From assembly GCF_011305995.1 (NCBI RefSeq), contig NZ_CP049910.1, positions 2,852,001 through 2,916,000 on the forward strand: DNA of 64,000 nt, in the 5' to 3' direction. This DNA comes from Diaphorobacter sp. HDW4A (GTDB lineage: Bacteria; Pseudomonadota; Gammaproteobacteria; Burkholderiales; Burkholderiaceae_C). Made by a program: the position numbers and the translations under genes. This document shows positions 1 through 64,000 of the stretch, in pieces. The notes below the pieces were generated by a model. That model worked only from the letters and a program-made list of their open reading frames with translations, was not told the origin of the DNA and searched no databases. Positions within the stretch are counted from its first letter, which is position 1. Every line of letters begins with the position of its first letter.

Positions 1-900
1 GCCGTAGCTCCGGGCGGCTTCAAGGAAATTCAAAGCAACTTCCGCCTCGTGCTATGGTTCTGCTGGCCCGCCTGGCCGCTGGCGCTGTGGACACTCTGGC
101 GCTGGCGTCGCCAAATCTTCACGGCGCAGTGGAATCGTCATCTGCTGCTGCCGCTTTGGTTCTGGCTGGTAGCGCTTGCGGCCATGACAACCTCACGCCC
201 GGCAGACCGCGCCCTCCTGCTGGGTCTGCCCGCGCTGGCAGCGCTCGCAGCGTTCGCACTGCCCACGCTGCGCCGCAGCATCGCCGCGCTGATCGACTGG
301 TTCACGCTGATTTTCTTCAGTATCTCGGCCATCACCATCTGGGTGATCTGGATCGCGGTGCAGACCGGCTTTCCGCCCAAACCTGCGGCCAATGTGGCAC
401 GGCTCGCACCGAGCTTTGTGCCCAGCTTTTCAGCGCTTGAATTCGGGCTGGCACTGTGCGCCACCATTGCCTGGTGTGCTCTGGTCTGGTGGCGCGCCTC
501 GCGCAATCGCGACGCCCTCTGGAAGAGCCTGATCCTGCCTGCAAGTGGCGCCACGCTGGGCTGGATTCTGCTGATGACCCTCTGGCTGCCGATGTTGAAC
601 CATGGACGCAGCATGGCCCCGCAGATCAAGCCGCTGGTCACCCTCATCGAGGACAAGAGTAGTTGCGTAGGCGGCTATGGACTGTCGCGTGCGCAGATTG
701 CCGCCATCAGTTATTACGGCAATCTGACCATGGTGGCTTCGCGCAATGCCGACCGATGCGAATGGATCATCACCGACGCGGACGCCACGCCACCCGTCAC
801 CGAAGTCTGGCCCAACGCGCAATGGGAAGAAGTGGGCGGCGTCGCACGCCCTACCGATCGAACGGACCGCCTCGTCGTACTGCACAGGCGAGCGCGCTGA
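1..900 (+). CDS. Glycosyltransferase-like integral membrane protein, C-terminal part (5' end outside window)
   Basis: The reading frame is open from base 1, so the true start lies upstream and only the last 300 codons are visible. At least four hydrophobic segments are followed by a soluble C-terminal domain of about 90 residues with two cysteines (SSCVGGYG and DRCEW). The pattern of many membrane spans and a periplasmic tail, with an SRPADRALLLG-like loop, resembles ArnT/PMT-type (GT39) lipid-linked sugar transferases, but no catalytic loop is visible because the N-terminal half is missing. Its TGA overlaps the ATG of the downstream MATE gene (TGATG), so the two are probably translationally coupled. 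The family assignment is tentative. Confidence 0.6.
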   Translation, partial: AVAPGGFKEIQSNFRLVLWFCWPAWPLALWTLWRWRRQIFTAQWNRHLLLPLWFWLVALAAMTTSRPADRALLLGLPALAALAAFALPTLRRSIAALIDWFTLIFFSISAITIWVIWIAVQTGFPPKPAANVARLAPSFVPSFSALEFGLALCATIAWCALVWWRASRNRDALWKSLILPASGATLGWILLMTLWLPMLNHGRSMAPQIKPLVTLIEDKSSCVGGYGLSRAQIAAISYYGNLTMVASRNADRCEWIITDADATPPVTEVWPNAQWEEVGGVARPTDRTDRLVVLHRRAR

Positions 901-2273
901 TGTCTGAGCGCTCCATCATCACGCGGCACGCAGTCACCGTACTGGCGGGCCAGCTGGCCGTCATGGCCTTCGGCGTAACCGACACTGTCGTCGCCGGGCG
1001 TCATTCAGAAGGCGCACTCGCCGCTCTGTCCATCGGCTCGGCGGTGTTCATCAGCGTCTATGTGTCGCTCATGGGTGTGCTGCAGGCGCTACTGCCAATC
1101 TGGGCCGAACAGCGCGGAGCGGCGCATTCCACGCAGCTTGGCGCAAGCGTGCGCCAGTCGCTGTATCTCTGGGCAGCGGCCAGCGTGATCGGCATGGCAC
1201 TGCTGCTCTCGCCAGATGCCATTCTGCGCTGGACCAAGGTACCACCCGAGCTGCGCCAGGTGGTTGTCGACTACTTGCACATACTGGCGTTCGCGCTGCC
1301 GCCGTCGCTGCTGTTCCGCATCTACAGCACGATGAACCAGTCGCTCGGCTACCCCAAACTTGTGACCTGGCTACAGGTCGCTTCGCTCGCGCTCAAGGTG
1401 CCGCTGTCGATCTGGTTCACCTTCGGCGGCCTCGGCATCACTGCACAAGGTGCTGCAGGCTGCGCATGGGCCACGCTGGTGGTGAACTACTCGCTGATGT
1501 TTTGCGGCATCTACATGCTGCGCACGCAGCGCATGTACGACACACTGGCGCTGTGGAAACCCATGGAGCGACCCGACCTCATGCAACTGGGCAAATTTCT
1601 GCGCCTCGGCATTCCTGCCGGACTGTCGATTCTGGTCGAGGTTACCTCGTTCACTCTGATGGCGCTGTTCATCGCACGCCAAGGAACACTGGCCGCCGCC
1701 GCGCACCAGATTCTGTCCAACATGGCCGCCGTTCTCTACATGGTCCCGCTGGCAATTGCGATTGCCACCAGCGCACGCGTGAGCTACTGGCGCGGCGCGG
1801 CCAACGAGGCCGCCGCACGCGCTGTCGCGCTGCAGGGCTTTCGAATGGCTGCAACGATGGGATTGGTGCTGTCCGTGACGCTCGCGCTCACGCGCCATCA
1901 GGTGGCGGCGTTCTACTCGACCAACCCGGCCGTCGTCACCCTCACCGCATCGCTGCTGATCTGGGTGGCGGCCTACCATCTGGCGGACTCGATCCAGACG
2001 CTCTGCATCTTCGTGCTGCGCAGCTACCGCGTGACGTTTCTGCCGTTTGTGGCCTATGGGTTGATGCTCTGGGGCGGCGGGCTGGCGGGCGGTTACCTAC
2101 TGGCCTATGAAGGTCTGGCGGGGTTCGGGCCGTTCAACTCCCCTGCTCCGTTTTGGGCTTGCAGTGCGGCTGCACTCGCCGTCACCGCACTGATCTTCAC
2201 TGCTCTGCTGGCTCGCGCATTGAAGCGCTGTGCGCAGCCTGCTGCAACGCAGTCGCGATCATCGGCGGCTTGA
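900..2273 (+). CDS. MATE family efflux transporter
   Basis: A 457-residue inner-membrane protein with about 12 hydrophobic segments in two similar halves, as in MATE (NorM/DinF type) sodium- or proton-coupled drug and metabolite exporters. Family-like features are the N-terminal LAGQLAVMAFGVTDTVVAG stretch in the first helix and the LRLGIPAGLSILVEV segment opening the second half. The start was chosen at the ATG overlapping the upstream stop codon; the frame extends further upstream but that part is antisense-like sequence inside the previous gene. The last 77 bases overlap the 3' end of phoR on the opposite strand. The substrate cannot be inferred. Confidence 0.88.
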   Translation: MSERSIITRHAVTVLAGQLAVMAFGVTDTVVAGRHSEGALAALSIGSAVFISVYVSLMGVLQALLPIWAEQRGAAHSTQLGASVRQSLYLWAAASVIGMALLLSPDAILRWTKVPPELRQVVVDYLHILAFALPPSLLFRIYSTMNQSLGYPKLVTWLQVASLALKVPLSIWFTFGGLGITAQGAAGCAWATLVVNYSLMFCGIYMLRTQRMYDTLALWKPMERPDLMQLGKFLRLGIPAGLSILVEVTSFTLMALFIARQGTLAAAAHQILSNMAAVLYMVPLAIAIATSARVSYWRGAANEAAARAVALQGFRMAATMGLVLSVTLALTRHQVAAFYSTNPAVVTLTASLLIWVAAYHLADSIQTLCIFVLRSYRVTFLPFVAYGLMLWGGGLAGGYLLAYEGLAGFGPFNSPAPFWACSAAALAVTALIFTALLARALKRCAQPAATQSRSSAA

Positions 2274-3615
2274 CTACCGCCACCGTGGATCCACGCACAC
2301 GCGACGCCGGGAAGACCACGGCAAAGGTCGACCCTTTTCCCAGCACACTCGAAATCTGAAGCGTCGCCCCATGGCGCTGCACCGCATGCTTGACGATGGC
2401 CAACCCCAGCCCCGTGCCGCCCGTCTCGCGCGAGCGACTGCGGTCCACGCGGTAGAAGCGTTCAGTCAACCGTGGAATGTGCTCGGGTGCAATGCCCACG
2501 CCTGTGTCGCTCACAGCGAAGCGCGCGTTTCCGTTGTCCAGCATTTCCCAACTCACTGTGATGGTGCCGCCCGGCGGCGTGTAGCGCACGGCGTTGTTGA
2601 CCAGATTGGACAAGGCGCTTTGCAGCTCGGTCACGATGCCAGCGATCTGCCCCGAGGCCTTCATCGCCTCGGCACTGGGAAAGACAATGTCGTGATGCTT
2701 CTTCTGGTTGACGGTCAGGGTCGCGGAAAGGCCCTCGGCCTCTTCTTCGCTGCGCCTGAGCAGCGCCTCCACCGGCATCCAGTCGCTCATACCCGGCAGG
2801 GGACTGCCTTCCAGGCGCGAGAGCGTGAGCAAATCCTGCACAACGCTCTGCATGCGCGCAGCCTGCTGCGACATCATGCCGAGATAGCGCTGCTGCTCGT
2901 CCTCGGTGAGCTGCAGTGTCTGCAGCGTCTCGACAAAGCCTGTGAGCACCGTGAGCGGCGTGCGAATTTCATGTGACACGTTGGCAACGAAGTCCCGGCG
3001 CATGGCCTCGGCCTGTTCCAGTGCCGTGATGTCCTGCGACAGTAGCAGCTTGCGGCCATCGCCATAGGGATAGAGCTGCACAGAAATCCGCACCGGGCGC
3101 GTCGGTGTGCTTGAGCGGCCCTGCAGCGCCACGGGTCGCGAGAAATTCTGTGCGTTGTAGTAGGCGGTGAAGTCCGGGTCGCGCACCAGATTGCCAACGG
3201 ACTGCATGAGGTCACGACCTGCGTCGAAGCCGAAATGCGCCTCGGCCATCTGATTGCACCATTCGATGTGGCCCTCCTCATCGAGCAGCACCACGCCGTT
3301 GGGCGAAGCCTGCAGCGCTGAGAGGATGTCATGCAGCCGGGCATCGCTTGCCTTGATCTGCAACTGCGCCTGACGCGCCAGCCGGCGCGCGCGGTCCGCC
3401 GCCTCGCCCCACATTCCGCGCAGCGAAGGCGCGGTCTGTGGATCGCCCTGACGCAACCAGCGCAGCACGCGGCTGCCGCGCCAAAAATCCCAGATGAACC
3501 AAACCCAGGTGGCGATGCTCACGCCAGCGGCGGCGCCCCAAAGGCCTGCTTCCCACCAGCCAAGGGCTCCACCCGCGATCTGGAAGGCAATGAAAAAGAA
3601 AAAACGCCAGAGCAT
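2197..3615 (-). CDS. phoR: Phosphate regulon sensor histidine kinase PhoR
   Basis: This is the sensor kinase of the PhoR-PhoB system, which phosphorylates PhoB when phosphate is scarce. Two N-terminal hydrophobic helices (WRFFFFIAFQIAGGALGWW and the next segment) are followed by a PAS domain (about residues 85-195). The dimerisation domain carries phospho-acceptor His215 in VSHEIRTPL, and the ATPase domain has N (NNAVRYTPPGG), G1 (DTGVGI) and G2 (GGTGLGLAIVKH) boxes. The ATG at 3615 was chosen; a TTG four codons upstream (3627) is possible. It lies 3' of phoB behind a terminator-like hairpin. About 30 extra C-terminal residues after the normal end overlap the convergent MATE gene. Confidence 0.95.
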   Translation of the reverse strand: MLWRFFFFIAFQIAGGALGWWEAGLWGAAAGVSIATWVWFIWDFWRGSRVLRWLRQGDPQTAPSLRGMWGEAADRARRLARQAQLQIKASDARLHDILSALQASPNGVVLLDEEGHIEWCNQMAEAHFGFDAGRDLMQSVGNLVRDPDFTAYYNAQNFSRPVALQGRSSTPTRPVRISVQLYPYGDGRKLLLSQDITALEQAEAMRRDFVANVSHEIRTPLTVLTGFVETLQTLQLTEDEQQRYLGMMSQQAARMQSVVQDLLTLSRLEGSPLPGMSDWMPVEALLRRSEEEAEGLSATLTVNQKKHHDIVFPSAEAMKASGQIAGIVTELQSALSNLVNNAVRYTPPGGTITVSWEMLDNGNARFAVSDTGVGIAPEHIPRLTERFYRVDRSRSRETGGTGLGLAIVKHAVQRHGATLQISSVLGKGSTFAVVFPASRVRGSTVAVVKPPMIATALQQAAHSASMREPAEQ

Positions 3616-3725
3616 GGTTCTGCGCAAATAACGGCATTTTCGGATGCCGCTGTGGTAAAGATATGTCAGTTATACGCCCAAGTGCTTTTCCACAAACACT
3701 ACGGACCTTGGTCGAAATTCGGCCG

Positions 3726-3757
3726 AAACGAAAATGCCGGGCGTGCGAACCCGGCAT
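3726..3757 (-). terminator. Terminator-like hairpin between phoB and phoR
   Basis: Reading the minus strand, an 8-bp perfect stem (ATGCCGGG at 3750-3757 pairing with CCCGGCAT at 3734-3741) with an 8-base loop is followed by the T-rich run TTTTCGTTTC. A second stem, 3775-3781 with 3793-3799 (TCTCCGG/CCGGAGA), lies just before it. Both follow the phoB stop codon and precede phoR, so they may end or attenuate phoB transcripts. The T-tract is interrupted, so partial termination is more likely than complete termination. Confidence 0.55.
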
Positions 3758-3816
3758 CCAGTTGCCGCATCCGGTCTCCGGTCCATGCGGACCCGGAGAT
3801 CAGCGCGCAACGTTCC

Positions 3817-4524
3817 TCACGCCTGCATCAGTGCAGGCGGTTGAGCGGTGAGGCGGTATCCCGCACCGCGCACAGTCTCGATCATCGTCGAGGCACCGCC
3901 CAGCGCTTCGCGCAGGCGCTTGACGTGCACATCCACGGTGCGCTCTTCGATGAACACATGATCACCCCAGACCTTGTCGAGCAGCTGAGCTCGGCTGTGC
4001 ACCCGCTCGGAATGCTTCATCAAAAAGTGCAGCAGCTTGAACTCGGTCGGGCCCACCTTGAGGCCCTGCCCCTGATAGCTCACGCGGTAGGTGCCCGCGT
4101 CGAGTGTCAGCTCGCCAATGGACACGCTATCGCTCACCTGCTCGGGTGCTCGACGACGCAGCACGGCGCGGATGCGCGCGAGCAACTCCTGCGTGGAGAA
4201 CGGCTTGGTGATGTAGTCGTCGGCACCTGCATCGAGCCCCGCGACCTTGTCCGGCTCATCGCCGCGCGCGGTCAGCATCAGGATCGGGATCGGCTTGGTG
4301 CGCGGGTCGGCGCGCCACTTGCGGGCCAGTTGCAGGCCGCTTTGGCCCGGCAGCATCCAGTCGAGCAGGATCACGTCGGGCAGCACGGCATCCAGCTCAC
4401 GCTGGGCTGAGTCACCGTCTTCGGCCCAGATGGGCTGAAAGCCGTTATGACGCAGGTTGACGGCGACCAGTTCGGCAATCGCCGACTCGTCTTCGACGAT
4501 CAGAACGCGAGGTAGTTTCTTCAT
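3817..4524 (-). CDS. phoB: Phosphate regulon response regulator PhoB
   Basis: A 235-residue OmpR/PhoB-family response regulator that binds Pho boxes and activates phosphate-starvation genes with sigma-70 polymerase. The receiver domain (residues 5-120) shows the acidic pair E11-D12, phospho-acceptor Asp55 in ILLDWMLPG, the TARG threonine and the Lys of YITKPF. The C-terminal winged helix (about 140-232) ends with RTVDVHVKRLREAL and the hairpin GAGYRL. It sits 16 bases downstream of phoU, at the end of the pst-phoU run. Its likely targets, Pho boxes before pstS and ppk, are in this window. Confidence 0.97.
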   Translation of the reverse strand: MKKLPRVLIVEDESAIAELVAVNLRHNGFQPIWAEDGDSAQRELDAVLPDVILLDWMLPGQSGLQLARKWRADPRTKPIPILMLTARGDEPDKVAGLDAGADDYITKPFSTQELLARIRAVLRRRAPEQVSDSVSIGELTLDAGTYRVSYQGQGLKVGPTEFKLLHFLMKHSERVHSRAQLLDKVWGDHVFIEERTVDVHVKRLREALGGASTMIETVRGAGYRLTAQPPALMQA

Positions 4525-4540
4525 CTAACGCACCGCCCTT

Positions 4541-5242
4541 TCAACCAACTGTCGACTCGATTTCATCCATCGCAGTGTGGCGCACATCCTTGCCCTTGAC
4601 CAGATAGATGATGAGTTCGGCCACATTCTTGGAGTGGTCTCCGATGCGCTCGATGGCCTTGGCCAGGAACAGCAGATCGAGGCTTGGCGAGATCATGCGC
4701 GGGTCTTCCATCATGTAGGTGACCAGCTTGCGCACGAACCCGTCGAACTCCTTGTCGATCAGATCGTCTTCTTTCAGGATGTCGAGCGCCGCCTTGGTAT
4801 CGAGGCGCGCAAAGGCGTCCAGCGCCTTGCGCAGCAGACCCGAGGCCAGATCAGCGGCCATGCGCAGATCGCTCGAGGGCAGCGAACGGGCCGAGCCGCT
4901 TTCAATGATCGAGCGCACCATGCGCGCCATGCGCGTGGCTTCGTCGCCCATGCGTTCGAGGTTGGCGATGGCCTTGCTGAACGCAATCAACAGGCGCAGG
5001 TCGCGCGCTGTCGGCTGACGGCGCGCGATGATGCTGGACAGCTCGTGGTCAATTTCCACTTCCATGCTGTTCACGCGCTGCTCGATGGCTTCCACTTGCT
5101 GCACCGCTTCGATGCTGAAGTGCGACAGCGCATAGATGGCCTGGCGGATCTGCGACTCGACGAGACCGCCGAGCTCCATCACGCGCGAGGAGACGCTGTT
5201 GAGTTCGCTGTCGAACTGCGAGGAGAGGTGTTTGTCTGGCAT
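4541..5242 (-). CDS. phoU: Phosphate signalling complex protein PhoU
   Basis: A 233-residue cytoplasmic all-helical protein that links the PstSCAB transporter to PhoR and keeps the kinase off when phosphate is plentiful. It has the usual two PhoU repeats (about residues 10-105 and 115-210) with the metal-binding acidic patterns, for example AIANLERMGDEATRMA in the first and KAIERIGDHSKNVAELI in the second. The ATG at 5242 was chosen because the protein then starts with MPDKHLSSQFD, as is usual in betaproteobacteria; longer versions read into the pstB 3' end. It lies between pstB and phoB. Confidence 0.96.
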   Translation of the reverse strand: MPDKHLSSQFDSELNSVSSRVMELGGLVESQIRQAIYALSHFSIEAVQQVEAIEQRVNSMEVEIDHELSSIIARRQPTARDLRLLIAFSKAIANLERMGDEATRMARMVRSIIESGSARSLPSSDLRMAADLASGLLRKALDAFARLDTKAALDILKEDDLIDKEFDGFVRKLVTYMMEDPRMISPSLDLLFLAKAIERIGDHSKNVAELIIYLVKGKDVRHTAMDEIESTVG

Positions 5243-5265
5243 GCTTTTTATCTCCTTGGTATCCA

Positions 5266-6051
5266 TCAGCCGAAACGGCCGGTGATGTAGTCTTCGGTTT
5301 CCTTGCGCTGCGGCTTGAAGAACATCTGTTCCGTATCGCCGAACTCGACCAGATCGCCCAGGTACATGTAGGCGGTGTAGTCGCTGCAACGGGCGGCCTG
5401 CTGCATGTTGTGGGTCACGATGACGACGGTGTAGTCGTTCTTCAGTTCCGCGATCAGCTCTTCGACCTTGGCGGTCGAGATAGGATCCAATGCCGAGCAA
5501 GGTTCGTCAAGCAGCAGCACTTCAGGCTTGATCGCAATGCCGCGTGCGATGCACAGACGCTGCTGCTGGCCACCCGAAAGACCCGAGCCGCTCTGGTGCA
5601 GCTTGTCCTTCACTTCGGTCCACAGAGCCGCCTTGCGCAGCGCCCATTCAACGCGCTCATCCATGTCGGTGGCGTTCAGACTCTCGAAAAGCTTCACACC
5701 GAAGGCGATGTTGTCATAGATGGACATCGGGAAAGGCGTGGGCTTCTGGAACACCATGCCGACCTTGGCACGGATCAACGCCACGTCCTGCTTGGAGGTG
5801 AGCAGATTCTCGCCGTCCAGAATGATCTCGCCTTCGGCGCGCTGCTCGGGATAGAGCTCGAACATGCGGTTGAAGGTGCGCAGCAGCGTGGACTTGCCAC
5901 AGCCCGATGGGCCGATGAACGCGGTCACCTTGTTCTCGGGGATCTCAAGGTTGATGCCCTTGAGCGCGTGGAACTTACCGTAGTAGAAGTTCAGGTTGCG
6001 CACCGTGATCTTCGAGGTGTTGGCCGACAGACTGTTCTTGATGGGAGCCAT
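5266..6051 (-). CDS. pstB: Phosphate ABC transporter ATP-binding protein PstB
   Basis: A 261-residue cytoplasmic ATPase of the high-affinity phosphate importer. Visible motifs are Walker A (GPSGCGKST, residues 47-55), the Q-loop region [11 protein letters not shown] typical of PstB, the ABC signature LSGGQQQR, Walker [13 protein letters not shown] and the switch histidine in [10 protein letters not shown]. Length and motifs match the family closely. It is downstream of pstA and 23 bases upstream of phoU in one transcriptional direction. Confidence 0.98.
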
Positions 6052-6102
6052 GATGAGGGTTTCCTCTTCTCTTGGATTCTTGAATTCGTTAAGTGGGTCG
6101 TG

Positions 6103-6993
6103 TCACTTCTGGCGTGTGACGAATCGGGCCAGAATGTTCAGCCCCAGCACAGCCAGCGTGATCAGGAACACACCGGCCCATGCCAGGTGTTGCCAGTTCT
6201 CGTATGGGCTCATTGCGAACTTGAAGATCGTGACCGGCAGGCTGGCCATGGGCTTACCCAGATCGCCATTCCAGAACTGGTTGTTCAGCGCGGTGAAGAG
6301 CAGTGGAGCCGTTTCACCGGCGATGCGGGCCACGGCCAGCAGCACACCGGTGATCACACCGGCGCGGGCGGCGCGCAGCGTCACCATCGTGATGACCTTC
6401 CACTTGGGCGTTCCGAGCGCATAAGCCGCTTCACGCAGACTCGACGGCACCAGCACCAGCATGTTCTCGGTGGTGCGGATCACCACCGGAATCACAATCA
6501 GCGCCAGCGCCAGAATGCCGGCGTAAGCCGAGAAGCTCTTGAAACGCGCCACCACGATGGCGTAGACGAACAAACCAATCACGATGGACGGTGCCGACAG
6601 CAGAATGTCGTTCACGAAGCGCGTGACCGACGCCAGCCATCCGCGCGGATCGTACTCGGCCAGATACACACCAGCCATGATGCCGATCGGCGTGCCAACG
6701 AAAGTGGCGAGACCCACCATCACCACCGAACCGAAGATCGCGTTGGCGATACCGCCTTCGTCATTGGGAGGTGGCGTCATTTCGGTGAACAGCGTCATGC
6801 TGAGACCGCCGATACCGAGACGCAGGGTTTCCCAGAGAATCCAGACCAGCCAGAACACACCGAAAGCCATGGCTGCCAGAGACAACGCCAGAGCGATCTG
6901 GTTCACACGATTGCGGCGAGCGAAACGGGCAGCGCGCACGTTGGCAATATCCTGCGCGGCGATGAGTTTTGCGGATGTTGCAGTGGTATTCAT
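6103..6993 (-). CDS. pstA: Phosphate ABC transporter permease PstA
   Basis: A 296-residue inner-membrane permease with about six hydrophobic helices and a binding-protein-dependent transport domain. The cytoplasmic EAA loop that contacts PstB is visible as [16 protein letters not shown], and [15 protein letters not shown] is the PstA-type segment near the end. The N-terminal 30 residues are polar and basic, then the first helix begins at [15 protein letters not shown]. Its ATG overlaps the pstC stop codon by four bases, so the two permeases are translationally coupled. Confidence 0.97.
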
Positions 6994-8018
6994 GAACGCG
7001 CTCCTTCAGACTTCTTCAGGCGATTGAGCAGCAGCTTGGAGAGCGTCAGCACGACAAAGGTGATGAAGAACAGAACCAGCCCCAGATAGATCAGCGACGC
7101 CTGATGCAGACCCTCACCCGCTTCAGCGAATTCGTTGGCCAGCGCCGAGGTGATGCTGTTGGCGGCCTCGAAGACCGACAGCGAGTTGAGCTGGTTCATG
7201 TTGCCGATCACGAAGGTCACGGCCATGGTTTCACCCAGAGCGCGACCCAGACCCAGCATCACGCCACCGAGCACACCTGCCTTGGTGTAAGGCAGAACGA
7301 CCTTCCAGACCACTTCCCAGGTCGTGGAGCCGAGGCCGTAGGCCGATTCCTTGAGGAGCGCGGGCGTCACTTCGAACACGTCGCGCATCACCGAGGCGAT
7401 GAACGGAATGATCATGATCGCGAGGATGATGCCAGCAGACAGGATGCCGATGCCAACCGGAGGGCCCGAAACCAGCGCACCAAAGAATGGCACGCCGTTG
7501 AACATCTTTTGCAGCGGCATCTGAACGTAGGTCGCCAGAATCGGGCCGAAGACCATCAGGCCCCACATGCCGTACACGATGGAGGGAACTGCCGCCAGCA
7601 ATTCAATGGCGGTGCCCAGCGGGCGCTTGAGCCAGGCTGGGGAGAGTTCGGTGAGAAACAGCGCAATGCCGAAACTCACCGGCACGGCGATCAGCAGCGC
7701 GATGGCCGATGTCGCCAGCGTGCCGTAGATCATCACCAGACCGCCGTACTCGTTGTTCACGGGGTCCCAGACGCTGCTGGTGAGGAAGCCGAGGCCGTAC
7801 TTGGTGATCGATGGCCAGGCACCATGGACCAGAGAAATGAGAATGCCGATCAGCAGCATCAGTGTGAGCAACGCAGCGCCGCGTGCACACCAGCCGAAGA
7901 TACGGTCGACAAGCGCGCCGGACAGGGGCGGCCTGCGTGGTGGGGGGGATTTTCTAGACACTCTTTCCACATCCTTCAAGGAAGAATTGGATGATGATAC
8001 GGGCAGCGTTGTTGACAC
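6990..8018 (-). CDS. pstC: Phosphate ABC transporter permease PstC
   Basis: A 342-residue inner-membrane partner of PstA. It has a polar basic N-terminus ([12 protein letters not shown]), a first helix from [20 protein letters not shown], and the EAA loop [36 protein letters not shown] is a conserved PstC stretch. It is separated from pstS by 150 bases with no strong terminator. The neighbouring pst genes make the assignment secure. Confidence 0.97.
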
Positions 8019-8168
8019 TTCAGTCGCCTTGGAAAGGTTTCGAAATCCGAAAAGACTTGCGAAGAACTTCGAGCTTCGCCCCGCGACAACCGGAATATGA
8101 CATTCTGATCATCTGCGAGGCGAAATGCACTTTTATCGTGCCTTTTGATTCAACGGTCGTTTCACCAA

Positions 8169-9209
8169 TTACTTCACTTCAATCGACTTGCCGGAAGCGT
8201 CCTTGATGTCGGCCCACGCCTTGAAGATCACTTGCTTGACGCTGTCGGGCATGGGCACATAGTCCAGGTCACCGGCTGTCTTGTCGCCGCTCTTGTAGGC
8301 CCATTCGAAGAACTTCAACGAGGTGGCGGCCTGCACGGGCTTGTCCTGCACCTTGTGCATCAGGATGAAGGTGGCGGAAGTGATCGGCCATGCATCCTTG
8401 CCGGGCTGTTCGGTCAGGATCTGATAGAAGCTCTTGGCCCAGTCAGCACCCGCAGCCGCTGCCTTGAAAGTGGCGTCGTCCGGCGAGACAAAGTTGCCGT
8501 CCTTGTTCTGCAGTTGGGTGTAGATCATCTTGTTCTGCTTCACATAGGCGTACTCGACGTAGCCGATGGAGTTGGGCAGGCGGCCCACGAAAGCGGCAAC
8601 GCCTTCGTTGCCCTTGCCACCCGCACCGGTAGGCCAGTTCACCGCAGTGCCTTCACCGATCTTTTCCTTCCACTCGGGGTTCACCTTCGACAGATAGTTG
8701 GTGAAGCCGAAGGTCGTGCCCGAGCCGTCGGCGCGACGCACCGGAGCGATGGCTGCGTCAGGCAGGTTCACGCCGGGGTTCAGCGCCTTGATGGCGGCAT
8801 CGTTCCAGTTGGTGATCTTGCCCAGATAGATGTCGCCCAGCACCTTGCCGGAGAGCTTGAGTTGGCCTGGAGCGATGCCCTTGATGTTCACGACCGGCAC
8901 GATGCCGCCGATCACGGTGGGGAACTGCATCAGGCCCTTCTTCTGCAATTCATCATCCTTCAGGGGAGCGTCCGAAGCGCCGAAGTCGATGGTCTTGGCT
9001 TCGATCTGCTTGAGACCAGCGCCCGAACCGACAGACTGGTAGTTGATCTTGACACCGGTTGCCTTGTTGTAGTCGGCGGCCCACTTGGAATACAGCGGTG
9101 CCGGGAAGCTGGCACCAGCGCCTGTTGCTTCGCTCTGTGCCATTGCGGAGGAGAACGCACCCATTGCGACCAGACCGGACACCAGAACGCGAATTGCAGA
9201 CATTGTCAT
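8169..9209 (-). CDS. pstS: Periplasmic phosphate-binding protein PstS
   Basis: A 346-residue periplasmic receptor that captures phosphate for PstCAB. A Sec signal peptide ends near AMA-QSEATGAGASFPAP. Phosphate-contact regions are visible as GAGASFPAPLY, VGSGAGLKQI, DFGASDAPL and RADGSGTTFGF. The ATG at 9209 was chosen because GAGG lies eight bases upstream; an upstream TTG would add eight residues, and an internal ATG at 9203 is also possible. A Pho box 57 bases upstream of the start puts it under PhoB control. It is the first gene of the pst-pho run. Confidence 0.97.
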   Translation of the reverse strand: MTMSAIRVLVSGLVAMGAFSSAMAQSEATGAGASFPAPLYSKWAADYNKATGVKINYQSVGSGAGLKQIEAKTIDFGASDAPLKDDELQKKGLMQFPTVIGGIVPVVNIKGIAPGQLKLSGKVLGDIYLGKITNWNDAAIKALNPGVNLPDAAIAPVRRADGSGTTFGFTNYLSKVNPEWKEKIGEGTAVNWPTGAGGKGNEGVAAFVGRLPNSIGYVEYAYVKQNKMIYTQLQNKDGNFVSPDDATFKAAAAGADWAKSFYQILTEQPGKDAWPITSATFILMHKVQDKPVQAATSLKFFEWAYKSGDKTAGDLDYVPMPDSVKQVIFKAWADIKDASGKSIEVK

Positions 9210-9265
9210 GAGAGAGACCTCAAGGTTGAACAAACATGTGATGGAACGAAATGTAGGCAGCTTGT

Positions 9266-9283
9266 ATGACAGCCTCGTGACAC
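9266..9283 (-). promoter_or_regulatory. Pho box upstream of pstS
   Basis: On the minus strand the sequence GTGTCAC-GAGG-CTGTCAT is two 7-base direct repeats separated by 4 bases, an 11-base period that matches the known PhoB site (CTGTCAT-N4-CTGTCAC). It ends 57 bases upstream of the pstS start codon, where an activator site replacing a -35 box would lie. Isolated half-sites also occur at 9291-9297 (TTGTCAC) and 9330-9335 (TGTCAT) on the plus strand, but no spaced pair was found for the divergent gene. Confidence 0.8.
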
Positions 9284-9395
9284 ATTGGGTTTGTCACAAA
9301 GGTTTTTCAGAGACAGGAAGCCACGCAACTGTCATAAAACCGCCTTGAACAACTCGTAACATGAAGTTTCCAAACGCAATGGCTACGTTACCAAT

Positions 9396-10538
9396 ATGCT
9401 TCGCCCCGCCCTCCTGTCCGAACCGCTCAACCGCCGCGCATGGCTCCGTACCACGGGAGTGGTGGCGGCGCTCGGGGCCGCCCTCCCGGCAACGACCGCT
9501 CTGGCCGCTGGTGAGAACAATGCCATGGCTTCGGTCACCCAGATCGTCGACATGTCGCCGCTGCAGCAGGACATCAGCCGCGATTTCCTGATCGGCTCGC
9601 GCGTGGCCTGGCAGGAATTCAACACCCGCGAACGCGCCAGGGGCCGCACTATCCAGCATCTGGTGGTCGAAACCGATGGCAGCGCCCGCGCCGTCAAGGC
9701 CGCTTGGCAGAGCGCAGTGATCGACCCGACCTGCGTGGCGCTGAGCGGCTGTGTGGGTGACGCTACAGCCGCCGCCGTGGCCAGCCTGCAGCGCATCCCC
9801 AGCAGCAATGCTTTGCCCCTCGTCGCGCCATGGCTGCAACGGGAATGGTCGGACAGCGAAAACGCCGTGTTTCCGGCATTCCCCGACTATCAGGCCCAGA
9901 TTGCCCACGCCATGAAATCTCTGGCGGTCATGGGCGTCAAGCAGGCGGGTGTCGTGTATGCCACTCCTGCTTTGCAAAAGGAGCTGAGCGCCTCCATCGC
10001 GCTCGCCAGCAGCGCACAAGGGCTCAAACTGCAAACGCTTTTAGCCGACAAGCGCCCCGCCGTACCCCCGGCGCTGATCCTGTTCATTGGCGGCACACCC
10101 GAGTTGCACGCCTTCGCCCATCTGGTCGGTGGAAAAACAGGCTCGCACTGCTACCTGATCGCGTTGGCCGACGTGAATCTGCAGGTTCTCACACAACTCG
10201 GCGGCGTGCCGCAAAACATCTCTGTGATCGTCACGCAGCCAGTGCCAGTGGTGAGCTCCGGCCTGCCGGTGGTACGCAGCTACCGCACAGCGCTGGGCAA
10301 GCTCTACGACGAGCCGCCGTCGCAACACGGTCTTGCGGGCTACATCGCGGCGCGCTACACCGCCGAGGTGCTCGCGACGCTCGGCACGAACGTCAGCCGC
10401 ACTGGTGCGTTGGCGGCCTTTCGCAAGCGCACGGATCAACAGATCGGCGGCTTCCTCATCGCCTATCAGGGCGACAAGCTCAGCAACGCCAATGTCACGC
10501 AAAGCATGCTCACCTCGGACGGCCGCATCGTTGGCTGA
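9396..10538 (+). CDS. Periplasmic binding protein-like (LivJ-type ABC receptor fold) of unknown ligand
   Basis: A 380-residue exported protein. The N-terminus carries a twin-arginine-like signal (R13-R14 in LNRRAWLRTTG, then a hydrophobic run ending ATTALA), suggesting Tat export. The mature part resembles type I periplasmic receptors (Peripla_BP_6): QQDISRDFLIGSRVAWQEFN near the start, ALSGCVGDATAAAVASL, and a C-terminal GYIAARYTAEVLATLG helix. No ABC permease or ATPase lies next to it. It is divergent from pstS and followed by ppx, so a link with phosphate or polyphosphate metabolism is possible, though only positional. Confidence 0.65.
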   Translation: MLRPALLSEPLNRRAWLRTTGVVAALGAALPATTALAAGENNAMASVTQIVDMSPLQQDISRDFLIGSRVAWQEFNTRERARGRTIQHLVVETDGSARAVKAAWQSAVIDPTCVALSGCVGDATAAAVASLQRIPSSNALPLVAPWLQREWSDSENAVFPAFPDYQAQIAHAMKSLAVMGVKQAGVVYATPALQKELSASIALASSAQGLKLQTLLADKRPAVPPALILFIGGTPELHAFAHLVGGKTGSHCYLIALADVNLQVLTQLGGVPQNISVIVTQPVPVVSSGLPVVRSYRTALGKLYDEPPSQHGLAGYIAARYTAEVLATLGTNVSRTGALAAFRKRTDQQIGGFLIAYQGDKLSNANVTQSMLTSDGRIVG

Positions 10539-10646
10539 GATGGATTGAAGCCAGCGCAAATGCGACCATGTCCTTCACTCAGCCATGAGGGTCGGTGCTA
10601 TGCTGCGCCGCGAGTAAAAACGCGCAAAGCAACAAGCCCCCCTTTT

Positions 10647-12128
10647 ATGCAAGATGGAACATTGCTGGCTGCCGTGGACCTCGGGTCCAACAGCTTCCGA
10701 CTGGAAATCGGCCGATATGAGCACGGCCACATCGAAAAAATCGAATACTTCAAGGAAACCGTACGTCAAGGCGCAGGGCTGGATGAAGACAAGAATCTGA
10801 CCGCTGACTCGATGCAGCGCGGCTGGGACTGTCTGGCCCGCTTTGCCGAGCGGCTGGCCGGCTTTCCGAAGGCGCATGTGCGCGCGGTCGCTACGCAAAC
10901 GCTGCGCGAGGCGCGCAATCGCGAGCTGTTCATCGAGCGTGGCAGCCAGATCCTTGGCTACCCCATCGACATCGTCTCGGGTCCCGAAGAGGCGCGCCTC
11001 ATCTATCAAGGCGTGGCCCGTCTGCTGCCGCAATCGGACGAGCGCCGCCTCGTGGTCGACATCGGCGGCCGCTCCACCGAAATCATCCTCGGCCGCCAGT
11101 TCACGCCGAGCGCCGTAGCGTCGTTTCGCGTGGGCAGCGTGGCCTGGTCCACGCGCTATTTCCCCGATGGCCAATTCACCGCACGCACGTTCGAAGCCGC
11201 CGAGGTTGCAGCCAAAGCTGTGCTCGACGAGGCCCTCGACGTTTATCGACGCGACACCTGGGACGTGGCCTATGGTTCTTCCGGAACAGTGGGCGCAGTA
11301 GGCGATGTACTGACCGCCGCTGGTGCATCCCCCGAAGGCAAAATCACCCGCGAAGGCCTCGACTGGCTCTACGAGCAATTGATATTGGCCCGCAGCGCCG
11401 ACCGTGTGCGCATGAACGGTCTCAAGGAAGACCGCCGCGCAGTGATCGGCGGCGGCATCAGTGTGCTGCGCGCAATCTTCAGCCTGCTCGACATCACCGA
11501 AATGCAAGTCGCACAAGGTGCGTTGCGCCAAGGCGCGCTCTACGACCTGCTCGACCGCGAACAGCCCCAGACCGATCTGCGCTCGTCCACCGTGCGCGGC
11601 CTCATGCAGCGCTTTGGCGTGGATGAACTGCACGCGCAGCGCGTCGCGCAGATCGCCACACAACTCTTCGAGAATGCAGCGCCCACAGGCAGTGAGCGTG
11701 CTGCGCGCAAGCTGGACTGGGCCGCGCGTCTGCACGAGATCGGCCAACGCATCTCGCACAGCGGCTACCAGCGCCACGGCGCGTACATCCTCGACCATAC
11801 CGACGCCGCTGGTTTCGCCCTACCCGAACTGCACCACCTGAGCCAGTTGGTGCTCGGCCATCGCGGCAAGGTGCACAAGATCGGCCTTGAACTCAGCGAT
11901 CCGCAGTTCGTGCTGCAGCTCATGTGCCTGCGCACTGCCATCGCCCTGTGTCACGCGCGCCGTGAACCTGACACCGAAGGCTTTGCGCTGAGTTTCGATG
12001 GCGAGCGCTGCATCGTCCGCTCACGTGCGGGCTGGTCCGAGAGCTATCCGCAATCGGCCCATCTGCTGCACGAAGAGCGCTACTGCTGGCAAAAGACGCC
12101 CTGGGAATTTGTCACGAAACTGAGGTGA
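10647..12128 (+). CDS. ppx: Exopolyphosphatase (Ppx/GppA family)
   Basis: A 493-residue enzyme that removes terminal phosphates from polyphosphate. The ASKHA-type N-terminal domain shows AAVDLGSNSFRLEIG (residues 8-22) and VDIGGRSTEIILG, the two phosphate-binding loops, plus GGGISVLRAIF. An HD-like helical region follows (RLHEIGQRISHSGYQRHGAYIL), as in long Ppx proteins. The ATG at 10647 was chosen because conserved sequence begins there; the frame extends 34 codons further with no family similarity. The opposing enzyme, Ppk, is encoded nearby on the other strand. Confidence 0.94.
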   Translation: MQDGTLLAAVDLGSNSFRLEIGRYEHGHIEKIEYFKETVRQGAGLDEDKNLTADSMQRGWDCLARFAERLAGFPKAHVRAVATQTLREARNRELFIERGSQILGYPIDIVSGPEEARLIYQGVARLLPQSDERRLVVDIGGRSTEIILGRQFTPSAVASFRVGSVAWSTRYFPDGQFTARTFEAAEVAAKAVLDEALDVYRRDTWDVAYGSSGTVGAVGDVLTAAGASPEGKITREGLDWLYEQLILARSADRVRMNGLKEDRRAVIGGGISVLRAIFSLLDITEMQVAQGALRQGALYDLLDREQPQTDLRSSTVRGLMQRFGVDELHAQRVAQIATQLFENAAPTGSERAARKLDWAARLHEIGQRISHSGYQRHGAYILDHTDAAGFALPELHHLSQLVLGHRGKVHKIGLELSDPQFVLQLMCLRTAIALCHARREPDTEGFALSFDGERCIVRSRAGWSESYPQSAHLLHEERYCWQKTPWEFVTKLR

Positions 12129-12143
12129 CATTTTTTTGAAGAA

Positions 12144-12164
12144 CGGTATAAACTGTTTATATCG
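12144..12164. promoter_or_regulatory. AT-rich palindrome before the H1-like gene
   Basis: TATAAAC-T-GTTTATA (12147-12161) is a perfect 15-base palindrome. It extends to 21 bases with a single mismatched pair (CGG on the left, TCG on the right). It lies 21 bases upstream of the ATG at 12183 in otherwise GC-rich DNA and includes TATAAA/TTTATA hexamers that could act as -10 elements. It is a good candidate for a promoter with an overlapping operator. Confidence 0.5.
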
Positions 12165-12182
12165 TTTTACAAAAAGTCTCTC

Positions 12183-12725
12183 ATGACCGTCACTACCAAG
12201 ACCTCCACCGCTCCGACCGCCGCCCCCACGCCTGTTGCCGCCGCCGCCAAGAAGGTGGTGCAACAGGCCGCAGCCACCGCCGCACCGACCACGGCAGCCC
12301 CTGCGCCCAAGAAGAGTCCCCCCGTGGCCGCTGAACCTGCAGTCAAGACAGTCAGCGCAACGACCAAGAAGGCCCCCAAATCGGCCAAGCCTGCGGAAGC
12401 CAAGACGGCCAGCAAAGCCGCTTCCAAGGCCCGCAAGGTCGTCGCCAAGGACGTGCAGAAGGAAGCAAAGGAAGTCAAGCCCAAAAAACCCAAGCTGGTG
12501 CGCGACAGCTTCACCATCCCCAAGGATGAATACGCCGTCATCGACACGCTCAAGCTGCGCAGCGCCAAGTTCGATCATCAGGTCAAAAAAAGCGAGCTGC
12601 TGCGCGCAGGTCTCAAGTTGCTGGCCTCACTGAACGACCAGCAATTGCAAGCCGCGCTGCGCGCGGTGCCCGCCATCAAGACCGGTCGCCCAAAGGCCGA
12701 GGACAGCAAAACCTCCAAGAAGTGA
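12183..12725 (+). CDS. Histone H1-like basic protein with a conserved C-terminal domain
   Basis: A 180-residue, very Ala/Lys/Pro-rich protein. Residues 1-105 are low-complexity (repeated AAAPT, KKAPKSAK and KAASKARK-type stretches), like the DNA-condensing tails of bacterial H1-like proteins (AlgP/HctB type). Residues about 107-160 are ordered-looking: LVRDSFTIPKDEYAVIDTLK, then SELLRAGLKLLASL, a strand-helix-helix order reminiscent of ribbon-helix-helix DNA-binding domains. Presumably it binds DNA. It follows ppx and is convergent with sixA. The function is inferred from composition only. Confidence 0.7.
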   Translation: MTVTTKTSTAPTAAPTPVAAAAKKVVQQAAATAAPTTAAPAPKKSPPVAAEPAVKTVSATTKKAPKSAKPAEAKTASKAASKARKVVAKDVQKEAKEVKPKKPKLVRDSFTIPKDEYAVIDTLKLRSAKFDHQVKKSELLRAGLKLLASLNDQQLQAALRAVPAIKTGRPKAEDSKTSKK

Positions 12726-12755
12726 TGGTGCCGACGGCCTGCGGAACGAGCGCTC

Positions 12756-13217
12756 CTAGAGGAAATCAGGCGACTGCACCGATAGCAGAATCGTCTCTTC
12801 GAGCTCCTGTCGACTGCGGTATCTGAGCCACCAGACCGAGCCCTTGCGGATCGCGCACTGGCTGGCCGTCATGCCCAGCAATCTGGCGGCCGTCTCTCCA
12901 AGCATCGGCTGGTGCCCCACCACCAGCACCGCGCCGCGTGACTTGGGCCACTGGGCCAGTTCGAGCAGGTCGTCGACCGAGCCCCCAGGCAGCAGTTCAG
13001 CACGTGGCTTGAACTTGCGCCCGAGGGCACGTGCAGTCTGTTCGGTGCGCACGGCGGGACTCACGAGCACCCGCAGCCCCTCGGGCAATTGCCGATCCAG
13101 CCACGACGCCATGCGTGCAGCCTGCTTTTCTCCGCGAGCGGTCAGTGGGCGTTCCAGATCTTCCCCGCCATCCGGTGCATCTTCGGCCTCGGCGTGCCTC
13201 CAGAGAATCAGATCCAT
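12756..13217 (-). CDS. sixA: Phosphohistidine phosphatase SixA (histidine phosphatase family)
   Basis: A 153-residue small cytoplasmic enzyme of the histidine phosphatase superfamily. SixA removes phosphate from phosphohistidine on phosphotransfer proteins. The catalytic RH pair is R7-H8 in LILWRHAEAED, with the second active-site histidine in VLVVGHQPML and an arginine in SPAVRTEQTA. The ATG at 13217 was chosen because RHG-family proteins start directly with the first strand; the longer frame adds 19 unrelated residues. It lies 53 bases downstream of ppk on the same strand and may be co-transcribed. Confidence 0.9.
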   Translation of the reverse strand: MDLILWRHAEAEDAPDGGEDLERPLTARGEKQAARMASWLDRQLPEGLRVLVSPAVRTEQTARALGRKFKPRAELLPGGSVDDLLELAQWPKSRGAVLVVGHQPMLGETAARLLGMTASQCAIRKGSVWWLRYRSRQELEETILLSVQSPDFL

Positions 13218-13270
13218 TTCGCGTCTCTCTCGTCGATAGATTGTGTGATTCGGGTGTTGGGCGTATGACG

Positions 13271-15403
13271 TCACCGCGCCGGTGCGTAGCGCAGCATGAG
13301 TGCCTTTTGCGCACCCAGACCATCGGTCACGTGCGGTGCACGCTCGTAATGCCCATCGGCCTCAAGCGTCCATGCGTCACGGTCATCGTGAAGATAAGAC
13401 ACCAAGCATTCATCAATGATGCGTTGGCGCAGCTTCTTGTCCTTCACCGGCCACGCCAATTCCACGCGACGCAGCATGTTGCGATTCATCCAGTCGGCAC
13501 TCGAAAGGTACAGATCTTCCTTCTGGCCCGCCGCGAAATAGAACACGCGTGTGTGCTCCAGAAAACGCCCGATGACCGAGCGCACACGGATGCGGTCTGT
13601 CACGCCCGGCACCTGAGCGGGCAGCATGCAGGCGCCGCGAATGATCAGATCGATGTGAGCACCCTGCTGCCCTGCGCGCAGCAGCGCCTGGATCAGTGCC
13701 TCATCGGTCAGCGCGTTCATCTTGGCGACGATACGCGCGTGCTCGCCGCGTGCCGCCGCCTGACCGACGGCGTCGACCATGTCGATCATGCGCTGCTGCA
13801 ACTCGAACGGCGCGAGAATCAGGTCATTGAGCTTGGGCACGCGGTTCTGATTGGCCAGATGGTCGAACACGGTGTCCATGTCGGCCGTGATGTGCTCGTC
13901 TGCCGTGAGGCAGCTCAGATCGGTGTAGAGCTTGGCCGTTCGCGGGTTGTAGTTGCCGGTGGAAAGATGGCCGTAGCGCCGCAGCTGTCGCCCTTCACGG
14001 CGGGTGACGAGCAGCATCTTGGCGTGCGTCTTCAGGCCCACGACGCCATACACCACCTGTGCGCCAATGGATTCGAGTGCCTCAGCCCAATTGATGTTGG
14101 CCTCTTCGTCGAAGCGCGCCTTGAGCTCCACGACGGCCGTGACCTCCTTGCCGCGGCGCACAGCCTCGCGCAGCAAGTCCATCATTTCGGAATCGGCACC
14201 GGTTCGGTAGATCGTCTGCTTGATCACCAGCACCTTGGGATCATTCACCGCCTCGCGCAGGAACGCCAGCACGCCGTCGAAGCTTTCGAACGGCTGGTGG
14301 ATCAGTACATCTCGCTTCTTCAGCTCGGCAAAGATCGACGTGCTGCGTGGCAGTTGCTCGGGCCACGCGGGCTGCCAGGCCGGAAACAGCAGCGAACGGT
14401 CCGCCACCAGCTCCACCACCTGCGACAAGCGCACCAGATTGACCGGCCCCTGCACGCGATACAGCGCAGCAGCGGGCAGGTTGAACTGCAACAGCAGAAA
14501 GTCCGACATGAAACGCGAGCAGCCGGAAGACACCTCCAACCGCACCGCCTGACCGAAATGCCGATGCTGCAACCCTTGGCGCAAGGCCATCCGCAGATTG
14601 CGCACGTCCTCCTCATCCACCGCCAGATCGGAGTGGCGGGTGACGCGGAACTGCGAGAACTCGGTCACCTCGCGACCGGGAAACAGGTCGGCCAGATGCG
14701 AGCGGATGATGCTTGAGAGCGTGACCATCTGCACGCCCTTGGGTGCCACCTCGGCGGGCAGACGGATCACGCGCGGCAGGATGCGCGGAATCTTGACGAT
14801 GGCGATCTCGTTGGAGCGACCGAAAGCGTCGCCCCCCTTCAAGCGGACAATGAAGTTGAGCGATTTGTTGGCAACCTGCGGGAACGGGTGCGACGGATCG
14901 AGTCCCACCGGAATCAGCAGCGGCCGCACATCGCGTTGAAAATACTCCTTCACCCAGCGTTTTTGTGCACTGTTGCGTTCGCCATGCGAGACGATGCGGA
15001 TGCCGTGCGCCTCGAACGCAGGAGTCAGCGAATCGTTGTAGAGCGCGTACTGCCGCTCCACCATCTGATGCGCCTTCTGCGCCAGCGCCTCGAACGAGGC
15101 CACGCTGTACTCGCCCTTGGTCTCGCCCTGCTGCGCAGCGGTCAAGTGGGCAGCGGCCCGCACTTCGAAGAATTCATCCAGATTCGACGACACGATGCAA
15201 AGGTAGCGCAGACGCTCAAGCAGCGGCACATCAGGACGCACCGCCCAATCGAAGACCCGTTCGTTGAACGCCAGAATACTGTGATCCCGGTCGAGCAAAG
15301 CTATTTTCTTGCCGTTCACCCCCTCGGGAGACCGCGTGGTGAAAACGGCAGCACTACCCTCTGTTGAAGTCATGGACGATGGCGTGGATGCGGAGAAAGG
15401 CAT
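13271..15403 (-). CDS. ppk: Polyphosphate kinase Ppk1
   Basis: A 710-residue enzyme that makes polyphosphate from ATP. Domain order is N-terminal (LLDRDHSILAFNERVFDWA and SNLDEFFEVR), head domain, then the two phospholipase D-like C-terminal domains. The autophosphorylated histidine lies in GLKTHAKMLLVTRRE, and YGHLSTGNYNPRTAKLYTDL and the downstream SADWMNRNMLRRVE are family signatures. Length is normal (about 690-720 residues). A Pho box 49-66 bases before the start indicates PhoB control. Confidence 0.97.
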   Translation of the reverse strand: MPFSASTPSSMTSTEGSAAVFTTRSPEGVNGKKIALLDRDHSILAFNERVFDWAVRPDVPLLERLRYLCIVSSNLDEFFEVRAAAHLTAAQQGETKGEYSVASFEALAQKAHQMVERQYALYNDSLTPAFEAHGIRIVSHGERNSAQKRWVKEYFQRDVRPLLIPVGLDPSHPFPQVANKSLNFIVRLKGGDAFGRSNEIAIVKIPRILPRVIRLPAEVAPKGVQMVTLSSIIRSHLADLFPGREVTEFSQFRVTRHSDLAVDEEDVRNLRMALRQGLQHRHFGQAVRLEVSSGCSRFMSDFLLLQFNLPAAALYRVQGPVNLVRLSQVVELVADRSLLFPAWQPAWPEQLPRSTSIFAELKKRDVLIHQPFESFDGVLAFLREAVNDPKVLVIKQTIYRTGADSEMMDLLREAVRRGKEVTAVVELKARFDEEANINWAEALESIGAQVVYGVVGLKTHAKMLLVTRREGRQLRRYGHLSTGNYNPRTAKLYTDLSCLTADEHITADMDTVFDHLANQNRVPKLNDLILAPFELQQRMIDMVDAVGQAAARGEHARIVAKMNALTDEALIQALLRAGQQGAHIDLIIRGACMLPAQVPGVTDRIRVRSVIGRFLEHTRVFYFAAGQKEDLYLSSADWMNRNMLRRVELAWPVKDKKLRQRIIDECLVSYLHDDRDAWTLEADGHYERAPHVTDGLGAQKALMLRYAPAR

Positions 15404-15451
15404 ACGAATGGATCAGTGCAAGATTGACAACAATCAGTATCAAACGTGACC

Positions 15452-15469
15452 ATGACAATCACGTGACAA
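15452..15469 (-). promoter_or_regulatory. Pho box upstream of ppk
   Basis: On the minus strand TTGTCAC-GTGA-TTGTCAT forms two 7-base direct repeats with a 4-base spacer, matching the PhoB site architecture. It lies 49 bases upstream of the ppk start codon. Together with the pstS site this supports a Pho regulon that includes polyphosphate synthesis. The region 15404-15573 also contains another TTGTCAT on the plus strand (15480-15486), not properly spaced for a second box. Confidence 0.78.
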
Positions 15470-15573
15470 GGTCATTGATTTGTCATATCCCAGAGAACTT
15501 ATTCATTCGTATGCTGGCTGTGTTCAGAGGGGCACGAAGTAAGAAGGCACCGCTTCTTGCGTGAATATGACAG

Positions 15574-16410
15574 TCAGCGGTTGAGAAAATGCTTGCGGTA
15601 CTTCGCAGGCAAGTCTTCCAAACGCATCAGCATCGGCAGATCGGCCGTGTTGAAGTCCGGGTCCCACGCGGGAGCGCCAAGAATGCGGGTGCCGAGACGC
15701 AGGTAGCCTTTGATCAATGCAGGCGGGTCGACATCAAGGCTGGCATCCAGCGTCTCAAGCGGCAGTGGCAATCGCGGACGCACGTGGTACTCGATAGGTG
15801 CCATATGTGTCTCGCTGATGCGACGGTAGATGCTCGCGGCCACGTCGCCGGTCACCACGCCGTTGTGCAGCATCGGAATGCTGGCGCAGCCAATCATGGT
15901 ATCGAGAGAGTTGCGCACCATGAAATCAGCCAACGCGCCCCACAGCGCCAGCACCACTCCACCGTGGCGATGATCCGGATGCACGCAACTGCGGCCCAGC
16001 TCCACCATGCGGCTACGCAGCGTGCGCAGGCGGGTCAGATCGAATTCGGTGTCACTGTAAGTGCTGCCCACGCGTCTGGCCTGCACGGGCGTCAGCACAC
16101 GGTAGGTGCCGATCACCTGACGCGTGATCGTGTCGCGTACCAGCAGGTGTTCGCAGAAATCGTCGAAGAGATCAATGTCGTGCCCAGGGACGGGAGTGTT
16201 CAGCTGCGCCCCCATTTCGGAGACGAATACATCGAAGCGTAGTTTCTGCGCCTCTCTCACTTCATCGAGGTGACGTGCCCACGAGACTTCGATCCCGCCG
16301 CGCGTCTCCGAAATTTGCCCCACATGGCTCGCATCAGATGGGCGGTGAAGTGACCCCCTGGGCAAGGAAGCCGGGCTCAGGGGCATCGTCGGGCTGGGCA
16401 GATCGCTCAT
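15574..16410 (-). CDS. GNAT-fold N-acyltransferase, OlsB/hemolysin-like
   Basis: A 278-residue member of the acyltransferase group that includes OlsB, which uses acyl-ACP to acylate ornithine in the first step of ornithine-lipid synthesis. Typical features are LRFDVFVSEMGAQL near residue 60, DDFCEHLLVRD, GTYRVLTP, and MVELGRSCVHPDHRHGGVVLALW, which resembles the acyl-donor binding core. The ATG at 16410 has AGGA eight bases upstream; an ATG five codons earlier (16425) is also possible. No olsA is adjacent, so ornithine-lipid synthesis remains an inference. Confidence 0.75.
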   Translation of the reverse strand: MSDLPSPTMPLSPASLPRGSLHRPSDASHVGQISETRGGIEVSWARHLDEVREAQKLRFDVFVSEMGAQLNTPVPGHDIDLFDDFCEHLLVRDTITRQVIGTYRVLTPVQARRVGSTYSDTEFDLTRLRTLRSRMVELGRSCVHPDHRHGGVVLALWGALADFMVRNSLDTMIGCASIPMLHNGVVTGDVAASIYRRISETHMAPIEYHVRPRLPLPLETLDASLDVDPPALIKGYLRLGTRILGAPAWDPDFNTADLPMLMRLEDLPAKYRKHFLNR

Positions 16411-16537
16411 GGGGGCATTCCTCATCGTGTGGAGGACATGCCAGACAGCTACCCGGACAGGAGCGCCCCGCCTCCGCAGGAAATTGTGGAAGGCCGCAGT
16501 GACGGGTGCGTGTCAGGTGGGTGACGGTTTGGTGACG

Positions 16538-17872
16538 TCAACTTGCGCGCGCCACGTCGGCGAGCAACTGCGCATAGTGGTTCGCGTCGTCGGCGCTCTC
16601 GGCCTCCACCATCACGCGCAGCAACGGCTCGGTGCCGCTGGCACGGATCAGGACGCGGCCTTGGTCGCCAAGGGTCTGCTCCGCATCGCGCGTGGCCTCG
16701 GCGAGCTTGGTGTTGGCCTTCCAGTCCTGACCGGGTTGCAGGCGCACGTTGAGCAGCACCTGCGGGAACAGCTTCACCTCGGAGAGCAGGTTCGGCAGCG
16801 ACTTGTCGGCGCGCACGCAGGTCTGCAGCACCTGCAGCGCACTCACCAGACCGTCGCCGGTGGTGTGCTTGTCGAGCGCGAGCAGATGGCCCGAACCCTC
16901 CCCGCCGAGTTGCCAGCCGTTCTTGACGAGTTCTTCGAGCACATAGCGGTCGCCCACCTTGGCACGCACGAACTCGACGCCCTTGCGGCGCAGCGCCACT
17001 TCGACGGCCATGTTGGTCATCAGCGTGCCCACCACGCCGGGCACGGATTCGCTGCGCGAGAGGCGGTCGAGCGTCATCAGATAAAGCAGCTCATCCCCGT
17101 TGTAGAGGCGGCCCTGTGCGTCGACCATCTGCAGACGGTCGGCGTCGCCATCGAGAGCCACACCATAGTGCGCGTGGTTGGCACGCACGGCGCGCACCAG
17201 CGCATCGGGATGGGTGGCACCCACGTCACGGTTGATGTTGAAACCGTCGGGCGAGCAGCCGATGGAGATGACTTCAGCGCCCAGTTCATGGAACACCTTG
17301 GGCGCGATGTGATACGCCGCGCCATTGGCCGCATCGACGACGATGCGCAGGCCGCGCAGCGTCAGGTCATTGGCGAAGGTGCTCTTGCAGAACTCGATGT
17401 AGCGACCGGCCGCGTCTTCGAGACGGCGGGCCTTGCCGAGTGATTGCGAATCGGCCCAGACGGGCGGCTCGTCCAGCGCTGCCTCGACCTGCTCTTCCCA
17501 ACTGTCGGGCAACTTGGTGCCGCGTGCGGAGAAGAACTTGATGCCATTGTCCTGAAACGCATTGTGGCTGGCGCTGATCACCACGCCGAGGCTCGCTCGC
17601 TGCGCGCGCGTAAGGTAGGCGACGCCGGGCGTCGGCAGCGGGCCAAGCAGCACGACGTCCACACCAGCCGAGTTGAAACCAGACTCGAGCGCGCTCTCCA
17701 ACATGTAGCCGGAAATACGTGTGTCCTTGCCGATCAGCACCGTGGGGCGCTCTTCGGTGCGGCGCAACACACGGCCCACGGCGTGGGCAAGCTTGAGGGC
17801 AAAGTCGGGCGTGATCGGTGCGACACCCACGGTGCCGCGAATTCCATCGGTGCCAAAGTAGCGACGCGTCAT
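16538..17872 (-). CDS. glmM: Phosphoglucosamine mutase GlmM
   Basis: A 444-residue cytoplasmic enzyme converting glucosamine-6-phosphate to glucosamine-1-phosphate for peptidoglycan and LPS precursors. The four alpha-D-phosphohexomutase domains are represented by the active serine S102 in [12 protein letters not shown], the metal loop [10 protein letters not shown], the sugar-binding loop GEGSGH and the phosphate-binding loop [12 protein letters not shown]. Length matches the family (about 445). It follows folP by 55 bases, the same pair as in the classical ftsH-folP-glmM arrangement. Confidence 0.98.
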
Positions 17873-17927
17873 CTTGTTGTTTTCCTTTGCCTGTTAGATC
17901 TCGTCTTTGAATTCGTGGTGGCCGATC

Positions 17928-18776
17928 TTATCGATTCGGCAAATTCTGCTGCTCCATGGCAGCGAGCACCTTGAGGGCCGCCACCGTGTCACGCACATCA
18001 TGTACCCGCACGATGGCCGCGCCCTGCTGTACGGACAGCAGCGCCGCCGCAACACTGGCACCCAGGCGCTGATCGACCGGAAGGCCCGTCACCGCTCCCA
18101 GTGATGATTTGCGCGACCAGCCCGCAAGCCAAGCGTAGCCGCCCGCGCGTCGAACCAATTCACCCTGAGCAGCAAGAAGCGAAAAATTTTGCTCCACGCT
18201 CTTGCCGAAACCAATGCCCGCATCCAGCACGATGCGCTCGCTGGCGATGCCCAGGCCGCGCAGTACGCTCAATTCACTCTCCAGAAAGCGCCAAACCTCG
18301 TCGACCACAGCACCCTCCATCGTCTGCTGCTGCATGGTCTGCGGGTCACGGTGCATGTGCATGATGCAGATACCGCAACCCGGGTGCGCGGCCACCGCCT
18401 CGCGCGCGCCGTGCTGGCGCAGCGCCCAGATGTCATTGATGATGTCGCCCCCCTCGTCCAATGCAGCGCGCATGACCTCGGGCTTGTAGGTGTCGATGGA
18501 CAACGGCACGCCCAGGCTGCGCGCCGCGCGCACCACAGGAATCACCCGAGCAAGTTCCATGTCGAGCGGCACGGCGGGACTGCCGGGGCGGGTGGATTCG
18601 CCGCCAATGTCGAGAATGTCCGCACCCTGCTCCACCAGAGCCTCGCAATGCGCGAGTGCATCGCGCGCGTTGTCGTGACTGCCACCGTCCGAGAATGAAT
18701 CGGGCGTGACATTGACGATGCCCATTACCTTGGGCGCGTTCAGATCAATCTGGAAACGACCGGCTTGCCAGTACAT
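17928..18776 (-). CDS. folP: Dihydropteroate synthase FolP
   Basis: A 282-residue TIM-barrel enzyme that joins p-aminobenzoate to the pterin diphosphate in folate synthesis and is the sulfonamide target. Signature sequences are MGIVNVTPDSFSDGG (pterin/Mg loop), DIGGESTRPGS, LSIDTYKPEVM, IINDIWALR, the IVLDAGIGFGKS strand and WSRKSSLG. The ATG at 18776 was chosen because family proteins start shortly before the first strand; an upstream extension of 22 residues reads into the terminator after ftsH. No second folate gene is adjacent. Confidence 0.97.
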   Translation of the reverse strand: MYWQAGRFQIDLNAPKVMGIVNVTPDSFSDGGSHDNARDALAHCEALVEQGADILDIGGESTRPGSPAVPLDMELARVIPVVRAARSLGVPLSIDTYKPEVMRAALDEGGDIINDIWALRQHGAREAVAAHPGCGICIMHMHRDPQTMQQQTMEGAVVDEVWRFLESELSVLRGLGIASERIVLDAGIGFGKSVEQNFSLLAAQGELVRRAGGYAWLAGWSRKSSLGAVTGLPVDQRLGASVAAALLSVQQGAAIVRVHDVRDTVAALKVLAAMEQQNLPNR

Positions 18777-18843
18777 ACCTGAGGAGTTCCTTGTTTGCTG
18801 CTGCCTCGCGCCACAACTGCATGCATGCGCCAGAAAGAACAAA

Positions 18844-18861
18844 GGGGCCTAGAAAGGCCCC
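18844..18861 (-). terminator. Intrinsic terminator after ftsH
   Basis: On the minus strand GGGGCC-TTTCTA-GGCCCC is followed by TTTGTTCTTTC. The stem is flanked by further complementary A/T-rich bases (AACAAA and TTTGTT), which lengthens the hairpin. It lies between the ftsH stop and folP, so most ftsH transcripts should end here, and folP-glmM would depend on readthrough or their own promoter. Confidence 0.75.
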
Positions 18862-18898
18862 GTTTGTTGTGGAGATCAGTGCCCGTGAGTCACTGGCT

Positions 18899-20821
18899 TC
18901 AAGCCGCTGTGGGCGCCGGGTCGGACTTCACGGCAGGAGTGCCGCCACCCGAGTTGTTGTCGCCACCCGATGGTGGCACACGTGGTGTCCAGTCCTTTGG
19001 AGGACGTGGCGCCTTGCCAGCCATGATGTCGTCAAGCTGCTCTGCATCAATGGTTTCCCATTCCAGCATGGCCTTGGCCATGGCGTGCATCTTGTCCGAG
19101 TTTTCCTCGATCAACTTGCGGGCCAGGTGGTATTGCTCATCAATGATGCGACGCACTTCCGTGTCGACCTTCTGCATCGTTTCTTCGCTGATGCTGGTGG
19201 TCTTGGTCACGGAACGACCCAAGAACACTTCGCCTTCGTTTTCAGCGTAGACCATCGGGCCAAGCGCCTCAGTCATGCCGTAACGCATCACCATGTCGCG
19301 GGCGATCTGGGTGGCACGCTCAAAGTCGTTGCTTGCGCCAGTGGTCATCTGGTTCATGAACACTTCTTCAGCGATACGGCCACCGAACAGCATCGCGATC
19401 TGGTTGAGCATGAACTCCTTGTCGTAGGAGTAGCGGTCCTTCTCGGGCAGGCTCATCGTCACGCCCAGCGCACGGCCGCGTGGAATGATGGTGACCTTGT
19501 GGACCGGATCGCACTTGGGCAGCAGCTTGCCGATCAGCGCATGACCCGCTTCGTGGTACGCCGTGTTGCGGCGCTCTTCCTCGGGCATGACCATGGACTT
19601 GCGTTCCGGACCCATGATGATCTTGTCCTTGGCCTTCTCGAAGTCCTGCATTTCAACGGTGCGCGCATTGCGGCGTGCGGCCATCAGGGCGGCTTCATTG
19701 CAAAGGTTGGCCAGATCCGCACCGGACATTCCGGGCGTGCCGCGCGCAATGATCGCGGGATTCACGTCCTGACCCACAGGGATCTTGCGCATGTGCACGT
19801 TCAGAATCTGCTCGCGGCCACGGATGTCGGGCAGCGTCACGTAGACCTGACGGTCAAAACGGCCTGGGCGCAGCAGAGCGGCATCCAGAATGTCGGGACG
19901 GTTGGTCGCAGCCACGACGATCACGCCGAGGTTGGTCTCGAAGCCGTCCATCTCGACCAGCATCTGGTTCAGAGTCTGTTCGCGCTCGTCATTGCCACCG
20001 CCAAGACCCGCGCCACGTTGGCGACCGACCGCGTCGATTTCATCGATGAAGATGATGCAGGGCGCGTTCTTCTTGGCGTTCTCGAACATGTCGCGCACAC
20101 GGGCAGCACCCACGCCGACGAACATTTCCACGAAGTCGGAACCCGAGATCGAGAAGAAAGGCACCTTGGCTTCGCCCGCGATGGACTTGGCCAGCAGCGT
20201 TTTACCCGTGCCTGGAGGGCCAACCAGCAGCAGACCGCGAGGAATGCGGCCGCCGAGCTTCTGGAACTTGTTCGGGTCTTTCAGGAAGTCAACGACTTCC
20301 TTGACTTCTTCCTTGGCCTCATCGCAACCAGCCACATCCGCGAACGTGACGGTATTGTTGTTCTCGTCGAGCATGCGGGCCTTGGACTTGCCGAAGCTGA
20401 ACGCTCCGCCCTTGCCGCCACCCTGCATCTGTCGCATGAAGTAGACCCACACGCCGATCAGCAGCAGCATCGGGCCCCAGCTCACGAGCAGGGTCATCAG
20501 CAGCGAACCTTCTTCGCGTGGCTTCACGTCGAACTTGACGTTGTTGTTGATCAGGTCACCCACCAGACCACGGTCCAGATAGGTGGCTGTCGTGCGGATC
20601 TTGCGATCATCGCTGGTCACGGCCACGACTTCAGTGCCGCCAGGGCTTTCCTGAATGGTGGCAGTCTTGATACGACCATCGCGGACCTGCGTGAGGAAGT
20701 CCGAATAGCCGACCGTGCCAGCACCAGCACCGGAACGGGTGTCAAACTGTTTGAACACCGTAAACAGCACCATGGCGATCACGAGCCATACGGCGACTTT
20801 TGAAAACCACTGATTGTTCAA
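18899..20821 (-). CDS. ftsH: ATP-dependent zinc metalloprotease FtsH
   Basis: A 640-residue membrane-anchored hexameric AAA+ protease that degrades unstable membrane and cytoplasmic regulatory proteins. Two N-terminal membrane helices (about residues 8-24 and 103-121) flank a periplasmic domain. They are followed by Walker A GPPGTGKT, Walker [12 protein letters not shown], the second region of homology [16 protein letters not shown] and the zinc site HEAGH (423-427). The Gly/Pro-rich tail is variable in the family. It sits downstream of rlmE, the common rlmE-ftsH order, and upstream of folP. Confidence 0.98.
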
Positions 20822-21008
20822 GCGGAGCTCCAGATTCTAAAAATATTGAACAACTGTGCCCTATGCCGGTCACAAAATTGCTCTAGCGCATTTGGGGAAC
20901 ATTTTAGACTTTTCAACCGCGTTTCCCATTCGATTTACCCCAGCGCGAGCCATGGTCACCCGAATAAAGGGGTATTCAGACAGTGTGACAAGTCATTTCA
21001 CGCCTTTT

Positions 21009-21668
21009 TCAGGGCTTTTTCAAGCCGATGCCCACGAGGAAGGTCTCTGAAGACTTGTCGCGCGACGCCTTGGGCTTGACGGGTTTGACCACCTTGAACG
21101 TGTCTCGGAACAACTGCACCAGTTGCGTGTAGCCGCTGCCGTTGAACAGCTTGACCACCAGTGCACCATCAGGTTTCAGGTGCTGCACCGCAAAATCCAC
21201 GGCCAACTCGATGAGATGCGAGATGCGTGCCGCGTCTGTGGAATCTATGCCCGAAAGATTGGGCGCCATGTCGGACACCACCACATCCACAGGACGGCCA
21301 CCCACGGCTTCCTGCAGTTGCGCCAGCACGGACTCCTCGCGGAAATCGCCCTGGATGTACTGAACTCCCTCAATGGGCTCCATCGGCAGCAGGTCCAGGC
21401 CGATGATCACGCCGTTGAGTTCGCCCACCGCAGCGCCCGTGGGCGAGAGGCGACGGCGCACATACTGACTCCAGGCGCCCGGAGTGCAGCCCAGATCCAC
21501 CACGACATGGCCGGGGCGGATCAGGTGGAACTGCTCGTCGATTTCCTTGAGTTTGTAGGCCGCGCGGGCACGGTAGCCATCCTTCTGGGCCTGTTTGACG
21601 TAGGGGTCATGGATGTGCTCGTTGAGCCATGCCTTGTTGACCTTCTTGCTTTTGGTTTGAACTTTCAT
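21009..21668 (-). CDS. rlmE: 23S rRNA 2'-O-ribose U2552 methyltransferase RlmE
   Basis: A 219-residue SAM-dependent methyltransferase (FtsJ/RrmJ) that methylates U2552 in the ribosomal A loop. The SAM-binding strand and loop are [15 protein letters not shown]. The K-D-K-E catalytic tetrad is present: Lys in [10 protein letters not shown], Asp in [11 protein letters not shown], Lys in [11 protein letters not shown] and Glu in SSETFLVG. Length is normal. It is 187 bases upstream of ftsH and divergent from yhbY. Confidence 0.96.
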
Positions 21669-21814
21669 ATCTATCCCTGCCCCGTCAAGGAACTTCCGAA
21701 CGGCAGCCGCTGCAATGCGCTTTTGACGGGAAAACCCATCGATTGGGCCTGTCCGCGCATACAGAATCCTTCAATAAAAAGGCAAACCTCGCACTCATTG
21801 AGATAATACGGGCT

Positions 21815-22288
21815 ATGCCTCAAATTCAACTCACTCCAACACAGCGCCGGGAACACCGCGCCGATGCCCATCACTTGGACCCCGTGGTCATGATCGGCGG
21901 CGACGGTCTGACGCCCGGCGTGCAAAAGGAGATCGACGCAGCGCTCAACGCGCACGGCCTGATCAAGGTCCGCGTCTTCGGCGATGACCGCGTTGCACGT
22001 GAAGAAATGTACCAGCAACTGGCCGACACCTTGAACGCTGCGCCTATTCAGCACATCGGCAAGCTGCTGGTCCTGTGGCGCCCGATTCCCGAAAAGGAAA
22101 AGGCCTACGACGACGACCGCATGCCCGGCCCGCGCGACGTCAAGGTGCTCAAATTCAGCAAGCGCGGCGGCCAGAAGCCCGAAGTCAAGCAGATCCGCGT
22201 GCTCGGCAATCAGCGCCTGACGGCCGGTGGCCAGATCAAGCGCGCCAAGCCCAAGATGAAGTCGGTGAAAAAAGGCCACAGCGACTGA
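21815..22288 (+). CDS. yhbY: YhbY-family RNA-binding (CRM domain) protein
   Basis: A 157-residue protein whose first 97 residues form a CRM domain: LTPTQRREHRADAHHLDPVV, then IGGDGLTPGVQKEIDAALNAHGLIKVRVFGDDR. This matches YhbY, which associates with pre-50S ribosomal particles. The C-terminal 60 residues are basic (PKMKSVKKGHSD ending) and longer than in E. coli. The ATG at 21815 starts the domain directly. Its divergence from the rRNA methyltransferase rlmE is a common arrangement in proteobacteria and fits a ribosome-assembly role. Confidence 0.92.
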   Translation: MPQIQLTPTQRREHRADAHHLDPVVMIGGDGLTPGVQKEIDAALNAHGLIKVRVFGDDRVAREEMYQQLADTLNAAPIQHIGKLLVLWRPIPEKEKAYDDDRMPGPRDVKVLKFSKRGGQKPEVKQIRVLGNQRLTAGGQIKRAKPKMKSVKKGHSD

Positions 22289-22343
22289 TCGACCGCTCAA
22301 GTGAACAAGTGATCCGTTCGCAAGGACGGATTGACCCCCTCGC

Positions 22344-23138
22344 ATGACCACCGCCGACATGTCCACAATTACCGCGCAAGCTGCGCAGCAGCGCCACATC
22401 ATCTGCATGAAGTGGGGCACGAAGTACGGCCCGGAGTACGTCAACCGGCTCTACGCCATGGTGCGACGCCACCTCACCGGCGATTTCAAGTTCGTCTGCC
22501 TGACCGACAACACCGAAGGCCTGCGCCCCGAGGTGGTATGTCATCCGATTCCGGACATCAATTTCAACCTCGCGCCCGGCGAGCCGGACCGTGCGTGGAA
22601 GAAGCTGACCACGTTCGAGGCCGATCTCTACGGTCTGCGCGGCACGGCGTTGTTTCTGGATATCGACATCGTGATCGTCGGCAGTCTGGATGATTTCTTT
22701 ACCCAGCCCGGCCAGTTTCTGATCATCAAGGACTATCCACGCTTCTGGCGCAACAACGCCAAGCGCATCGTCGGAAATTCCTCGGTCTACCGCTTCGAGC
22801 TGGGCGCGCATGCCGACGTACTCGCGTACTTTCGCAAAAACTCGCAGGCGATTCGCGCCCAGTACCGCAATGAGCAGGAATACCTCTCGCACTTTCTCAA
22901 CAAGCAGGGAAAGCTGTCGTACTGGCCCGCCGCCTGGTGCCCGAGCTTCAAGTACGCCTGCATTCCCACTTGGCCGACCAATTACTGGAAGGAACCGGTG
23001 CCGCCCAAGGGCACACGCATCGTGATTTTTCACGGCGAATGCAACCCGCCGGATGCGCTCGCAGGTCGCCGCAACAAGCGTTTTCGACACATCCAGCCAG
23101 CCACCTGGGTTGCCAAGGCTTGGGAACAGGCTGAATAA
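22344..23138 (+). CDS. Putative glycosyltransferase (GT-A-like, DxD motif)
   Basis: A 264-residue soluble protein. IICMKWGTKYGPEYVNRLYAM and FKFVCLTDNTEGL resemble the nucleotide-sugar binding half of GT-A enzymes, and GTALFLDIDIVIVGSLDDFF contains a DxD-type metal motif (residues about 105-110). A conserved-looking WCPSFKY and VIFHGECNPPDAL close the fold. The ATG at 22344 is used; an ATG five codons later is also possible. No polysaccharide or LPS genes are adjacent, so the acceptor is unknown. A strong terminator follows. Confidence 0.7.
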   Translation: MTTADMSTITAQAAQQRHIICMKWGTKYGPEYVNRLYAMVRRHLTGDFKFVCLTDNTEGLRPEVVCHPIPDINFNLAPGEPDRAWKKLTTFEADLYGLRGTALFLDIDIVIVGSLDDFFTQPGQFLIIKDYPRFWRNNAKRIVGNSSVYRFELGAHADVLAYFRKNSQAIRAQYRNEQEYLSHFLNKQGKLSYWPAAWCPSFKYACIPTWPTNYWKEPVPPKGTRIVIFHGECNPPDALAGRRNKRFRHIQPATWVAKAWEQAE

Positions 23139-23177
23139 GGTCATCGTCACGCAATCGATGGCCCTGCAATCAACACA

Positions 23178-23211
23178 AAGGCGCTGCCTCTTACGAGGTC
23201 AGCGCCTTTTT
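23178..23211 (+). terminator. Strong intrinsic terminator after the glycosyltransferase-like gene
   Basis: AAGGCGCTG (23178-23186) pairs with CAGCGCCTT (23200-23208) around a 13-base loop that itself contains CTC/GAG pairing, and the stem runs into TTTTT. The opposite strand also ends in TTTG, so it may serve both the upstream gene and the convergent DUF4149 gene. Confidence 0.88.
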
Positions 23212-23242
23212 CATGGCCAAGGGAATCGCGCGGACGCTCCCG

Positions 23243-23662
23243 TCAAGATAAGGACTGCGGCTTCGCGAGCTTCCACAGCAGCATGGCCGCACAGACCCAC
23301 TGCAACACATACATGACGGTGCCCACGCTGTGCCACAGTTTCAAATCCTGACGCGTAACGATGCGTGGCGATACACCATACTGCACCAGCAAAGCCAGCA
23401 GCATGCCGCCAATGACCAGCATCAGCCCGTTTTGCGCCCACTCTTCAATTTTTTCCGCATGCCGACGCTTGCTGAGAATCAGCAGGGCCAAGCAGCAGCC
23501 CACCGAAATCCAGGTCTGCGCTGCAAACAACTTGGCGGCCATATTTCCTGCCATCGTAGGATTGCCCAGATTGGCGAACAACATGGGTACAGCCATGAAG
23601 CCAATGGCGGAGAGACTTCCCCACCACAGAGCCGCTGCGAAAACGGGCAGGCGTTCAAACAT
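23243..23662 (-). CDS. DUF4149 domain-containing membrane protein
   Basis: A 139-residue protein with four hydrophobic helices: FAAALWWGSLSAIGFMAVPMLF, the helix after TWISVG, GLMLVIGGMLLALLVQYGV and GTVMYVLQWVCAAMLLW. The GSLSAIGFMAVPMLFANL segment is typical of DUF4149/TMEM205-like proteins, whose function is not established in bacteria. The ATG at 23662 was chosen since the frame upstream reads polar, unrelated residues. It follows greA by 19 bases on the same strand and is probably co-transcribed. Confidence 0.8.
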   Translation of the reverse strand: MFERLPVFAAALWWGSLSAIGFMAVPMLFANLGNPTMAGNMAAKLFAAQTWISVGCCLALLILSKRRHAEKIEEWAQNGLMLVIGGMLLALLVQYGVSPRIVTRQDLKLWHSVGTVMYVLQWVCAAMLLWKLAKPQSLS

Positions 23663-23681
23663 GGATGCAGGCGCTCCTCGA

Positions 23682-24158
23682 TCAGAGGTAACGAACGGCG
23701 ACCACTTCGTAGCGACGCTCACCGCCCGGTGCCAGCACCACGGCAGTATCGCCCTCTTCCTTGCCGATCAGCGCGCGTGCGATGGGGCTGGAGACGTTGA
23801 TCAGGCCTTGCTTCAGGTCGGCCTCGTCCTCGCCAACGATTTGATAAGTGACCGCATCGCCGCTGTCTTCGTCTTCCAGATCGACAGTGGCACCGAACAC
23901 CACCTTGCCGCCGGCGTCGAGCACGCTCGGGTCGATGATCTGCGCGGCGGAGAGCTTGCCCTCCACTTCGATGATGCGGCCTTCGATGAAACCCTGGCGA
24001 TCCTTGGCCGCTTCGTACTCCGCGTTTTCGCTCAGGTCACCCTGCGCACGCGCTTCGGCAATGGCTTGCACCACGGCCGGACGCTCGACGGACTTGAGCT
24101 GCTTGAGCTCCGCTTTCAATTTTTCCGCACCGCGCTTGGTGATTGGAATAGTGGCCAT
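23682..24158 (-). CDS. greA: Transcription elongation factor GreA
   Basis: A 158-residue factor that stimulates RNA cleavage in backtracked RNA polymerase. The N-terminal coiled coil (residues 1-75) opens with [21 protein letters not shown] and has the acidic tip region [13 protein letters not shown] that reaches the polymerase active site. The C-terminal FKBP-like domain contains [13 protein letters not shown] and [15 protein letters not shown] sequence (read here as [18 protein letters not shown]). Length is exactly typical. It is downstream of carB, as is common in beta- and gammaproteobacteria. Confidence 0.98.
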
Positions 24159-24251
24159 TCCTCTGACTCCGTATCTCTGTTCATATGGCGCAGCAGGGCG
24201 CCGGTTGACTCTGACGCGCTCCGGACACAGCAACTGCATTCCGTGCACCCC

Positions 24252-24285
24252 AAAAGCAAACCGCCGCGCGTTGCCGTGCGGCGGT
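24252..24285 (-). terminator. Intrinsic terminator after carB
   Basis: On the minus strand ACCGCCGC (24278-24285) pairs with GCGGCGGT (24260-24267) across a 10-base loop and is followed by TTGCTTTTG. It lies between the carB stop (24371) and greA and should separate carAB from greA transcription. Confidence 0.75.
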
Positions 24286-24370
24286 CATTCATTGATGGGA
24301 ACATTATGCCGGTTTTATTCCGACTTCAGCCCCCCAAAAACCCGCCGTCCGGCCAGGACAGCGGTTGCAT

Positions 24371-27615
<3,245 letters not shown>

Positions 27616-27616
<1 letters not shown>

Positions 27617-28791
27617 TATTTGTTCTCCTTGGCCTTGGCCATCAATGCCGTGAAGCGGTCAAACAGGTATCCGATGTCGTGCGGGCCGGGCGATGCCTCA
27701 GGGTGACCCTGGAAGCAGAACGCTGGCTTGTCCTTGTGCTCGAGGCCTTGCAGCGTGCCGTCGAACAGGCTGATGTGCGTGGCGCGCAGGTTGGCGGGCA
27801 GCGACTCCAGTTCCACCGCAAAGCCGTGGTTCTGGCTGGTGATGCTCACGCGGCCGTTGTCCAGGTCCTTCACGGGGTGGTTCGCACCGTGGTGGCTGTT
27901 GGCCATCTTGAAAGTCTTGGCGCCGGCGGCCAGCGCCATGATCTGGTGACCCAGACAGATGCCGAAGGTTGGCTTGCCAGATTCCACGATTTCCTTGACG
28001 GAGGCAATCGCGTAATCGCAAGGCTCTGGATCACCAGGGCCGTTCGAGAGGAACACGCCATCGGGATTCATCGCCAGCACCTCGGCAGCGGAGGTCTTGG
28101 CAGGCACCACGGTGAGCTTGCAGCCGCGTTCGGCCAGCATGCGCAAAATGTTGAACTTCACGCCGAAGTCATACGCCACCACATTGAAACGCGGAGCAGT
28201 CTGCTTGCCGTAACCCTTGCCCAGCACCCACTCAGCCTCGTCCCACGTGTAATTCTTGTCGGTGGTGACGACCTGTGCGAGATCCAGACCCTTCATGCTC
28301 GGAGCAGCCTTGGCAGCGGCCACGGCTGCGTCAATACGCGCCTGCGTGACTTCTTCGCCAGCGGCCAGACCGACGATGGCGCCGTTCTGTGCACCCTTGT
28401 CACGCAGCAGTCGGGTGAGCTTGCGGGTGTCGATGTTGGCAATCGCCACGGTGCTCTCGCGCACCAGATATTGAGGCAGCGTCTCTTCCATACGGAAGTT
28501 GCTGGCCAGCAGTGGCAGATTCTTGATGATCAGACCGGCAGCATGGATCTTGTTGGCTTCGACATCCTCGGAATTGACGCCGTAGTTACCGATGTGCGGA
28601 TACGTCAGGGTGACGATCTGCTGACAGTAGCTGGGGTCGGTGAGGATTTCCTGGTAGCCGGTGAGCGAGGTGTTGAACACCACTTCACCGACCGTGGTGC
28701 CGGTGGCACCGATCGAATTGCCAATAAAGACCGTGCCGTCTGCGAGCGCCAGAATGGCGGGTGGGAAGGTTCCCTTGAGAGACAAAAGCAC
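27616..28791 (-). CDS. carA: Carbamoyl-phosphate synthase small subunit CarA
   Basis: A 391-residue glutaminase subunit. The N-terminal CPSase_sm_chain domain starts [19 protein letters not shown]. The class I glutamine amidotransferase domain has nucleophile Cys279 in FGICLGHQ, and the His/Glu pair in [14 protein letters not shown]. The GTG at 28791 was chosen: it gives the usual family N-terminus and has GGAG six bases upstream, whereas the longer frame adds 15 unrelated residues. It is the first gene of carAB. Confidence 0.97.
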
Positions 28792-28917
28792 TGGGTTCTC
28801 CGAATGGTTACGGGTCGCCCGGGAGCCTGCGGGCATGCCTGTGACATGTCCTGCGGACTACTGCGTTGAATAAGTTGCTTTGATGCGGCCGGGCGACTGA
28901 TTTCTGGAAAGCCGCTA

Positions 28918-28923
28918 ATTATA
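28918..28923 (-). promoter_or_regulatory. Candidate -10 element for carAB
   Basis: On the minus strand a perfect TATAAT hexamer lies in GTTATAATTAG, 127 bases upstream of the carA GTG. No convincing -35 match is seen at 17 bases. The 28792-29020 interval otherwise holds the carA leader and the 3' flank of the Bug gene, with no clear terminator. Confidence 0.4.
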
Positions 28924-29020
28924 ACGCGGGGGGATTAACCCTGATCCATAGGACGGGTGCGCGATCCGCGCTCAGGCATGCCCCCCCGCCCGATCACGCA
29001 TCCAAAACACCGCAAGTCGA

Positions 29021-30025
29021 TCACTCGACCGTCGCACCCGACTCCTTGACGATCTTCGCATAGCGATCGATTTCGCTCAGCGCAAAGTCCTTGAACTGCG
29101 GTGCGCTGCCGCCCTCGACCACCGCACCGAAATCATGCAGGCGCTTGATGATTGCCGGCTCCTTGAGGATTTTGTTGATCGTCACGTTGAGTTTGGTGAT
29201 GATAGGCTCAGGCGTGCCCGCAGGCGCCATGATGCCGTACCAAGCCGATGCGTTGAAGTTGGGCACGCCCAGCTCCGCAAACGTCGGCACATCGGGCAGC
29301 GCGGGAATGCGCTTTTGCGAGGCCACGCCCAGCGCGTGCAGATTGCCGCTCTTGATGTGCGGCATCGAGCCGGTGTCGATCATCAGGTCAAGGTGTCCCG
29401 CGATCAGATCGGACGCCGCCGGGCCGGAACCCTTGTAGGGCACGTGCACCATCTTGAGCCCCGTGGCCTTCATCAGCATGGAGCCAGCCAGATGCTGCGA
29501 CGATCCGTTACCCGCCGAGCCGTAGGTCAGTTTGCCCGGCTTTTCCTTGGCGGCCTTGAGCACGTCGGCGTAGGTTTTGAACGACGAGGATGCGGGCACA
29601 ACCAGAATGTTCGGCACGGTGGCGATGAAGGCCACGGGCGCGAAGTCTTTCTTCGCGTCGAACGGCAGGCGCGCGTACAGGCTCGGGTTCACCGCGTTGG
29701 TGCTGCTGGTGCCCATGAGCAACGTGTAGCCATCTGCCTTCTCGCGCACAAACAGGGCTGTGCCGATGTTGCCACCCGCGCCGGGCTTGTTGTCCACCAC
29801 TACGGACTGGCCGAGCTCCTGGCCGATGCGCTGACCGATCACACGCGCGATCACGTCGGTCGCACCGCCCGGTGCCCATGGCACGACGAGGCGGATCGGC
29901 TTGTCCGGATAGTCACCGGCCTGCGCCTGCGGCGCGAACGCCAGCGCTCCCGCGATCAGCGGTGCGCTCGAGAGCGCCAGCAACGAGCGGCGACTGAAAG
30001 CGGCGTTGTTGTGTTTGAAGTTCAT
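29021..30025 (-). CDS. Bug-family tripartite tricarboxylate transporter substrate-binding protein
   Basis: A 334-residue periplasmic receptor. The N-terminus has a Tat-like signal (FSRRSLLALSS, then a hydrophobic run ending AQA). The mature protein starts GDYPDKPIRLVVPWAPGGATDVIAR, the Bug signature, followed by VVDNKPGAGGNIG and YGSAGNGSSQHLAGSM. Bug proteins bind carboxylates for TctAB-type importers, but no tctA or tctB is nearby, as is usual for the many orphan Bug genes in this group. It lies 40 bases downstream of the RraA-like gene in one operon, so its ligand is probably related to that aldolase substrate. Confidence 0.92.
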   Translation of the reverse strand: MNFKHNNAAFSRRSLLALSSAPLIAGALAFAPQAQAGDYPDKPIRLVVPWAPGGATDVIARVIGQRIGQELGQSVVVDNKPGAGGNIGTALFVREKADGYTLLMGTSSTNAVNPSLYARLPFDAKKDFAPVAFIATVPNILVVPASSSFKTYADVLKAAKEKPGKLTYGSAGNGSSQHLAGSMLMKATGLKMVHVPYKGSGPAASDLIAGHLDLMIDTGSMPHIKSGNLHALGVASQKRIPALPDVPTFAELGVPNFNASAWYGIMAPAGTPEPIITKLNVTINKILKEPAIIKRLHDFGAVVEGGSAPQFKDFALSEIDRYAKIVKESGATVE

Positions 30026-30065
30026 GGTGTCTCCTGACGATTCTTTAAATTCTTGAATGCGGCGC

Positions 30066-30704
30066 TCACAGCCCGGCAGGCTTGAGCACCTTGTCGAGCC
30101 AGCTCTGCTGGTACTCGCCGGTGGCGATCTCGCGCTTGATGGCCTCTTCGGCGGCGGCCGTGCGGTGCGCGGCCTCGATCAGCGCAGGCGCTTCTTCGGC
30201 GCTGAAGGTCACCACGCCGTCCTCGTCGCCCACGACCCAGTCGCCGTTGCGAACGACTTGCCCGCCAATGCTGACCGGCACGCCGATCTGGCCGGGGCCC
30301 TGCTTGTAGGGGCCACGATGACTCACATCGCGTGCGTAGCAGGGAAAGTCGGCCTCGATGAAGGCGGCGGTGTCGCGCACCGCGCCATCGATCACAAAGC
30401 CCACCATGCCGCGCTGCTGGGCGTACAGCATGATGAGCTCGCCCACCAGCGCATTGGTGGTGTCGCCCGCGCCATCGACCACCAACACCTGTCCGGGCTC
30501 GGCCTGCATCAGGGCCTTGTAGATCAGCAGGTTGTCGCCGGGACGTGTCTTCACCGTGAGGGCCGGACCCACGAGCTTGCGGCCCCGGTGGATGCGGCGA
30601 AGCCCTGTGACGCCCTGCAGGCGCTGCATGTTGTCACTGAGATGGGAGACGACGACTTGCTCCAGTGCAAGCCGCAATTCGGGGAATGGACTCTTCGAAC
30701 TCAT
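30066..30704 (-). CDS. RraA-like protein, probable class II 4-hydroxy-4-methyl-2-oxoglutarate/CHA aldolase family
   Basis: A 212-residue member of the RraA/HMG-CHA aldolase fold. It has the core sequence VVDGAGDTTNALVGELIMLYA followed by GFVIDGAVRDTAAF, where the Arg-Asp pair matches the pyruvate-enolate and metal-binding residues of the aldolases, and GPGQIGVPVSIGGQVVRNGDWVVGDEDGVV. The retained R-D and G-D motifs favour an enzyme over the RNase E inhibitor role. With the Bug receptor downstream and a divergent LysR gene, it forms a small carboxylate-use operon. The exact substrate is unknown. Confidence 0.78.
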   Translation of the reverse strand: MSSKSPFPELRLALEQVVVSHLSDNMQRLQGVTGLRRIHRGRKLVGPALTVKTRPGDNLLIYKALMQAEPGQVLVVDGAGDTTNALVGELIMLYAQQRGMVGFVIDGAVRDTAAFIEADFPCYARDVSHRGPYKQGPGQIGVPVSIGGQVVRNGDWVVGDEDGVVTFSAEEAPALIEAAHRTAAAEEAIKREIATGEYQQSWLDKVLKPAGL

Positions 30705-30719
30705 GAAAAATCAACATGT

Positions 30720-30736
30720 GAAACAGTAGATGTTTC
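30720..30736. promoter_or_regulatory. Inverted repeat in the rraA-like/lysR divergent region
   Basis: GAAAC-N7-GTTTC (30720-30724 and 30732-30736) is a perfect short inverted repeat in the unusually AT-rich 121-base gap between the divergent genes. A second dyad, TTGT-TGG-ACAA, follows within 20 bases. Either could be part of a LysR-type operator, but the first is only 16 bases from the rraA-like start codon, close for an activation site. Confidence 0.35.
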
Positions 30737-30825
30737 GATTGTTGGACAATTAACTGATAATAAAAAGCGATATTTATTCACCAAACAAAACAACCAAAAG
30801 CTATCAAACGCAAGGGTTAACCGCC

Positions 30826-31728
30826 ATGTTCTCGTTCAAGCAACTGGAAGCCATCTACTGGATAGACCGCGAAGGCAGCTTCGCCGGTGCCGCCCAGCGC
30901 CTGCACACCACGCAGGCGGCGGTCTCCAAGCGCGTGAAGGAGCTCGAAAGCATCGTCGGCGAGGAGGTGTTCGACCGCAGCCTGCGGCAGGCGCGCTTCA
31001 CCGGCAAGGGAGTCCAGCTGCTGCAGGCCGCGCAACAGCTGCTGCGCGAGCGCGATCTGGTCATGGAGAGCCTCGTCAAACCCGAGACCATGGTGCGGCG
31101 CATCCATATCGGCATCACCGAGCTGGTCGCGATGACCTGGCTGCCCGCCCTGCTCTCGCGCATCCACCAGCGTTATCCGCATGTCACCATCGAGCCCGAT
31201 GTCGACTCGGGCAGCCGCCTGCTCGCCAAGCTGGGCGACGACCAGCTCGATCTGGCCATCATTCCCGACGCTTTCGCGCACACCGGCCTCGCCGTCAAGC
31301 CACTCGCGGCCGTCGAGTTCGCGTGGATGTGCAAGCCGGGCACGGTGGCGAGCGAGCGGCCCCTGAGCACCAGCGCACTCGCCAACAACAAGCTGCTCAC
31401 CCAAAGCGACCACTCGGGGCTCGGCCGCATCGTAGACCGCTGGCTCGAAGAGAACATGGTCGAGCAGATCAACCCACCCGTGGTCACCAACAGCCTGCTG
31501 CCGCTGATCGGACTCACCGCTGCGGGCATGGGCATCAGCTACATGCCCAAGGACTGTCTGCGCCCGCTGATCGACGCGGGGCAGTTGCAGCTGCTCGCCA
31601 CCATCGAGCCCGGTCCGGCCGTGCCCTACGTCGCCATCTTCAAGCCCCAGCTCAAAAGCGTGCTGGTGTCCGACATCTGCCTGCTCGCGCAGGAGTGCTG
31701 TGATTTTTCGGGCATGTTCACCGCATGA
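30826..31728 (+). CDS. LysR-family transcriptional regulator
   Basis: A 300-residue LTTR. The winged HTH occupies residues 1-60 (FKQLEAIYWIDREGSFAGAAQRLHTTQAAVSKRVKELES). The effector-binding domain begins near residue 88 (RRIHIGITELVAMTWLPALL). It is transcribed divergently from the rraA-like gene and the Bug receptor, so it probably controls that operon in response to the carboxylate substrate. The effector is not deducible. Confidence 0.92.
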   Translation: MFSFKQLEAIYWIDREGSFAGAAQRLHTTQAAVSKRVKELESIVGEEVFDRSLRQARFTGKGVQLLQAAQQLLRERDLVMESLVKPETMVRRIHIGITELVAMTWLPALLSRIHQRYPHVTIEPDVDSGSRLLAKLGDDQLDLAIIPDAFAHTGLAVKPLAAVEFAWMCKPGTVASERPLSTSALANNKLLTQSDHSGLGRIVDRWLEENMVEQINPPVVTNSLLPLIGLTAAGMGISYMPKDCLRPLIDAGQLQLLATIEPGPAVPYVAIFKPQLKSVLVSDICLLAQECCDFSGMFTA

Positions 31729-32025
31729 GACGGAAAAGTAGCGCCCCCGCCGCTCGGTGTTCTGGGTCAATGAAGTCGGAAACACCCACAATTCTTTGAG
31801 TTTTCATCCGTCTTCCGCTGGCAGCACAGGCCACCCATCGCTGACGTCGGCATCGTCCCCAAAGAGACCGCTATTGATGGACTTCCCCCAACAGAGATAA
31901 ACCTGCAAAATTGTTGACATTCTGAGGTGCCAGTTCCTGCATCAGATAGCGCTGGGCTGTCATCTTGCTTGTTTCTGATCGCGTTATGGAGAAACCTATC
32001 TGGGGGTCCATGAGGAGATACTCGA

Positions 32026-34359
32026 ATGCCTAAACGCGCCATTGAATTTCAGGAACAAGCTGGCATGGTCGCATCGCCCGGCTTGCAGGCTGCGCCTGTG
32101 CTGGATTTGATGTGTTCCCATTTCGTGTTGGCCTTGGCCACGAAGCAGGGTTCCAGGTTCAACGTGCGTCGCGACATCAACGGGTTGATGGCCCTTGTCG
32201 CTCGGCACCTGATGTGGCCCGATCCCGTGTTGACCCGCGTTCGATTGTTCCTGGCGCGCCGCTGTAAGGACAACGAAGTCTGGCGTGGGCATGAGCAGCT
32301 CACCAACACAGAATTTCTGGAGCGACATGGCGTCTGGCGTGGCCCCTATGAAGAGGGCTCGCTCTTCTACCATCTGGACGAATACGCCAAAGACGCGCCC
32401 AAAGACCTGTTGACACTGCTCACCAGCACGGGCCAGTGGTTGAACCGCGCCCTCAAGAAGCAGTCGACCCTGATCGAGAAAAACATTGACTCGCTCGCCA
32501 ACCTGCTGCAACTGAACAAAGCCGAGCGTGCTCTGCTGCTCTACGGCACGCTGGCGCGTCATCAGCGTGACCTGCGCAGCCTGCTGGTGGAGTTCAAAGT
32601 CAACAACGCTCCCGAGGCCTACGCGGCTATCGCCGAACTCGCGGGCGTGCCAGCCACAGAGGTAGCCGAAGCCCTGCGCGCTGGAGGGCGTCTGGAGCGC
32701 ATTGGTCTGGTCGAAAACCTGATCTCCGAACAAAGCATCACCGACCTGGCCGACCTCATGAAGGTCAGCGAAAAGCTGCCCCCCGTGCTCATGCGCGAGT
32801 ACCGTGACCGCGCCGAACTGATGGCCGTGTTCACCCGGCCCGCTGTGCCCAGCGCACTCAACGCCGACGACTTCGATTTTGTGGGCGACGACGTGCAAGT
32901 TCTGGTCAACCTGCTGCGCAAGGCCATGCAAACCAAGGCCATGGGCGTGAACGTGCTGCTGTATGGCCCTCCCGGCACCGGCAAGACCGAGCTGGCCAAA
33001 GTGGTCGCACGCGTGGCAGGTCTGGACTTGTTTGAAGTCGAATACGCCGACCGCGATGGCAACAGCCTCTCGGGCCGCGACCGCTATCGCTCGCTGCAGA
33101 TCGCGCAAGTGTTCCTGAAAGGCGCAGAAGCCGCAGCACTGCTCTTTGACGAAGTGGAGGACGTGTTTCCACCCATCAGCGTCGATGCTGCAGGTCTGTT
33201 GGCGCGTGCTGAACACCAGGCCGTGAGTCCGGCCGGCAGCTCGGTCAACGGCAAGGCATGGGTCAACCAGATTCTGGAATCCAACCCGGTGCCAACCCTC
33301 TGGGTGACCAACAGCATCGGGCAAATCGACCCGGCCTTCCGCCGCCGTTTTGCCTACCACCTTGAACTGAAGTCACCGCCCCCCGGTGCCCGTGAACAGC
33401 TCATCCGCAAATCGCTGGACGGTGTGGCCGTGAGCGATGCCTTCATCGCCAACCTCACAGAACGCAAGGGCCTCACCCCCGCACAAATCCGCACCGCAGT
33501 GCGCTTTGCAGACCTGGCGCACGCCGGACCTGAAGTCGGCGGCGAAGCGTTTGAAGCCCTGATCGAGCGGCAACTGAAAAACTCCGACGCAGCGCTCGGC
33601 CGCAAACCCGACGCCACCGGTAAAAAAGGCCGTCGCCAGGTCACCACCTACGATCTCGACATGCTGAACGTAGAAACCCGCTTTGAGATTCCACGCATCG
33701 TGGACGCCCTCAAGGCTCGTGGTCACGGAGCCCTGTGTTTCTACGGTGCCCCCGGCACCGGCAAGACCGCACTGGGCGAATACATTGCCGAGCATCTGGG
33801 CAAGCCCCTCATCGTCAGGCAAGCCAGCGATCTGGTGAGCAAGTACGTGGGCGAAACCGAGCAAAACATGGCCACCATGTTCGCTGAAGCCACCCAGGAA
33901 AAAGCCGTGCTCCTGCTCGACGAGGCAGACAGCTTTCTGATGGACCGCCGCGGTGCGCAGCGCAGCTATGAAGTCACGGAAGTCAACGAGATGCTCCAAC
34001 AAATGGAGCGCCACGATGGTGTGTTCATCTGCACCACCAACCTGCTCGACCGCATCGATCAGGCTGCACTGCGCCGCTTCACCTTCAAGATCAAGTTCAT
34101 GCCGCTGACGGCAGCGCAACGCGAGAAGATGTTCATCACCGAAGCTCTGGCTGGTGATGCACGACAACTCCCCCCCGAAATCAGCCGCCGTCTGGCCCAA
34201 CTGGAGCAGCTCGCGCCCGGGGATTTTGCGGCGGTGAAGCGGCAATGCGACATCCTGGCAACAGAGTTCTCGGTAGAAGAATTCATCGAGCAGTTGGAGG
34301 CCGAGCATCGCATCAAGCCGGAAGTGCGGGAGCAGCGGTCGATAGGGTTTATGCGCTGA
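32026..34359 (+). CDS. Tandem AAA+ ATPase
   Basis: A 777-residue protein with a helical N-terminal region (1-280) and two AAA modules. Module 1 has Walker A GPPGTGKT (about residue 313) and Walker B ALLFDEVEDVF; module 2 has GAPGTGKT (about 573), VLLLDEADSFL, sensor FICTTN and the arginine pair ALRRFTF. No protease, HEXXH or nuclease domain is fused, so it is probably a remodelling ATPase with an unidentified partner. GAGGAG lies ten bases before the ATG. It stands alone between metabolic operons, 393 bases before a DUF2971 gene on the same strand; its codon use looks like the host. Confidence 0.85.
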   Translation: MPKRAIEFQEQAGMVASPGLQAAPVLDLMCSHFVLALATKQGSRFNVRRDINGLMALVARHLMWPDPVLTRVRLFLARRCKDNEVWRGHEQLTNTEFLERHGVWRGPYEEGSLFYHLDEYAKDAPKDLLTLLTSTGQWLNRALKKQSTLIEKNIDSLANLLQLNKAERALLLYGTLARHQRDLRSLLVEFKVNNAPEAYAAIAELAGVPATEVAEALRAGGRLERIGLVENLISEQSITDLADLMKVSEKLPPVLMREYRDRAELMAVFTRPAVPSALNADDFDFVGDDVQVLVNLLRKAMQTKAMGVNVLLYGPPGTGKTELAKVVARVAGLDLFEVEYADRDGNSLSGRDRYRSLQIAQVFLKGAEAAALLFDEVEDVFPPISVDAAGLLARAEHQAVSPAGSSVNGKAWVNQILESNPVPTLWVTNSIGQIDPAFRRRFAYHLELKSPPPGAREQLIRKSLDGVAVSDAFIANLTERKGLTPAQIRTAVRFADLAHAGPEVGGEAFEALIERQLKNSDAALGRKPDATGKKGRRQVTTYDLDMLNVETRFEIPRIVDALKARGHGALCFYGAPGTGKTALGEYIAEHLGKPLIVRQASDLVSKYVGETEQNMATMFAEATQEKAVLLLDEADSFLMDRRGAQRSYEVTEVNEMLQQMERHDGVFICTTNLLDRIDQAALRRFTFKIKFMPLTAAQREKMFITEALAGDARQLPPEISRRLAQLEQLAPGDFAAVKRQCDILATEFSVEEFIEQLEAEHRIKPEVREQRSIGFMR

Positions 34360-34752
34360 TGGGCTGGGGCAGAGAACGCAGCCCCTCTGCCCTCCCTTTT
34401 CACATCGCTTGTCTCGCCATACTGGCGTTTCGGCGACTGCCCGGTCTTGGCTGTGACTTGACTGTCATGACCGGCAGAAGGCGACCCTGAGCCGCCGTGA
34501 GAAGCGCCACCCGCAAGCTGACATTGGCTCGCTGCCCGCTGCTGTTGAAATTCCTCGCCCTGCCTACTAGCAAGCTATAGTTAGCGCGTTGAGGCGTGCC
34601 GGGTTTCGCGAAATTTTTATACTTGGGCGTTTAAACAAGCTGTCCTTGGCATGCGCTTCCTAAAAGCCATGTCTAAGAGAAATCGGCGCCCAGAATATCC
34701 CGCACGGTCCAGCTTATCCCCCAGGTTTTTCTGATTCATCACGCTAGGTTTC
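34360..34752 (+). other. 393-base gap without a gene: repeats and possible degenerate cassette boundary
   Basis: No ORF with coding character was found. A long imperfect stem (CTGCCCGGTC at 34438-34447 with GACCGGCAG at 34469-34477) is visible. CAAGCTGAC at 34514-34522 recurs exactly inside the attC-like site after the next gene (35594-35602), and GTTGAGG at 34588-34594 resembles that site's GTTGAGC end. The stretch from about 34580 to 34750 is AT-richer than the flanks. It may hold the promoter of the DUF2971 gene, but no clear -35/-10 pair stands out. Confidence 0.4.
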
Positions 34753-35577
34753 ATGTACTACACTGATGACTTTATGGCCGACGTTATGGGAATCGAGCGT
34801 CTGCCCGACGTTCTGTTTCACTATACCTCGATCGAGACACTCGCACTCATTCTGGAGACCAAGTCTCTGAGGCTTGGCAGGCTTGATAGCGTGAACGACC
34901 CTGAAGAGGCGTCAGCATGCGATCTGCCCAATGCCGCGACTTTAGTGTTTGCCTCATGTTGGACATCACAGGAGCGCGAATCCTTGGCAATGTGGCGTAT
35001 GTACACACCTAATATGCAAGGACTGCGCATAGCTCTGCCAAACAACCCCTTCGCAGGACGGCACGAGCCGACAATCTTCGAAAAGGGCGGAGCAATGCAA
35101 CGCTTTGACGGGCGGATCACGATCCATCGCGAAAAGGGTGACCACGGGATCACCTCGTGCTGCGTCACCGGACCAAACAAGATTTACTACACCGACGAGC
35201 TGAAGTATCGCAACGGCCGATGTCTTGACAATGATGGTAGTCAGTGGACGGTCCAACTTCACGACCTAGGCATGTTCAAGAGTACCTACTGGTCGTTTGA
35301 GGAAGAGTGGCGTTTCAAACTGCTTGCAACCTTCTCAGAAGGCATCCTCAACAGTCCCAATCCGGCTTCCCATCCGGCGTTCGATTTAGAGAGCTACCCG
35401 GTTGTTGAAACAGCCGTGTTTGTCCCGCTCGATGTGGAGTGTTTGCAGAACATGGAGGTACTACTCGGACCGTGCGTCAACACAGGACAAGAGTTGTTAG
35501 TTAAAGCGCTCTTGCAAAAATTCGCCCCGAACGCGAAGTTGAGGAGTAGCGAAATTCGCGTACGGCCGCCGCGATGA
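34753..35577 (+). CDS. DUF2971 domain-containing protein, probable integron-type cassette gene
   Basis: A 274-residue cytoplasmic-looking protein. It opens with the DUF2971 hallmark VLFHYTSIETLALILETKS (His23-Tyr24-Thr25), then LRLGRLDSVNDPEEAS (N48-D49-P50), FASCWTSQERESLAMWRMY and SFEEEWRF. The family function is not established; the H-Y-T start resembles the H-[YF]-T strand of DarT-like ADP-ribosyltransferases, which is only a similarity of pattern. Base composition is visibly lower in GC, with more A/T-ending codons than all neighbours, a sign of transfer. An attC-like site begins one base after its stop codon. It lies between the AAA+ ATPase and the aromatic cluster. Confidence 0.8.
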   Translation: MYYTDDFMADVMGIERLPDVLFHYTSIETLALILETKSLRLGRLDSVNDPEEASACDLPNAATLVFASCWTSQERESLAMWRMYTPNMQGLRIALPNNPFAGRHEPTIFEKGGAMQRFDGRITIHREKGDHGITSCCVTGPNKIYYTDELKYRNGRCLDNDGSQWTVQLHDLGMFKSTYWSFEEEWRFKLLATFSEGILNSPNPASHPAFDLESYPVVETAVFVPLDVECLQNMEVLLGPCVNTGQELLVKALLQKFAPNAKLRSSEIRVRPPR

Positions 35578-35578
35578 C

Positions 35579-35638
35579 GTCTAACCCCGCAGTCAAGCTG
35601 ACCCGCCAACGGCGGACAGCAAACTTTGTCCGTTGAGC
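35579..35638 (+). other. attC-like recombination site (integron gene-cassette 3' end)
   Basis: A 60-base element begins one base after the DUF2971 stop. The left end GTCTAAC (35579-35585) fits the R'' consensus RYYYAAC, and the right end GTTGAGC (35632-35638) fits R' GTTRRRY. Between them CAAGCTGAC then CCGCC-AAC-GGCGG forms a central hairpin, and CAGCAAACTTTG on the right is an imperfect complement of CAAGCTG with a bulge, as attC arms have. Size, order and position at a gene 3' end match attC sites. The 35639-35783 remainder holds a small CGGCC/GGCCG stem and no gene. No integrase is visible in the window. Confidence 0.62.
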
Positions 35639-35783
35639 GTCCGCTTTCATCTGCCGCCATCGGCCGCTTCTGGCCGTGAGATGCAGTAGACCGCACACAA
35701 CCGGAGTCATCAAAGTCCCATGTTACCGGAATGCCCATCGTGCCCAAACACGAGAGCGGCGTGCAGCACCAAGGGCCACCCAT

Positions 35784-36647
35784 TCAAGTCGCGTCGGTGA
35801 GCCGGAACTGCACATCGAGCGTATGAAACGCCCGCGTTGAAGCCTCACCGAGCGGCGTCAGCGCGCCCGCCTCGCGCCTTGGCATCTGCGCCACCAGCGA
35901 GGAGCGCACGCCGAACACGACATCGCTTTCAAGATACTGGTCGCCTTCTCGAAAGATGTGGGTCACCAGTGTCCGGTAACCCGGGGCCTCGATCATGAAG
36001 TGGACATGCGCGGGGCGCCACGGGTGACGACCGGAGGCGCGCAGGATGTCGCCGACCGGGCCGTCGGTGGGCACGGGGTAGGCGACGGGCAGGATGGAGC
36101 GGAAATGGATGCGCCCTTCCCCATCGGTGCGGAAGTTGCCGCGCGCCTGCATGTCCTGATCTGGGCGCTGCACGTCGTAGAAACCGTCGCTGTCCGCCTG
36201 CCAGGTGTGGACCAAGGCGTTGACGATGGGCTTGCCGTGCAGGTCGCTCACCGTGGCGGTGACGTAGAGCGGCTCGCCCTGCGCGCCATTGGCGATGTCG
36301 TCGCCGTGAGCGTAGCTTGGCGCGCCGTCCACGTAGAACGGGCCGAACACCGTGGCCTCAGTGGCTTCGGGCGGGAACTTGTTGTTCTGCGCGACGGCGA
36401 GCATCGAGAGGCCGAGCACGTCGCTCAGCAGGATGAACTCCTGGCGCTTGTCGTCGCACTTCTGGCCGGTGGCGGTGAGAAAGCCGATGGCGGCCATCAG
36501 CTCTAGTTCGGTCAACTCGACCTTGCGGGCGTAGTCGTGCAGGCTCTGCACCAGCTCGGTCAACAGGAATTTGAGGCGCGGCTCGCTGCAGTCGGCAAAG
36601 CGCGCGATGACCTCAGGGGTGATGCTCAGGTGGTCGATGTTTTTCAT
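35784..36647 (-). CDS. Intradiol dioxygenase, hydroxyquinol 1,2-dioxygenase type
   Basis: A 287-residue non-haem Fe(III) ring-cleavage enzyme. The N-terminal dimerisation helices (1-100) precede the beta-sandwich. The four iron ligands are Tyr157 (GFYDVQ), Tyr190 (VAYPVP), His214 and His216 (RPAHVHF), with the same spacing as in known hydroxyquinol 1,2-dioxygenases. GDILRASGRHPWRPAHVHF is typical of that subgroup, which turns benzene-1,2,4-triol into maleylacetate. It is the last gene of the long minus-strand run, 4 bases after livM, and maleylacetate reductase upstream would use its product. Confidence 0.88.
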   Translation of the reverse strand: MKNIDHLSITPEVIARFADCSEPRLKFLLTELVQSLHDYARKVELTELELMAAIGFLTATGQKCDDKRQEFILLSDVLGLSMLAVAQNNKFPPEATEATVFGPFYVDGAPSYAHGDDIANGAQGEPLYVTATVSDLHGKPIVNALVHTWQADSDGFYDVQRPDQDMQARGNFRTDGEGRIHFRSILPVAYPVPTDGPVGDILRASGRHPWRPAHVHFMIEAPGYRTLVTHIFREGDQYLESDVVFGVRSSLVAQMPRREAGALTPLGEASTRAFHTLDVQFRLTDAT

Positions 36648-36651
36648 GGGT

Positions 36652-37674
36652 TCATCTCCTTGTGTTTGCGACGTCGAGCTTCAATTGCCGCGCCGTGGGA
36701 AACAGGGACCAGCCCCAGCGCTGCTGTGCGTAGCCCCACAGACCTTGCTTGAACTGGATGGTCACGACTATTGCGAGTAACCCGAGCCCCATGAGATACC
36801 AGCTGCCGTAGTCCGCAAAGCATTTGTTGAGCGCCCAGAACAGCATCGCGCCGATGATCGGTCCTTCAATGCAGCCGAGCCCGCCGATCATCACCATGAA
36901 GATCGCGAAGGCCGTCCAGTTCACGCTGAACGCGGCGTTCGGGCTGATGCGCAGGTTGCCGACGAAATACAGCGCCCCAGCCAGCCCCGCGCCAAAGGCC
37001 GCGACGATGTAGACCGCGAGCTTCATGCGCCCCACGTCGATGCCCTGCGACTTGGCCGCTACTTCGTTATCGCGAATGGCGAGCAACGCGAGGCCACGCT
37101 TGCTGCGCAGAAACAGATAGACCAGCACCACCACCAGCACCACGCAGACCAGCGCCATCCAGTAGGTGGTCGATTCGCGGGTGAACTTGCTGATGCCGCG
37201 CAGCGCGGTGAGCGTTGTCCCCGAGCCGCCGCCGACCGCCGAGATGTTGGAAAAACTCAGGCGGAAGACCTCGGCGATGACCCAGGTGCCGATGGCGAAA
37301 TAGCCGCCCTGCAACCGGAACGCCAGACGCGAGACGGGAATCGCGATGAGCGCAGACGCCAGCGCGCCGAGCACGATACCGACGAACGGATTCACGCCCC
37401 AGAAATTGCCGAGCATGAGCATCACATAGCCGCCAAAGCCGAAGAACGCCTGCTGCCCGATGGACACCATGCCGCCGTAACCGGCGAGCAGGTTCCACAT
37501 CATCGCGAAAATGAAGTAGCAGGCGATCTCGACGAACTCACGCATCCAGCTCGATTCGCCCCAGAACGGGAGACTGGCCGCGGCGATCACCAGCACCGCA
37601 CCGACCACGGCAAAGCTCTGGCTGGCGCGCGTCTGACGCAGCACCTGGAATCCGGGAAGGGTTGCTTCTGTCAT
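36652..37674 (-). CDS. livM: Branched-chain-type ABC transporter permease (LivM-like)
   Basis: A 340-residue inner-membrane permease with about nine hydrophobic segments. GYGGMVSIGQQAFFGFGGYVMLML and TALRGISKFTRES-type loops match LivM, and ALLAIRDNEVAAKSQGIDVGRMKLAVYIVAAFGAGLAGALY is the cytoplasmic EAA-like loop followed by the next helix. With livH, livF, livG and the binding protein it forms a complete importer inside the hydroquinone cluster, so it probably carries an aromatic or related acid and not leucine. Confidence 0.92.
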   Translation of the reverse strand: MTEATLPGFQVLRQTRASQSFAVVGAVLVIAAASLPFWGESSWMREFVEIACYFIFAMMWNLLAGYGGMVSIGQQAFFGFGGYVMLMLGNFWGVNPFVGIVLGALASALIAIPVSRLAFRLQGGYFAIGTWVIAEVFRLSFSNISAVGGGSGTTLTALRGISKFTRESTTYWMALVCVVLVVVLVYLFLRSKRGLALLAIRDNEVAAKSQGIDVGRMKLAVYIVAAFGAGLAGALYFVGNLRISPNAAFSVNWTAFAIFMVMIGGLGCIEGPIIGAMLFWALNKCFADYGSWYLMGLGLLAIVVTIQFKQGLWGYAQQRWGWSLFPTARQLKLDVANTRR

Positions 37675-37749
37675 GTGTGCCTCACTCGAAATTCAAACTT
37701 TGAAAGCTGGCCTATGCGGCTTGTGTCGCGTATATCGCTTACGCAACCA

Positions 37750-38601
37750 TCAACGTGTTTTGGGGAACAGTCCCTGTGGCCGCACGGCGAGCACCAGCAG
37801 GAACATCAGATGCCCCGCCCAGATGCCCCAGCCCGGGTCAATGCGAAAGCCGATCTGCTGCACGATGCCCAAGAGCATCGCTCCGGCCAGCGTGCCCCAG
37901 AAACTGCCCATGCCGCCGATGATCACGGCCTCGAAGGCAAAGAGCAGCAGTAGTGGCCCGTCGGTGGGTGCGACCGTGGTGCGCATGCTCTGCAGACCAC
38001 CGGCCAGCGCTACGAGCATGAAGGCCAGCGCGGTGGCAAGCGCATAGACGGTGCGCGCATTCAGGCCCATGAGCTCGGCGATCTCGCGGTCGTCGGAGAC
38101 GGCGCGGAACGAGCGGCCGAGGTCGGTGGCGCGGAACATCCACTGCAGCCCCGCCGTGCAGCCCACCGCGAGCGCGAGGATCAGCAACGGCAGCACACCG
38201 ATGCTCATGCCCGCGCCGAGCGTGAATGACTCGGTGGCGAAAGCGCCGGTGTCGACCGAGCGCGGGTCGGCCGAGAACACCTGCAGCAGCAGGTTCTGGA
38301 TGAACACCGACATGCCGAAGGTAACGACCAGCGAGGGCAGCGGGTCCTTGCCGAGCACGCCGTTGAGCACGTGGCGCTGGAGCACGAAGCCGAGCAACCA
38401 GGCCAGCGGCAAGGTGGTCGCCAGCGCCAGCCATGCGGGCAGCCCCAGACTCGCGAACGACAGCACGGCATAGGCCGCGAGCACCATGAAGTCACCGTGC
38501 GCTGTGTTGGTGAGCCGCATGATGCCGAACATCAGCGACAGGCCCAATGCGAACAGGCCGTAGAGACCGCCGAGCAGCACGCCACTGATGATCATGTCCA
38601 T
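37750..38601 (-). CDS. livH: Branched-chain-type ABC transporter permease (LivH-like)
   Basis: A 283-residue inner-membrane permease starting MDMIISGVLLGGLYGLFALGLSLMFGIMRLTNTAHGDF, the conserved LivH N-terminus. RAVSDDREIAELMGLNARTVYALATALAF is the coupling loop region. The ATG at 38601 was chosen because GGAG lies eight bases upstream; the frame stays open further upstream only because a hexanucleotide repeat encodes Phe/Leu/Ile pairs. It lies 75 bases before livM. Confidence 0.93.
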   Translation of the reverse strand: MDMIISGVLLGGLYGLFALGLSLMFGIMRLTNTAHGDFMVLAAYAVLSFASLGLPAWLALATTLPLAWLLGFVLQRHVLNGVLGKDPLPSLVVTFGMSVFIQNLLLQVFSADPRSVDTGAFATESFTLGAGMSIGVLPLLILALAVGCTAGLQWMFRATDLGRSFRAVSDDREIAELMGLNARTVYALATALAFMLVALAGGLQSMRTTVAPTDGPLLLLFAFEAVIIGGMGSFWGTLAGAMLLGIVQQIGFRIDPGWGIWAGHLMFLLVLAVRPQGLFPKTR

Positions 38602-38624
38602 GATCGCAGCTCCGTGAAATGAGT

Positions 38625-38669
38625 GGATGAGGATGAGGATGAGGATGAAGATGAAGATGAAGACGAGGA
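38625..38669. repeat. Hexanucleotide tandem repeat between livF and livH
   Basis: About seven units of a six-base repeat (three GATGAG-type units, then GATGAA-type units, with a final degenerate GACGAG) lie in the 82-base gap between the livF stop (38684) and the livH start. On the coding strand this is a run of CATCCT/CATCTT. It begins 24 bases upstream of the livH ATG, just beyond its ribosome binding site. Copy-number change would alter spacing in steps of six bases and not shift a frame. Confidence 0.85.
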
Positions 38670-38683
38670 AAAGGCGTGCATAT

Positions 38684-39409
38684 TCAGACTCCGAAATACG
38701 CTTGGCCAATGGCCTCGCGCGACAGTTCTGACGATGCGCCGGCAAGCGACACGCGCCCTTCCTGCAGACAATAGAGGCGCTGCGAAACCTTCTGCGCCAT
38801 CGAAATGTCCTGCTCGACGATCACCACCGACATGCCCTCGGCGGTGATCGCGGGCATGGCGTCGTAGATCTCGCGGATGACCACGGGCGCAAGGCCCAGC
38901 GAGATTTCGTCGCACAGCAGCAATTCGGGATTGCTCATCAGCGCGCGGCCAATCGCCACCATCTGCTGCTGGCCGCCCGACAGTGAAGCGGGCGAAATCG
39001 CTCGCTTTTCCTTGAGGATGGGAAACAGCCCGTAGACGCGCTGCAGATTCCAAGGCCCCTCGCGCTTGGCCTGCGCTCCCATGAGCAGGTTCTCTTGGAT
39101 GGTAAGCGAGGGGAACAGGCGACGGCCTTCGGGCACCATCGCGATGCCATCCTTGACGATGCGCGAGGGGTGCACGCCGCCAATCGGCTGGCCCTTCCAG
39201 CGCACGCTGTCGGGCGTTGCGGCGACGAGGCCCGTGAGGCACTTGAGCAACGTGGACTTGCCCGCGCCGTTGGCACCGATCACCGCGACCAGCTCAGACG
39301 GACGCAATTCGATGTCGACGCCGAACAGCGCCTGCGCGTCGCCGTAGAAGGCCTTGAGCGCATGGGTGGACAGCGTGTTCCCGGCGGATGATGTGGAAGA
39401 TGACTGCAT
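38684..39409 (-). CDS. livF: Branched-chain-type ABC transporter ATP-binding protein (LivF-like)
   Basis: A 241-residue ATPase. Motifs: Walker A GANGAGKST, Q-loop region GLFPILKEKR, signature LSGGQQQMVAIGRAL and Walker B LLLCDEISLGLAP, with the short form typical of LivF. The ATG at 39409 has GGAGG ten bases upstream; a GTG at 39418, overlapping the livG stop, is the alternative. It works with LivG on the LivHM permease pair. Confidence 0.92.
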   Translation of the reverse strand: MQSSSTSSAGNTLSTHALKAFYGDAQALFGVDIELRPSELVAVIGANGAGKSTLLKCLTGLVAATPDSVRWKGQPIGGVHPSRIVKDGIAMVPEGRRLFPSLTIQENLLMGAQAKREGPWNLQRVYGLFPILKEKRAISPASLSGGQQQMVAIGRALMSNPELLLCDEISLGLAPVVIREIYDAMPAITAEGMSVVIVEQDISMAQKVSQRLYCLQEGRVSLAGASSELSREAIGQAYFGV

Positions 39410-39414
39410 GATCC

Positions 39415-40134
39415 TCACGCCTCCATGCCCATGTAGACGCGCTTGACGTCGGGGTCGTTCATCACCGCATGCGGCTCGCCCTCGGCCAGTTGCTTGCCGA
39501 AATTGATCACGAAGAGCCGGTCGGCCACGGCCAGCAGCGCGTGCACCACATGCTCGATCCAGATCATCGTCACGCCGCTGGCCTTGATGCGCTTGAGCTC
39601 ATCGACGAGCTGCGCAGCCTCGTGTTCGGTGAGGCCGCCCGCGATCTCGTCAAGCAAAAGCAGATCGGGCCGCGTGGCGAGCGCGCGGGCCAGCTCCAGC
39701 CGCTTGCGGTTGAGCAGCGTGAGCGATCCGGCCGGGCTGTTCGCGTACTTGAGCAACCCGGTCTGTTCCAGCACGGCGACAGCGGTGTCCCACGCGTCCT
39801 GCTCTTTCTGCTCGTCACCGAACGCGGCGGCGGTCACCAGGTTCTCGAACACGCTCATGTTGCCGAAGGGCTGCGGCACCTGGTAGCTGCGCCCGATGCC
39901 GAGATGGCAGCGGCGGAACGCGGGCACGCGGGTGATCTCCTTGCCCTCGTACAGGATGCGCCCCGCATCAGACAACACGTCGCCCGAGATGAGATTGAAC
40001 AGCGTGGTCTTTCCCGCGCCGTTGGGGCCGAGAATGCCCAGCAGCTCGCCCTTGTTGACGCGGACGCTGATGTCGTCGGTGACCTTCAGCGCACCGTAGG
40101 ATTTGCTGACCGATTCCAGTGCAAGCAAGCTCAT
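39415..40134 (-). CDS. livG: Branched-chain-type ABC transporter ATP-binding protein (LivG-like)
   Basis: A 239-residue ATPase. Motifs: Walker A GPNGAGKTT, GRSYQVPQPFGNMSVFENL (LivG Q-loop region), LTLLNRKRLELARAL in the signature position and Walker B LLLLDEIAGGLTEHE. The signature LSGGQ is replaced by LTLLNRK, as in many LivG proteins, which usually have a degenerate signature. The start at 40134 gives the conserved MSLLALESVSKSYG. It ends close to the livF start. Confidence 0.92.
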   Translation of the reverse strand: MSLLALESVSKSYGALKVTDDISVRVNKGELLGILGPNGAGKTTLFNLISGDVLSDAGRILYEGKEITRVPAFRRCHLGIGRSYQVPQPFGNMSVFENLVTAAAFGDEQKEQDAWDTAVAVLEQTGLLKYANSPAGSLTLLNRKRLELARALATRPDLLLLDEIAGGLTEHEAAQLVDELKRIKASGVTMIWIEHVVHALLAVADRLFVINFGKQLAEGEPHAVMNDPDVKRVYMGMEA

Positions 40135-40187
40135 GAGTGGCCCCTGTTTGGCGTGATATGCGGTTTGGTGTGATCTGGTGTGGTCGG

Positions 40188-41093
40188 TCAGAACGGAACG
40201 ACGGCCTTCACCCAGAAGGCCTTGCCATCGGCGCGGTTGCGCACGTTGGTTTCCATCTGGTATTTGGCGGTGATGAACCAGCCCTTGCCGCTGTCGTACT
40301 TGATGCTCGGGCCGATGGCGAGCGCCCTGCCCTTGTTGTGGGCCACGGTACTGCCATGCAGCTTGTCGTTGCTGACCTGCTGATAGAGATAGCCGCCCAC
40401 GCCCGCCACAAAGCCGTTGCCGAAGCCCCAGCCCACCGAGTAGTCGGCGATGAATTCCTGGCCCGAGCGGTAGTCGGTGTCGGAGTTCTTGAAGTTGAAG
40501 GTGTACATGCCCTTCACATCGGCATTCAGGCCGCTCTTGTCCATGTAGCTGAAACCAGCCACCGGTTGCACGGCCCAGTAGTTGCGGCCGATGTTGGCGA
40601 TGTTCTTCTTGTCGTAGTCGCCCGTGGGCGCATAGATGTCGAGTGCCAGCAGCGTGTGCATTTTGTCGCTCAGATGCCAGCCAAGCGCTGGGCCGAAGGT
40701 GATGTCGCCAATGCCAGTCTTGTGCTGCGAGATGCCGGGCACGGGCGTGACCTTCAGATCGACCAGCGGTATGATGGCATGGAACGCGAGCGATGCGCCC
40801 ACAATCGTTTCTTTCGTCACCCACACCAAGCGCGGCGCGATCACGTTGGCGCGCACCTTGAAGCCGTTGGGAGTCACCGTGTTGCCATTGTTGTCACGCA
40901 CCTTGTCGGCGCTGTAGACCTGCCCGAAGGCCATGCCGTAGAGGCCCGGCGGGGGCAGTGCGCAGCAAGCGTAGTTTTCCACGCCAACGGGGTAGATGCT
41001 ACCGCCGCCTTCGGTGGCTTGTGCCATGCAGCAGACCAGCAGCGCGCAGGCTCCCGCCACAGCCGACAGCGCGGCCGTTGTGTGTGATTTCAT
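40188..41093 (-). CDS. Outer-membrane MetA-pathway-like channel (SphA/phenol_MetA_deg family)
   Basis: A 301-residue protein with a Sec signal (AVAGACALLVCCMAQATEGG) and alternating beta-strand pattern to the C-terminal aromatic residue (AVVPF), typical of outer-membrane beta-barrels. GGSIYPVGVENYACCALPPPGLYGM and GIGDITFGPALGWHL, then ALDIYAPTGDYDK, resemble the Phenol_MetA_deg family, often found in clusters for aromatic catabolism. Inserted between the ABC ATPases and the binding protein, it probably helps the aromatic substrate cross the outer membrane. Confidence 0.82.
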   Translation of the reverse strand: MKSHTTAALSAVAGACALLVCCMAQATEGGGSIYPVGVENYACCALPPPGLYGMAFGQVYSADKVRDNNGNTVTPNGFKVRANVIAPRLVWVTKETIVGASLAFHAIIPLVDLKVTPVPGISQHKTGIGDITFGPALGWHLSDKMHTLLALDIYAPTGDYDKKNIANIGRNYWAVQPVAGFSYMDKSGLNADVKGMYTFNFKNSDTDYRSGQEFIADYSVGWGFGNGFVAGVGGYLYQQVSNDKLHGSTVAHNKGRALAIGPSIKYDSGKGWFITAKYQMETNVRNRADGKAFWVKAVVPF

Positions 41094-41142
41094 GTTTGTC
41101 TCCTTGGCGTTTGTCTGTTTCGAAGCTTGGGGTAGGTTTGAA

Positions 41143-42408
41143 TCACTGCTGCAGCAGCGACATCGCGCCGCCTACGGGAATGTTGGTGGCCGCGCCGTTG
41201 TTGACGATCACCAGATCGACCTTGCGCTGCTGACCCTTGACCCACTGGCCGAGCACCAGCGGCGTCTTGCTCACGTTCTTCATCGGCCCCTGTCCGCCCC
41301 ACTTCACCGGGCCGACGACCGAGTTGATCGACGTGGCCGCAACGGCGTCGCGCACGTCGGCGGGCTTGAGCGACTTGCTGCGCGAGAGCGCGTTCGAAGC
41401 TACCTCGAACAGCGCGTGCGCAAAGCCAATGGGCTGAGTCCACTGCTTCTTGGTGCCCGCTTCATAGCTGTCCGCAAGCGCCTTGGCCGATTGCTTGGTC
41501 AGCGACGAGGTGAACGGGTGCGATGGCGACCACCAGACTTCGGTGGTCAGACCCAAGCCGAGGTCGCCGAGGGCTTCAATGGCGCTTGGAAACAGCAGCG
41601 CCTTACCCAACGTGATGACCTTGGGCTTGAAGCCCTGCTGGCGTGCCTGCGTGAGAAAGGTCTTGGCGTCGGGCGGGATCACGACGCCGGTGACGATCTC
41701 CACGCCATCACGCTTGAACGCGGAAATCTGCGCCGAGAAATCCTGCGTGCCACTCTGGAACCGACCGGGGTCAGTGAGCGGAAAGCCCATGGTCTGCAGC
41801 GGCTTCGGGAAGCCCAGATTCTTGTCGCCCCAGGCGTTGCCATCGCCATCGTTCGGGAACAAGCCTCCGACCTTCCTGTTGGTCGCCAGACCCTTCCAGC
41901 CGTTGGTGTAGGCGGTGATCACGTCCTCCAGACCCCAGAACAGGTGGTAGGTCCAGTCGAAGCCCTTCTTGGGATCGCCATTGCGACCGAAGAACCACGG
42001 CTGCCATGGCACGACGCTCGAAATGCAAGGCACCTCGTTGAGCTCGCAGGCATCGCTGACCGGATTGGCCGTTTCGGGCGTTCCGGCCGTGAGCACCAGT
42101 GCCACCTTGTCCTTGAGGATCAGGTCGTTGGCCACCTCGCCCGCGCGATTGGGGTTGGACTGGCTGTCCTTGAGCACGATATCCACCGCGTACTTGCCAC
42201 CGTTGACGGTGATGCCGTCCTTGAAGGCGGTCTTCATCTGCTCAATCACCCATTTATCGGCCTCGCCGAACGGCGCGAGCGGGCCGGTCTGTGGCGACAC
42301 ATAGCCGATCTTGAGGGTCTGCGCGGCGCGCAAAAGCGGTGTGACGGATGCGGCGGCGAGCGCCACCAGACCTTGTGAAAAATGCCGACGTTGGAGGCGG
42401 GTGCTCAT
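41143..42408 (-). CDS. ABC transporter periplasmic binding protein (Peripla_BP_6 type)
   Basis: A 421-residue receptor with a Tat-like signal (RLQRRHFSQGLVALAAAS). The mature part begins QTLKIGYVSPQTGPLAPFGEADKW, then VNGGKYAVDIVLKDSQSNPNRAGEVANDLI, the type I receptor pattern of LivK-like proteins. It is the natural partner of the LivHMFG-like components downstream. Its position between maleylacetate reductase and the importer suggests an aromatic or dicarboxylic ligand related to hydroquinone catabolism. Confidence 0.9.
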   Translation of the reverse strand: MSTRLQRRHFSQGLVALAAASVTPLLRAAQTLKIGYVSPQTGPLAPFGEADKWVIEQMKTAFKDGITVNGGKYAVDIVLKDSQSNPNRAGEVANDLILKDKVALVLTAGTPETANPVSDACELNEVPCISSVVPWQPWFFGRNGDPKKGFDWTYHLFWGLEDVITAYTNGWKGLATNRKVGGLFPNDGDGNAWGDKNLGFPKPLQTMGFPLTDPGRFQSGTQDFSAQISAFKRDGVEIVTGVVIPPDAKTFLTQARQQGFKPKVITLGKALLFPSAIEALGDLGLGLTTEVWWSPSHPFTSSLTKQSAKALADSYEAGTKKQWTQPIGFAHALFEVASNALSRSKSLKPADVRDAVAATSINSVVGPVKWGGQGPMKNVSKTPLVLGQWVKGQQRKVDLVIVNNGAATNIPVGGAMSLLQQ

Positions 42409-42464
42409 GGTTGTCTCCTGATGGTTTTAAATGCTGTCAATGGGTGGTGATAGGTGGCAATGGG

Positions 42465-43553
42465 TCAGCCCGGCTTGCGGCCTTCGAACGCGTTGTCGAG
42501 CAGCGCGTCGATGGCGTTCGCTTCGAGCGGGCGCGGATTCGGGTACTGGCTCTGCAGCGCGAGATCGCGGGCCCGTGCGAGGTCGGCGCGCTGCATGCCG
42601 ATGTCCTTGAGCGCGGTCGGCGCGCCGTTGTGGGCGGCCAGATCGAACACGGCCTGCGCGGCGGCGAGCGGATTTTTCGCCTCGACCTCACCCACCCCCA
42701 TGGCGAGCGCGATGCGCCGCATGGCCTCGGGCGCGGCCGCGCTGTTGTAGGCTAGCGCATGTGCCAGGACCACGGTGTGCACGGGCGCGTGCGGCAGGTT
42801 GAAGGTGCCGCCCAAGGTGTGGCAGAGCTTGTGGTGCAGGGCCATGCCCACATTGCCGAGCACCGCGCCGCAGAGCCACGCGCCCTTGAGCGCGTCTTCA
42901 CGTGCACTCAGGTTCGCGGCGTCCTTGGCGATCAGCGGCACGGCGCGGGCGATGGAGCGAATGCCCTCCTCGGCCATCAGGTCCATGACCGGATTGCCGT
43001 CCGCCGCATACAGGCTCTCGGCCGCGTGGGCGAGCGCGTTGATGGCGCTGGTGACCGACATTCCCACCGGCAGACTCAATGTGAGCAGCGGGTCGTAGAT
43101 CACGGTCTTGGGCAGCACGCGCACATCCTTGCCGGTGCGTTTGACGCCACCTTCGGTCAATCCGAAGATGGGCGTCATTTCCGATCCGGCATAGGTCGTG
43201 GGAATCGCGATGATCGGCAGGCCCGAGTCGAGCGCGATGGCCTTGCCGAGACCAATCGTCGAGCCGCCGCCCACGGCCACCGCGCAATCGACACCGAGCC
43301 TGCGTGCCAGCTCCTGCGCAGCGCGGGCGGTCTCCATCGGCACATGCATCACGGCCTTGTCGTAGACCGACACCGCCAGCTCGCCAAGCCGCGTGGCCAC
43401 ATCCTCGGCGAGGGCGCTCTGCTCTGGCGTGCACAGCACCATGGCGCGTCTGGCACCAAGCTGCTGCACCTCGGCCTTCAAAGCATCGATGCTGCCCGCC
43501 GCAAACCGCACGCGCTGGGCAACGCCGTTGAACACAAAATCGCGATCCGACAT
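42465..43553 (-). CDS. Maleylacetate reductase
   Basis: A 362-residue iron-type alcohol dehydrogenase family member that reduces maleylacetate to 3-oxoadipate with NAD(P)H. Cofactor and fold sequences: VAVGGGSTIGLGKAIAL, PTTYAGSEMTPIFGLTEGG and the His-rich helix GMALHHKLCHTLGGTFNLPHAPVH, all characteristic of maleylacetate reductases (PnpF/MacA type). It is the step shared by the hydroquinone and hydroxyquinol branches encoded around it. Confidence 0.94.
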   Translation of the reverse strand: MSDRDFVFNGVAQRVRFAAGSIDALKAEVQQLGARRAMVLCTPEQSALAEDVATRLGELAVSVYDKAVMHVPMETARAAQELARRLGVDCAVAVGGGSTIGLGKAIALDSGLPIIAIPTTYAGSEMTPIFGLTEGGVKRTGKDVRVLPKTVIYDPLLTLSLPVGMSVTSAINALAHAAESLYAADGNPVMDLMAEEGIRSIARAVPLIAKDAANLSAREDALKGAWLCGAVLGNVGMALHHKLCHTLGGTFNLPHAPVHTVVLAHALAYNSAAAPEAMRRIALAMGVGEVEAKNPLAAAQAVFDLAAHNGAPTALKDIGMQRADLARARDLALQSQYPNPRPLEANAIDALLDNAFEGRKPG

Positions 43554-43588
43554 GACTGGCTCCTTGACGTGTTTTTTCTGAAGGGATC

Positions 43589-44596
43589 TCAGTCCATGCT
43601 CAGCTGACGCTCACGCACCAGCTGGGTCCACTGCTTGTTTTCGGCCTCGAGCGCCTTGGCGAACTGCTCAGGCGTGTTGCCGATGCCGCTCAGGCCCTGC
43701 TCCTGCAGGCGCACGGAGAACGCCGGGTCCTGCACGATGGCGCGGATCTCCTTGTGCAGGCGCTCGACCACGAGCTTGGGCGTGGCGGCCGGTGCAAGCA
43801 GGCCCACCCAGGAATTCACGTCAAAGCCCGGATAGCCGCTCTCGGCCACCGTAGGCACCGAGGCGAATGCGGACACGCGCTGCACGCCTGTCTGCGCCAC
43901 CGCGCGTAGCTTGCCGCCCTGCACATGCGGCTGCGCGAGCACCGCTGAGAGAAACATCATCTGCACCTGGCCGCCGAGCAGGTCCTGCATGGCTGGGCCG
44001 CCGCCCTTGTAGGGCACATGCATGGCCTGCATGCCCGAAACCGACTTGAACAGCTCGGCCGTCAGGTGGTTGCTGGAGCCCGCGCCAACGCTCGCGTAGT
44101 TCAACGCCTTGGGATCGGCCTTGGAGAGAGCGACGAGGTCTTTGACGTTGTTCGCCTTGACCTGCGGATTGACCACGAGAATCAGTGGATTGCGCGCAAT
44201 CTGCGTGACCGGCGTGAGATCCTTCGTGGGGTTGAATGTGAGCTTCGGATAAGTCAGCGAATAGGTGGCATAGCTGTCGAACACCATGAGCAGCTTGTAG
44301 CCATCGGGCGTGGCGCGCGCCACCTCGGCAGCGCCCACCGTGCCACCCGCACCAGCGCGGTTTTCCACGATCACCGGCTGGCCTAGCGCACTTTGCAGCT
44401 TGGGCTGCAACTGGCGCGCAACCGTGTCCACAATCCCGCCGGGTGGGAAGGCGACGATCAGGTGCACCGGCTTGTCGGGCCAACTCTGTGCCATCGCCGC
44501 CGTGGCGGCAAGCATGGTGGTGAATGCGATGCTCCACTTGAAAGTGGTTTGGCAGCGAGGGTTCTTCTGCGTTGTCGCTATCGTGGTCGTTGTCAT
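43589..44596 (-). CDS. Bug-family substrate-binding protein
   Basis: A 335-residue periplasmic receptor. After a Sec signal (FTTMLAATAAMAQ) the mature protein begins SWPDKPVHLIVAFPPGGIVDTVARQL and contains VENRAGAGGTVGAAEVARA and YASVGAGSSNHLTAELF, the Bug pattern. The ATG at 44596 has GGAG nine bases upstream. It lies inside the hydroquinone operon between the aldehyde dehydrogenase and maleylacetate reductase genes, suggesting a pathway-related carboxylate ligand. No TctAB partner is present. Confidence 0.92.
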   Translation of the reverse strand: MTTTTIATTQKNPRCQTTFKWSIAFTTMLAATAAMAQSWPDKPVHLIVAFPPGGIVDTVARQLQPKLQSALGQPVIVENRAGAGGTVGAAEVARATPDGYKLLMVFDSYATYSLTYPKLTFNPTKDLTPVTQIARNPLILVVNPQVKANNVKDLVALSKADPKALNYASVGAGSSNHLTAELFKSVSGMQAMHVPYKGGGPAMQDLLGGQVQMMFLSAVLAQPHVQGGKLRAVAQTGVQRVSAFASVPTVAESGYPGFDVNSWVGLLAPAATPKLVVERLHKEIRAIVQDPAFSVRLQEQGLSGIGNTPEQFAKALEAENKQWTQLVRERQLSMD

Positions 44597-44654
44597 TTTT
44601 TGTCTCCTTGCATCCCCGTTTTCATGGCATCCGCGCATCGGCTGACGTCGCCGT

Positions 44655-46166
44655 TCAGCGCTTGAAATGCGGTGGTATGACCGCATCCACATTCACCCAG
44701 ATGCTCTTGACCTGGGTGTACTCGCGCATCGCCTCGAAGCCCATTTCGCGGCCGTAGCCCGACTTGCCGACGCCGCCAAACGGCGATGCGGGATGGACGC
44801 GCTTGTAGCTGTTGATCCACACCATGCCGGCATGCATCTCGCGGGCAAACTTGTGGGCGCGCTGCAGGTTGTTGGTCCACAGACCCGCGCCGAGGCCGTA
44901 TTCCGTGCCGTTGGCGATCTGCAGGGCTTCCTCGTCATCCTTGAAGGTGATTACGGTGACAAACGGACCAAACACTTCTTCTTGCGCGATGCGATCACGC
45001 CAGCTTTGCACGCGCACCACGGTCGGCTCTACATAGCAGCCCGATGCGAGCGCGCCGCCGGGGGCCTGGCCGCCGCTCAGAATCTCGCCGCCCTGCTCGC
45101 GCGCCACGTCCACATAGCCGAGCACGCGGTCGCGATGCAGCGCGCTGGTGAGCGGCCCCATCTCGGTGTTTGCGTCAAGCGGATTGCCCAGCCGCACGCT
45201 CTTGGCGAGAGCGACGAAGCGCTCGAGAAACTCGTCCGCGATGCGCTCGTGCAGCACCAGACGCGAACCGGCGATGCAGGCCTGGCCCTGGTTGTGGAAG
45301 ATCGCCCAGGCCGCGCCGTTGACTGCCGCGTTGAGGTTGGCATCCTCGAACACGATGTTCGCGCCCTTGCCGCCCAGCTCCAGCTGGATCTTCTTGAGAT
45401 TGCCCGCGCTGGCCTGCACGATGCGCTGGCCGGTGGCGGTGCTGCCGGTGAAGGCGATCTTGCCGATGTCTTGATGCTCGGCAATGTACTGGCCCGCCAC
45501 GCTGCCCAGACCCGGCAGCACGTTGACCACACCGTCGGGCAGACCGGCTTCGGACAGCAGCTCCGCAATGCGCAGCGAAGTGAGTGGCGTGATCTCCGCA
45601 GGCTTGAGCACCACGCAGTTGCCCGCGGCCAGCGCCGGGCCGAGCTTCCAGCTGGTGAACATCAGCGGAAAATTCCACGGCACGACCTGCCCTACCACGC
45701 CAATGGGCTCACGCAACGTGTAGTTCAAAAAGCCGGCCTCGACCGGAATCTGGTCGCCCTGCAGCTTGTCGGCCATGCCGCCGAAGTAGCGGAAGTTGGC
45801 GGCGGTGCGCGGCACATCGAGGCCGCGCGAATCGCGGATCGGGTGGCCGGTGTCGAGCGTCTCGAGCCAGGCCAATTCTTCCGAATGCTTTTCGACCAGA
45901 TCAGCCAGACGCAGCAGCACGCGGCCACGGTCGGATGCGGCCATGCGGCTCCATGCGGGGAACGCGGCCTGCGCGGCCCGCACCGCCTTGTCCACATCGG
46001 CCTTGCCGGCCATGGCCACATCAGCGATAGGCGTGTTGTCGTGCGGGTTGAGTGTGGGCAGCGTCTCGCCCGATTCGGCATTCACGAACTGGCCGTTGAT
46101 GAACAGCTGGTGGCGAATGGACTTCTGATCGAGTGCTGCGGTTTCAGCGTGGGTAGCGGTGTTCAT
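44655..46166 (-). CDS. Aldehyde dehydrogenase, probable 4-hydroxymuconic semialdehyde dehydrogenase
   Basis: A 503-residue NAD(P)-dependent aldehyde dehydrogenase. Catalytic Cys297 lies in NQGQACIAGS and general base Glu263 in LELGGKGAN; VVPWNFPLMF and FTGSTATGQ are the cofactor-binding loops. Next to hydroquinone dioxygenase genes it is expected to oxidise 4-hydroxymuconic semialdehyde to maleylacetate (PnpE/HapE-type step in the hydroquinone pathway). Sequence alone cannot separate it from other ALDHs; the role rests on context. The start at 46166 omits an unrelated N-terminal extension. Confidence 0.85.
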   Translation of the reverse strand: MNTATHAETAALDQKSIRHQLFINGQFVNAESGETLPTLNPHDNTPIADVAMAGKADVDKAVRAAQAAFPAWSRMAASDRGRVLLRLADLVEKHSEELAWLETLDTGHPIRDSRGLDVPRTAANFRYFGGMADKLQGDQIPVEAGFLNYTLREPIGVVGQVVPWNFPLMFTSWKLGPALAAGNCVVLKPAEITPLTSLRIAELLSEAGLPDGVVNVLPGLGSVAGQYIAEHQDIGKIAFTGSTATGQRIVQASAGNLKKIQLELGGKGANIVFEDANLNAAVNGAAWAIFHNQGQACIAGSRLVLHERIADEFLERFVALAKSVRLGNPLDANTEMGPLTSALHRDRVLGYVDVAREQGGEILSGGQAPGGALASGCYVEPTVVRVQSWRDRIAQEEVFGPFVTVITFKDDEEALQIANGTEYGLGAGLWTNNLQRAHKFAREMHAGMVWINSYKRVHPASPFGGVGKSGYGREMGFEAMREYTQVKSIWVNVDAVIPPHFKR

Positions 46167-46287
46167 GGCAAGCCTCCGGCCAAGGCCGTGCGCGCGCTGC
46201 ACCGACCCGAGAGATTTCAAGAAAGAAAGAAGAGAAAAAGAAGGAAGGCGGCTGGGCGTACCTCGCTCAGCACTCAACCATCAGTGC

Positions 46288-47295
46288 TCAGAACTGCACC
46301 GGAATTTCCGGTGCTTCGCCCTTCTGGATTTCATAGACCAGACTCGGCGAGCCGTTCTCCCACACCAGCAGCATCGAGCGCTTGGGACTGAAGCCCTGAT
46401 GGCGGCAGTAGGCGGGCATGGCGGCAATGTCGCCGGCCTTCATGATCACGCGGGCGAGCGGCTTGCCGGTGTTCTTGTCCGAGCAGTTCCACTGGATCTC
46501 GTCGCTCATCTGGAAGAACCATTCCACCCGGTCGTTGGAGTGCAGGATCGGCAGGATGTGCTCTTCGGTCGTCGGGCACATGTAGCTGTGCTTGACGACA
46601 CTGGTGAACGAGGGGTTCCAGGTGACCTGCGAGCGGCTCAGGAAGGCGAACAGATTGAAGGCGTGGACCTCGTTCTCGAAGCCGGGCTCCGGGTGCAGTT
46701 CGGGCTCGTCCTGGGGCACATCGGCGAAGCTGCGATTGACCGGCGCGCCGCGTTCGTCCGAGCGCAGCTTGAGGTCGTCCTTCAAGCCCACGCAGCGCTT
46801 GGCGAGCTCGCGGGCACGCGTCACCGCCGCCGTGTTGTTACCATGCTTGCGGCCATAGGGCGAGCCGGTTTCGAGCGGCGCGGCGAACGGGTCAAAGCCC
46901 TCGTTGGTCCAGTCGTCGAGCATCTTCTCGAACACACCGCGAATCTGGTCCACCGGGAAATTCTCCAGCAGATCGACGCCCGATTCCTTCATGGTTTCGT
47001 TGAACGCACCGGCCTGCATGTCCACCGATTTGTAGTGGTTCACCGTGCCGATCACGTCGTCGAAATTCACGCCGCCGTAGAAGAAGCCCCAGGCCACGTC
47101 ACGCATCAGCGCACGCAGAAAATTGCCGATATCCATGGTGTGCGAGAGCGGACGGCCATCGCGCGTTTTCCATGTGATGTGAACGAAATACTCGTCGCGG
47201 CGAAAGCCGAACGAGCCCAGTTGGAAGGTGCAATAGCCGAGGTCTTGCGCGGGGTCTGCGGCCGATGTCTTGCGGGCTTGTGCAACGGTGTTCAT
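46288..47295 (-). CDS. pnpD: Hydroquinone 1,2-dioxygenase large subunit
   Basis: A 335-residue cupin-type subunit of the two-component Fe(II) hydroquinone dioxygenase (PnpCD/HapCD), which opens hydroquinone to 4-hydroxymuconic semialdehyde. His252, Asn254 and Glu258 in HSNDRVE plus His299 in YCRHQGF reproduce the iron-ligand pattern and spacing that I recall for PnpD of Pseudomonas WBC-3 (256, 258, 262, 303). FFYGGVNFDDVIGTVNHYKSV is another family stretch. It follows the small-subunit gene by 61 bases and precedes the aldehyde dehydrogenase. Confidence 0.9.
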   Translation of the reverse strand: MNTVAQARKTSAADPAQDLGYCTFQLGSFGFRRDEYFVHITWKTRDGRPLSHTMDIGNFLRALMRDVAWGFFYGGVNFDDVIGTVNHYKSVDMQAGAFNETMKESGVDLLENFPVDQIRGVFEKMLDDWTNEGFDPFAAPLETGSPYGRKHGNNTAAVTRARELAKRCVGLKDDLKLRSDERGAPVNRSFADVPQDEPELHPEPGFENEVHAFNLFAFLSRSQVTWNPSFTSVVKHSYMCPTTEEHILPILHSNDRVEWFFQMSDEIQWNCSDKNTGKPLARVIMKAGDIAAMPAYCRHQGFSPKRSMLLVWENGSPSLVYEIQKGEAPEIPVQF

Positions 47296-47356
47296 GGTGT
47301 GTTCTCCTGAAGGCGATGAATGTGATGCGAATGCGGACGCGGATGAAGGACGTTGA

Positions 47357-47866
47357 TCAGGCAAGCTGGCAGATGTCGTGCCAGCGCTCGATCGAGAGAT
47401 CGCCCTTGCAGGTCTGCAGGATCGCGACGCCGGGCTTGCTCGTGCGAATCTGGTAGGCCGTGTTCTTGGGCAGCAGCGCCTGGTGGCCACGGCCCAACTT
47501 CATCCAGCCCATCTTCTTGCCCTCGGGCTCGCCCTGCACGAGGACGGTGCCGTTCTTCCCGGTATCGGCGACGATCTGTTCGCCTTCGAGCTGCACCAGA
47601 TGGATCTCCATCTCGCCATCCATCGACAGCACGAACTCGTCATGAGCGCAGGTGTACCAGGGCGAGCGGCCCTCGGCGCGGATGGTCTCCAGCACATAGA
47701 TCTGGTTCTGGCCGAAGACCACCTTTTCCCAAGACTTGGACTGGCCCGCGATCTCGAAGCAGTTCGAGAAGGCGTAGTTGCGAACATCGTCGGTGATGTT
47801 CTCGACACGGCCCTTCTCATAAGAGTTCAGAGAACCGAACTGGGTGGTGTACTGGTTGCTGCTCAT
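47357..47866 (-). CDS. pnpC: Hydroquinone 1,2-dioxygenase small subunit
   Basis: A 169-residue cupin-fold protein that partners the large subunit. CFEIAGQSKSWEKVVFGQNQ, WYTCAHDEFVLSMDGEMEIHL and GHQALLPKNTAYQI show the beta-barrel pattern. It is the first gene of the operon, 271 bases from the divergent LysR gene, whose box lies 99 bases upstream of the start. Assignment depends on the pairing with the well-matched large subunit. Confidence 0.88.
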   Translation of the reverse strand: MSSNQYTTQFGSLNSYEKGRVENITDDVRNYAFSNCFEIAGQSKSWEKVVFGQNQIYVLETIRAEGRSPWYTCAHDEFVLSMDGEMEIHLVQLEGEQIVADTGKNGTVLVQGEPEGKKMGWMKLGRGHQALLPKNTAYQIRTSKPGVAILQTCKGDLSIERWHDICQLA

Positions 47867-47964
47867 CTCGATGTCTCCTTGCGTTGCTGATATCAATGAA
47901 GCGTTGCGCTTGACTGCAATGTAGGGAGGATCGATCTCGCGGTGAATACACCAAAACGGCACTG

Positions 47965-47989
47965 CATTGTTCTGAGTTTCCGAACAATG
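47965..47989. promoter_or_regulatory. LysR-type palindromic box in the pnpC/lysR divergent promoter
   Basis: CATTGTTC (47965-47972) and GAACAATG (47982-47989) are perfect 8-base inverted arms around a 9-base spacer, containing the T-N11-A core of LysR operators. The site lies 99 bases from the pnpC ATG and 149 from the LysR ATG, a normal position for an activation/autoregulation site. It is the strongest dyad in the intergenic region. Confidence 0.72.
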
Positions 47990-48137
47990 ATAGGTAGTAT
48001 CCCTAGTCGCACTTGGCGTGATACAGGCAATCCTCTGGCCTGGCGGGCGGTGGATGAAGCACGCTGAAGCACTTTGGCCTTGGCAACATGGCCCATGTTG
48101 CACCGCCCCCTGAAACCCGGCCACGGAACACCCCGTA

Positions 48138-49085
48138 ATGGATCTGCTCCTGAACATTGAAGCTTTTGTCCGCGTCGCGCAAACCCAGAATTTCTCGGAG
48201 GCTGCACGGCAGTTGCGCGTCGCGCCATCGGTGGTCACCACGCGCGTCAAGCAGCTCGAAGAGCATGTGGGAACGCCACTGTTTCACCGCAGCACACGGC
48301 TCGTGCGGCTCACCGAAATCGGCCAGGCATTCGTGCGGGAATCAACCGATCTGGTCAACCGCTCGCAAAACCTGTTCGACCAGATGCGCGACGTCGGCGC
48401 CACGCCCTCTGGCGTGCTGCGGGTGCACGCGCTCACCGGCTTCGTGCTCGGCCGCTTCGCCAGCGTACTCAAGAGTTTTCAGGATGCGTATCCCGACATC
48501 CGCCTCGAGATGAGCGTCAGTGACGAGGTGGTGGATCCCGTCGCGGCCGGCGTGGATTGCGCGCTGCAGATCTTTCCACCGGCATCGACGGAACTGGTCT
48601 CCAAGCAGCTGTTTCCAGTGCGCCGATTGTTCTGCGCGACCGAAAAATACCTCAAGGAAAACGGCACTCCCACCGACCCACGCGATCTGCACAAGCACCG
48701 CCTCGGTCTCTACTCACGCTACCCCTCGCGCGACCGCTGGACCTTTCATCACGCGGGTGAACAGGTCACGCTGTATCTGAACGCCGCGCTGCTCACCAAC
48801 AGCGTGCACCTGCTGCGCGACTTTGCGCTGGAGGACTCGGGCATCGTCTGCGTGCCCACCTTCGTCGCCACTCCGGCGCTTTTAAGTGGCGAGCTCATAC
48901 CGGTGCTGAGCGACTACCAGCTCTCGTCATTCTGGTTCAGCGCCGTGTTTCCCCACACCTCGCGCAACGCCTTCAAACTGCGCCTGTTCATCGAACACAT
49001 TGCCGCGCCCTACAAGCGCACGCCCGCATGGGACGAGCAGCTCATCGCGCGCGGCATGGTGGCGCAGGATCTGATTCTGGAGTGA
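48138..49085 (+). CDS. LysR-family regulator of the hydroquinone cluster
   Basis: A 315-residue LTTR (PnpR/CrgA-like type). The HTH is in residues 1-60 (NIEAFVRVAQTQNFSEAARQLRVAPSVVTTRVKQLEEHV). The effector domain starts near residue 90 (GVLRVHALTGFVLGRFASVL). It is divergent from pnpC and has the palindromic box in the shared region, so it very likely controls the catabolic operon. Its stop codon directly abuts the stop of the convergent M81 peptidase gene. Confidence 0.92.
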   Translation: MDLLLNIEAFVRVAQTQNFSEAARQLRVAPSVVTTRVKQLEEHVGTPLFHRSTRLVRLTEIGQAFVRESTDLVNRSQNLFDQMRDVGATPSGVLRVHALTGFVLGRFASVLKSFQDAYPDIRLEMSVSDEVVDPVAAGVDCALQIFPPASTELVSKQLFPVRRLFCATEKYLKENGTPTDPRDLHKHRLGLYSRYPSRDRWTFHHAGEQVTLYLNAALLTNSVHLLRDFALEDSGIVCVPTFVATPALLSGELIPVLSDYQLSSFWFSAVFPHTSRNAFKLRLFIEHIAAPYKRTPAWDEQLIARGMVAQDLILE

Positions 49086-50588
49086 TCAGACCGTTTCTGG
49101 CTCGAACACCTTGCCGCACGGGTCGATGCGGATGCCTGGGGCGAGCTTGGTCCATGGCAGGTTTTCCAACACCATGGGCATCGATCCCGGCGCGGCGGCG
49201 ACGATGATCTCGCGGCCGATGGGGGTGTAGTCCGCGCGAAAATGCACGGCGCTCTTCACCACCAGAATGTCCTGCGCCGTAGGCTCGATGCCGACGAAGC
49301 GGAACATCGCCTGATCGGCCATCTGCACCTTCTGCGAGGCCACGACGATGCGCACGCCGTCGATGCGCAGACAGGCCGACAGGCCAAGATCGAGCTTGAA
49401 GCCACGGTAGTATGGACCGGTCGCATTGACCTTGCCATCCGAAATTTTCTCCACCACGAATTCGGCCTCGAACGGAGCATCGTCCGCAATGCCTGACTTG
49501 CCGCCCAGCGCCAATCGCACGCGGTTGCCCTCGCCCGCTTGGTGGGCCTTGGCGGCGGATTCCGCATCGACGATCAGGCCGATGGCGGCGTTGACGGCCT
49601 TGCAGGCGACCAGCGCACGCAGCATGCCAGTGGAATCCGAATTGCTACCCGCGCCGGGATTGTCCTGGGCGTCGGCGATGATCGTCGGCTTGCCACTGCC
49701 CGCATGGGACTGCGCGTAGCGAACGGCTTCTTCAGGAGCGAACAGCTTGCCCGCAAAATGCGCCTCGGCATCGAGCGCCGCCTGCGCGACCGGTGTGAGC
49801 AGCGCTTCGGCCTCGGCCTGCGTGTCGGCATAGGCCCAGAGCACGGGCGAGCATTCCGGAAAATCAGCGGCGGGGAAACCTGTGGCGAACGACAGATGCG
49901 TCTCGGCGGTCTCGGTCTGCTCCATCTGGCGATACAGGCTGCGGGCCGGTTCGATGTCGGTGCATTGCCAGCAGATGGGCACCAGATACGGCAATCGCTT
50001 GACCGCGAGCGCGGGCCGCTTGCCCGTCTTGAAACGCCGCGTCAACAGCTCGTAGGCACGCACGCCGGTGTCGAACATGTCGACGTGGGGATAGGTGCGG
50101 TAAGCCACCAGCACGTCCGCGCTTTGCAGCATCTGCGTCGTGACGTTGGCATGCAGGTCGAGGCTGGCGATGATCGCCACTTGCTCGCCCACCAGCGCGC
50201 GCACGCGACGCAGCAACTCGCCCTCGCCGTCGTCGAAATGCTGGGCCACCATCGCGCCATGCAGATCGAGGTAGACCGCGTCCACCGGCAGCGCCGCTGC
50301 AATGCCGTCGACGATCATCTGCGTGATGCGCTCGTAGGTTTCGCGCTCCACATGAGCGGACGGACTCGCTGCGCACCAGGTGGTGGGCACGACTTCGTCA
50401 CCGGCTGCAAGTGCCTTTTCAACAAAGCCTGCCGCAGGGATGTTGGAGCCCCGGATGGAGTCCCAGAGCTTGTCGCCCGAAACCATACCCGGCCAGCCGC
50501 CACCAGCCTGGAACGCTGCCCAGTCCGCCAGATCGGGAGCAAAGGTATTGGTCTCGTGCTGGAAACCGCCGTACACAATTTTCGCCAT
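49086..50588 (-). CDS. M81-family metallopeptidase (MlrC-like)
   Basis: A 500-residue protein of the MlrC/DUF1485 group. KIVYGGFQHETNTFAP opens the fold; VYLDLHGAMVAQHFDDGEGE, IIASLDLHANVTTQML and IIADAQDNPGAGSNSDSTGM are family blocks rich in His/Asp metal-ligand candidates. MlrC is the metallopeptidase of microcystin breakdown, acting on a peptide with D-residues; most relatives act on unknown substrates. It lies 77 bases downstream of the dipeptide importer ATPase, suggesting that imported peptides are its substrate. The ATG at 50588 gives the conserved N-terminus. Confidence 0.85.
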   Translation of the reverse strand: MAKIVYGGFQHETNTFAPDLADWAAFQAGGGWPGMVSGDKLWDSIRGSNIPAAGFVEKALAAGDEVVPTTWCAASPSAHVERETYERITQMIVDGIAAALPVDAVYLDLHGAMVAQHFDDGEGELLRRVRALVGEQVAIIASLDLHANVTTQMLQSADVLVAYRTYPHVDMFDTGVRAYELLTRRFKTGKRPALAVKRLPYLVPICWQCTDIEPARSLYRQMEQTETAETHLSFATGFPAADFPECSPVLWAYADTQAEAEALLTPVAQAALDAEAHFAGKLFAPEEAVRYAQSHAGSGKPTIIADAQDNPGAGSNSDSTGMLRALVACKAVNAAIGLIVDAESAAKAHQAGEGNRVRLALGGKSGIADDAPFEAEFVVEKISDGKVNATGPYYRGFKLDLGLSACLRIDGVRIVVASQKVQMADQAMFRFVGIEPTAQDILVVKSAVHFRADYTPIGREIIVAAAPGSMPMVLENLPWTKLAPGIRIDPCGKVFEPETV

Positions 50589-50665
50589 GGTGTCCTCTTG
50601 GAAAAATGAAGCGTCGCATGCCTTGCGACATCTACGGAATCTAGGAAATCTCGGGAATCGATGGA

Positions 50666-52354
50666 TCAATGCGCCAGCGCCGCTTGCGCAGCCGGCTCGA
50701 ACGCGCGGAAGTTCTGAAAGTCCCAGTGCCTGCCGGGAGCCGCATCAATCAGGGCCTGCGTGTACGCATGCTCGGGCTTGCCAAGCACCTGCTGCACCGT
50801 GCCGGACTCGACGATGCACCCGCTCTTCATCACGATGATGGAATCGCAGATCTGCGCCGCCACGCGCAGGTCGTGGGTGATGAACAGCACGCCCACGCCA
50901 GCGCGCACGCGCACCTCTTCGAGCAGTGCAAGCACCTGCGCCTGCACCGACACGTCGAGCGCCGAAACCGCCTCGTCGGCCACCAGCACGTCGGGCTCCA
51001 TGACCAGTGCGCGCGCTATGCAGATGCGTTGCCGCTGACCACCCGAGAACTGGTGCGGGTAACGCTCCAGCGATTGCCAGGGCAGCCCCACCATGTCCAT
51101 GGCCTGACGGGCTTTTTCGAGCGCCTGATCACGCGGCATGCCGTAGTTGATCAGCCCCTCGATCACCGAATCGCCGATGCGGCGACGCGGGTTCAAACTG
51201 CGATACGGATCCTGAAAAACGATCTGAATGCGCTTGCGCAGCGGCAGCAGAGCACGGCGACCGAGCGTCGTGATGTCGTCGCCCTTGAGCCGGATCTCGC
51301 CGGAGCTGGGATCGATGAGCCGCACGATGCAGCGCGCAACCGTCGACTTTCCGGAACCCGATTCGCCCACGATGCCGAGAATTTCGCCGCGTTTCAGCGT
51401 CAGCGCCACATCGCTGGCCGCATGCACCAGCTCAGGCTTGCGCAGAAAGCCCTTGGCCTTGGGATAGGTCTTCTCCAGCGCCTTGACCTCCAGAATCGCT
51501 TCGGCCTCGGGCTGCGCACGCGAATGGGGAACCAAGCTGGGCACGGAAGACACCAGCATGCGCGTGTAGTCCTCTTTCGGCGCGGCCAGAATCTGCTCGC
51601 GCGTGCCGGTCTCGACGACCTTGCCCTTGTTCATGACCAGAATGCGATCCGCGATTTCGGCGACCACACCAAAGTCGTGCGTGATGAAGACCACAGCCGT
51701 GCCGTGCTTCTGCTGCAGCTCTCTGATGAGCGCCAGAATCTGCTTTTGCGTGGTGACGTCGAGCGCCGTCGTGGGCTCATCGGCGATCAACAGACGCGGT
51801 TTCAGGATGAGCGCCATCGCGATCACGATACGTTGGCGCTGCCCGCCCGACAGCTGGTGCGGGAATGAGTCATAGATGCGCCGGATGTCCGGCAGGTGCA
51901 CCGCCTCCAGCATTTCAAGCACCCGCGCGCGACGCTGTGCGGCGCTCATGCGGGTGTGCAGCTTGAGCACTTCCTCGATCTGCTTGCCCACGCGATGCAC
52001 CGGATTCAACGCAGTCATCGGTTCCTGGAACACCATCGCCAGTTGCGACGCACGCAGCGCGCGCATCTGTCCGGCATTGAGCTGCAGAAGGTTGCGGCCG
52101 TCCAGATCGATTGCGCCCGAAGACACCTGCAGGCTCTCTGCCGGCAGCAGGCCCATGATGGCGAGCGAAGTCAGTGATTTACCGGAGCCGGACTCGCCTA
52201 CGATGCACAGCGTCTCCCCCGCGCGCACCTGCAAGGTGAGATCACGCACCAACAGTTTGGGCCGCCCCGCCGCGTCATTGCTGCCCTTGAGCTGGATGCT
52301 CAGATCCTTGACGGAAAGAACCAACTGGGCCCCGTTTTGTTCTTGCGTATTCAT
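50666..52354 (-). CDS. Dipeptide/oligopeptide ABC transporter fused ATP-binding protein (DppD-DppF type)
   Basis: A 562-residue double ATPase, like GsiA/YejF. Module 1: Walker [10 protein letters not shown] (residues 52-60), [29 protein letters not shown]. Module 2: a second [53 protein letters not shown]. Each half ends with the oligopeptide-type C-terminal tail. It works with the two permeases and the binding protein upstream. The ATG at 52354 has AGGA eight bases upstream; an ATG two codons earlier is possible. Confidence 0.93.
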
Positions 52355-52390
52355 TGCCATATTCCTTGATATCCCTTGAACTGAACGGGT

Positions 52391-53290
52391 TCACATGCGT
52401 TTGGCCATGCGCGGATCAAGCGAATCGCGCAAGGCATCGCCCAGCAGATTCACGCTCAGCACGGTGAGAGAAAGCAGCACGCCGGGATACAGCACCAGCC
52501 CGGGGATCAGCTGGAAATAGGCACGGCCTTCGGCCATGATGTTGCCCCAGGACGAGGTCTCCGGCGGCACGCCCGCGCCCAGAAAGCTCAGGATGGCCTC
52601 GGTCAGGATGGCCGACGCGAAGATGTAGGTGCACTGCACGATCAGCGGCGCGATGGTGTTGGGCACCAGGTGGCGCATCATCAGCGTCGGCAACGGCGTG
52701 CCGAGCGTCTGCGCGGCCTCGACATAGGATTCGTTGCGCACGCTCAGGATCACGCCGCGTACCAGACGCACTACGCGCGGCACCTCGGGCACCGTGATGG
52801 CAATGAGCACTGTGAGCAGGCTCGAACCCGACAGCGACACCAGCGCAATCGCCAGCAGAATGCCGGGGATCGCCATCAGCCCGTCCATGACGCGCATAAC
52901 GATGGCATCGACCCAGCGGAAATATCCGGCCAGCACGCCGACGAACAGGCCCACGACGAGGCTGAACGCCGCCACGCCCAGCCCCACCAGCAGCGAGACG
53001 CGCGCGCCGTAAAGGATTCGGGTGTAGACATCGCGCCCATACGCATCGGTGCCCAGCCAGTGCTCCGCCGTGATGGGCTTGAGCCGCTGCGCCGGATTGA
53101 TGGCCGTAGGGTCGGCGGAGGTCAGCAGCGGCGCGCAGATGGCGATCAGAATCAATGCGGTCAGCACCAGCAAAGACACCATCACCGGCCAGCTCTTGAG
53201 CGTGGCGATGAGGTGCGCGCGCGTGGGCGAGACCGTGGACTCGGAAGGCGCTTCGGTTGTTGCAGCAGAAGACATGGAGAGTTGTGACAT
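52391..53290 (-). CDS. dppC: Dipeptide-type ABC transporter permease (DppC-like)
   Basis: A 299-residue inner-membrane permease. A polar N-terminus is followed by WPVMVSLLVLTALILIAICAPLL, the family block HWLGTDAYGRDVYTRILYGARVSL, and the coupling loop ESYVEAAQTLGTPLPTLMMRHLVPN. ILSFLGAGVPPETSSWGNIM is typical of DppC/OppC. The ATG at 53290 has GAGG nine bases upstream and starts 11 bases after dppB. Confidence 0.93.
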   Translation of the reverse strand: MSQLSMSSAATTEAPSESTVSPTRAHLIATLKSWPVMVSLLVLTALILIAICAPLLTSADPTAINPAQRLKPITAEHWLGTDAYGRDVYTRILYGARVSLLVGLGVAAFSLVVGLFVGVLAGYFRWVDAIVMRVMDGLMAIPGILLAIALVSLSGSSLLTVLIAITVPEVPRVVRLVRGVILSVRNESYVEAAQTLGTPLPTLMMRHLVPNTIAPLIVQCTYIFASAILTEAILSFLGAGVPPETSSWGNIMAEGRAYFQLIPGLVLYPGVLLSLTVLSVNLLGDALRDSLDPRMAKRM

Positions 53291-53301
53291 GCTGAAGAGC
53301 C

Positions 53302-54243
53302 TCAATAACGAATCCGCGGATCGAACACGGTGTAGGACACGTCCACCACCAGATTGATCAGCACATAGACCAGCGCGAACAGCAGGATCAGCCCTTGAAT
53401 GACGGGGTAGTCGCGCGCCAGCACGGCCTCCACCACCAGTCGCCCCAGGCCCGGAAGGTTGAACACCGACTCGGTAACCACCACGCCACCGATCAGCATG
53501 GCGACGCCCACACCGATGATGGTGACGATGGGAACCGCCGCATTGCGCAGCGCATGGCCCAGCAGCACGGAGCGCTCACCCAGGCCTTTGGCGCGCGCGG
53601 TGCGGATGAAGTCCTCGTTCATCACCTCGATCACGCTGGTGCGCGTGATGCGGGCGATAAGCGCGATGTAGACCGTGCTCAGCGCGAGTGTAGGCAAGGT
53701 GATGGACCGCAAGAACGGCAGCACGCCCTCTTCCAGCGGTTTGTAGCCCTGAACGGGAAACCAGCCGAGGCCCAGTGAGAACGCCAGAATGAGCACATAG
53801 CCAGTGACGAACACTGGAATGGAAAAGCCCAGCACCGATGCCGCCATCACCATGCGATCAAGCAGCTTGCCCTGACGCCACGCCGCCAGCACGCCCAGCG
53901 GAATGGCCACCACGATGGCCACGATGATGGTGCTGATGCACAGCGCAATCGACGGGCCCATGCGCTGCCCGATCATCTCCACCACGGGCGTTCCCGACAA
54001 AAGCGAGGTGCCGAAATCGCCCTGCAGCAGCTGACCGATCCAGTGCAAAAACTGCATGTAGATGGGCTCGTCGAGCCCCAGATTCTTGCGGATGGCATCA
54101 AGCTGCTCGGGCGTGGCAGAGTCTCCCGCCAGGATCGCGGCAGGGTCTCCGGGCGTGAGCCGGAGGATGGCGAAGACGACGGCTGCCACCACAGCCATCA
54201 CTGGCAGCGCGGCTGCCATACGTTTCAGTATGAACGCGAACAT
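53302..54243 (-). CDS. dppB: Dipeptide-type ABC transporter permease (DppB-like)
   Basis: A 313-residue inner-membrane permease starting MFAFILKRMAAALPVMAVVA. It has the family block LRLTPGDPAAILAGDSATPEQ, the EAA-like loop DFIRTARAKGLGERSVLLGHALRNA and the terminal YVLINLVVDVSYTVFDPRIRY, a very typical DppB ending. It lies between the binding-protein gene and dppC in one operon. Confidence 0.94.
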   Translation of the reverse strand: MFAFILKRMAAALPVMAVVAAVVFAILRLTPGDPAAILAGDSATPEQLDAIRKNLGLDEPIYMQFLHWIGQLLQGDFGTSLLSGTPVVEMIGQRMGPSIALCISTIIVAIVVAIPLGVLAAWRQGKLLDRMVMAASVLGFSIPVFVTGYVLILAFSLGLGWFPVQGYKPLEEGVLPFLRSITLPTLALSTVYIALIARITRTSVIEVMNEDFIRTARAKGLGERSVLLGHALRNAAVPIVTIIGVGVAMLIGGVVVTESVFNLPGLGRLVVEAVLARDYPVIQGLILLFALVYVLINLVVDVSYTVFDPRIRY

Positions 54244-54289
54244 GACGGTTGACTCTCTCTTTGACTCACTCAGATACGGCGGACTGGGC

Positions 54290-55873
54290 TTACTTCTTCT
54301 GGACGTTCCAGAACACCGGCACCGGAGACTCCAGCATGCCGCTCAGGCTCTTGCGATACGCGGCCGGCACGTAGTACTGGCCCATGGGCAGCAGCACGCC
54401 TTCGTCGATCACCTGTTTCTGGATCTGGCCTGCCAGTTCCTTGCGTTTGGCTTCATCCGGCGTGCGCGAGAACGCAACACGCAGACGCTCGATCTCGGGC
54501 ACATCGGGCCAGCCAAACCATGCGCCCTTGCCGTTGGCGGCCACGCCGAACGCGCGCAGCGGATCGGATGCCTCTGCCATCACGTTATTGGTGGCGAAGA
54601 TATTCCAGCCGCCCTCCTTCGGCGCGGATTGCACGGCGCGGCGGGTCACCACCGTCTGCCAGTCCATGGCCTGCATATCGACCTTGAAGCCCGCAGCGCG
54701 CAGCGCCTGGCCGATCACCACCGGCTGCGAGTTCACAGAGGGCGTGTCGGTCGGCTGCAAAATCACGACGGGCGTGCCGTCATATCCAGCCTCCTTCAGC
54801 AGCTCCTGTGCCTTCTTCACGTTGGCCTTGATGGTGACGTCGGCACCTTCCTGGCTGGCATACGGGCCTTCGCAGCCGAACAGCGCCGCGCAGGTCTTGT
54901 AGTACTTCGGATTGCCGATCACGGCCTGCAGCACGGGCTCCTGGCCCACGGCATACATCGCCGCCTGACGGATCTTCTTGTTGTTGAACGGTGCATGCAG
55001 ATGGTTCATGCGCATGACGGTCTGGTAACCCTGCGGGTCCAGCACCTTGATGCTGATGTCCTTGTTGGCGCTGACGATAGGCTCCAGATCGAAGGGCAAC
55101 TGCTCGAGGTAGTCCACCTCGCCGTTGGCCAGCGCGTTCACCGAGGTCATCGCATCGGGCGTGGCAATCCACTTCACGCGGTCCACCATCACCTTCTTGC
55201 CACCGGCCAGGCCGCTCGCGGGCTCCGAACGAGGCACGTAGTCCGCGTTCTTTTCATAGACCACCTGCACGCCCGGCTTGAACTCGGCCGTGACCATCCT
55301 GAACGGGCCGGAGCCGATGTATTGCGTGATCGCCTGCGTGGGCGGTGTATCCGCGATGCGCTTGGGCATCATGAACGGCGCCACGCCGCTGGGCTTGGCC
55401 AGAGCGCGCACGGCCAGATCGCTGGGCTCCTTCATGGAGATCTGGAAGGTCGATGCATCGACCACCTTCATGCCCGCCATCTCGCTGGTTAGCAACTGGC
55501 CCATCTTGTCCTGCGTGGCCCAGCGCTTGATGGAGGCGACGCAATCTTCCGCCGTCACCGCGCCACCGTCGTGCCACTTCAGGCCGTCGCGCAGCTTGAA
55601 AGTGTAGGTACGGCCATCATCCGAGGCCTTCCAGTCCTGCACCATCTGGGGGCGGATCTTGTTGTCCTTGTCGGTCGCGAGCAAGGTGTCATAGATCATG
55701 TAGCCATGGTTGCGCGTGATGTGCGCCGTGGTGATGATCGGGTCCAACACACGCAGGGGCGAATGCATCACGGCGTTGATCGTGGTCTTGGTCTGCGCCA
55801 CGGACATCAGTCCGCAGGTCACCAAGGACACCGCAATGGCGGCCTTGCTCAAGTGATGGAAAGCTCGGGTCAT
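54290..55873 (-). CDS. Dipeptide-type ABC transporter substrate-binding protein (SBP_bac_5)
   Basis: A 527-residue periplasmic receptor. A signal peptide (LSKAAIAVSLVTCGLMSVAQ) precedes SPLRVLDPIITTAHITRNHGYMIYDTL and ALRDGLKWHDGGAVTAEDCVASIKRW-type blocks of the SBP5 family. The C-terminal half ends VPVFWNVQKK. The ATG at 55873 follows a good GGAG site. As first gene of the importer, 79 bases after dsdA, it probably selects peptides or amino-acid conjugates. Confidence 0.92.
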   Translation of the reverse strand: MTRAFHHLSKAAIAVSLVTCGLMSVAQTKTTINAVMHSPLRVLDPIITTAHITRNHGYMIYDTLLATDKDNKIRPQMVQDWKASDDGRTYTFKLRDGLKWHDGGAVTAEDCVASIKRWATQDKMGQLLTSEMAGMKVVDASTFQISMKEPSDLAVRALAKPSGVAPFMMPKRIADTPPTQAITQYIGSGPFRMVTAEFKPGVQVVYEKNADYVPRSEPASGLAGGKKVMVDRVKWIATPDAMTSVNALANGEVDYLEQLPFDLEPIVSANKDISIKVLDPQGYQTVMRMNHLHAPFNNKKIRQAAMYAVGQEPVLQAVIGNPKYYKTCAALFGCEGPYASQEGADVTIKANVKKAQELLKEAGYDGTPVVILQPTDTPSVNSQPVVIGQALRAAGFKVDMQAMDWQTVVTRRAVQSAPKEGGWNIFATNNVMAEASDPLRAFGVAANGKGAWFGWPDVPEIERLRVAFSRTPDEAKRKELAGQIQKQVIDEGVLLPMGQYYVPAAYRKSLSGMLESPVPVFWNVQKK

Positions 55874-55952
55874 GGTCTCATCCTCCTGGTTGAAAAAGTG
55901 GCGTGGGTGTGCCGTCACGTCTGCTGTTGCAGACATCTCTGGGCAACGGCGG

Positions 55953-57284
55953 TCATGCAGCGTCAGGCACGTTGGCTTGAGGCTGGCTTGACAGCTCCAG
56001 GCCTTGCGCGAACAGGCGATCGAACTCGTCGGCGGGCATCAAGGCACCGCCGGTGGTCCATACGATGTGGTTGGCTGCGGGCATGAAGGCATCGAGTCCG
56101 GTGGAGTGCAGATATTGCTGCCCCACAACGGTTCCCAGCAGCGCGCGCGGGCCGCTCACGGCGGCAGCGGCCGAAGGCTCGACTTTCAAATCGGCCATGC
56201 TCTTCAAGCGCCACAGATCCATCACCATGCGCTCATCGGATGCAACAACCATGCCTGCCAGGCGCGTGCGCATCATCGAATAGACCAGCTCCGAGGCCTG
56301 CGGCACAGCGAGACCATCGGCAATCGTCTGGTTGTGCTGACCGGCGTCGTAGATGCTGATGCCTTCCACGTCCGGGTTCTGCATGCGCACCAGAAAGCAC
56401 GAGGAGTCCTCGGGCTCGACGAAGAAGCAATGCACATGCTCGCCGAACACATGCTTGAGGCCATAACAGACCCCACCCGGCGCACCGCCAACACCGCAGG
56501 GGATGTAGACGAACAACGGATGGTCGCGGTCCACGCGCACGTTCAGTGCGATCAGCTGCCGCTGAAGCCGCAGTGCCGCAACTGCATAACCACAAAACAG
56601 CGACGCTGATTTTTCATCATCCACAAAATGCGAGAAGGGATTGCCACGTGCCAGCTCGCGCCCAGTGGCCACGGCCTGTGCATAGTCGCCGGGGTACTCG
56701 TGCACCGTCACGCCATGGCTGCGCAGCAGGCGCTTTTTCCATTCCTTGGCTTCGGCGGACATGTGCACGCTGGCCTTGAAGCCCAACGCAGCGGACATGA
56801 TGCCGATGCTCATGCCGAGATTGCCGGTCGACCCCACAGCGACCTCGTAGCGGGCAAAGCATTCTCTTGCAGCAGTCGAGGCGAGTTGCTCGTAGCCATC
56901 GCCATCCTTGAGCATTCCGGTTTCAAGAGCGATCTTCTCGGCGAACTCGAGCACCTCGTGGAAACCGCCGCGCGCTTTCACCGATCCGGCAACGGCAAGC
57001 TGGTGGTCCGCCTTCACCCAAAAGGTGCCCTGCGCATCCGCACCTTGGGCAATGACGTCGGCAGGCAACGCAAGCAAAGGGGATTCGACAATGCCCGCGC
57101 TCTTCTCGAGTTCGGGGAACAGCTTTTCCAGCAGTGGCGCAAAACGGGCGAGGCGTTGCTCCGCCAAGAGAACATCATTGATAGTAATATTTCCAACAAC
57201 CGCGCCGAGCGCTTGCCCGCCATGCTCCGGATTGATCCAAAGCGCTGGCGCCTGACTCGATCCGACATTCAAATGACCCTGCAT
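55953..57284 (-). CDS. dsdA: D-serine dehydratase (D-serine ammonia-lyase)
   Basis: A 443-residue PLP-dependent type II fold enzyme that deaminates D-serine to pyruvate and ammonia. The PLP lysine is K103 in VAGSVKARGGFHEV. The phosphate-binding loop is VGSTGNLGMSIGIMSA, and FVYIPCGVGGAPGGVCYGLK is the second glycine-rich block. FWVKADHQLAVAGS matches DsdA specifically. Length is typical (about 440). A divergent LysR gene 127 bases away is placed like dsdC. Downstream genes import and cleave peptides, so the enzyme may use D-serine released from them. Confidence 0.94.
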   Translation of the reverse strand: MQGHLNVGSSQAPALWINPEHGGQALGAVVGNITINDVLLAEQRLARFAPLLEKLFPELEKSAGIVESPLLALPADVIAQGADAQGTFWVKADHQLAVAGSVKARGGFHEVLEFAEKIALETGMLKDGDGYEQLASTAARECFARYEVAVGSTGNLGMSIGIMSAALGFKASVHMSAEAKEWKKRLLRSHGVTVHEYPGDYAQAVATGRELARGNPFSHFVDDEKSASLFCGYAVAALRLQRQLIALNVRVDRDHPLFVYIPCGVGGAPGGVCYGLKHVFGEHVHCFFVEPEDSSCFLVRMQNPDVEGISIYDAGQHNQTIADGLAVPQASELVYSMMRTRLAGMVVASDERMVMDLWRLKSMADLKVEPSAAAAVSGPRALLGTVVGQQYLHSTGLDAFMPAANHIVWTTGGALMPADEFDRLFAQGLELSSQPQANVPDAA

Positions 57285-57354
57285 CAGTAATTTCCCCTAT
57301 GAAAACCAAGCACCCTGCACTGGTTAGCGAGAAGTTGCGAGTTGGTTCATTCTG

Positions 57355-57382
57355 TTGACTACCCTTCTTGATGGCAAGTCAA
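57355..57382. promoter_or_regulatory. Inverted repeat in the dsdA/lysR divergent region
   Basis: TTGACT (57355-57360) and AGTCAA (57377-57382) are 6-base inverted arms separated by 16 bases, in the 127-base gap between dsdA and the LysR gene. TTGACT could also serve as a -35 element. The spacing is wider than usual for an LTTR core, so it is only a candidate operator. Confidence 0.3.
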
Positions 57383-57411
57383 TGCTGTCAATCTATGTAT
57401 TAGTTTGATCA

Positions 57412-58392
57412 ATGAAAAATCTACTCTCACCGTCGCTCCTCACCTGGCTCCGATGCTTTGATGCCGTGGCCCGAAACGGCAGCTTCACCATCGCTGCGAA
57501 GGAGTTGCATGTGACGCAGGGCTCGATCAGCCAGCAGGTCAAAAAACTCGAGGAATACCTCGGCATCACCCTGCTGCACCGCGGGGGAAAGGCCCTCTCG
57601 CTCACTCGCGAAGGAGCGCGCCTGTCGCTGGTCTCGGGGCAGGCGTTTCAATCACTCAATCAGGCCGTGGACAAGCTGCGGCAAAGCCATCCGCGCAAGG
57701 ATGCGCCGCTCAATCTGAGCTGCTCTCCATCCTTCGCCATGCTGTGGCTGACGCCGCGCGTGGGCGATCTGCTGCGCGAGCAATCCGGCATGTCGGTGCG
57801 GATCTACGGCGAATTCCACAGCCTCGACCGCGTGGGCATGAGCGTGAGCGGCATTCAGGTCGGAATACGGTTCGATCCCGGCCACTATTCGGACCTGCAT
57901 GCAGACCGCTTTCTGGATGAACTGCTGGTGCCTGTCGCCTCACCGGATTTTCTGAAGCGCTACCCAGGCATCCACAGCGTGAACGACATCCCCACCGACT
58001 CCATGCTGCACGATGCGAGTGCGTGGCACAACGCACCGCCCACGGTCGAATGGGATACGTGGCTTGAAGGCATGGGAGGGACACCGCCCAAGCACAGCGG
58101 CGTGCACTTCAACCTGTCACAGCTCGCCATCATCGCCGCATTGAGCGGCCAAGGCATCGCCATGGGACGACTCGCGCTGGTCTATGACGAACTGGTCAGC
58201 GGACGGCTGGTGGTGCCCGTGGCGTTCGCCGTGCCATCCAAGGCGCACTACCACTTCATCTTCACGAACGAGCCCACAGGCACGAACGCGCATCTGCGTG
58301 ATTGGCTGCACAGCGCGGGCGAACAATTCACCGCAGATCGCGATGACCTGCTGGAACGGTTGGGGGTGCAGACGCAGACGCTCACGCGGTGA
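57412..58392 (+). CDS. LysR-family regulator, DsdC/GcvA-like position
   Basis: A 326-residue LTTR. The HTH is SLLTWLRCFDAVARNGSFTIAAKELHVTQGSISQQVKKLEEYLG (GcvA-like pattern), with the effector domain from about residue 98 (LNLSCSPSFAMLWLTPRVGDLL). Its divergence from dsdA and its GcvA-like type both match DsdC, the D-serine-responsive activator, though DsdC identity is an inference from position. Convergent with the following Bug gene. Confidence 0.9.
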   Translation: MKNLLSPSLLTWLRCFDAVARNGSFTIAAKELHVTQGSISQQVKKLEEYLGITLLHRGGKALSLTREGARLSLVSGQAFQSLNQAVDKLRQSHPRKDAPLNLSCSPSFAMLWLTPRVGDLLREQSGMSVRIYGEFHSLDRVGMSVSGIQVGIRFDPGHYSDLHADRFLDELLVPVASPDFLKRYPGIHSVNDIPTDSMLHDASAWHNAPPTVEWDTWLEGMGGTPPKHSGVHFNLSQLAIIAALSGQGIAMGRLALVYDELVSGRLVVPVAFAVPSKAHYHFIFTNEPTGTNAHLRDWLHSAGEQFTADRDDLLERLGVQTQTLTR

Positions 58393-58414
58393 ACGCCTCT
58401 GCAGCCATCGGCGT

Positions 58415-59428
58415 TCAATTGACCGAGATGTTCATCTCCCGTGTCAGCCTCCGATACGTCGGCCAGGTCCGCGCAATGTATTGTCTGAGCGCCTCGCCTG
58501 TCAGCGGCGCGTCTTCGGCGTTCAGCGTCTCGCGCACGGACTGAACGCGCGGCGATTCGCGTACCGACAAGGTCACCAGTTCCGCAATGCGATCCACGAT
58601 GGCCTGTGGCGTGCCGGCCGGGGCAAAGAGCATGTTGCACTCGGTCAGGTCCTGATAGACCGGCGCACGAAAGCCCGCATCGCTCCACGTGGGGATGCCG
58701 GGCAGCTTGCTGGAGCGCTCGCCGATCGCAATCAGCACGGGGCGAACAGCGCCCTTCTCAATGCCACCTCCCATGCCGGCAAGCGAGCCCGCACCCATGT
58801 CGATAGTGCCCGCATAGAGGTCGAGCAGCATCGCACCCGTGCCCTTGTAGTTCACCACATTGAAGTTGCCGCCCGTGTCCTTGGCGAGCTGCTCGAGCAT
58901 CATCTGCCAGCCCGAGCCGATGGAATAGTTGCCGACATTCACCGGCCGGGTCTTCGAAATCACGACCACATCCTGCCAGGTCTTGGCCGGGAAATTCTTG
59001 TTCACCACCGCCGTCACCGGGCCCACGCCCATCGCGGCAATCGGCAGCAAATCCTTGTCAGGGTTGAGGGGCACGCGTTTGAGCAACGCAGGCGCCTGCG
59101 CGGGCTGGCTGTGCAGCGAGATCAGTAAGGTATAGCCATCGGGCTCGGCGCGCGCCACGGTTTCGGCAGCGATCATGCCGAGCGCGCCAGGCTTGTTTTC
59201 CACGATGACGGGCACACCGAGCTTTTGCGCAAAGTAGTCCGAGAGCGCTCGCGCGGTGGAGTCGTTGGACGAGCCCGGGGCCTGGCCCGCGATGATGCGG
59301 ATCGGCTTGTTCGGCCAGGCGCTCGCCGCCGCATGTGCAGGCGATACGTGCACCAGGGGCAGCACGGACGCGAGTGAGAGGCCCGCGCCCCATTGCAGCA
59401 GATGGCGTCGATTGACGACTGGACTCAT
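58415..59428 (-). CDS. Bug-family substrate-binding protein
   Basis: A 337-residue periplasmic receptor with a signal peptide carrying a twin-arginine-like start (NRRHLLQWGAGLSLASVLPL). The mature part begins WPNKPIRIIAGQAPGSSNDSTARALS, then VENKPGALGMIAAETVA, the Bug pattern; the usual PGG is PGSS here. It is divergent from the GntR regulator and shares the operator region with it, so its ligand is probably the substrate of the acyl-CoA operon. No TctAB partner is seen. Confidence 0.9.
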   Translation of the reverse strand: MSPVVNRRHLLQWGAGLSLASVLPLVHVSPAHAAASAWPNKPIRIIAGQAPGSSNDSTARALSDYFAQKLGVPVIVENKPGALGMIAAETVARAEPDGYTLLISLHSQPAQAPALLKRVPLNPDKDLLPIAAMGVGPVTAVVNKNFPAKTWQDVVVISKTRPVNVGNYSIGSGWQMMLEQLAKDTGGNFNVVNYKGTGAMLLDLYAGTIDMGAGSLAGMGGGIEKGAVRPVLIAIGERSSKLPGIPTWSDAGFRAPVYQDLTECNMLFAPAGTPQAIVDRIAELVTLSVRESPRVQSVRETLNAEDAPLTGEALRQYIARTWPTYRRLTREMNISVN

Positions 59429-59544
59429 TTTTGTCTCCTGTTTCATCGGTCTGGAACGCACACACCAAGGCTGGTGCTTGCATCTTCATCAGGCCGTGAG
59501 TATTCAGAGCGCCGAGCCCATCAGCGCTGCAGGATAACCCTGCG

Positions 59545-59556
59545 TTGTACGGACAA
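59545..59556. promoter_or_regulatory. GntR-type operator candidate 1
   Basis: TTGTACGGACAA is a near-palindrome (TTGT/ACAA arms). Its reverse complement, TTGTCCGTACAA, differs by one base from site 2 at 59612. A further half-site GTACAA follows at 59561-59566. It lies 117 bases upstream of the Bug start and 78 from the GntR ATG. Confidence 0.62.
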
Positions 59557-59611
59557 CAGCGTACAAGATGGGGTAATCCACGAACAGAATCCACGCTACC
59601 CGCAAACACAC

Positions 59612-59623
59612 TTGTTCGTACAA
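59612..59623. promoter_or_regulatory. GntR-type operator candidate 2
   Basis: TTGTTCGTACAA matches site 1 (reverse complement) at 11 of 12 positions and ends 11 bases upstream of the GntR start codon. The shared pattern TTGTNCGNACAA is palindromic, as expected for a GntR dimer site, and the position next to the start fits autorepression. Confidence 0.62.
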
Positions 59624-59634
59624 CTGAAGCCACC

Positions 59635-60459
59635 ATGTCACCCAAGCAAGTCGCCCCTCTTTCCACCACAGCTACAGCCACCGCCGCCGCGGCCTCCGCT
59701 GCGACCAAGCGCAGTCAGGTGCTCCATCAAATGGTCGAAGCGATCAAGAAGGGGCAATGGCTTGTGAACAGCATGCTGCCGACTGAGGCCGCGCTGCAGG
59801 CGCTGTTCGGCGTGAGCCGCCACACGGTGCGCGGCGCGCTGGCCGATCTGCAGCAGATGGGACTGGTCGCCAGCCAGCAAGGCGTGGGCTCGCGCGTGAT
59901 CCGTCGCCGTGCAGCGCCGGGCTATTCGCAGTCGCTGCAGAACATCTCCGAGCTGGCCTACTACGCACGCAACACCTCGGTGCAGATCCTCGAGGTCGAG
60001 GACATCGCGCTCAGCGCCGCCGAGGCCGAGATGCTGGAAAGCACGGCGGGCGAGGCCTGGTGCCACGCCATCACGCTGCGCATGGCCGACGGGCAGAGCG
60101 TGCCGATGGGCCTGTCCTCCGTCTGGGTGCCGGCCATGAGCAAGAAGGCAATTGCCGCGTCGCGGCGCAGCGGCATGCCGGTGTTCATGGAGATCCAGAA
60201 GCTGCACAAGGTCATGGTCAACGAGGTGCGCCAGGTGATCGGCGCGACGGTGGCCGATGCGGGTCAGGCGCGGCTGCTGCGCTGCGAACTGCGCGAACCA
60301 CTGCTACGCATCCGCCGCTGGTATTTCGACATCCATCATCAGGTGCTGGAGATGTCCGACACCTACCACCCACCGGGCCGTTTCGAGTATTCGGTCACGC
60401 TGCACCACGGTATCGCACATCCCAATGCGCCGCCCCATGCGCAGGCCCAGCACCGCTGA
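59635..60459 (+). CDS. GntR-family (HutC/UTRA type) transcriptional regulator
   Basis: A 274-residue regulator. An Ala/Thr-rich leader (residues 1-23) precedes the winged HTH (SMLPTEAALQALFGVSRHTVRGALADLQQMGLV, about 43-77). A UTRA effector domain follows (NTSVQILEVEDIALSAAEAEML to the C-terminus, with VNEVRQVIGATVADAGQARLL). The ATG at 59635 was used; the upstream frame contains the operator sites. It is the first gene of the CoA-transferase operon and divergent from a Bug gene, so it probably represses both until an acyl-type effector is present. Confidence 0.9.
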   Translation: MSPKQVAPLSTTATATAAAASAATKRSQVLHQMVEAIKKGQWLVNSMLPTEAALQALFGVSRHTVRGALADLQQMGLVASQQGVGSRVIRRRAAPGYSQSLQNISELAYYARNTSVQILEVEDIALSAAEAEMLESTAGEAWCHAITLRMADGQSVPMGLSSVWVPAMSKKAIAASRRSGMPVFMEIQKLHKVMVNEVRQVIGATVADAGQARLLRCELREPLLRIRRWYFDIHHQVLEMSDTYHPPGRFEYSVTLHHGIAHPNAPPHAQAQHR

Positions 60460-60496
60460 ACATACCCTCTCCCCCGCTCGCCATCGAGAAAGCCAC

Positions 60497-61696
60497 ATGA
60501 AGCCATTGCAAGGACAGCGCGTCATCGACCTGACGCAGAACGTCGCCGGTCCCTACTGCACGCAGGTGCTCGCCGATCTGGGGGCCGATGTCATCAAGAT
60601 CGAGCGACCCGGCGCGGGCGACGACACGCGCCACTGGGCACCCAACATTGGCGCGGCGATGTCGCCGACCTACGCCACCTTCAACCGTGGCAAGGCCAGC
60701 GTCGCGATTGATCTGGACAGGGCCGACGGCCAACAGTTGCTGCGCTCCATGCTGCGTGACAACGACGTGGTGGTGCACTCGCTCAAGCCCGGCAGCGCGG
60801 AGCAGCGTGGCCTCGGCTACGACGACCTCAAGGGCCTGAAGAACGGCCTGATCTACTGCGCTATCAGCGCCTACGGCAACGTCGGCCCGATGGCCGGACT
60901 GCCGGGCTACGACCCGTTGATTCAGGCCTACGCGGGCATCATGTCGGTCAACGGTCATGAAGGACTTCCTCCAGCACGCGTGGGCGTATCGATGGTGGAC
61001 ATCGGCACGGGTCTGTGGTCGGCGCTCGCCATCGTTGCTGCTGCGTCGCAACGCCATCAAACCGGCAAGGGTTGCCGTGTCGACACCTCGCTGCTGGAAA
61101 CCGGCATCGCCTGGATGACCAACCCCATCGCCAACTACAGCGCCAGTGGCAAGCTGCCGCGCCGCATGGGCTCGGCCACCGCCATGCTCATGCCCTACGA
61201 GGTGTTCGACTGCGCGGATGGGCAGGTCTTCATCGGCTGCGGCAACGACCGGCTGTTCGGCAAGCTGCTCGCCGCAATCGAACTCACGGCCCTCGCGAAT
61301 GACGAGCGCTTTGCCACCAACGCGCAGCGTGTGGACAACCGCAACCTCGTGCACGACACGCTCGAGGCCACCACCCACCAGTTGCAGGTTGCCGATGTGA
61401 TCAAACGCCTGCAATCACGAGGCGTGCCAGTCAGCCCGGTGCACAACCTTTCGCAGGTGACCGGTGACACGCAGGTGCGGGCACTCGACATCTCCAAGGA
61501 TCTGAATGTAGCAGGCAGCACCTTGGGCGCGCTTTGCGCCATCGGCTCGCCAATGCGCTTTGACGGCACGCGCGAATTCGCAAGCCATGTGAGCGCCAAG
61601 GTCGGCGAAGACACGCGTGCGGTGTTGGCCGCCAGCGGCCTCGACACCCGCGACATCGAGCGCCTTGCCGAGCAGCGCGTCATCCAGATCGCCTGA
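60497..61696 (+). CDS. CaiB/BaiF (family III) CoA-transferase
   Basis: A 399-residue CoA-transferase that moves CoA between acyl groups. The N-terminus PLQGQRVIDLTQNVAGPYCTQVLADLGADVIKIERP is the family hallmark, and catalytic Asp168 lies in GVSMVDIGTGL. The product is probably activated in the first step of the pathway encoded by the following acyl-CoA genes. The frame extends upstream through the GntR gene, but the ATG at 60497 gives the standard N-terminus. Confidence 0.93.
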   Translation: MKPLQGQRVIDLTQNVAGPYCTQVLADLGADVIKIERPGAGDDTRHWAPNIGAAMSPTYATFNRGKASVAIDLDRADGQQLLRSMLRDNDVVVHSLKPGSAEQRGLGYDDLKGLKNGLIYCAISAYGNVGPMAGLPGYDPLIQAYAGIMSVNGHEGLPPARVGVSMVDIGTGLWSALAIVAAASQRHQTGKGCRVDTSLLETGIAWMTNPIANYSASGKLPRRMGSATAMLMPYEVFDCADGQVFIGCGNDRLFGKLLAAIELTALANDERFATNAQRVDNRNLVHDTLEATTHQLQVADVIKRLQSRGVPVSPVHNLSQVTGDTQVRALDISKDLNVAGSTLGALCAIGSPMRFDGTREFASHVSAKVGEDTRAVLAASGLDTRDIERLAEQRVIQIA

Positions 61697-61758
61697 CGGA
61701 CGATCACTTCAGCGAACGCTCACAACACCTACACAGAGACAGGAAAGAACGCCCCATC

Positions 61759-62919
61759 ATGGAATTTCGCTACTCCGACACCCAACAGGAAATCCGCACC
61801 GCCGTCGGCGAACTGGCCGCGAGCTTCGGCGACGAATACTGGCGCAAATGCGATGAAGAGCAACGCTACGCCACCGAGTTCGTCAACGCGATGACCGAGG
61901 CCGGATGGCTTGCCGCGCTGATCCCAGAGGAGTTCGGCGGATCGGGCCTCGGCCTGCTCGACGCCTGCGTGATTCTTGAAGAAATGAACCGCCGCGGCGG
62001 CAACGGCGCGGCCTGCCATGCGCAGATGTACACCATGGCGAGCGTGCTGCAGCACGGCAGCGATGAGCAGAAAAGGGCCGTGCTGCCGCGCATCGCGAGC
62101 GGTAGCCTGCGTCTGCAGGCCTTCGGCGTGACCGAGCCGGATGCGGGCTCGAACACCCTGCGCATCAAGACCTTTGCCCGCAAGGTCAACGGCGGCTATG
62201 TGATCAACGGCCAGAAGATCTGGACCTCGCGCTTTCGCCAGTCCGACATGTACTTGCTGCTCGCGCGTACCACGCCCTATGAAGAAGTGCAACGCAAGAC
62301 CGACGGCCTGAGCCTGTTCCTCGTGGACATCGCCCGCGCGGGCAAGTCATTGCAGTCACGCACCATCGACACCATGCTCAACCACCACACGAACGAGGTG
62401 TTCATCGACAACCTCGAAGTGGAAGATGCTTGGCGCATCGGCGAGGAAGGCAAGGGTTTCCAGTACCTGCTGTCATCGCTGAACGCCGAACGGCTGCTGG
62501 TGTCCAGCGAATGCATTGGCGACGGCAAATGGTTCATCGAGCGCGCGCGCAACTACGCAACCGAGCGCGTGGTGTTTGACCGTCCCATCGGCAGCAATCA
62601 GGGCGTGGCCTTTCCCATCGCCAAGGCGCACATGAACCTCTGCGCTGCCGAGCTCATGCGCAACCAGGCTGCATCCCTGTTCGATCAGGGATTGAACTGC
62701 GGTGCAGAAGCCAATATGTCCAAGTACCTGTGCTCCGAAGCCTCCTGGGAGGCCGCCGAGGCCGCGATGACGACCTTCGGTGGCTACGGCGTGGCAACGG
62801 AGTACGACATCGAGCGCAAGTGGAAAGAGACGCGCTTGTTCCGCACCGCGCCGATCTCCAACAACCTCGTGCTCGCCTATGTGGCGCAGCACGTGTTGCA
62901 GATGCCGCGCTCGTACTGA
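61759..62919 (+). CDS. Acyl-CoA dehydrogenase
   Basis: A 386-residue FAD enzyme introducing a double bond into an acyl-CoA. Family blocks: LAALIPEEFGGSGLGLLDAC, AFGVTEPDAGSNT, INGQKIWTSRF, GKGFQYLLSSLNAERLLVS and the C-terminal GGYGVATEYDIERKWKETRLFRT. The usual catalytic Glu of the C-terminal YEGT motif is absent (RTAP here); Glu244 in NAERL sits where isovaleryl-CoA-type enzymes place theirs, suggesting a branched or unusual acyl substrate. It is the third gene of the operon. Confidence 0.92.
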   Translation: MEFRYSDTQQEIRTAVGELAASFGDEYWRKCDEEQRYATEFVNAMTEAGWLAALIPEEFGGSGLGLLDACVILEEMNRRGGNGAACHAQMYTMASVLQHGSDEQKRAVLPRIASGSLRLQAFGVTEPDAGSNTLRIKTFARKVNGGYVINGQKIWTSRFRQSDMYLLLARTTPYEEVQRKTDGLSLFLVDIARAGKSLQSRTIDTMLNHHTNEVFIDNLEVEDAWRIGEEGKGFQYLLSSLNAERLLVSSECIGDGKWFIERARNYATERVVFDRPIGSNQGVAFPIAKAHMNLCAAELMRNQAASLFDQGLNCGAEANMSKYLCSEASWEAAEAAMTTFGGYGVATEYDIERKWKETRLFRTAPISNNLVLAYVAQHVLQMPRSY

Positions 62920-62943
62920 CCACCGAGAAGGAGAAACGAAACC

Positions 62944-63726
62944 ATGAACACATTGATCGTCGAGCGCAACGCGTCCACCGGCGTAGCGCTCGTGACCCTC
63001 AACCGCCCCGCCGTGCTCAACGCCTTCAACACCGAGATGTGGCAGGAACTCTGGAGCCTGCTGCGCGAGCTGGCCTTTGACACCAGCCTGCGCTGCGTGG
63101 TCTTTCAGGGCGCGGGCGAGCGCGCGTTCTCCGCAGGCGGTGACCTCAAGGAGCGCAACGGCATGACCGATGCGCAGTGGGCCGCGCAGCACCAGCTCAT
63201 CGAAGACGTGCTGCTCGCGATCCGCGATTTTCCGCGCCCCGTCATCGCGGCCTTGCAGGGCATCGCGCATGGCGGCGGGCTGGAGCTCGCGCTGATGTGC
63301 GACTTCATCATTGCCGACACCAGCGCCGATCTCGCGTTGCCCGAGAGCAAGCGCGGCTTTCTGCCGGGCGGTGGCGGCATGCAGAACCTCGTGCGTGCCA
63401 TCGGCGTGCGCAAGACCAAGCAGATGCTCTACAGCGGCGCACGCCTCAACGCACAGACCGCGTTCGACTGGGGCATCTTCAACGAGCTGACACCAGCAGG
63501 CCAGCACCTCGCGCGCGCCATGGAGATCGCGCAGGACATCGCCCGCGCCGCGCCGCAGGCAGTGCGCAGCGCCAAGCTCACGCTGCAGCACGGCGCGGAC
63601 ACGGATTTCCGCACCGGCTACGCACTCGACCTCGCCCATCACAACCTGCTGGTGCGCAGCCCGGACCGCCTCGAAGGCATCCGAGCCTTCAACGAAAAAC
63701 GGGAGCCGCAATGGACGCAGCAGTGA
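62944..63726 (+). CDS. Enoyl-CoA hydratase/isomerase family protein
   Basis: A 260-residue crotonase-fold enzyme. Oxyanion-hole sequences FSAGGDLKER and ALQGIAHGGGLELALMCDF are clear, and LPESKRGFLPGGGGMQNLVRAIG carries a Glu at the usual catalytic position. It probably hydrates the product of the dehydrogenase. A GAGAAGGAG-type site lies upstream of the ATG. Its end overlaps the next start by 16 bases. Confidence 0.92.
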   Translation: MNTLIVERNASTGVALVTLNRPAVLNAFNTEMWQELWSLLRELAFDTSLRCVVFQGAGERAFSAGGDLKERNGMTDAQWAAQHQLIEDVLLAIRDFPRPVIAALQGIAHGGGLELALMCDFIIADTSADLALPESKRGFLPGGGGMQNLVRAIGVRKTKQMLYSGARLNAQTAFDWGIFNELTPAGQHLARAMEIAQDIARAAPQAVRSAKLTLQHGADTDFRTGYALDLAHHNLLVRSPDRLEGIRAFNEKREPQWTQQ

Positions 63727-64000
63727 AGCCCACGACCACGCAGCAGGCACAGAAATTTGCAGGCATCTGGGAGCAGATCTACCTGCGCGATGCGAGCCGC
63801 TTTGATGCCCCGGCGCTGGAACACGCACGCCGCGCGCTCGTCGACACGTTGGCCTGCATCATTGGCGGTGCCAGTCAGCAGTGCACGCGCGCTGCGGCGC
63901 TGGCCGCATCCAGCCACAGCGCGGGTGACGTGGCGCTGGTGCTTGGCACGGCATCGCACGCGCTCGACTTCGACGATGTCTGCATGCTCGCCACCTGCCA
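63711..64000 (+). CDS. MmgE/PrpD family protein, 5' part (cut by window end)
   Basis: Only the first 96 codons are visible. FDAPALEHARRALVDTLACIIGGA and VLGTASHALDFDDVC match the N-terminal helical domain of the MmgE/PrpD family (2-methylcitrate dehydratase and relatives), including the conserved H-x-x-D-F-D-D pattern. The ATG overlaps the enoyl-CoA hydratase end by 16 bases, indicating one operon. The substrate is unknown. Confidence 0.85.
   Translation, partial: MDAAVKPTTTQQAQKFAGIWEQIYLRDASRFDAPALEHARRALVDTLACIIGGASQQCTRAAALAASSHSAGDVALVLGTASHALDFDDVCMLATC

Follow-up and report, generated by a model that had tools for sequence, protein, structure and literature searches.

Integron integrases (IntI) capture gene cassettes at an attI site. 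In the chromosome of Diaphorobacter sp. HDW4A there is a single cassette, complete with an attC site, that has no integrase gene near it. The question is how such a cassette came to be there. The window, meaning the whole stretch of 64,000 nucleotides that was analysed, has this cassette between an AAA ATPase gene and an intradiol dioxygenase gene. The first-pass annotation had left two origins for it: capture at a secondary site, or a remnant of a chromosomal array. The available passages of PMC8618304 list three proposed origins of attC sites that lack an integrase, namely off-target insertion, loss of intI and rearrangement. Single cassettes are by default omitted by standard software, according to the passages available from PMC9024848.

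Before asking where the attC site came from, it has to be established that it is one. Direct reading of the 60-nt element at 35579..35638 (forward strand) gives the ends GTCTAAC, from 35579, and GTTGAGC, up to 35638, with CCGCC-AAC-GGCGG in the centre, just as the annotation had described. Such end motifs alone are not rare, since there are four RYYYAAC...GTTRRRY pairs 50-139 nt apart on the two strands of the window. A structured model is more telling. The covariance model R2 was built from 15 other attC sites, leaving out the window site and its 86% identical relative on contig C2. One training site (from genome G615) is of a type similar to the window attC, and 12 of the 15 were found via the conserved right end described below, which means that R2 is not independent of what surrounds that right end. 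Run over the window with filters off, R2 finds exactly 35579-35638, with 29.1 bits and an E-value of 8.7e-6. This is the sole significant match; the runner-up has 9.4 bits and E 3.7. The R''/L''...L'/R' order of the element agrees with this score and with the exact coordinates. The annotation, which had placed an attC-like site right after a DUF2971 gene and proposed to score it with a covariance model, was right about the site. A simple motif-plus-arm scan of the window returned nothing, its arm threshold being too strict, and the window has no Rfam match at gathering scores.

Folding of the bottom strand, the other check that had been proposed, does not help. Folded alone, this strand reaches -9.5 kcal/mol and 46 of 200 shuffles do as well, so there is no stable-hairpin signal; for the top strand 21 of 200 do as well, which is no clear excess. 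Folding energy was therefore dropped as proof of an attC, because shuffles fold equally well. The attC on C2 does fold well, with -18.7 kcal/mol for its bottom strand and 2 of 200 shuffles as good. It is identical to the window site in 53 of 60 positions, and two of the seven differences (TT to AA) sit in the inner right arm, where they disrupt the pairing of the window copy. With this arm pairing broken, and with folding no better than that of shuffles, unlike the C2 copy, the window attC is best read as worn. The arm CAGC(AAA)CTTTG, given earlier as a normal attC feature, is rather a damaged one. The element is a real attC site, for which the structured model score is decisive and not the end motifs or the folding. 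That it is a chance resemblance and no attC at all would fit the unremarkable folding and the commonness of the motifs, but is practically out of the question given the R2 score, the 86% identity to an attC that stands beside an intI, and the comparison with the related genome G004 below.

The gene in the cassette (34753..35577, forward strand) encodes a DUF2971 protein of 274 amino acids (Pfam PF11185, 28 bits against a cut-off of 22) in an intact reading frame. Its stop codon TGA, at 35575-35577, is followed by one base and then the attC. The cassette itself runs from 34744 to 35632 on the same strand. Its start, TAGGTTTCATG, is inferred from a Pseudomonas relative (L014), where it is also found; its end, set by the attC model, is the G of the attC crossover. 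The gene is present once in its own genome. Its GC content of 53.1% ranks 11th from the bottom among 2527 windows of the same size, and its GC3 is 62% against 74-89% in four neighbouring genes, which bears out the remark that its base composition differs from the surroundings.

Relatives of the protein are scarce. Among 84,980 species genomes there is only one, 73% identical and on a Pseudomonas chromosome. There the gene has GTTAGGT before it and ACCTAAC after it, which are paired cassette ends; in the window, the cassette start CTAGGT is not complementary to the left end of the attC, GTCTAAC. A putative attI-like stretch lies directly left of the Pseudomonas cassette, and R2 has no attC match at that locus. 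Among 399 genomes of the order, the protein is found at E 1e-20 in one, its own. The best plasmid relative is 44% identical, and a search of plasmids with the window attC gave one record only (75%, E 0.5). The protein also weakly matches the PADLOC PDC-S31 candidate defence models (best E 1.5e-7 over some 35 residues), which hints at a possible role in phage defence.

What lies to the right of the crossover is more informative. The sequence shared with the C2 integron does not end with the attC but extends 38 bp beyond it, and comparison with other genomes gives a conserved right end of 44 bp, at 35633..35676 (forward strand), directly after the crossover. In the window it is recognised by an exact 16-mer, by a sharp end and by a match to R1, a sequence-only model of the right flank that had the window in its training. 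The exact 16-mer after the crossover is found at 12 places in 6 of 299 genomes of the family, with 0 for a reversed control, and 11 of the 12 places also align over the further half. The twelfth (L059) shares nothing further and was dropped before alignment. In an ungapped comparison of 13 flanks, identity is 76, 50 and 68% in the first three blocks of 15 nt and then 26-36%. Homology thus breaks off sharply, which sets the length at about 44 bp. Judged by these comparisons, the right flank is a conserved integron-associated sequence and not arbitrary chromosomal DNA.

This matters for the first of the two annotated origins. An integrase could have inserted a free cassette at some arbitrary, attG-like GTT of the chromosome, with no former integron at this place. 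Cassette insertions at attG sites are reportedly known from Loot et al. 2024, and the site has neither an intI nor a clear attI, as this explanation would have it. Like the window, attG insertions are lone chromosomal cassettes. In the window, unlike there, the right flank is conserved, integron-associated and common to unrelated integrons; since the 44 bp past the crossover belong to such a sequence, insertion at a random secondary site is improbable. As G004 moreover carries another array at the same place, we give this origin very little credence.

G004 belongs to the same genus. Between the end of a LysR gene (placed by eye) and the dioxygenase gene it has two attC sites, both of them in the R2 training, around another cassette ORF. 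Past the last of these attC sites comes a right end of the same kind, and beyond it the DNA can be aligned with the window (81% over 63 bp, including 35677..35720 on the forward strand, the chromosomal DNA just past the right end). The intradiol dioxygenase gene, at 35784..36647 on the reverse strand (TIGR02465, 165.9 bits and so below the cut-off of 359), is the neighbour in both genomes, and from 35800 on this side is 91% identical in DNA. The two species therefore have different cassettes at one site. Because place, right end and flanking DNA are shared, the insertion appears to be older than the split between them. It had been expected that relatives would show a clean gap at this locus. 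They do not: of the five other genomes of the genus only G004 closely matches the dioxygenase side, it has another array there, and no relative with an uninterrupted locus was found. These five genomes have no intI above cut-off, which leaves the own genome as one of six.

That genome is 6.76 Mb in 3 contigs. Contig C2, of 242 kb, is taken as a plasmid from its size alone. It holds both full-length integron integrases that exceed the NCBIfam cut-off (C2:145930-146874 and C2:237146-238090), and an integrase fragment at C2:132511. The second of these, integrase B (C2:237146-238090), is adjoined by attI, two cassettes and two attC sites. The last of these attC sites with its flank is 86% identical to 35581-35676 of the window over 96 bp. 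Two further places on C2 match the right end from the first base past the crossover; to the left of one there is a full attC of different sequence, which is an R2 training site, and to the left of the other an attC-like left half (both by eye). The first integrase (L001) reads like what we take to be IntI1, with attI1-like and sul1-like sequence beside it. This would make it part of a second, class 1-like integron in this genome. The last attC of the integrase B integron (L012:13614-13673) resembles the attC regions of plasmid DUF1010 cassettes, at 81-91% in the 20 listed of 31 records; one such record that was examined carries intI1.

A scan of the whole genome with R2 gives 10 attC sites with E-values of at most 1. 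C2 has three of them, and the other seven occupy four chromosomal places, of which the window is one; three of the ten trained R2. The suggested search for intI and further attC sites thus found both, with the intI on C2 and not near the window. A clearer decayed integron lies on the same chromosome at C1:2379000-2384000 (L116, L159). Two short arrays follow each other there, and together they comprise the first 40 aa of an intI, two attI-like sequences, three attC sites and two right ends. The remaining chromosomal places are C1:1198500-1203000 (L117), which carries partial right-end matches, and C1:3008355-3008411 (L169).

The right end is not confined to this genus. R1 matches, many of them partial, occur in at least 149 of the 299 family genomes at E 0.01. 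For inspection, 42 full-length right ends were chosen among the matches listed, from 39 stretches (L098-L136) in 23 genomes; 7 of the 42 trained R1, and as the choice was mostly of full-length matches with low E-values, partial ones are under-represented. An R2 attC ends at the crossover in 22 of the 42, or in 11 of 31 if the 11 attC sites that trained R2 are excluded. The 31 left sides outside the R2 training share the right half of attC position by position, and in 29 of them a C precedes the last base. In the remaining 20 of the 42, R2 finds no attC at the crossover; in some of these (L120, L125) none is seen by eye either. There are another 20 R2 matches in the inspected stretches; placed by eye, 2 overlap the crossover with an offset, 17 lie upstream of the right end on the same strand and 1 (L127:1842) lies beyond it, near the end of its stretch. 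With R2 matches next to the crossover or upstream of it, the right end marks the end of a short array, with this one exception.

The second half of the right end is also found alone, away from attC. Hairpin-like short repeats of the GACCGCTTCTGGCCG type were seen away from attC in L158 (G632:C21), L014 and L038. In L158, all repeat matches left of the attC have one orientation and all those right of it the opposite one.

Such repeats suggest another way to explain the locus. The 44-bp element could be a dispersed repeat favoured by integrases as a landing site, and a plasmid-coded integrase acting in trans could have put this cassette there. The element's second half does belong to the hairpin-like repeats that also occur without attC, two integrase genes are at hand on C2, and there are several copies per genome: counting partial matches, at least 9 in the own genome, at least 15 in G579 and at least 14 in G632. 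The last two are genomes rich in right-end relics. But full-length copies mostly adjoin attC sites or attC right halves, several genomes have remnants of attI and intI within those short stretches, and class 3 integrons have this element at the end of their core in each of two distinct surroundings. We regard the landing site as an unlikely explanation.

If the window instead holds the remains of an integron, something of intI or attI might be sought left of the cassette, and little is there. The locus lacks a complete integron, that is, an intI next to attI and an array. A tblastn search near the window for intI remnants, for which integrase B was the sole query, gives no match better than E 0.41. 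Local alignment found no significant attI left of the window cassette (495 of 1000 shuffles) or left of the G004 array (510 of 1000 shuffles). A possible last trace of the attI core, ATTCATCACG, lies at 34734..34743 (forward strand), where 7 of 10 letters equal the C2 attI core CTACATTACG. This is weak: the 15-mer compared there was picked post hoc and included five letters of the cassette start, so that only the 7 of 10 attI letters count. The left intergenic regions of the window and G004 share one 16/19 match (E 0.13), which was not used. The AAA ATPase gene that adjoins the cassette on the left, at 32026..34359 (forward strand), is elsewhere on the same contig in G004. Its match there is C31:214521-215560, the dioxygenase side is C31:167385-168485, and the two are about 46 kb apart. 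The left side has therefore been rearranged in one of the two, window or G004.

Complete and half-decayed relatives occur elsewhere, and the attI of the C2 integron recurs in other genomes together with intI, attC and parts of the right end. G015 has an attI, four attC sites and an intI that is intact and 95% identical in protein, with no right end within the stretch examined. G423 has a broken intI, attI, attC and a partial right-end match, and G678 has two tandem copies with intI remnants. Taken in the order G015, G423, G678 and C1:2379000-2384000, these form a decay series. G003, of the same genus, has a 40-aa intI remnant and attI on a contig of 5 kb that holds neither an attC nor a right end. 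An empty junction of attI and right end, searched as one pattern with up to 1 mismatch, was found in 0 of 399 genomes.

The locus is probably what remains of a chromosomal integron after heavy decay, with just the last cassette and the right end left. This is the second of the two annotated origins, and it gains support from the G004 array and from a right flank that recurs with attI and intI remnants. The site has an attC without an intI, and a right end with a G004 array at the orthologous place; the same attC and right end stand next to an intI on C2. Against this count the lack of an intI trace (with integrase B as query) or significant attI at the window, the 20 of 42 right ends without an R2 attC, the second half that occurs alone, the missing empty junction and the lack of an intI above cut-off in the rest of the genus.

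As we reconstruct it, an integron of a type native to the family, with intI, attI, cassettes and the 44-bp right end, would have come to adjoin the dioxygenase gene before the lineages of G004 and the window species parted. The integrase of that integron would have taken up cassettes at attI via folded attC sites; capture at attI is described in the passages available from PMC8618304. The two species would then have ended with different cassettes. In the window species intI and attI would subsequently have been lost, a likely cause being the rearrangement that brought the AAA ATPase gene to the left side, while the DUF2971 cassette was presumably retained and its attC lost part of the arm pairing. 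With that pairing partly gone, the attC is probably hardly recombined today, though in principle it may still be within reach of the two C2 integrases, acting in trans. The order of these events, the former intI at this spot and the present inactivity we infer; the attC, the conserved right end, the different cassettes at one site and the complete and half-decayed relatives were observed.

The integrase B integron also leads beyond the family chromosomes. Among the plasmid matches listed, the best ones to integrase B are class 3 integrases, with 67.7-68.9% identical protein. The integrons of C2, G015 and G678, whose intI ends are complete, have a stretch of 40-46 bp past the intI stop in common before the sequences diverge, and the DNA homology of the C2 copy with two class 3 plasmids likewise breaks off 40 bp beyond this stop codon. 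From longer lists, nine class 3 records were selected; they were compared through exact anchor motifs, by which divergent copies would be missed. The nine records hold ten copies, bounded by CTGGATGGCGGCTCAGGGTCGA on the left and by TTGAGCGACTGC...CTCCTGGCCGG on the right. The copies lie in two different surroundings (six and four) and are identical up to these ends and different beyond them, so the class 3 integron core, too, has two fixed ends. R1 recognises the right end in both class 3 records that were scanned. The right-end sequence therefore recurs beside other integrons, drug-resistance ones included.

Of 21 pairs of left and right ends, read outward, 6 are alike at a level reached by no more than 10 of 1000 mononucleotide shuffles. 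The window right end has no such likeness (364-387 of 1000), and neither has the C2 integron's own right end (593-653 of 1000). Inverted repeats at the integron ends are possible on this evidence. By eye, no target duplication is seen at the ends of the class 3 copies. IncQ class 3 integrons, according to the passages available from PMC7557826, are part of a putative element that has inverted repeats of the Tn3 type and direct repeats of 5 bp. Tentatively, the integron core (some 40 bp past intI, intI, attI, cassettes and the 44-bp right end) may itself be mobile, as a discrete unit whose ends are fixed and in part inverted repeats and which an enzyme supplied in trans would move. It would have seeded the chromosomes of the family with several copies that later decayed to lone cassettes, and class 3 would be a branch picked up by two carriers. 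This proposal is doubtful enough that it may well be wrong.

Several known systems are similar to what is found here. CALIN and single-attC elements, as IntegronFinder and the available passages of PMC9024848 and PMC8618304 have them, also consist of attC and cassette without a nearby integrase. Unlike these, the window has just one attC, and a worn one, where the default threshold is two, and its origin can be read from the conserved right end. Pseudo-integrons with a broken intI (Nemergut et al. 2008, passages of PMC2426708) share the decay of chromosomal integrons; C1:2379000-2384000, G423 and G678 are of this kind, whereas in the window intI is wholly gone. Class 3 integrons (IntI3, on plasmids) have the same left-end sequence past intI as the integrase B integron and a right end of the same kind behind the last attC, but are mobile and carry resistance cassettes, where the window is a chromosomal relic. 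Integron mobilization units and the class 3 elements bounded by inverted repeats (passages of PMC7557826) likewise have an integron within fixed ends and no transposase of their own. They differ in having Tn3-type repeats and 5-bp direct repeats, whereas no target repeat is seen at the ends here.

A right end of this kind is not reported in the titles, abstract openings and passages available from the open-licence literature, PMC12444791, PMC11023631, PMC2426708 and PMC8618304 among them, nor in those of PMC9024848, PMC5020092, PMC11616780 and PMC7557826. It may already be known, as some work on chromosomal class 1 integrons lies outside the open-licence literature.

The conserved right end is a means to separate the three proposed origins of attC sites without an integrase, even for single cassettes. 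Because it marks a limit of the integron core, it offers a handle on how the chromosomal integrons of this family spread, and also on how class 3 resistance integrons reached their carriers.
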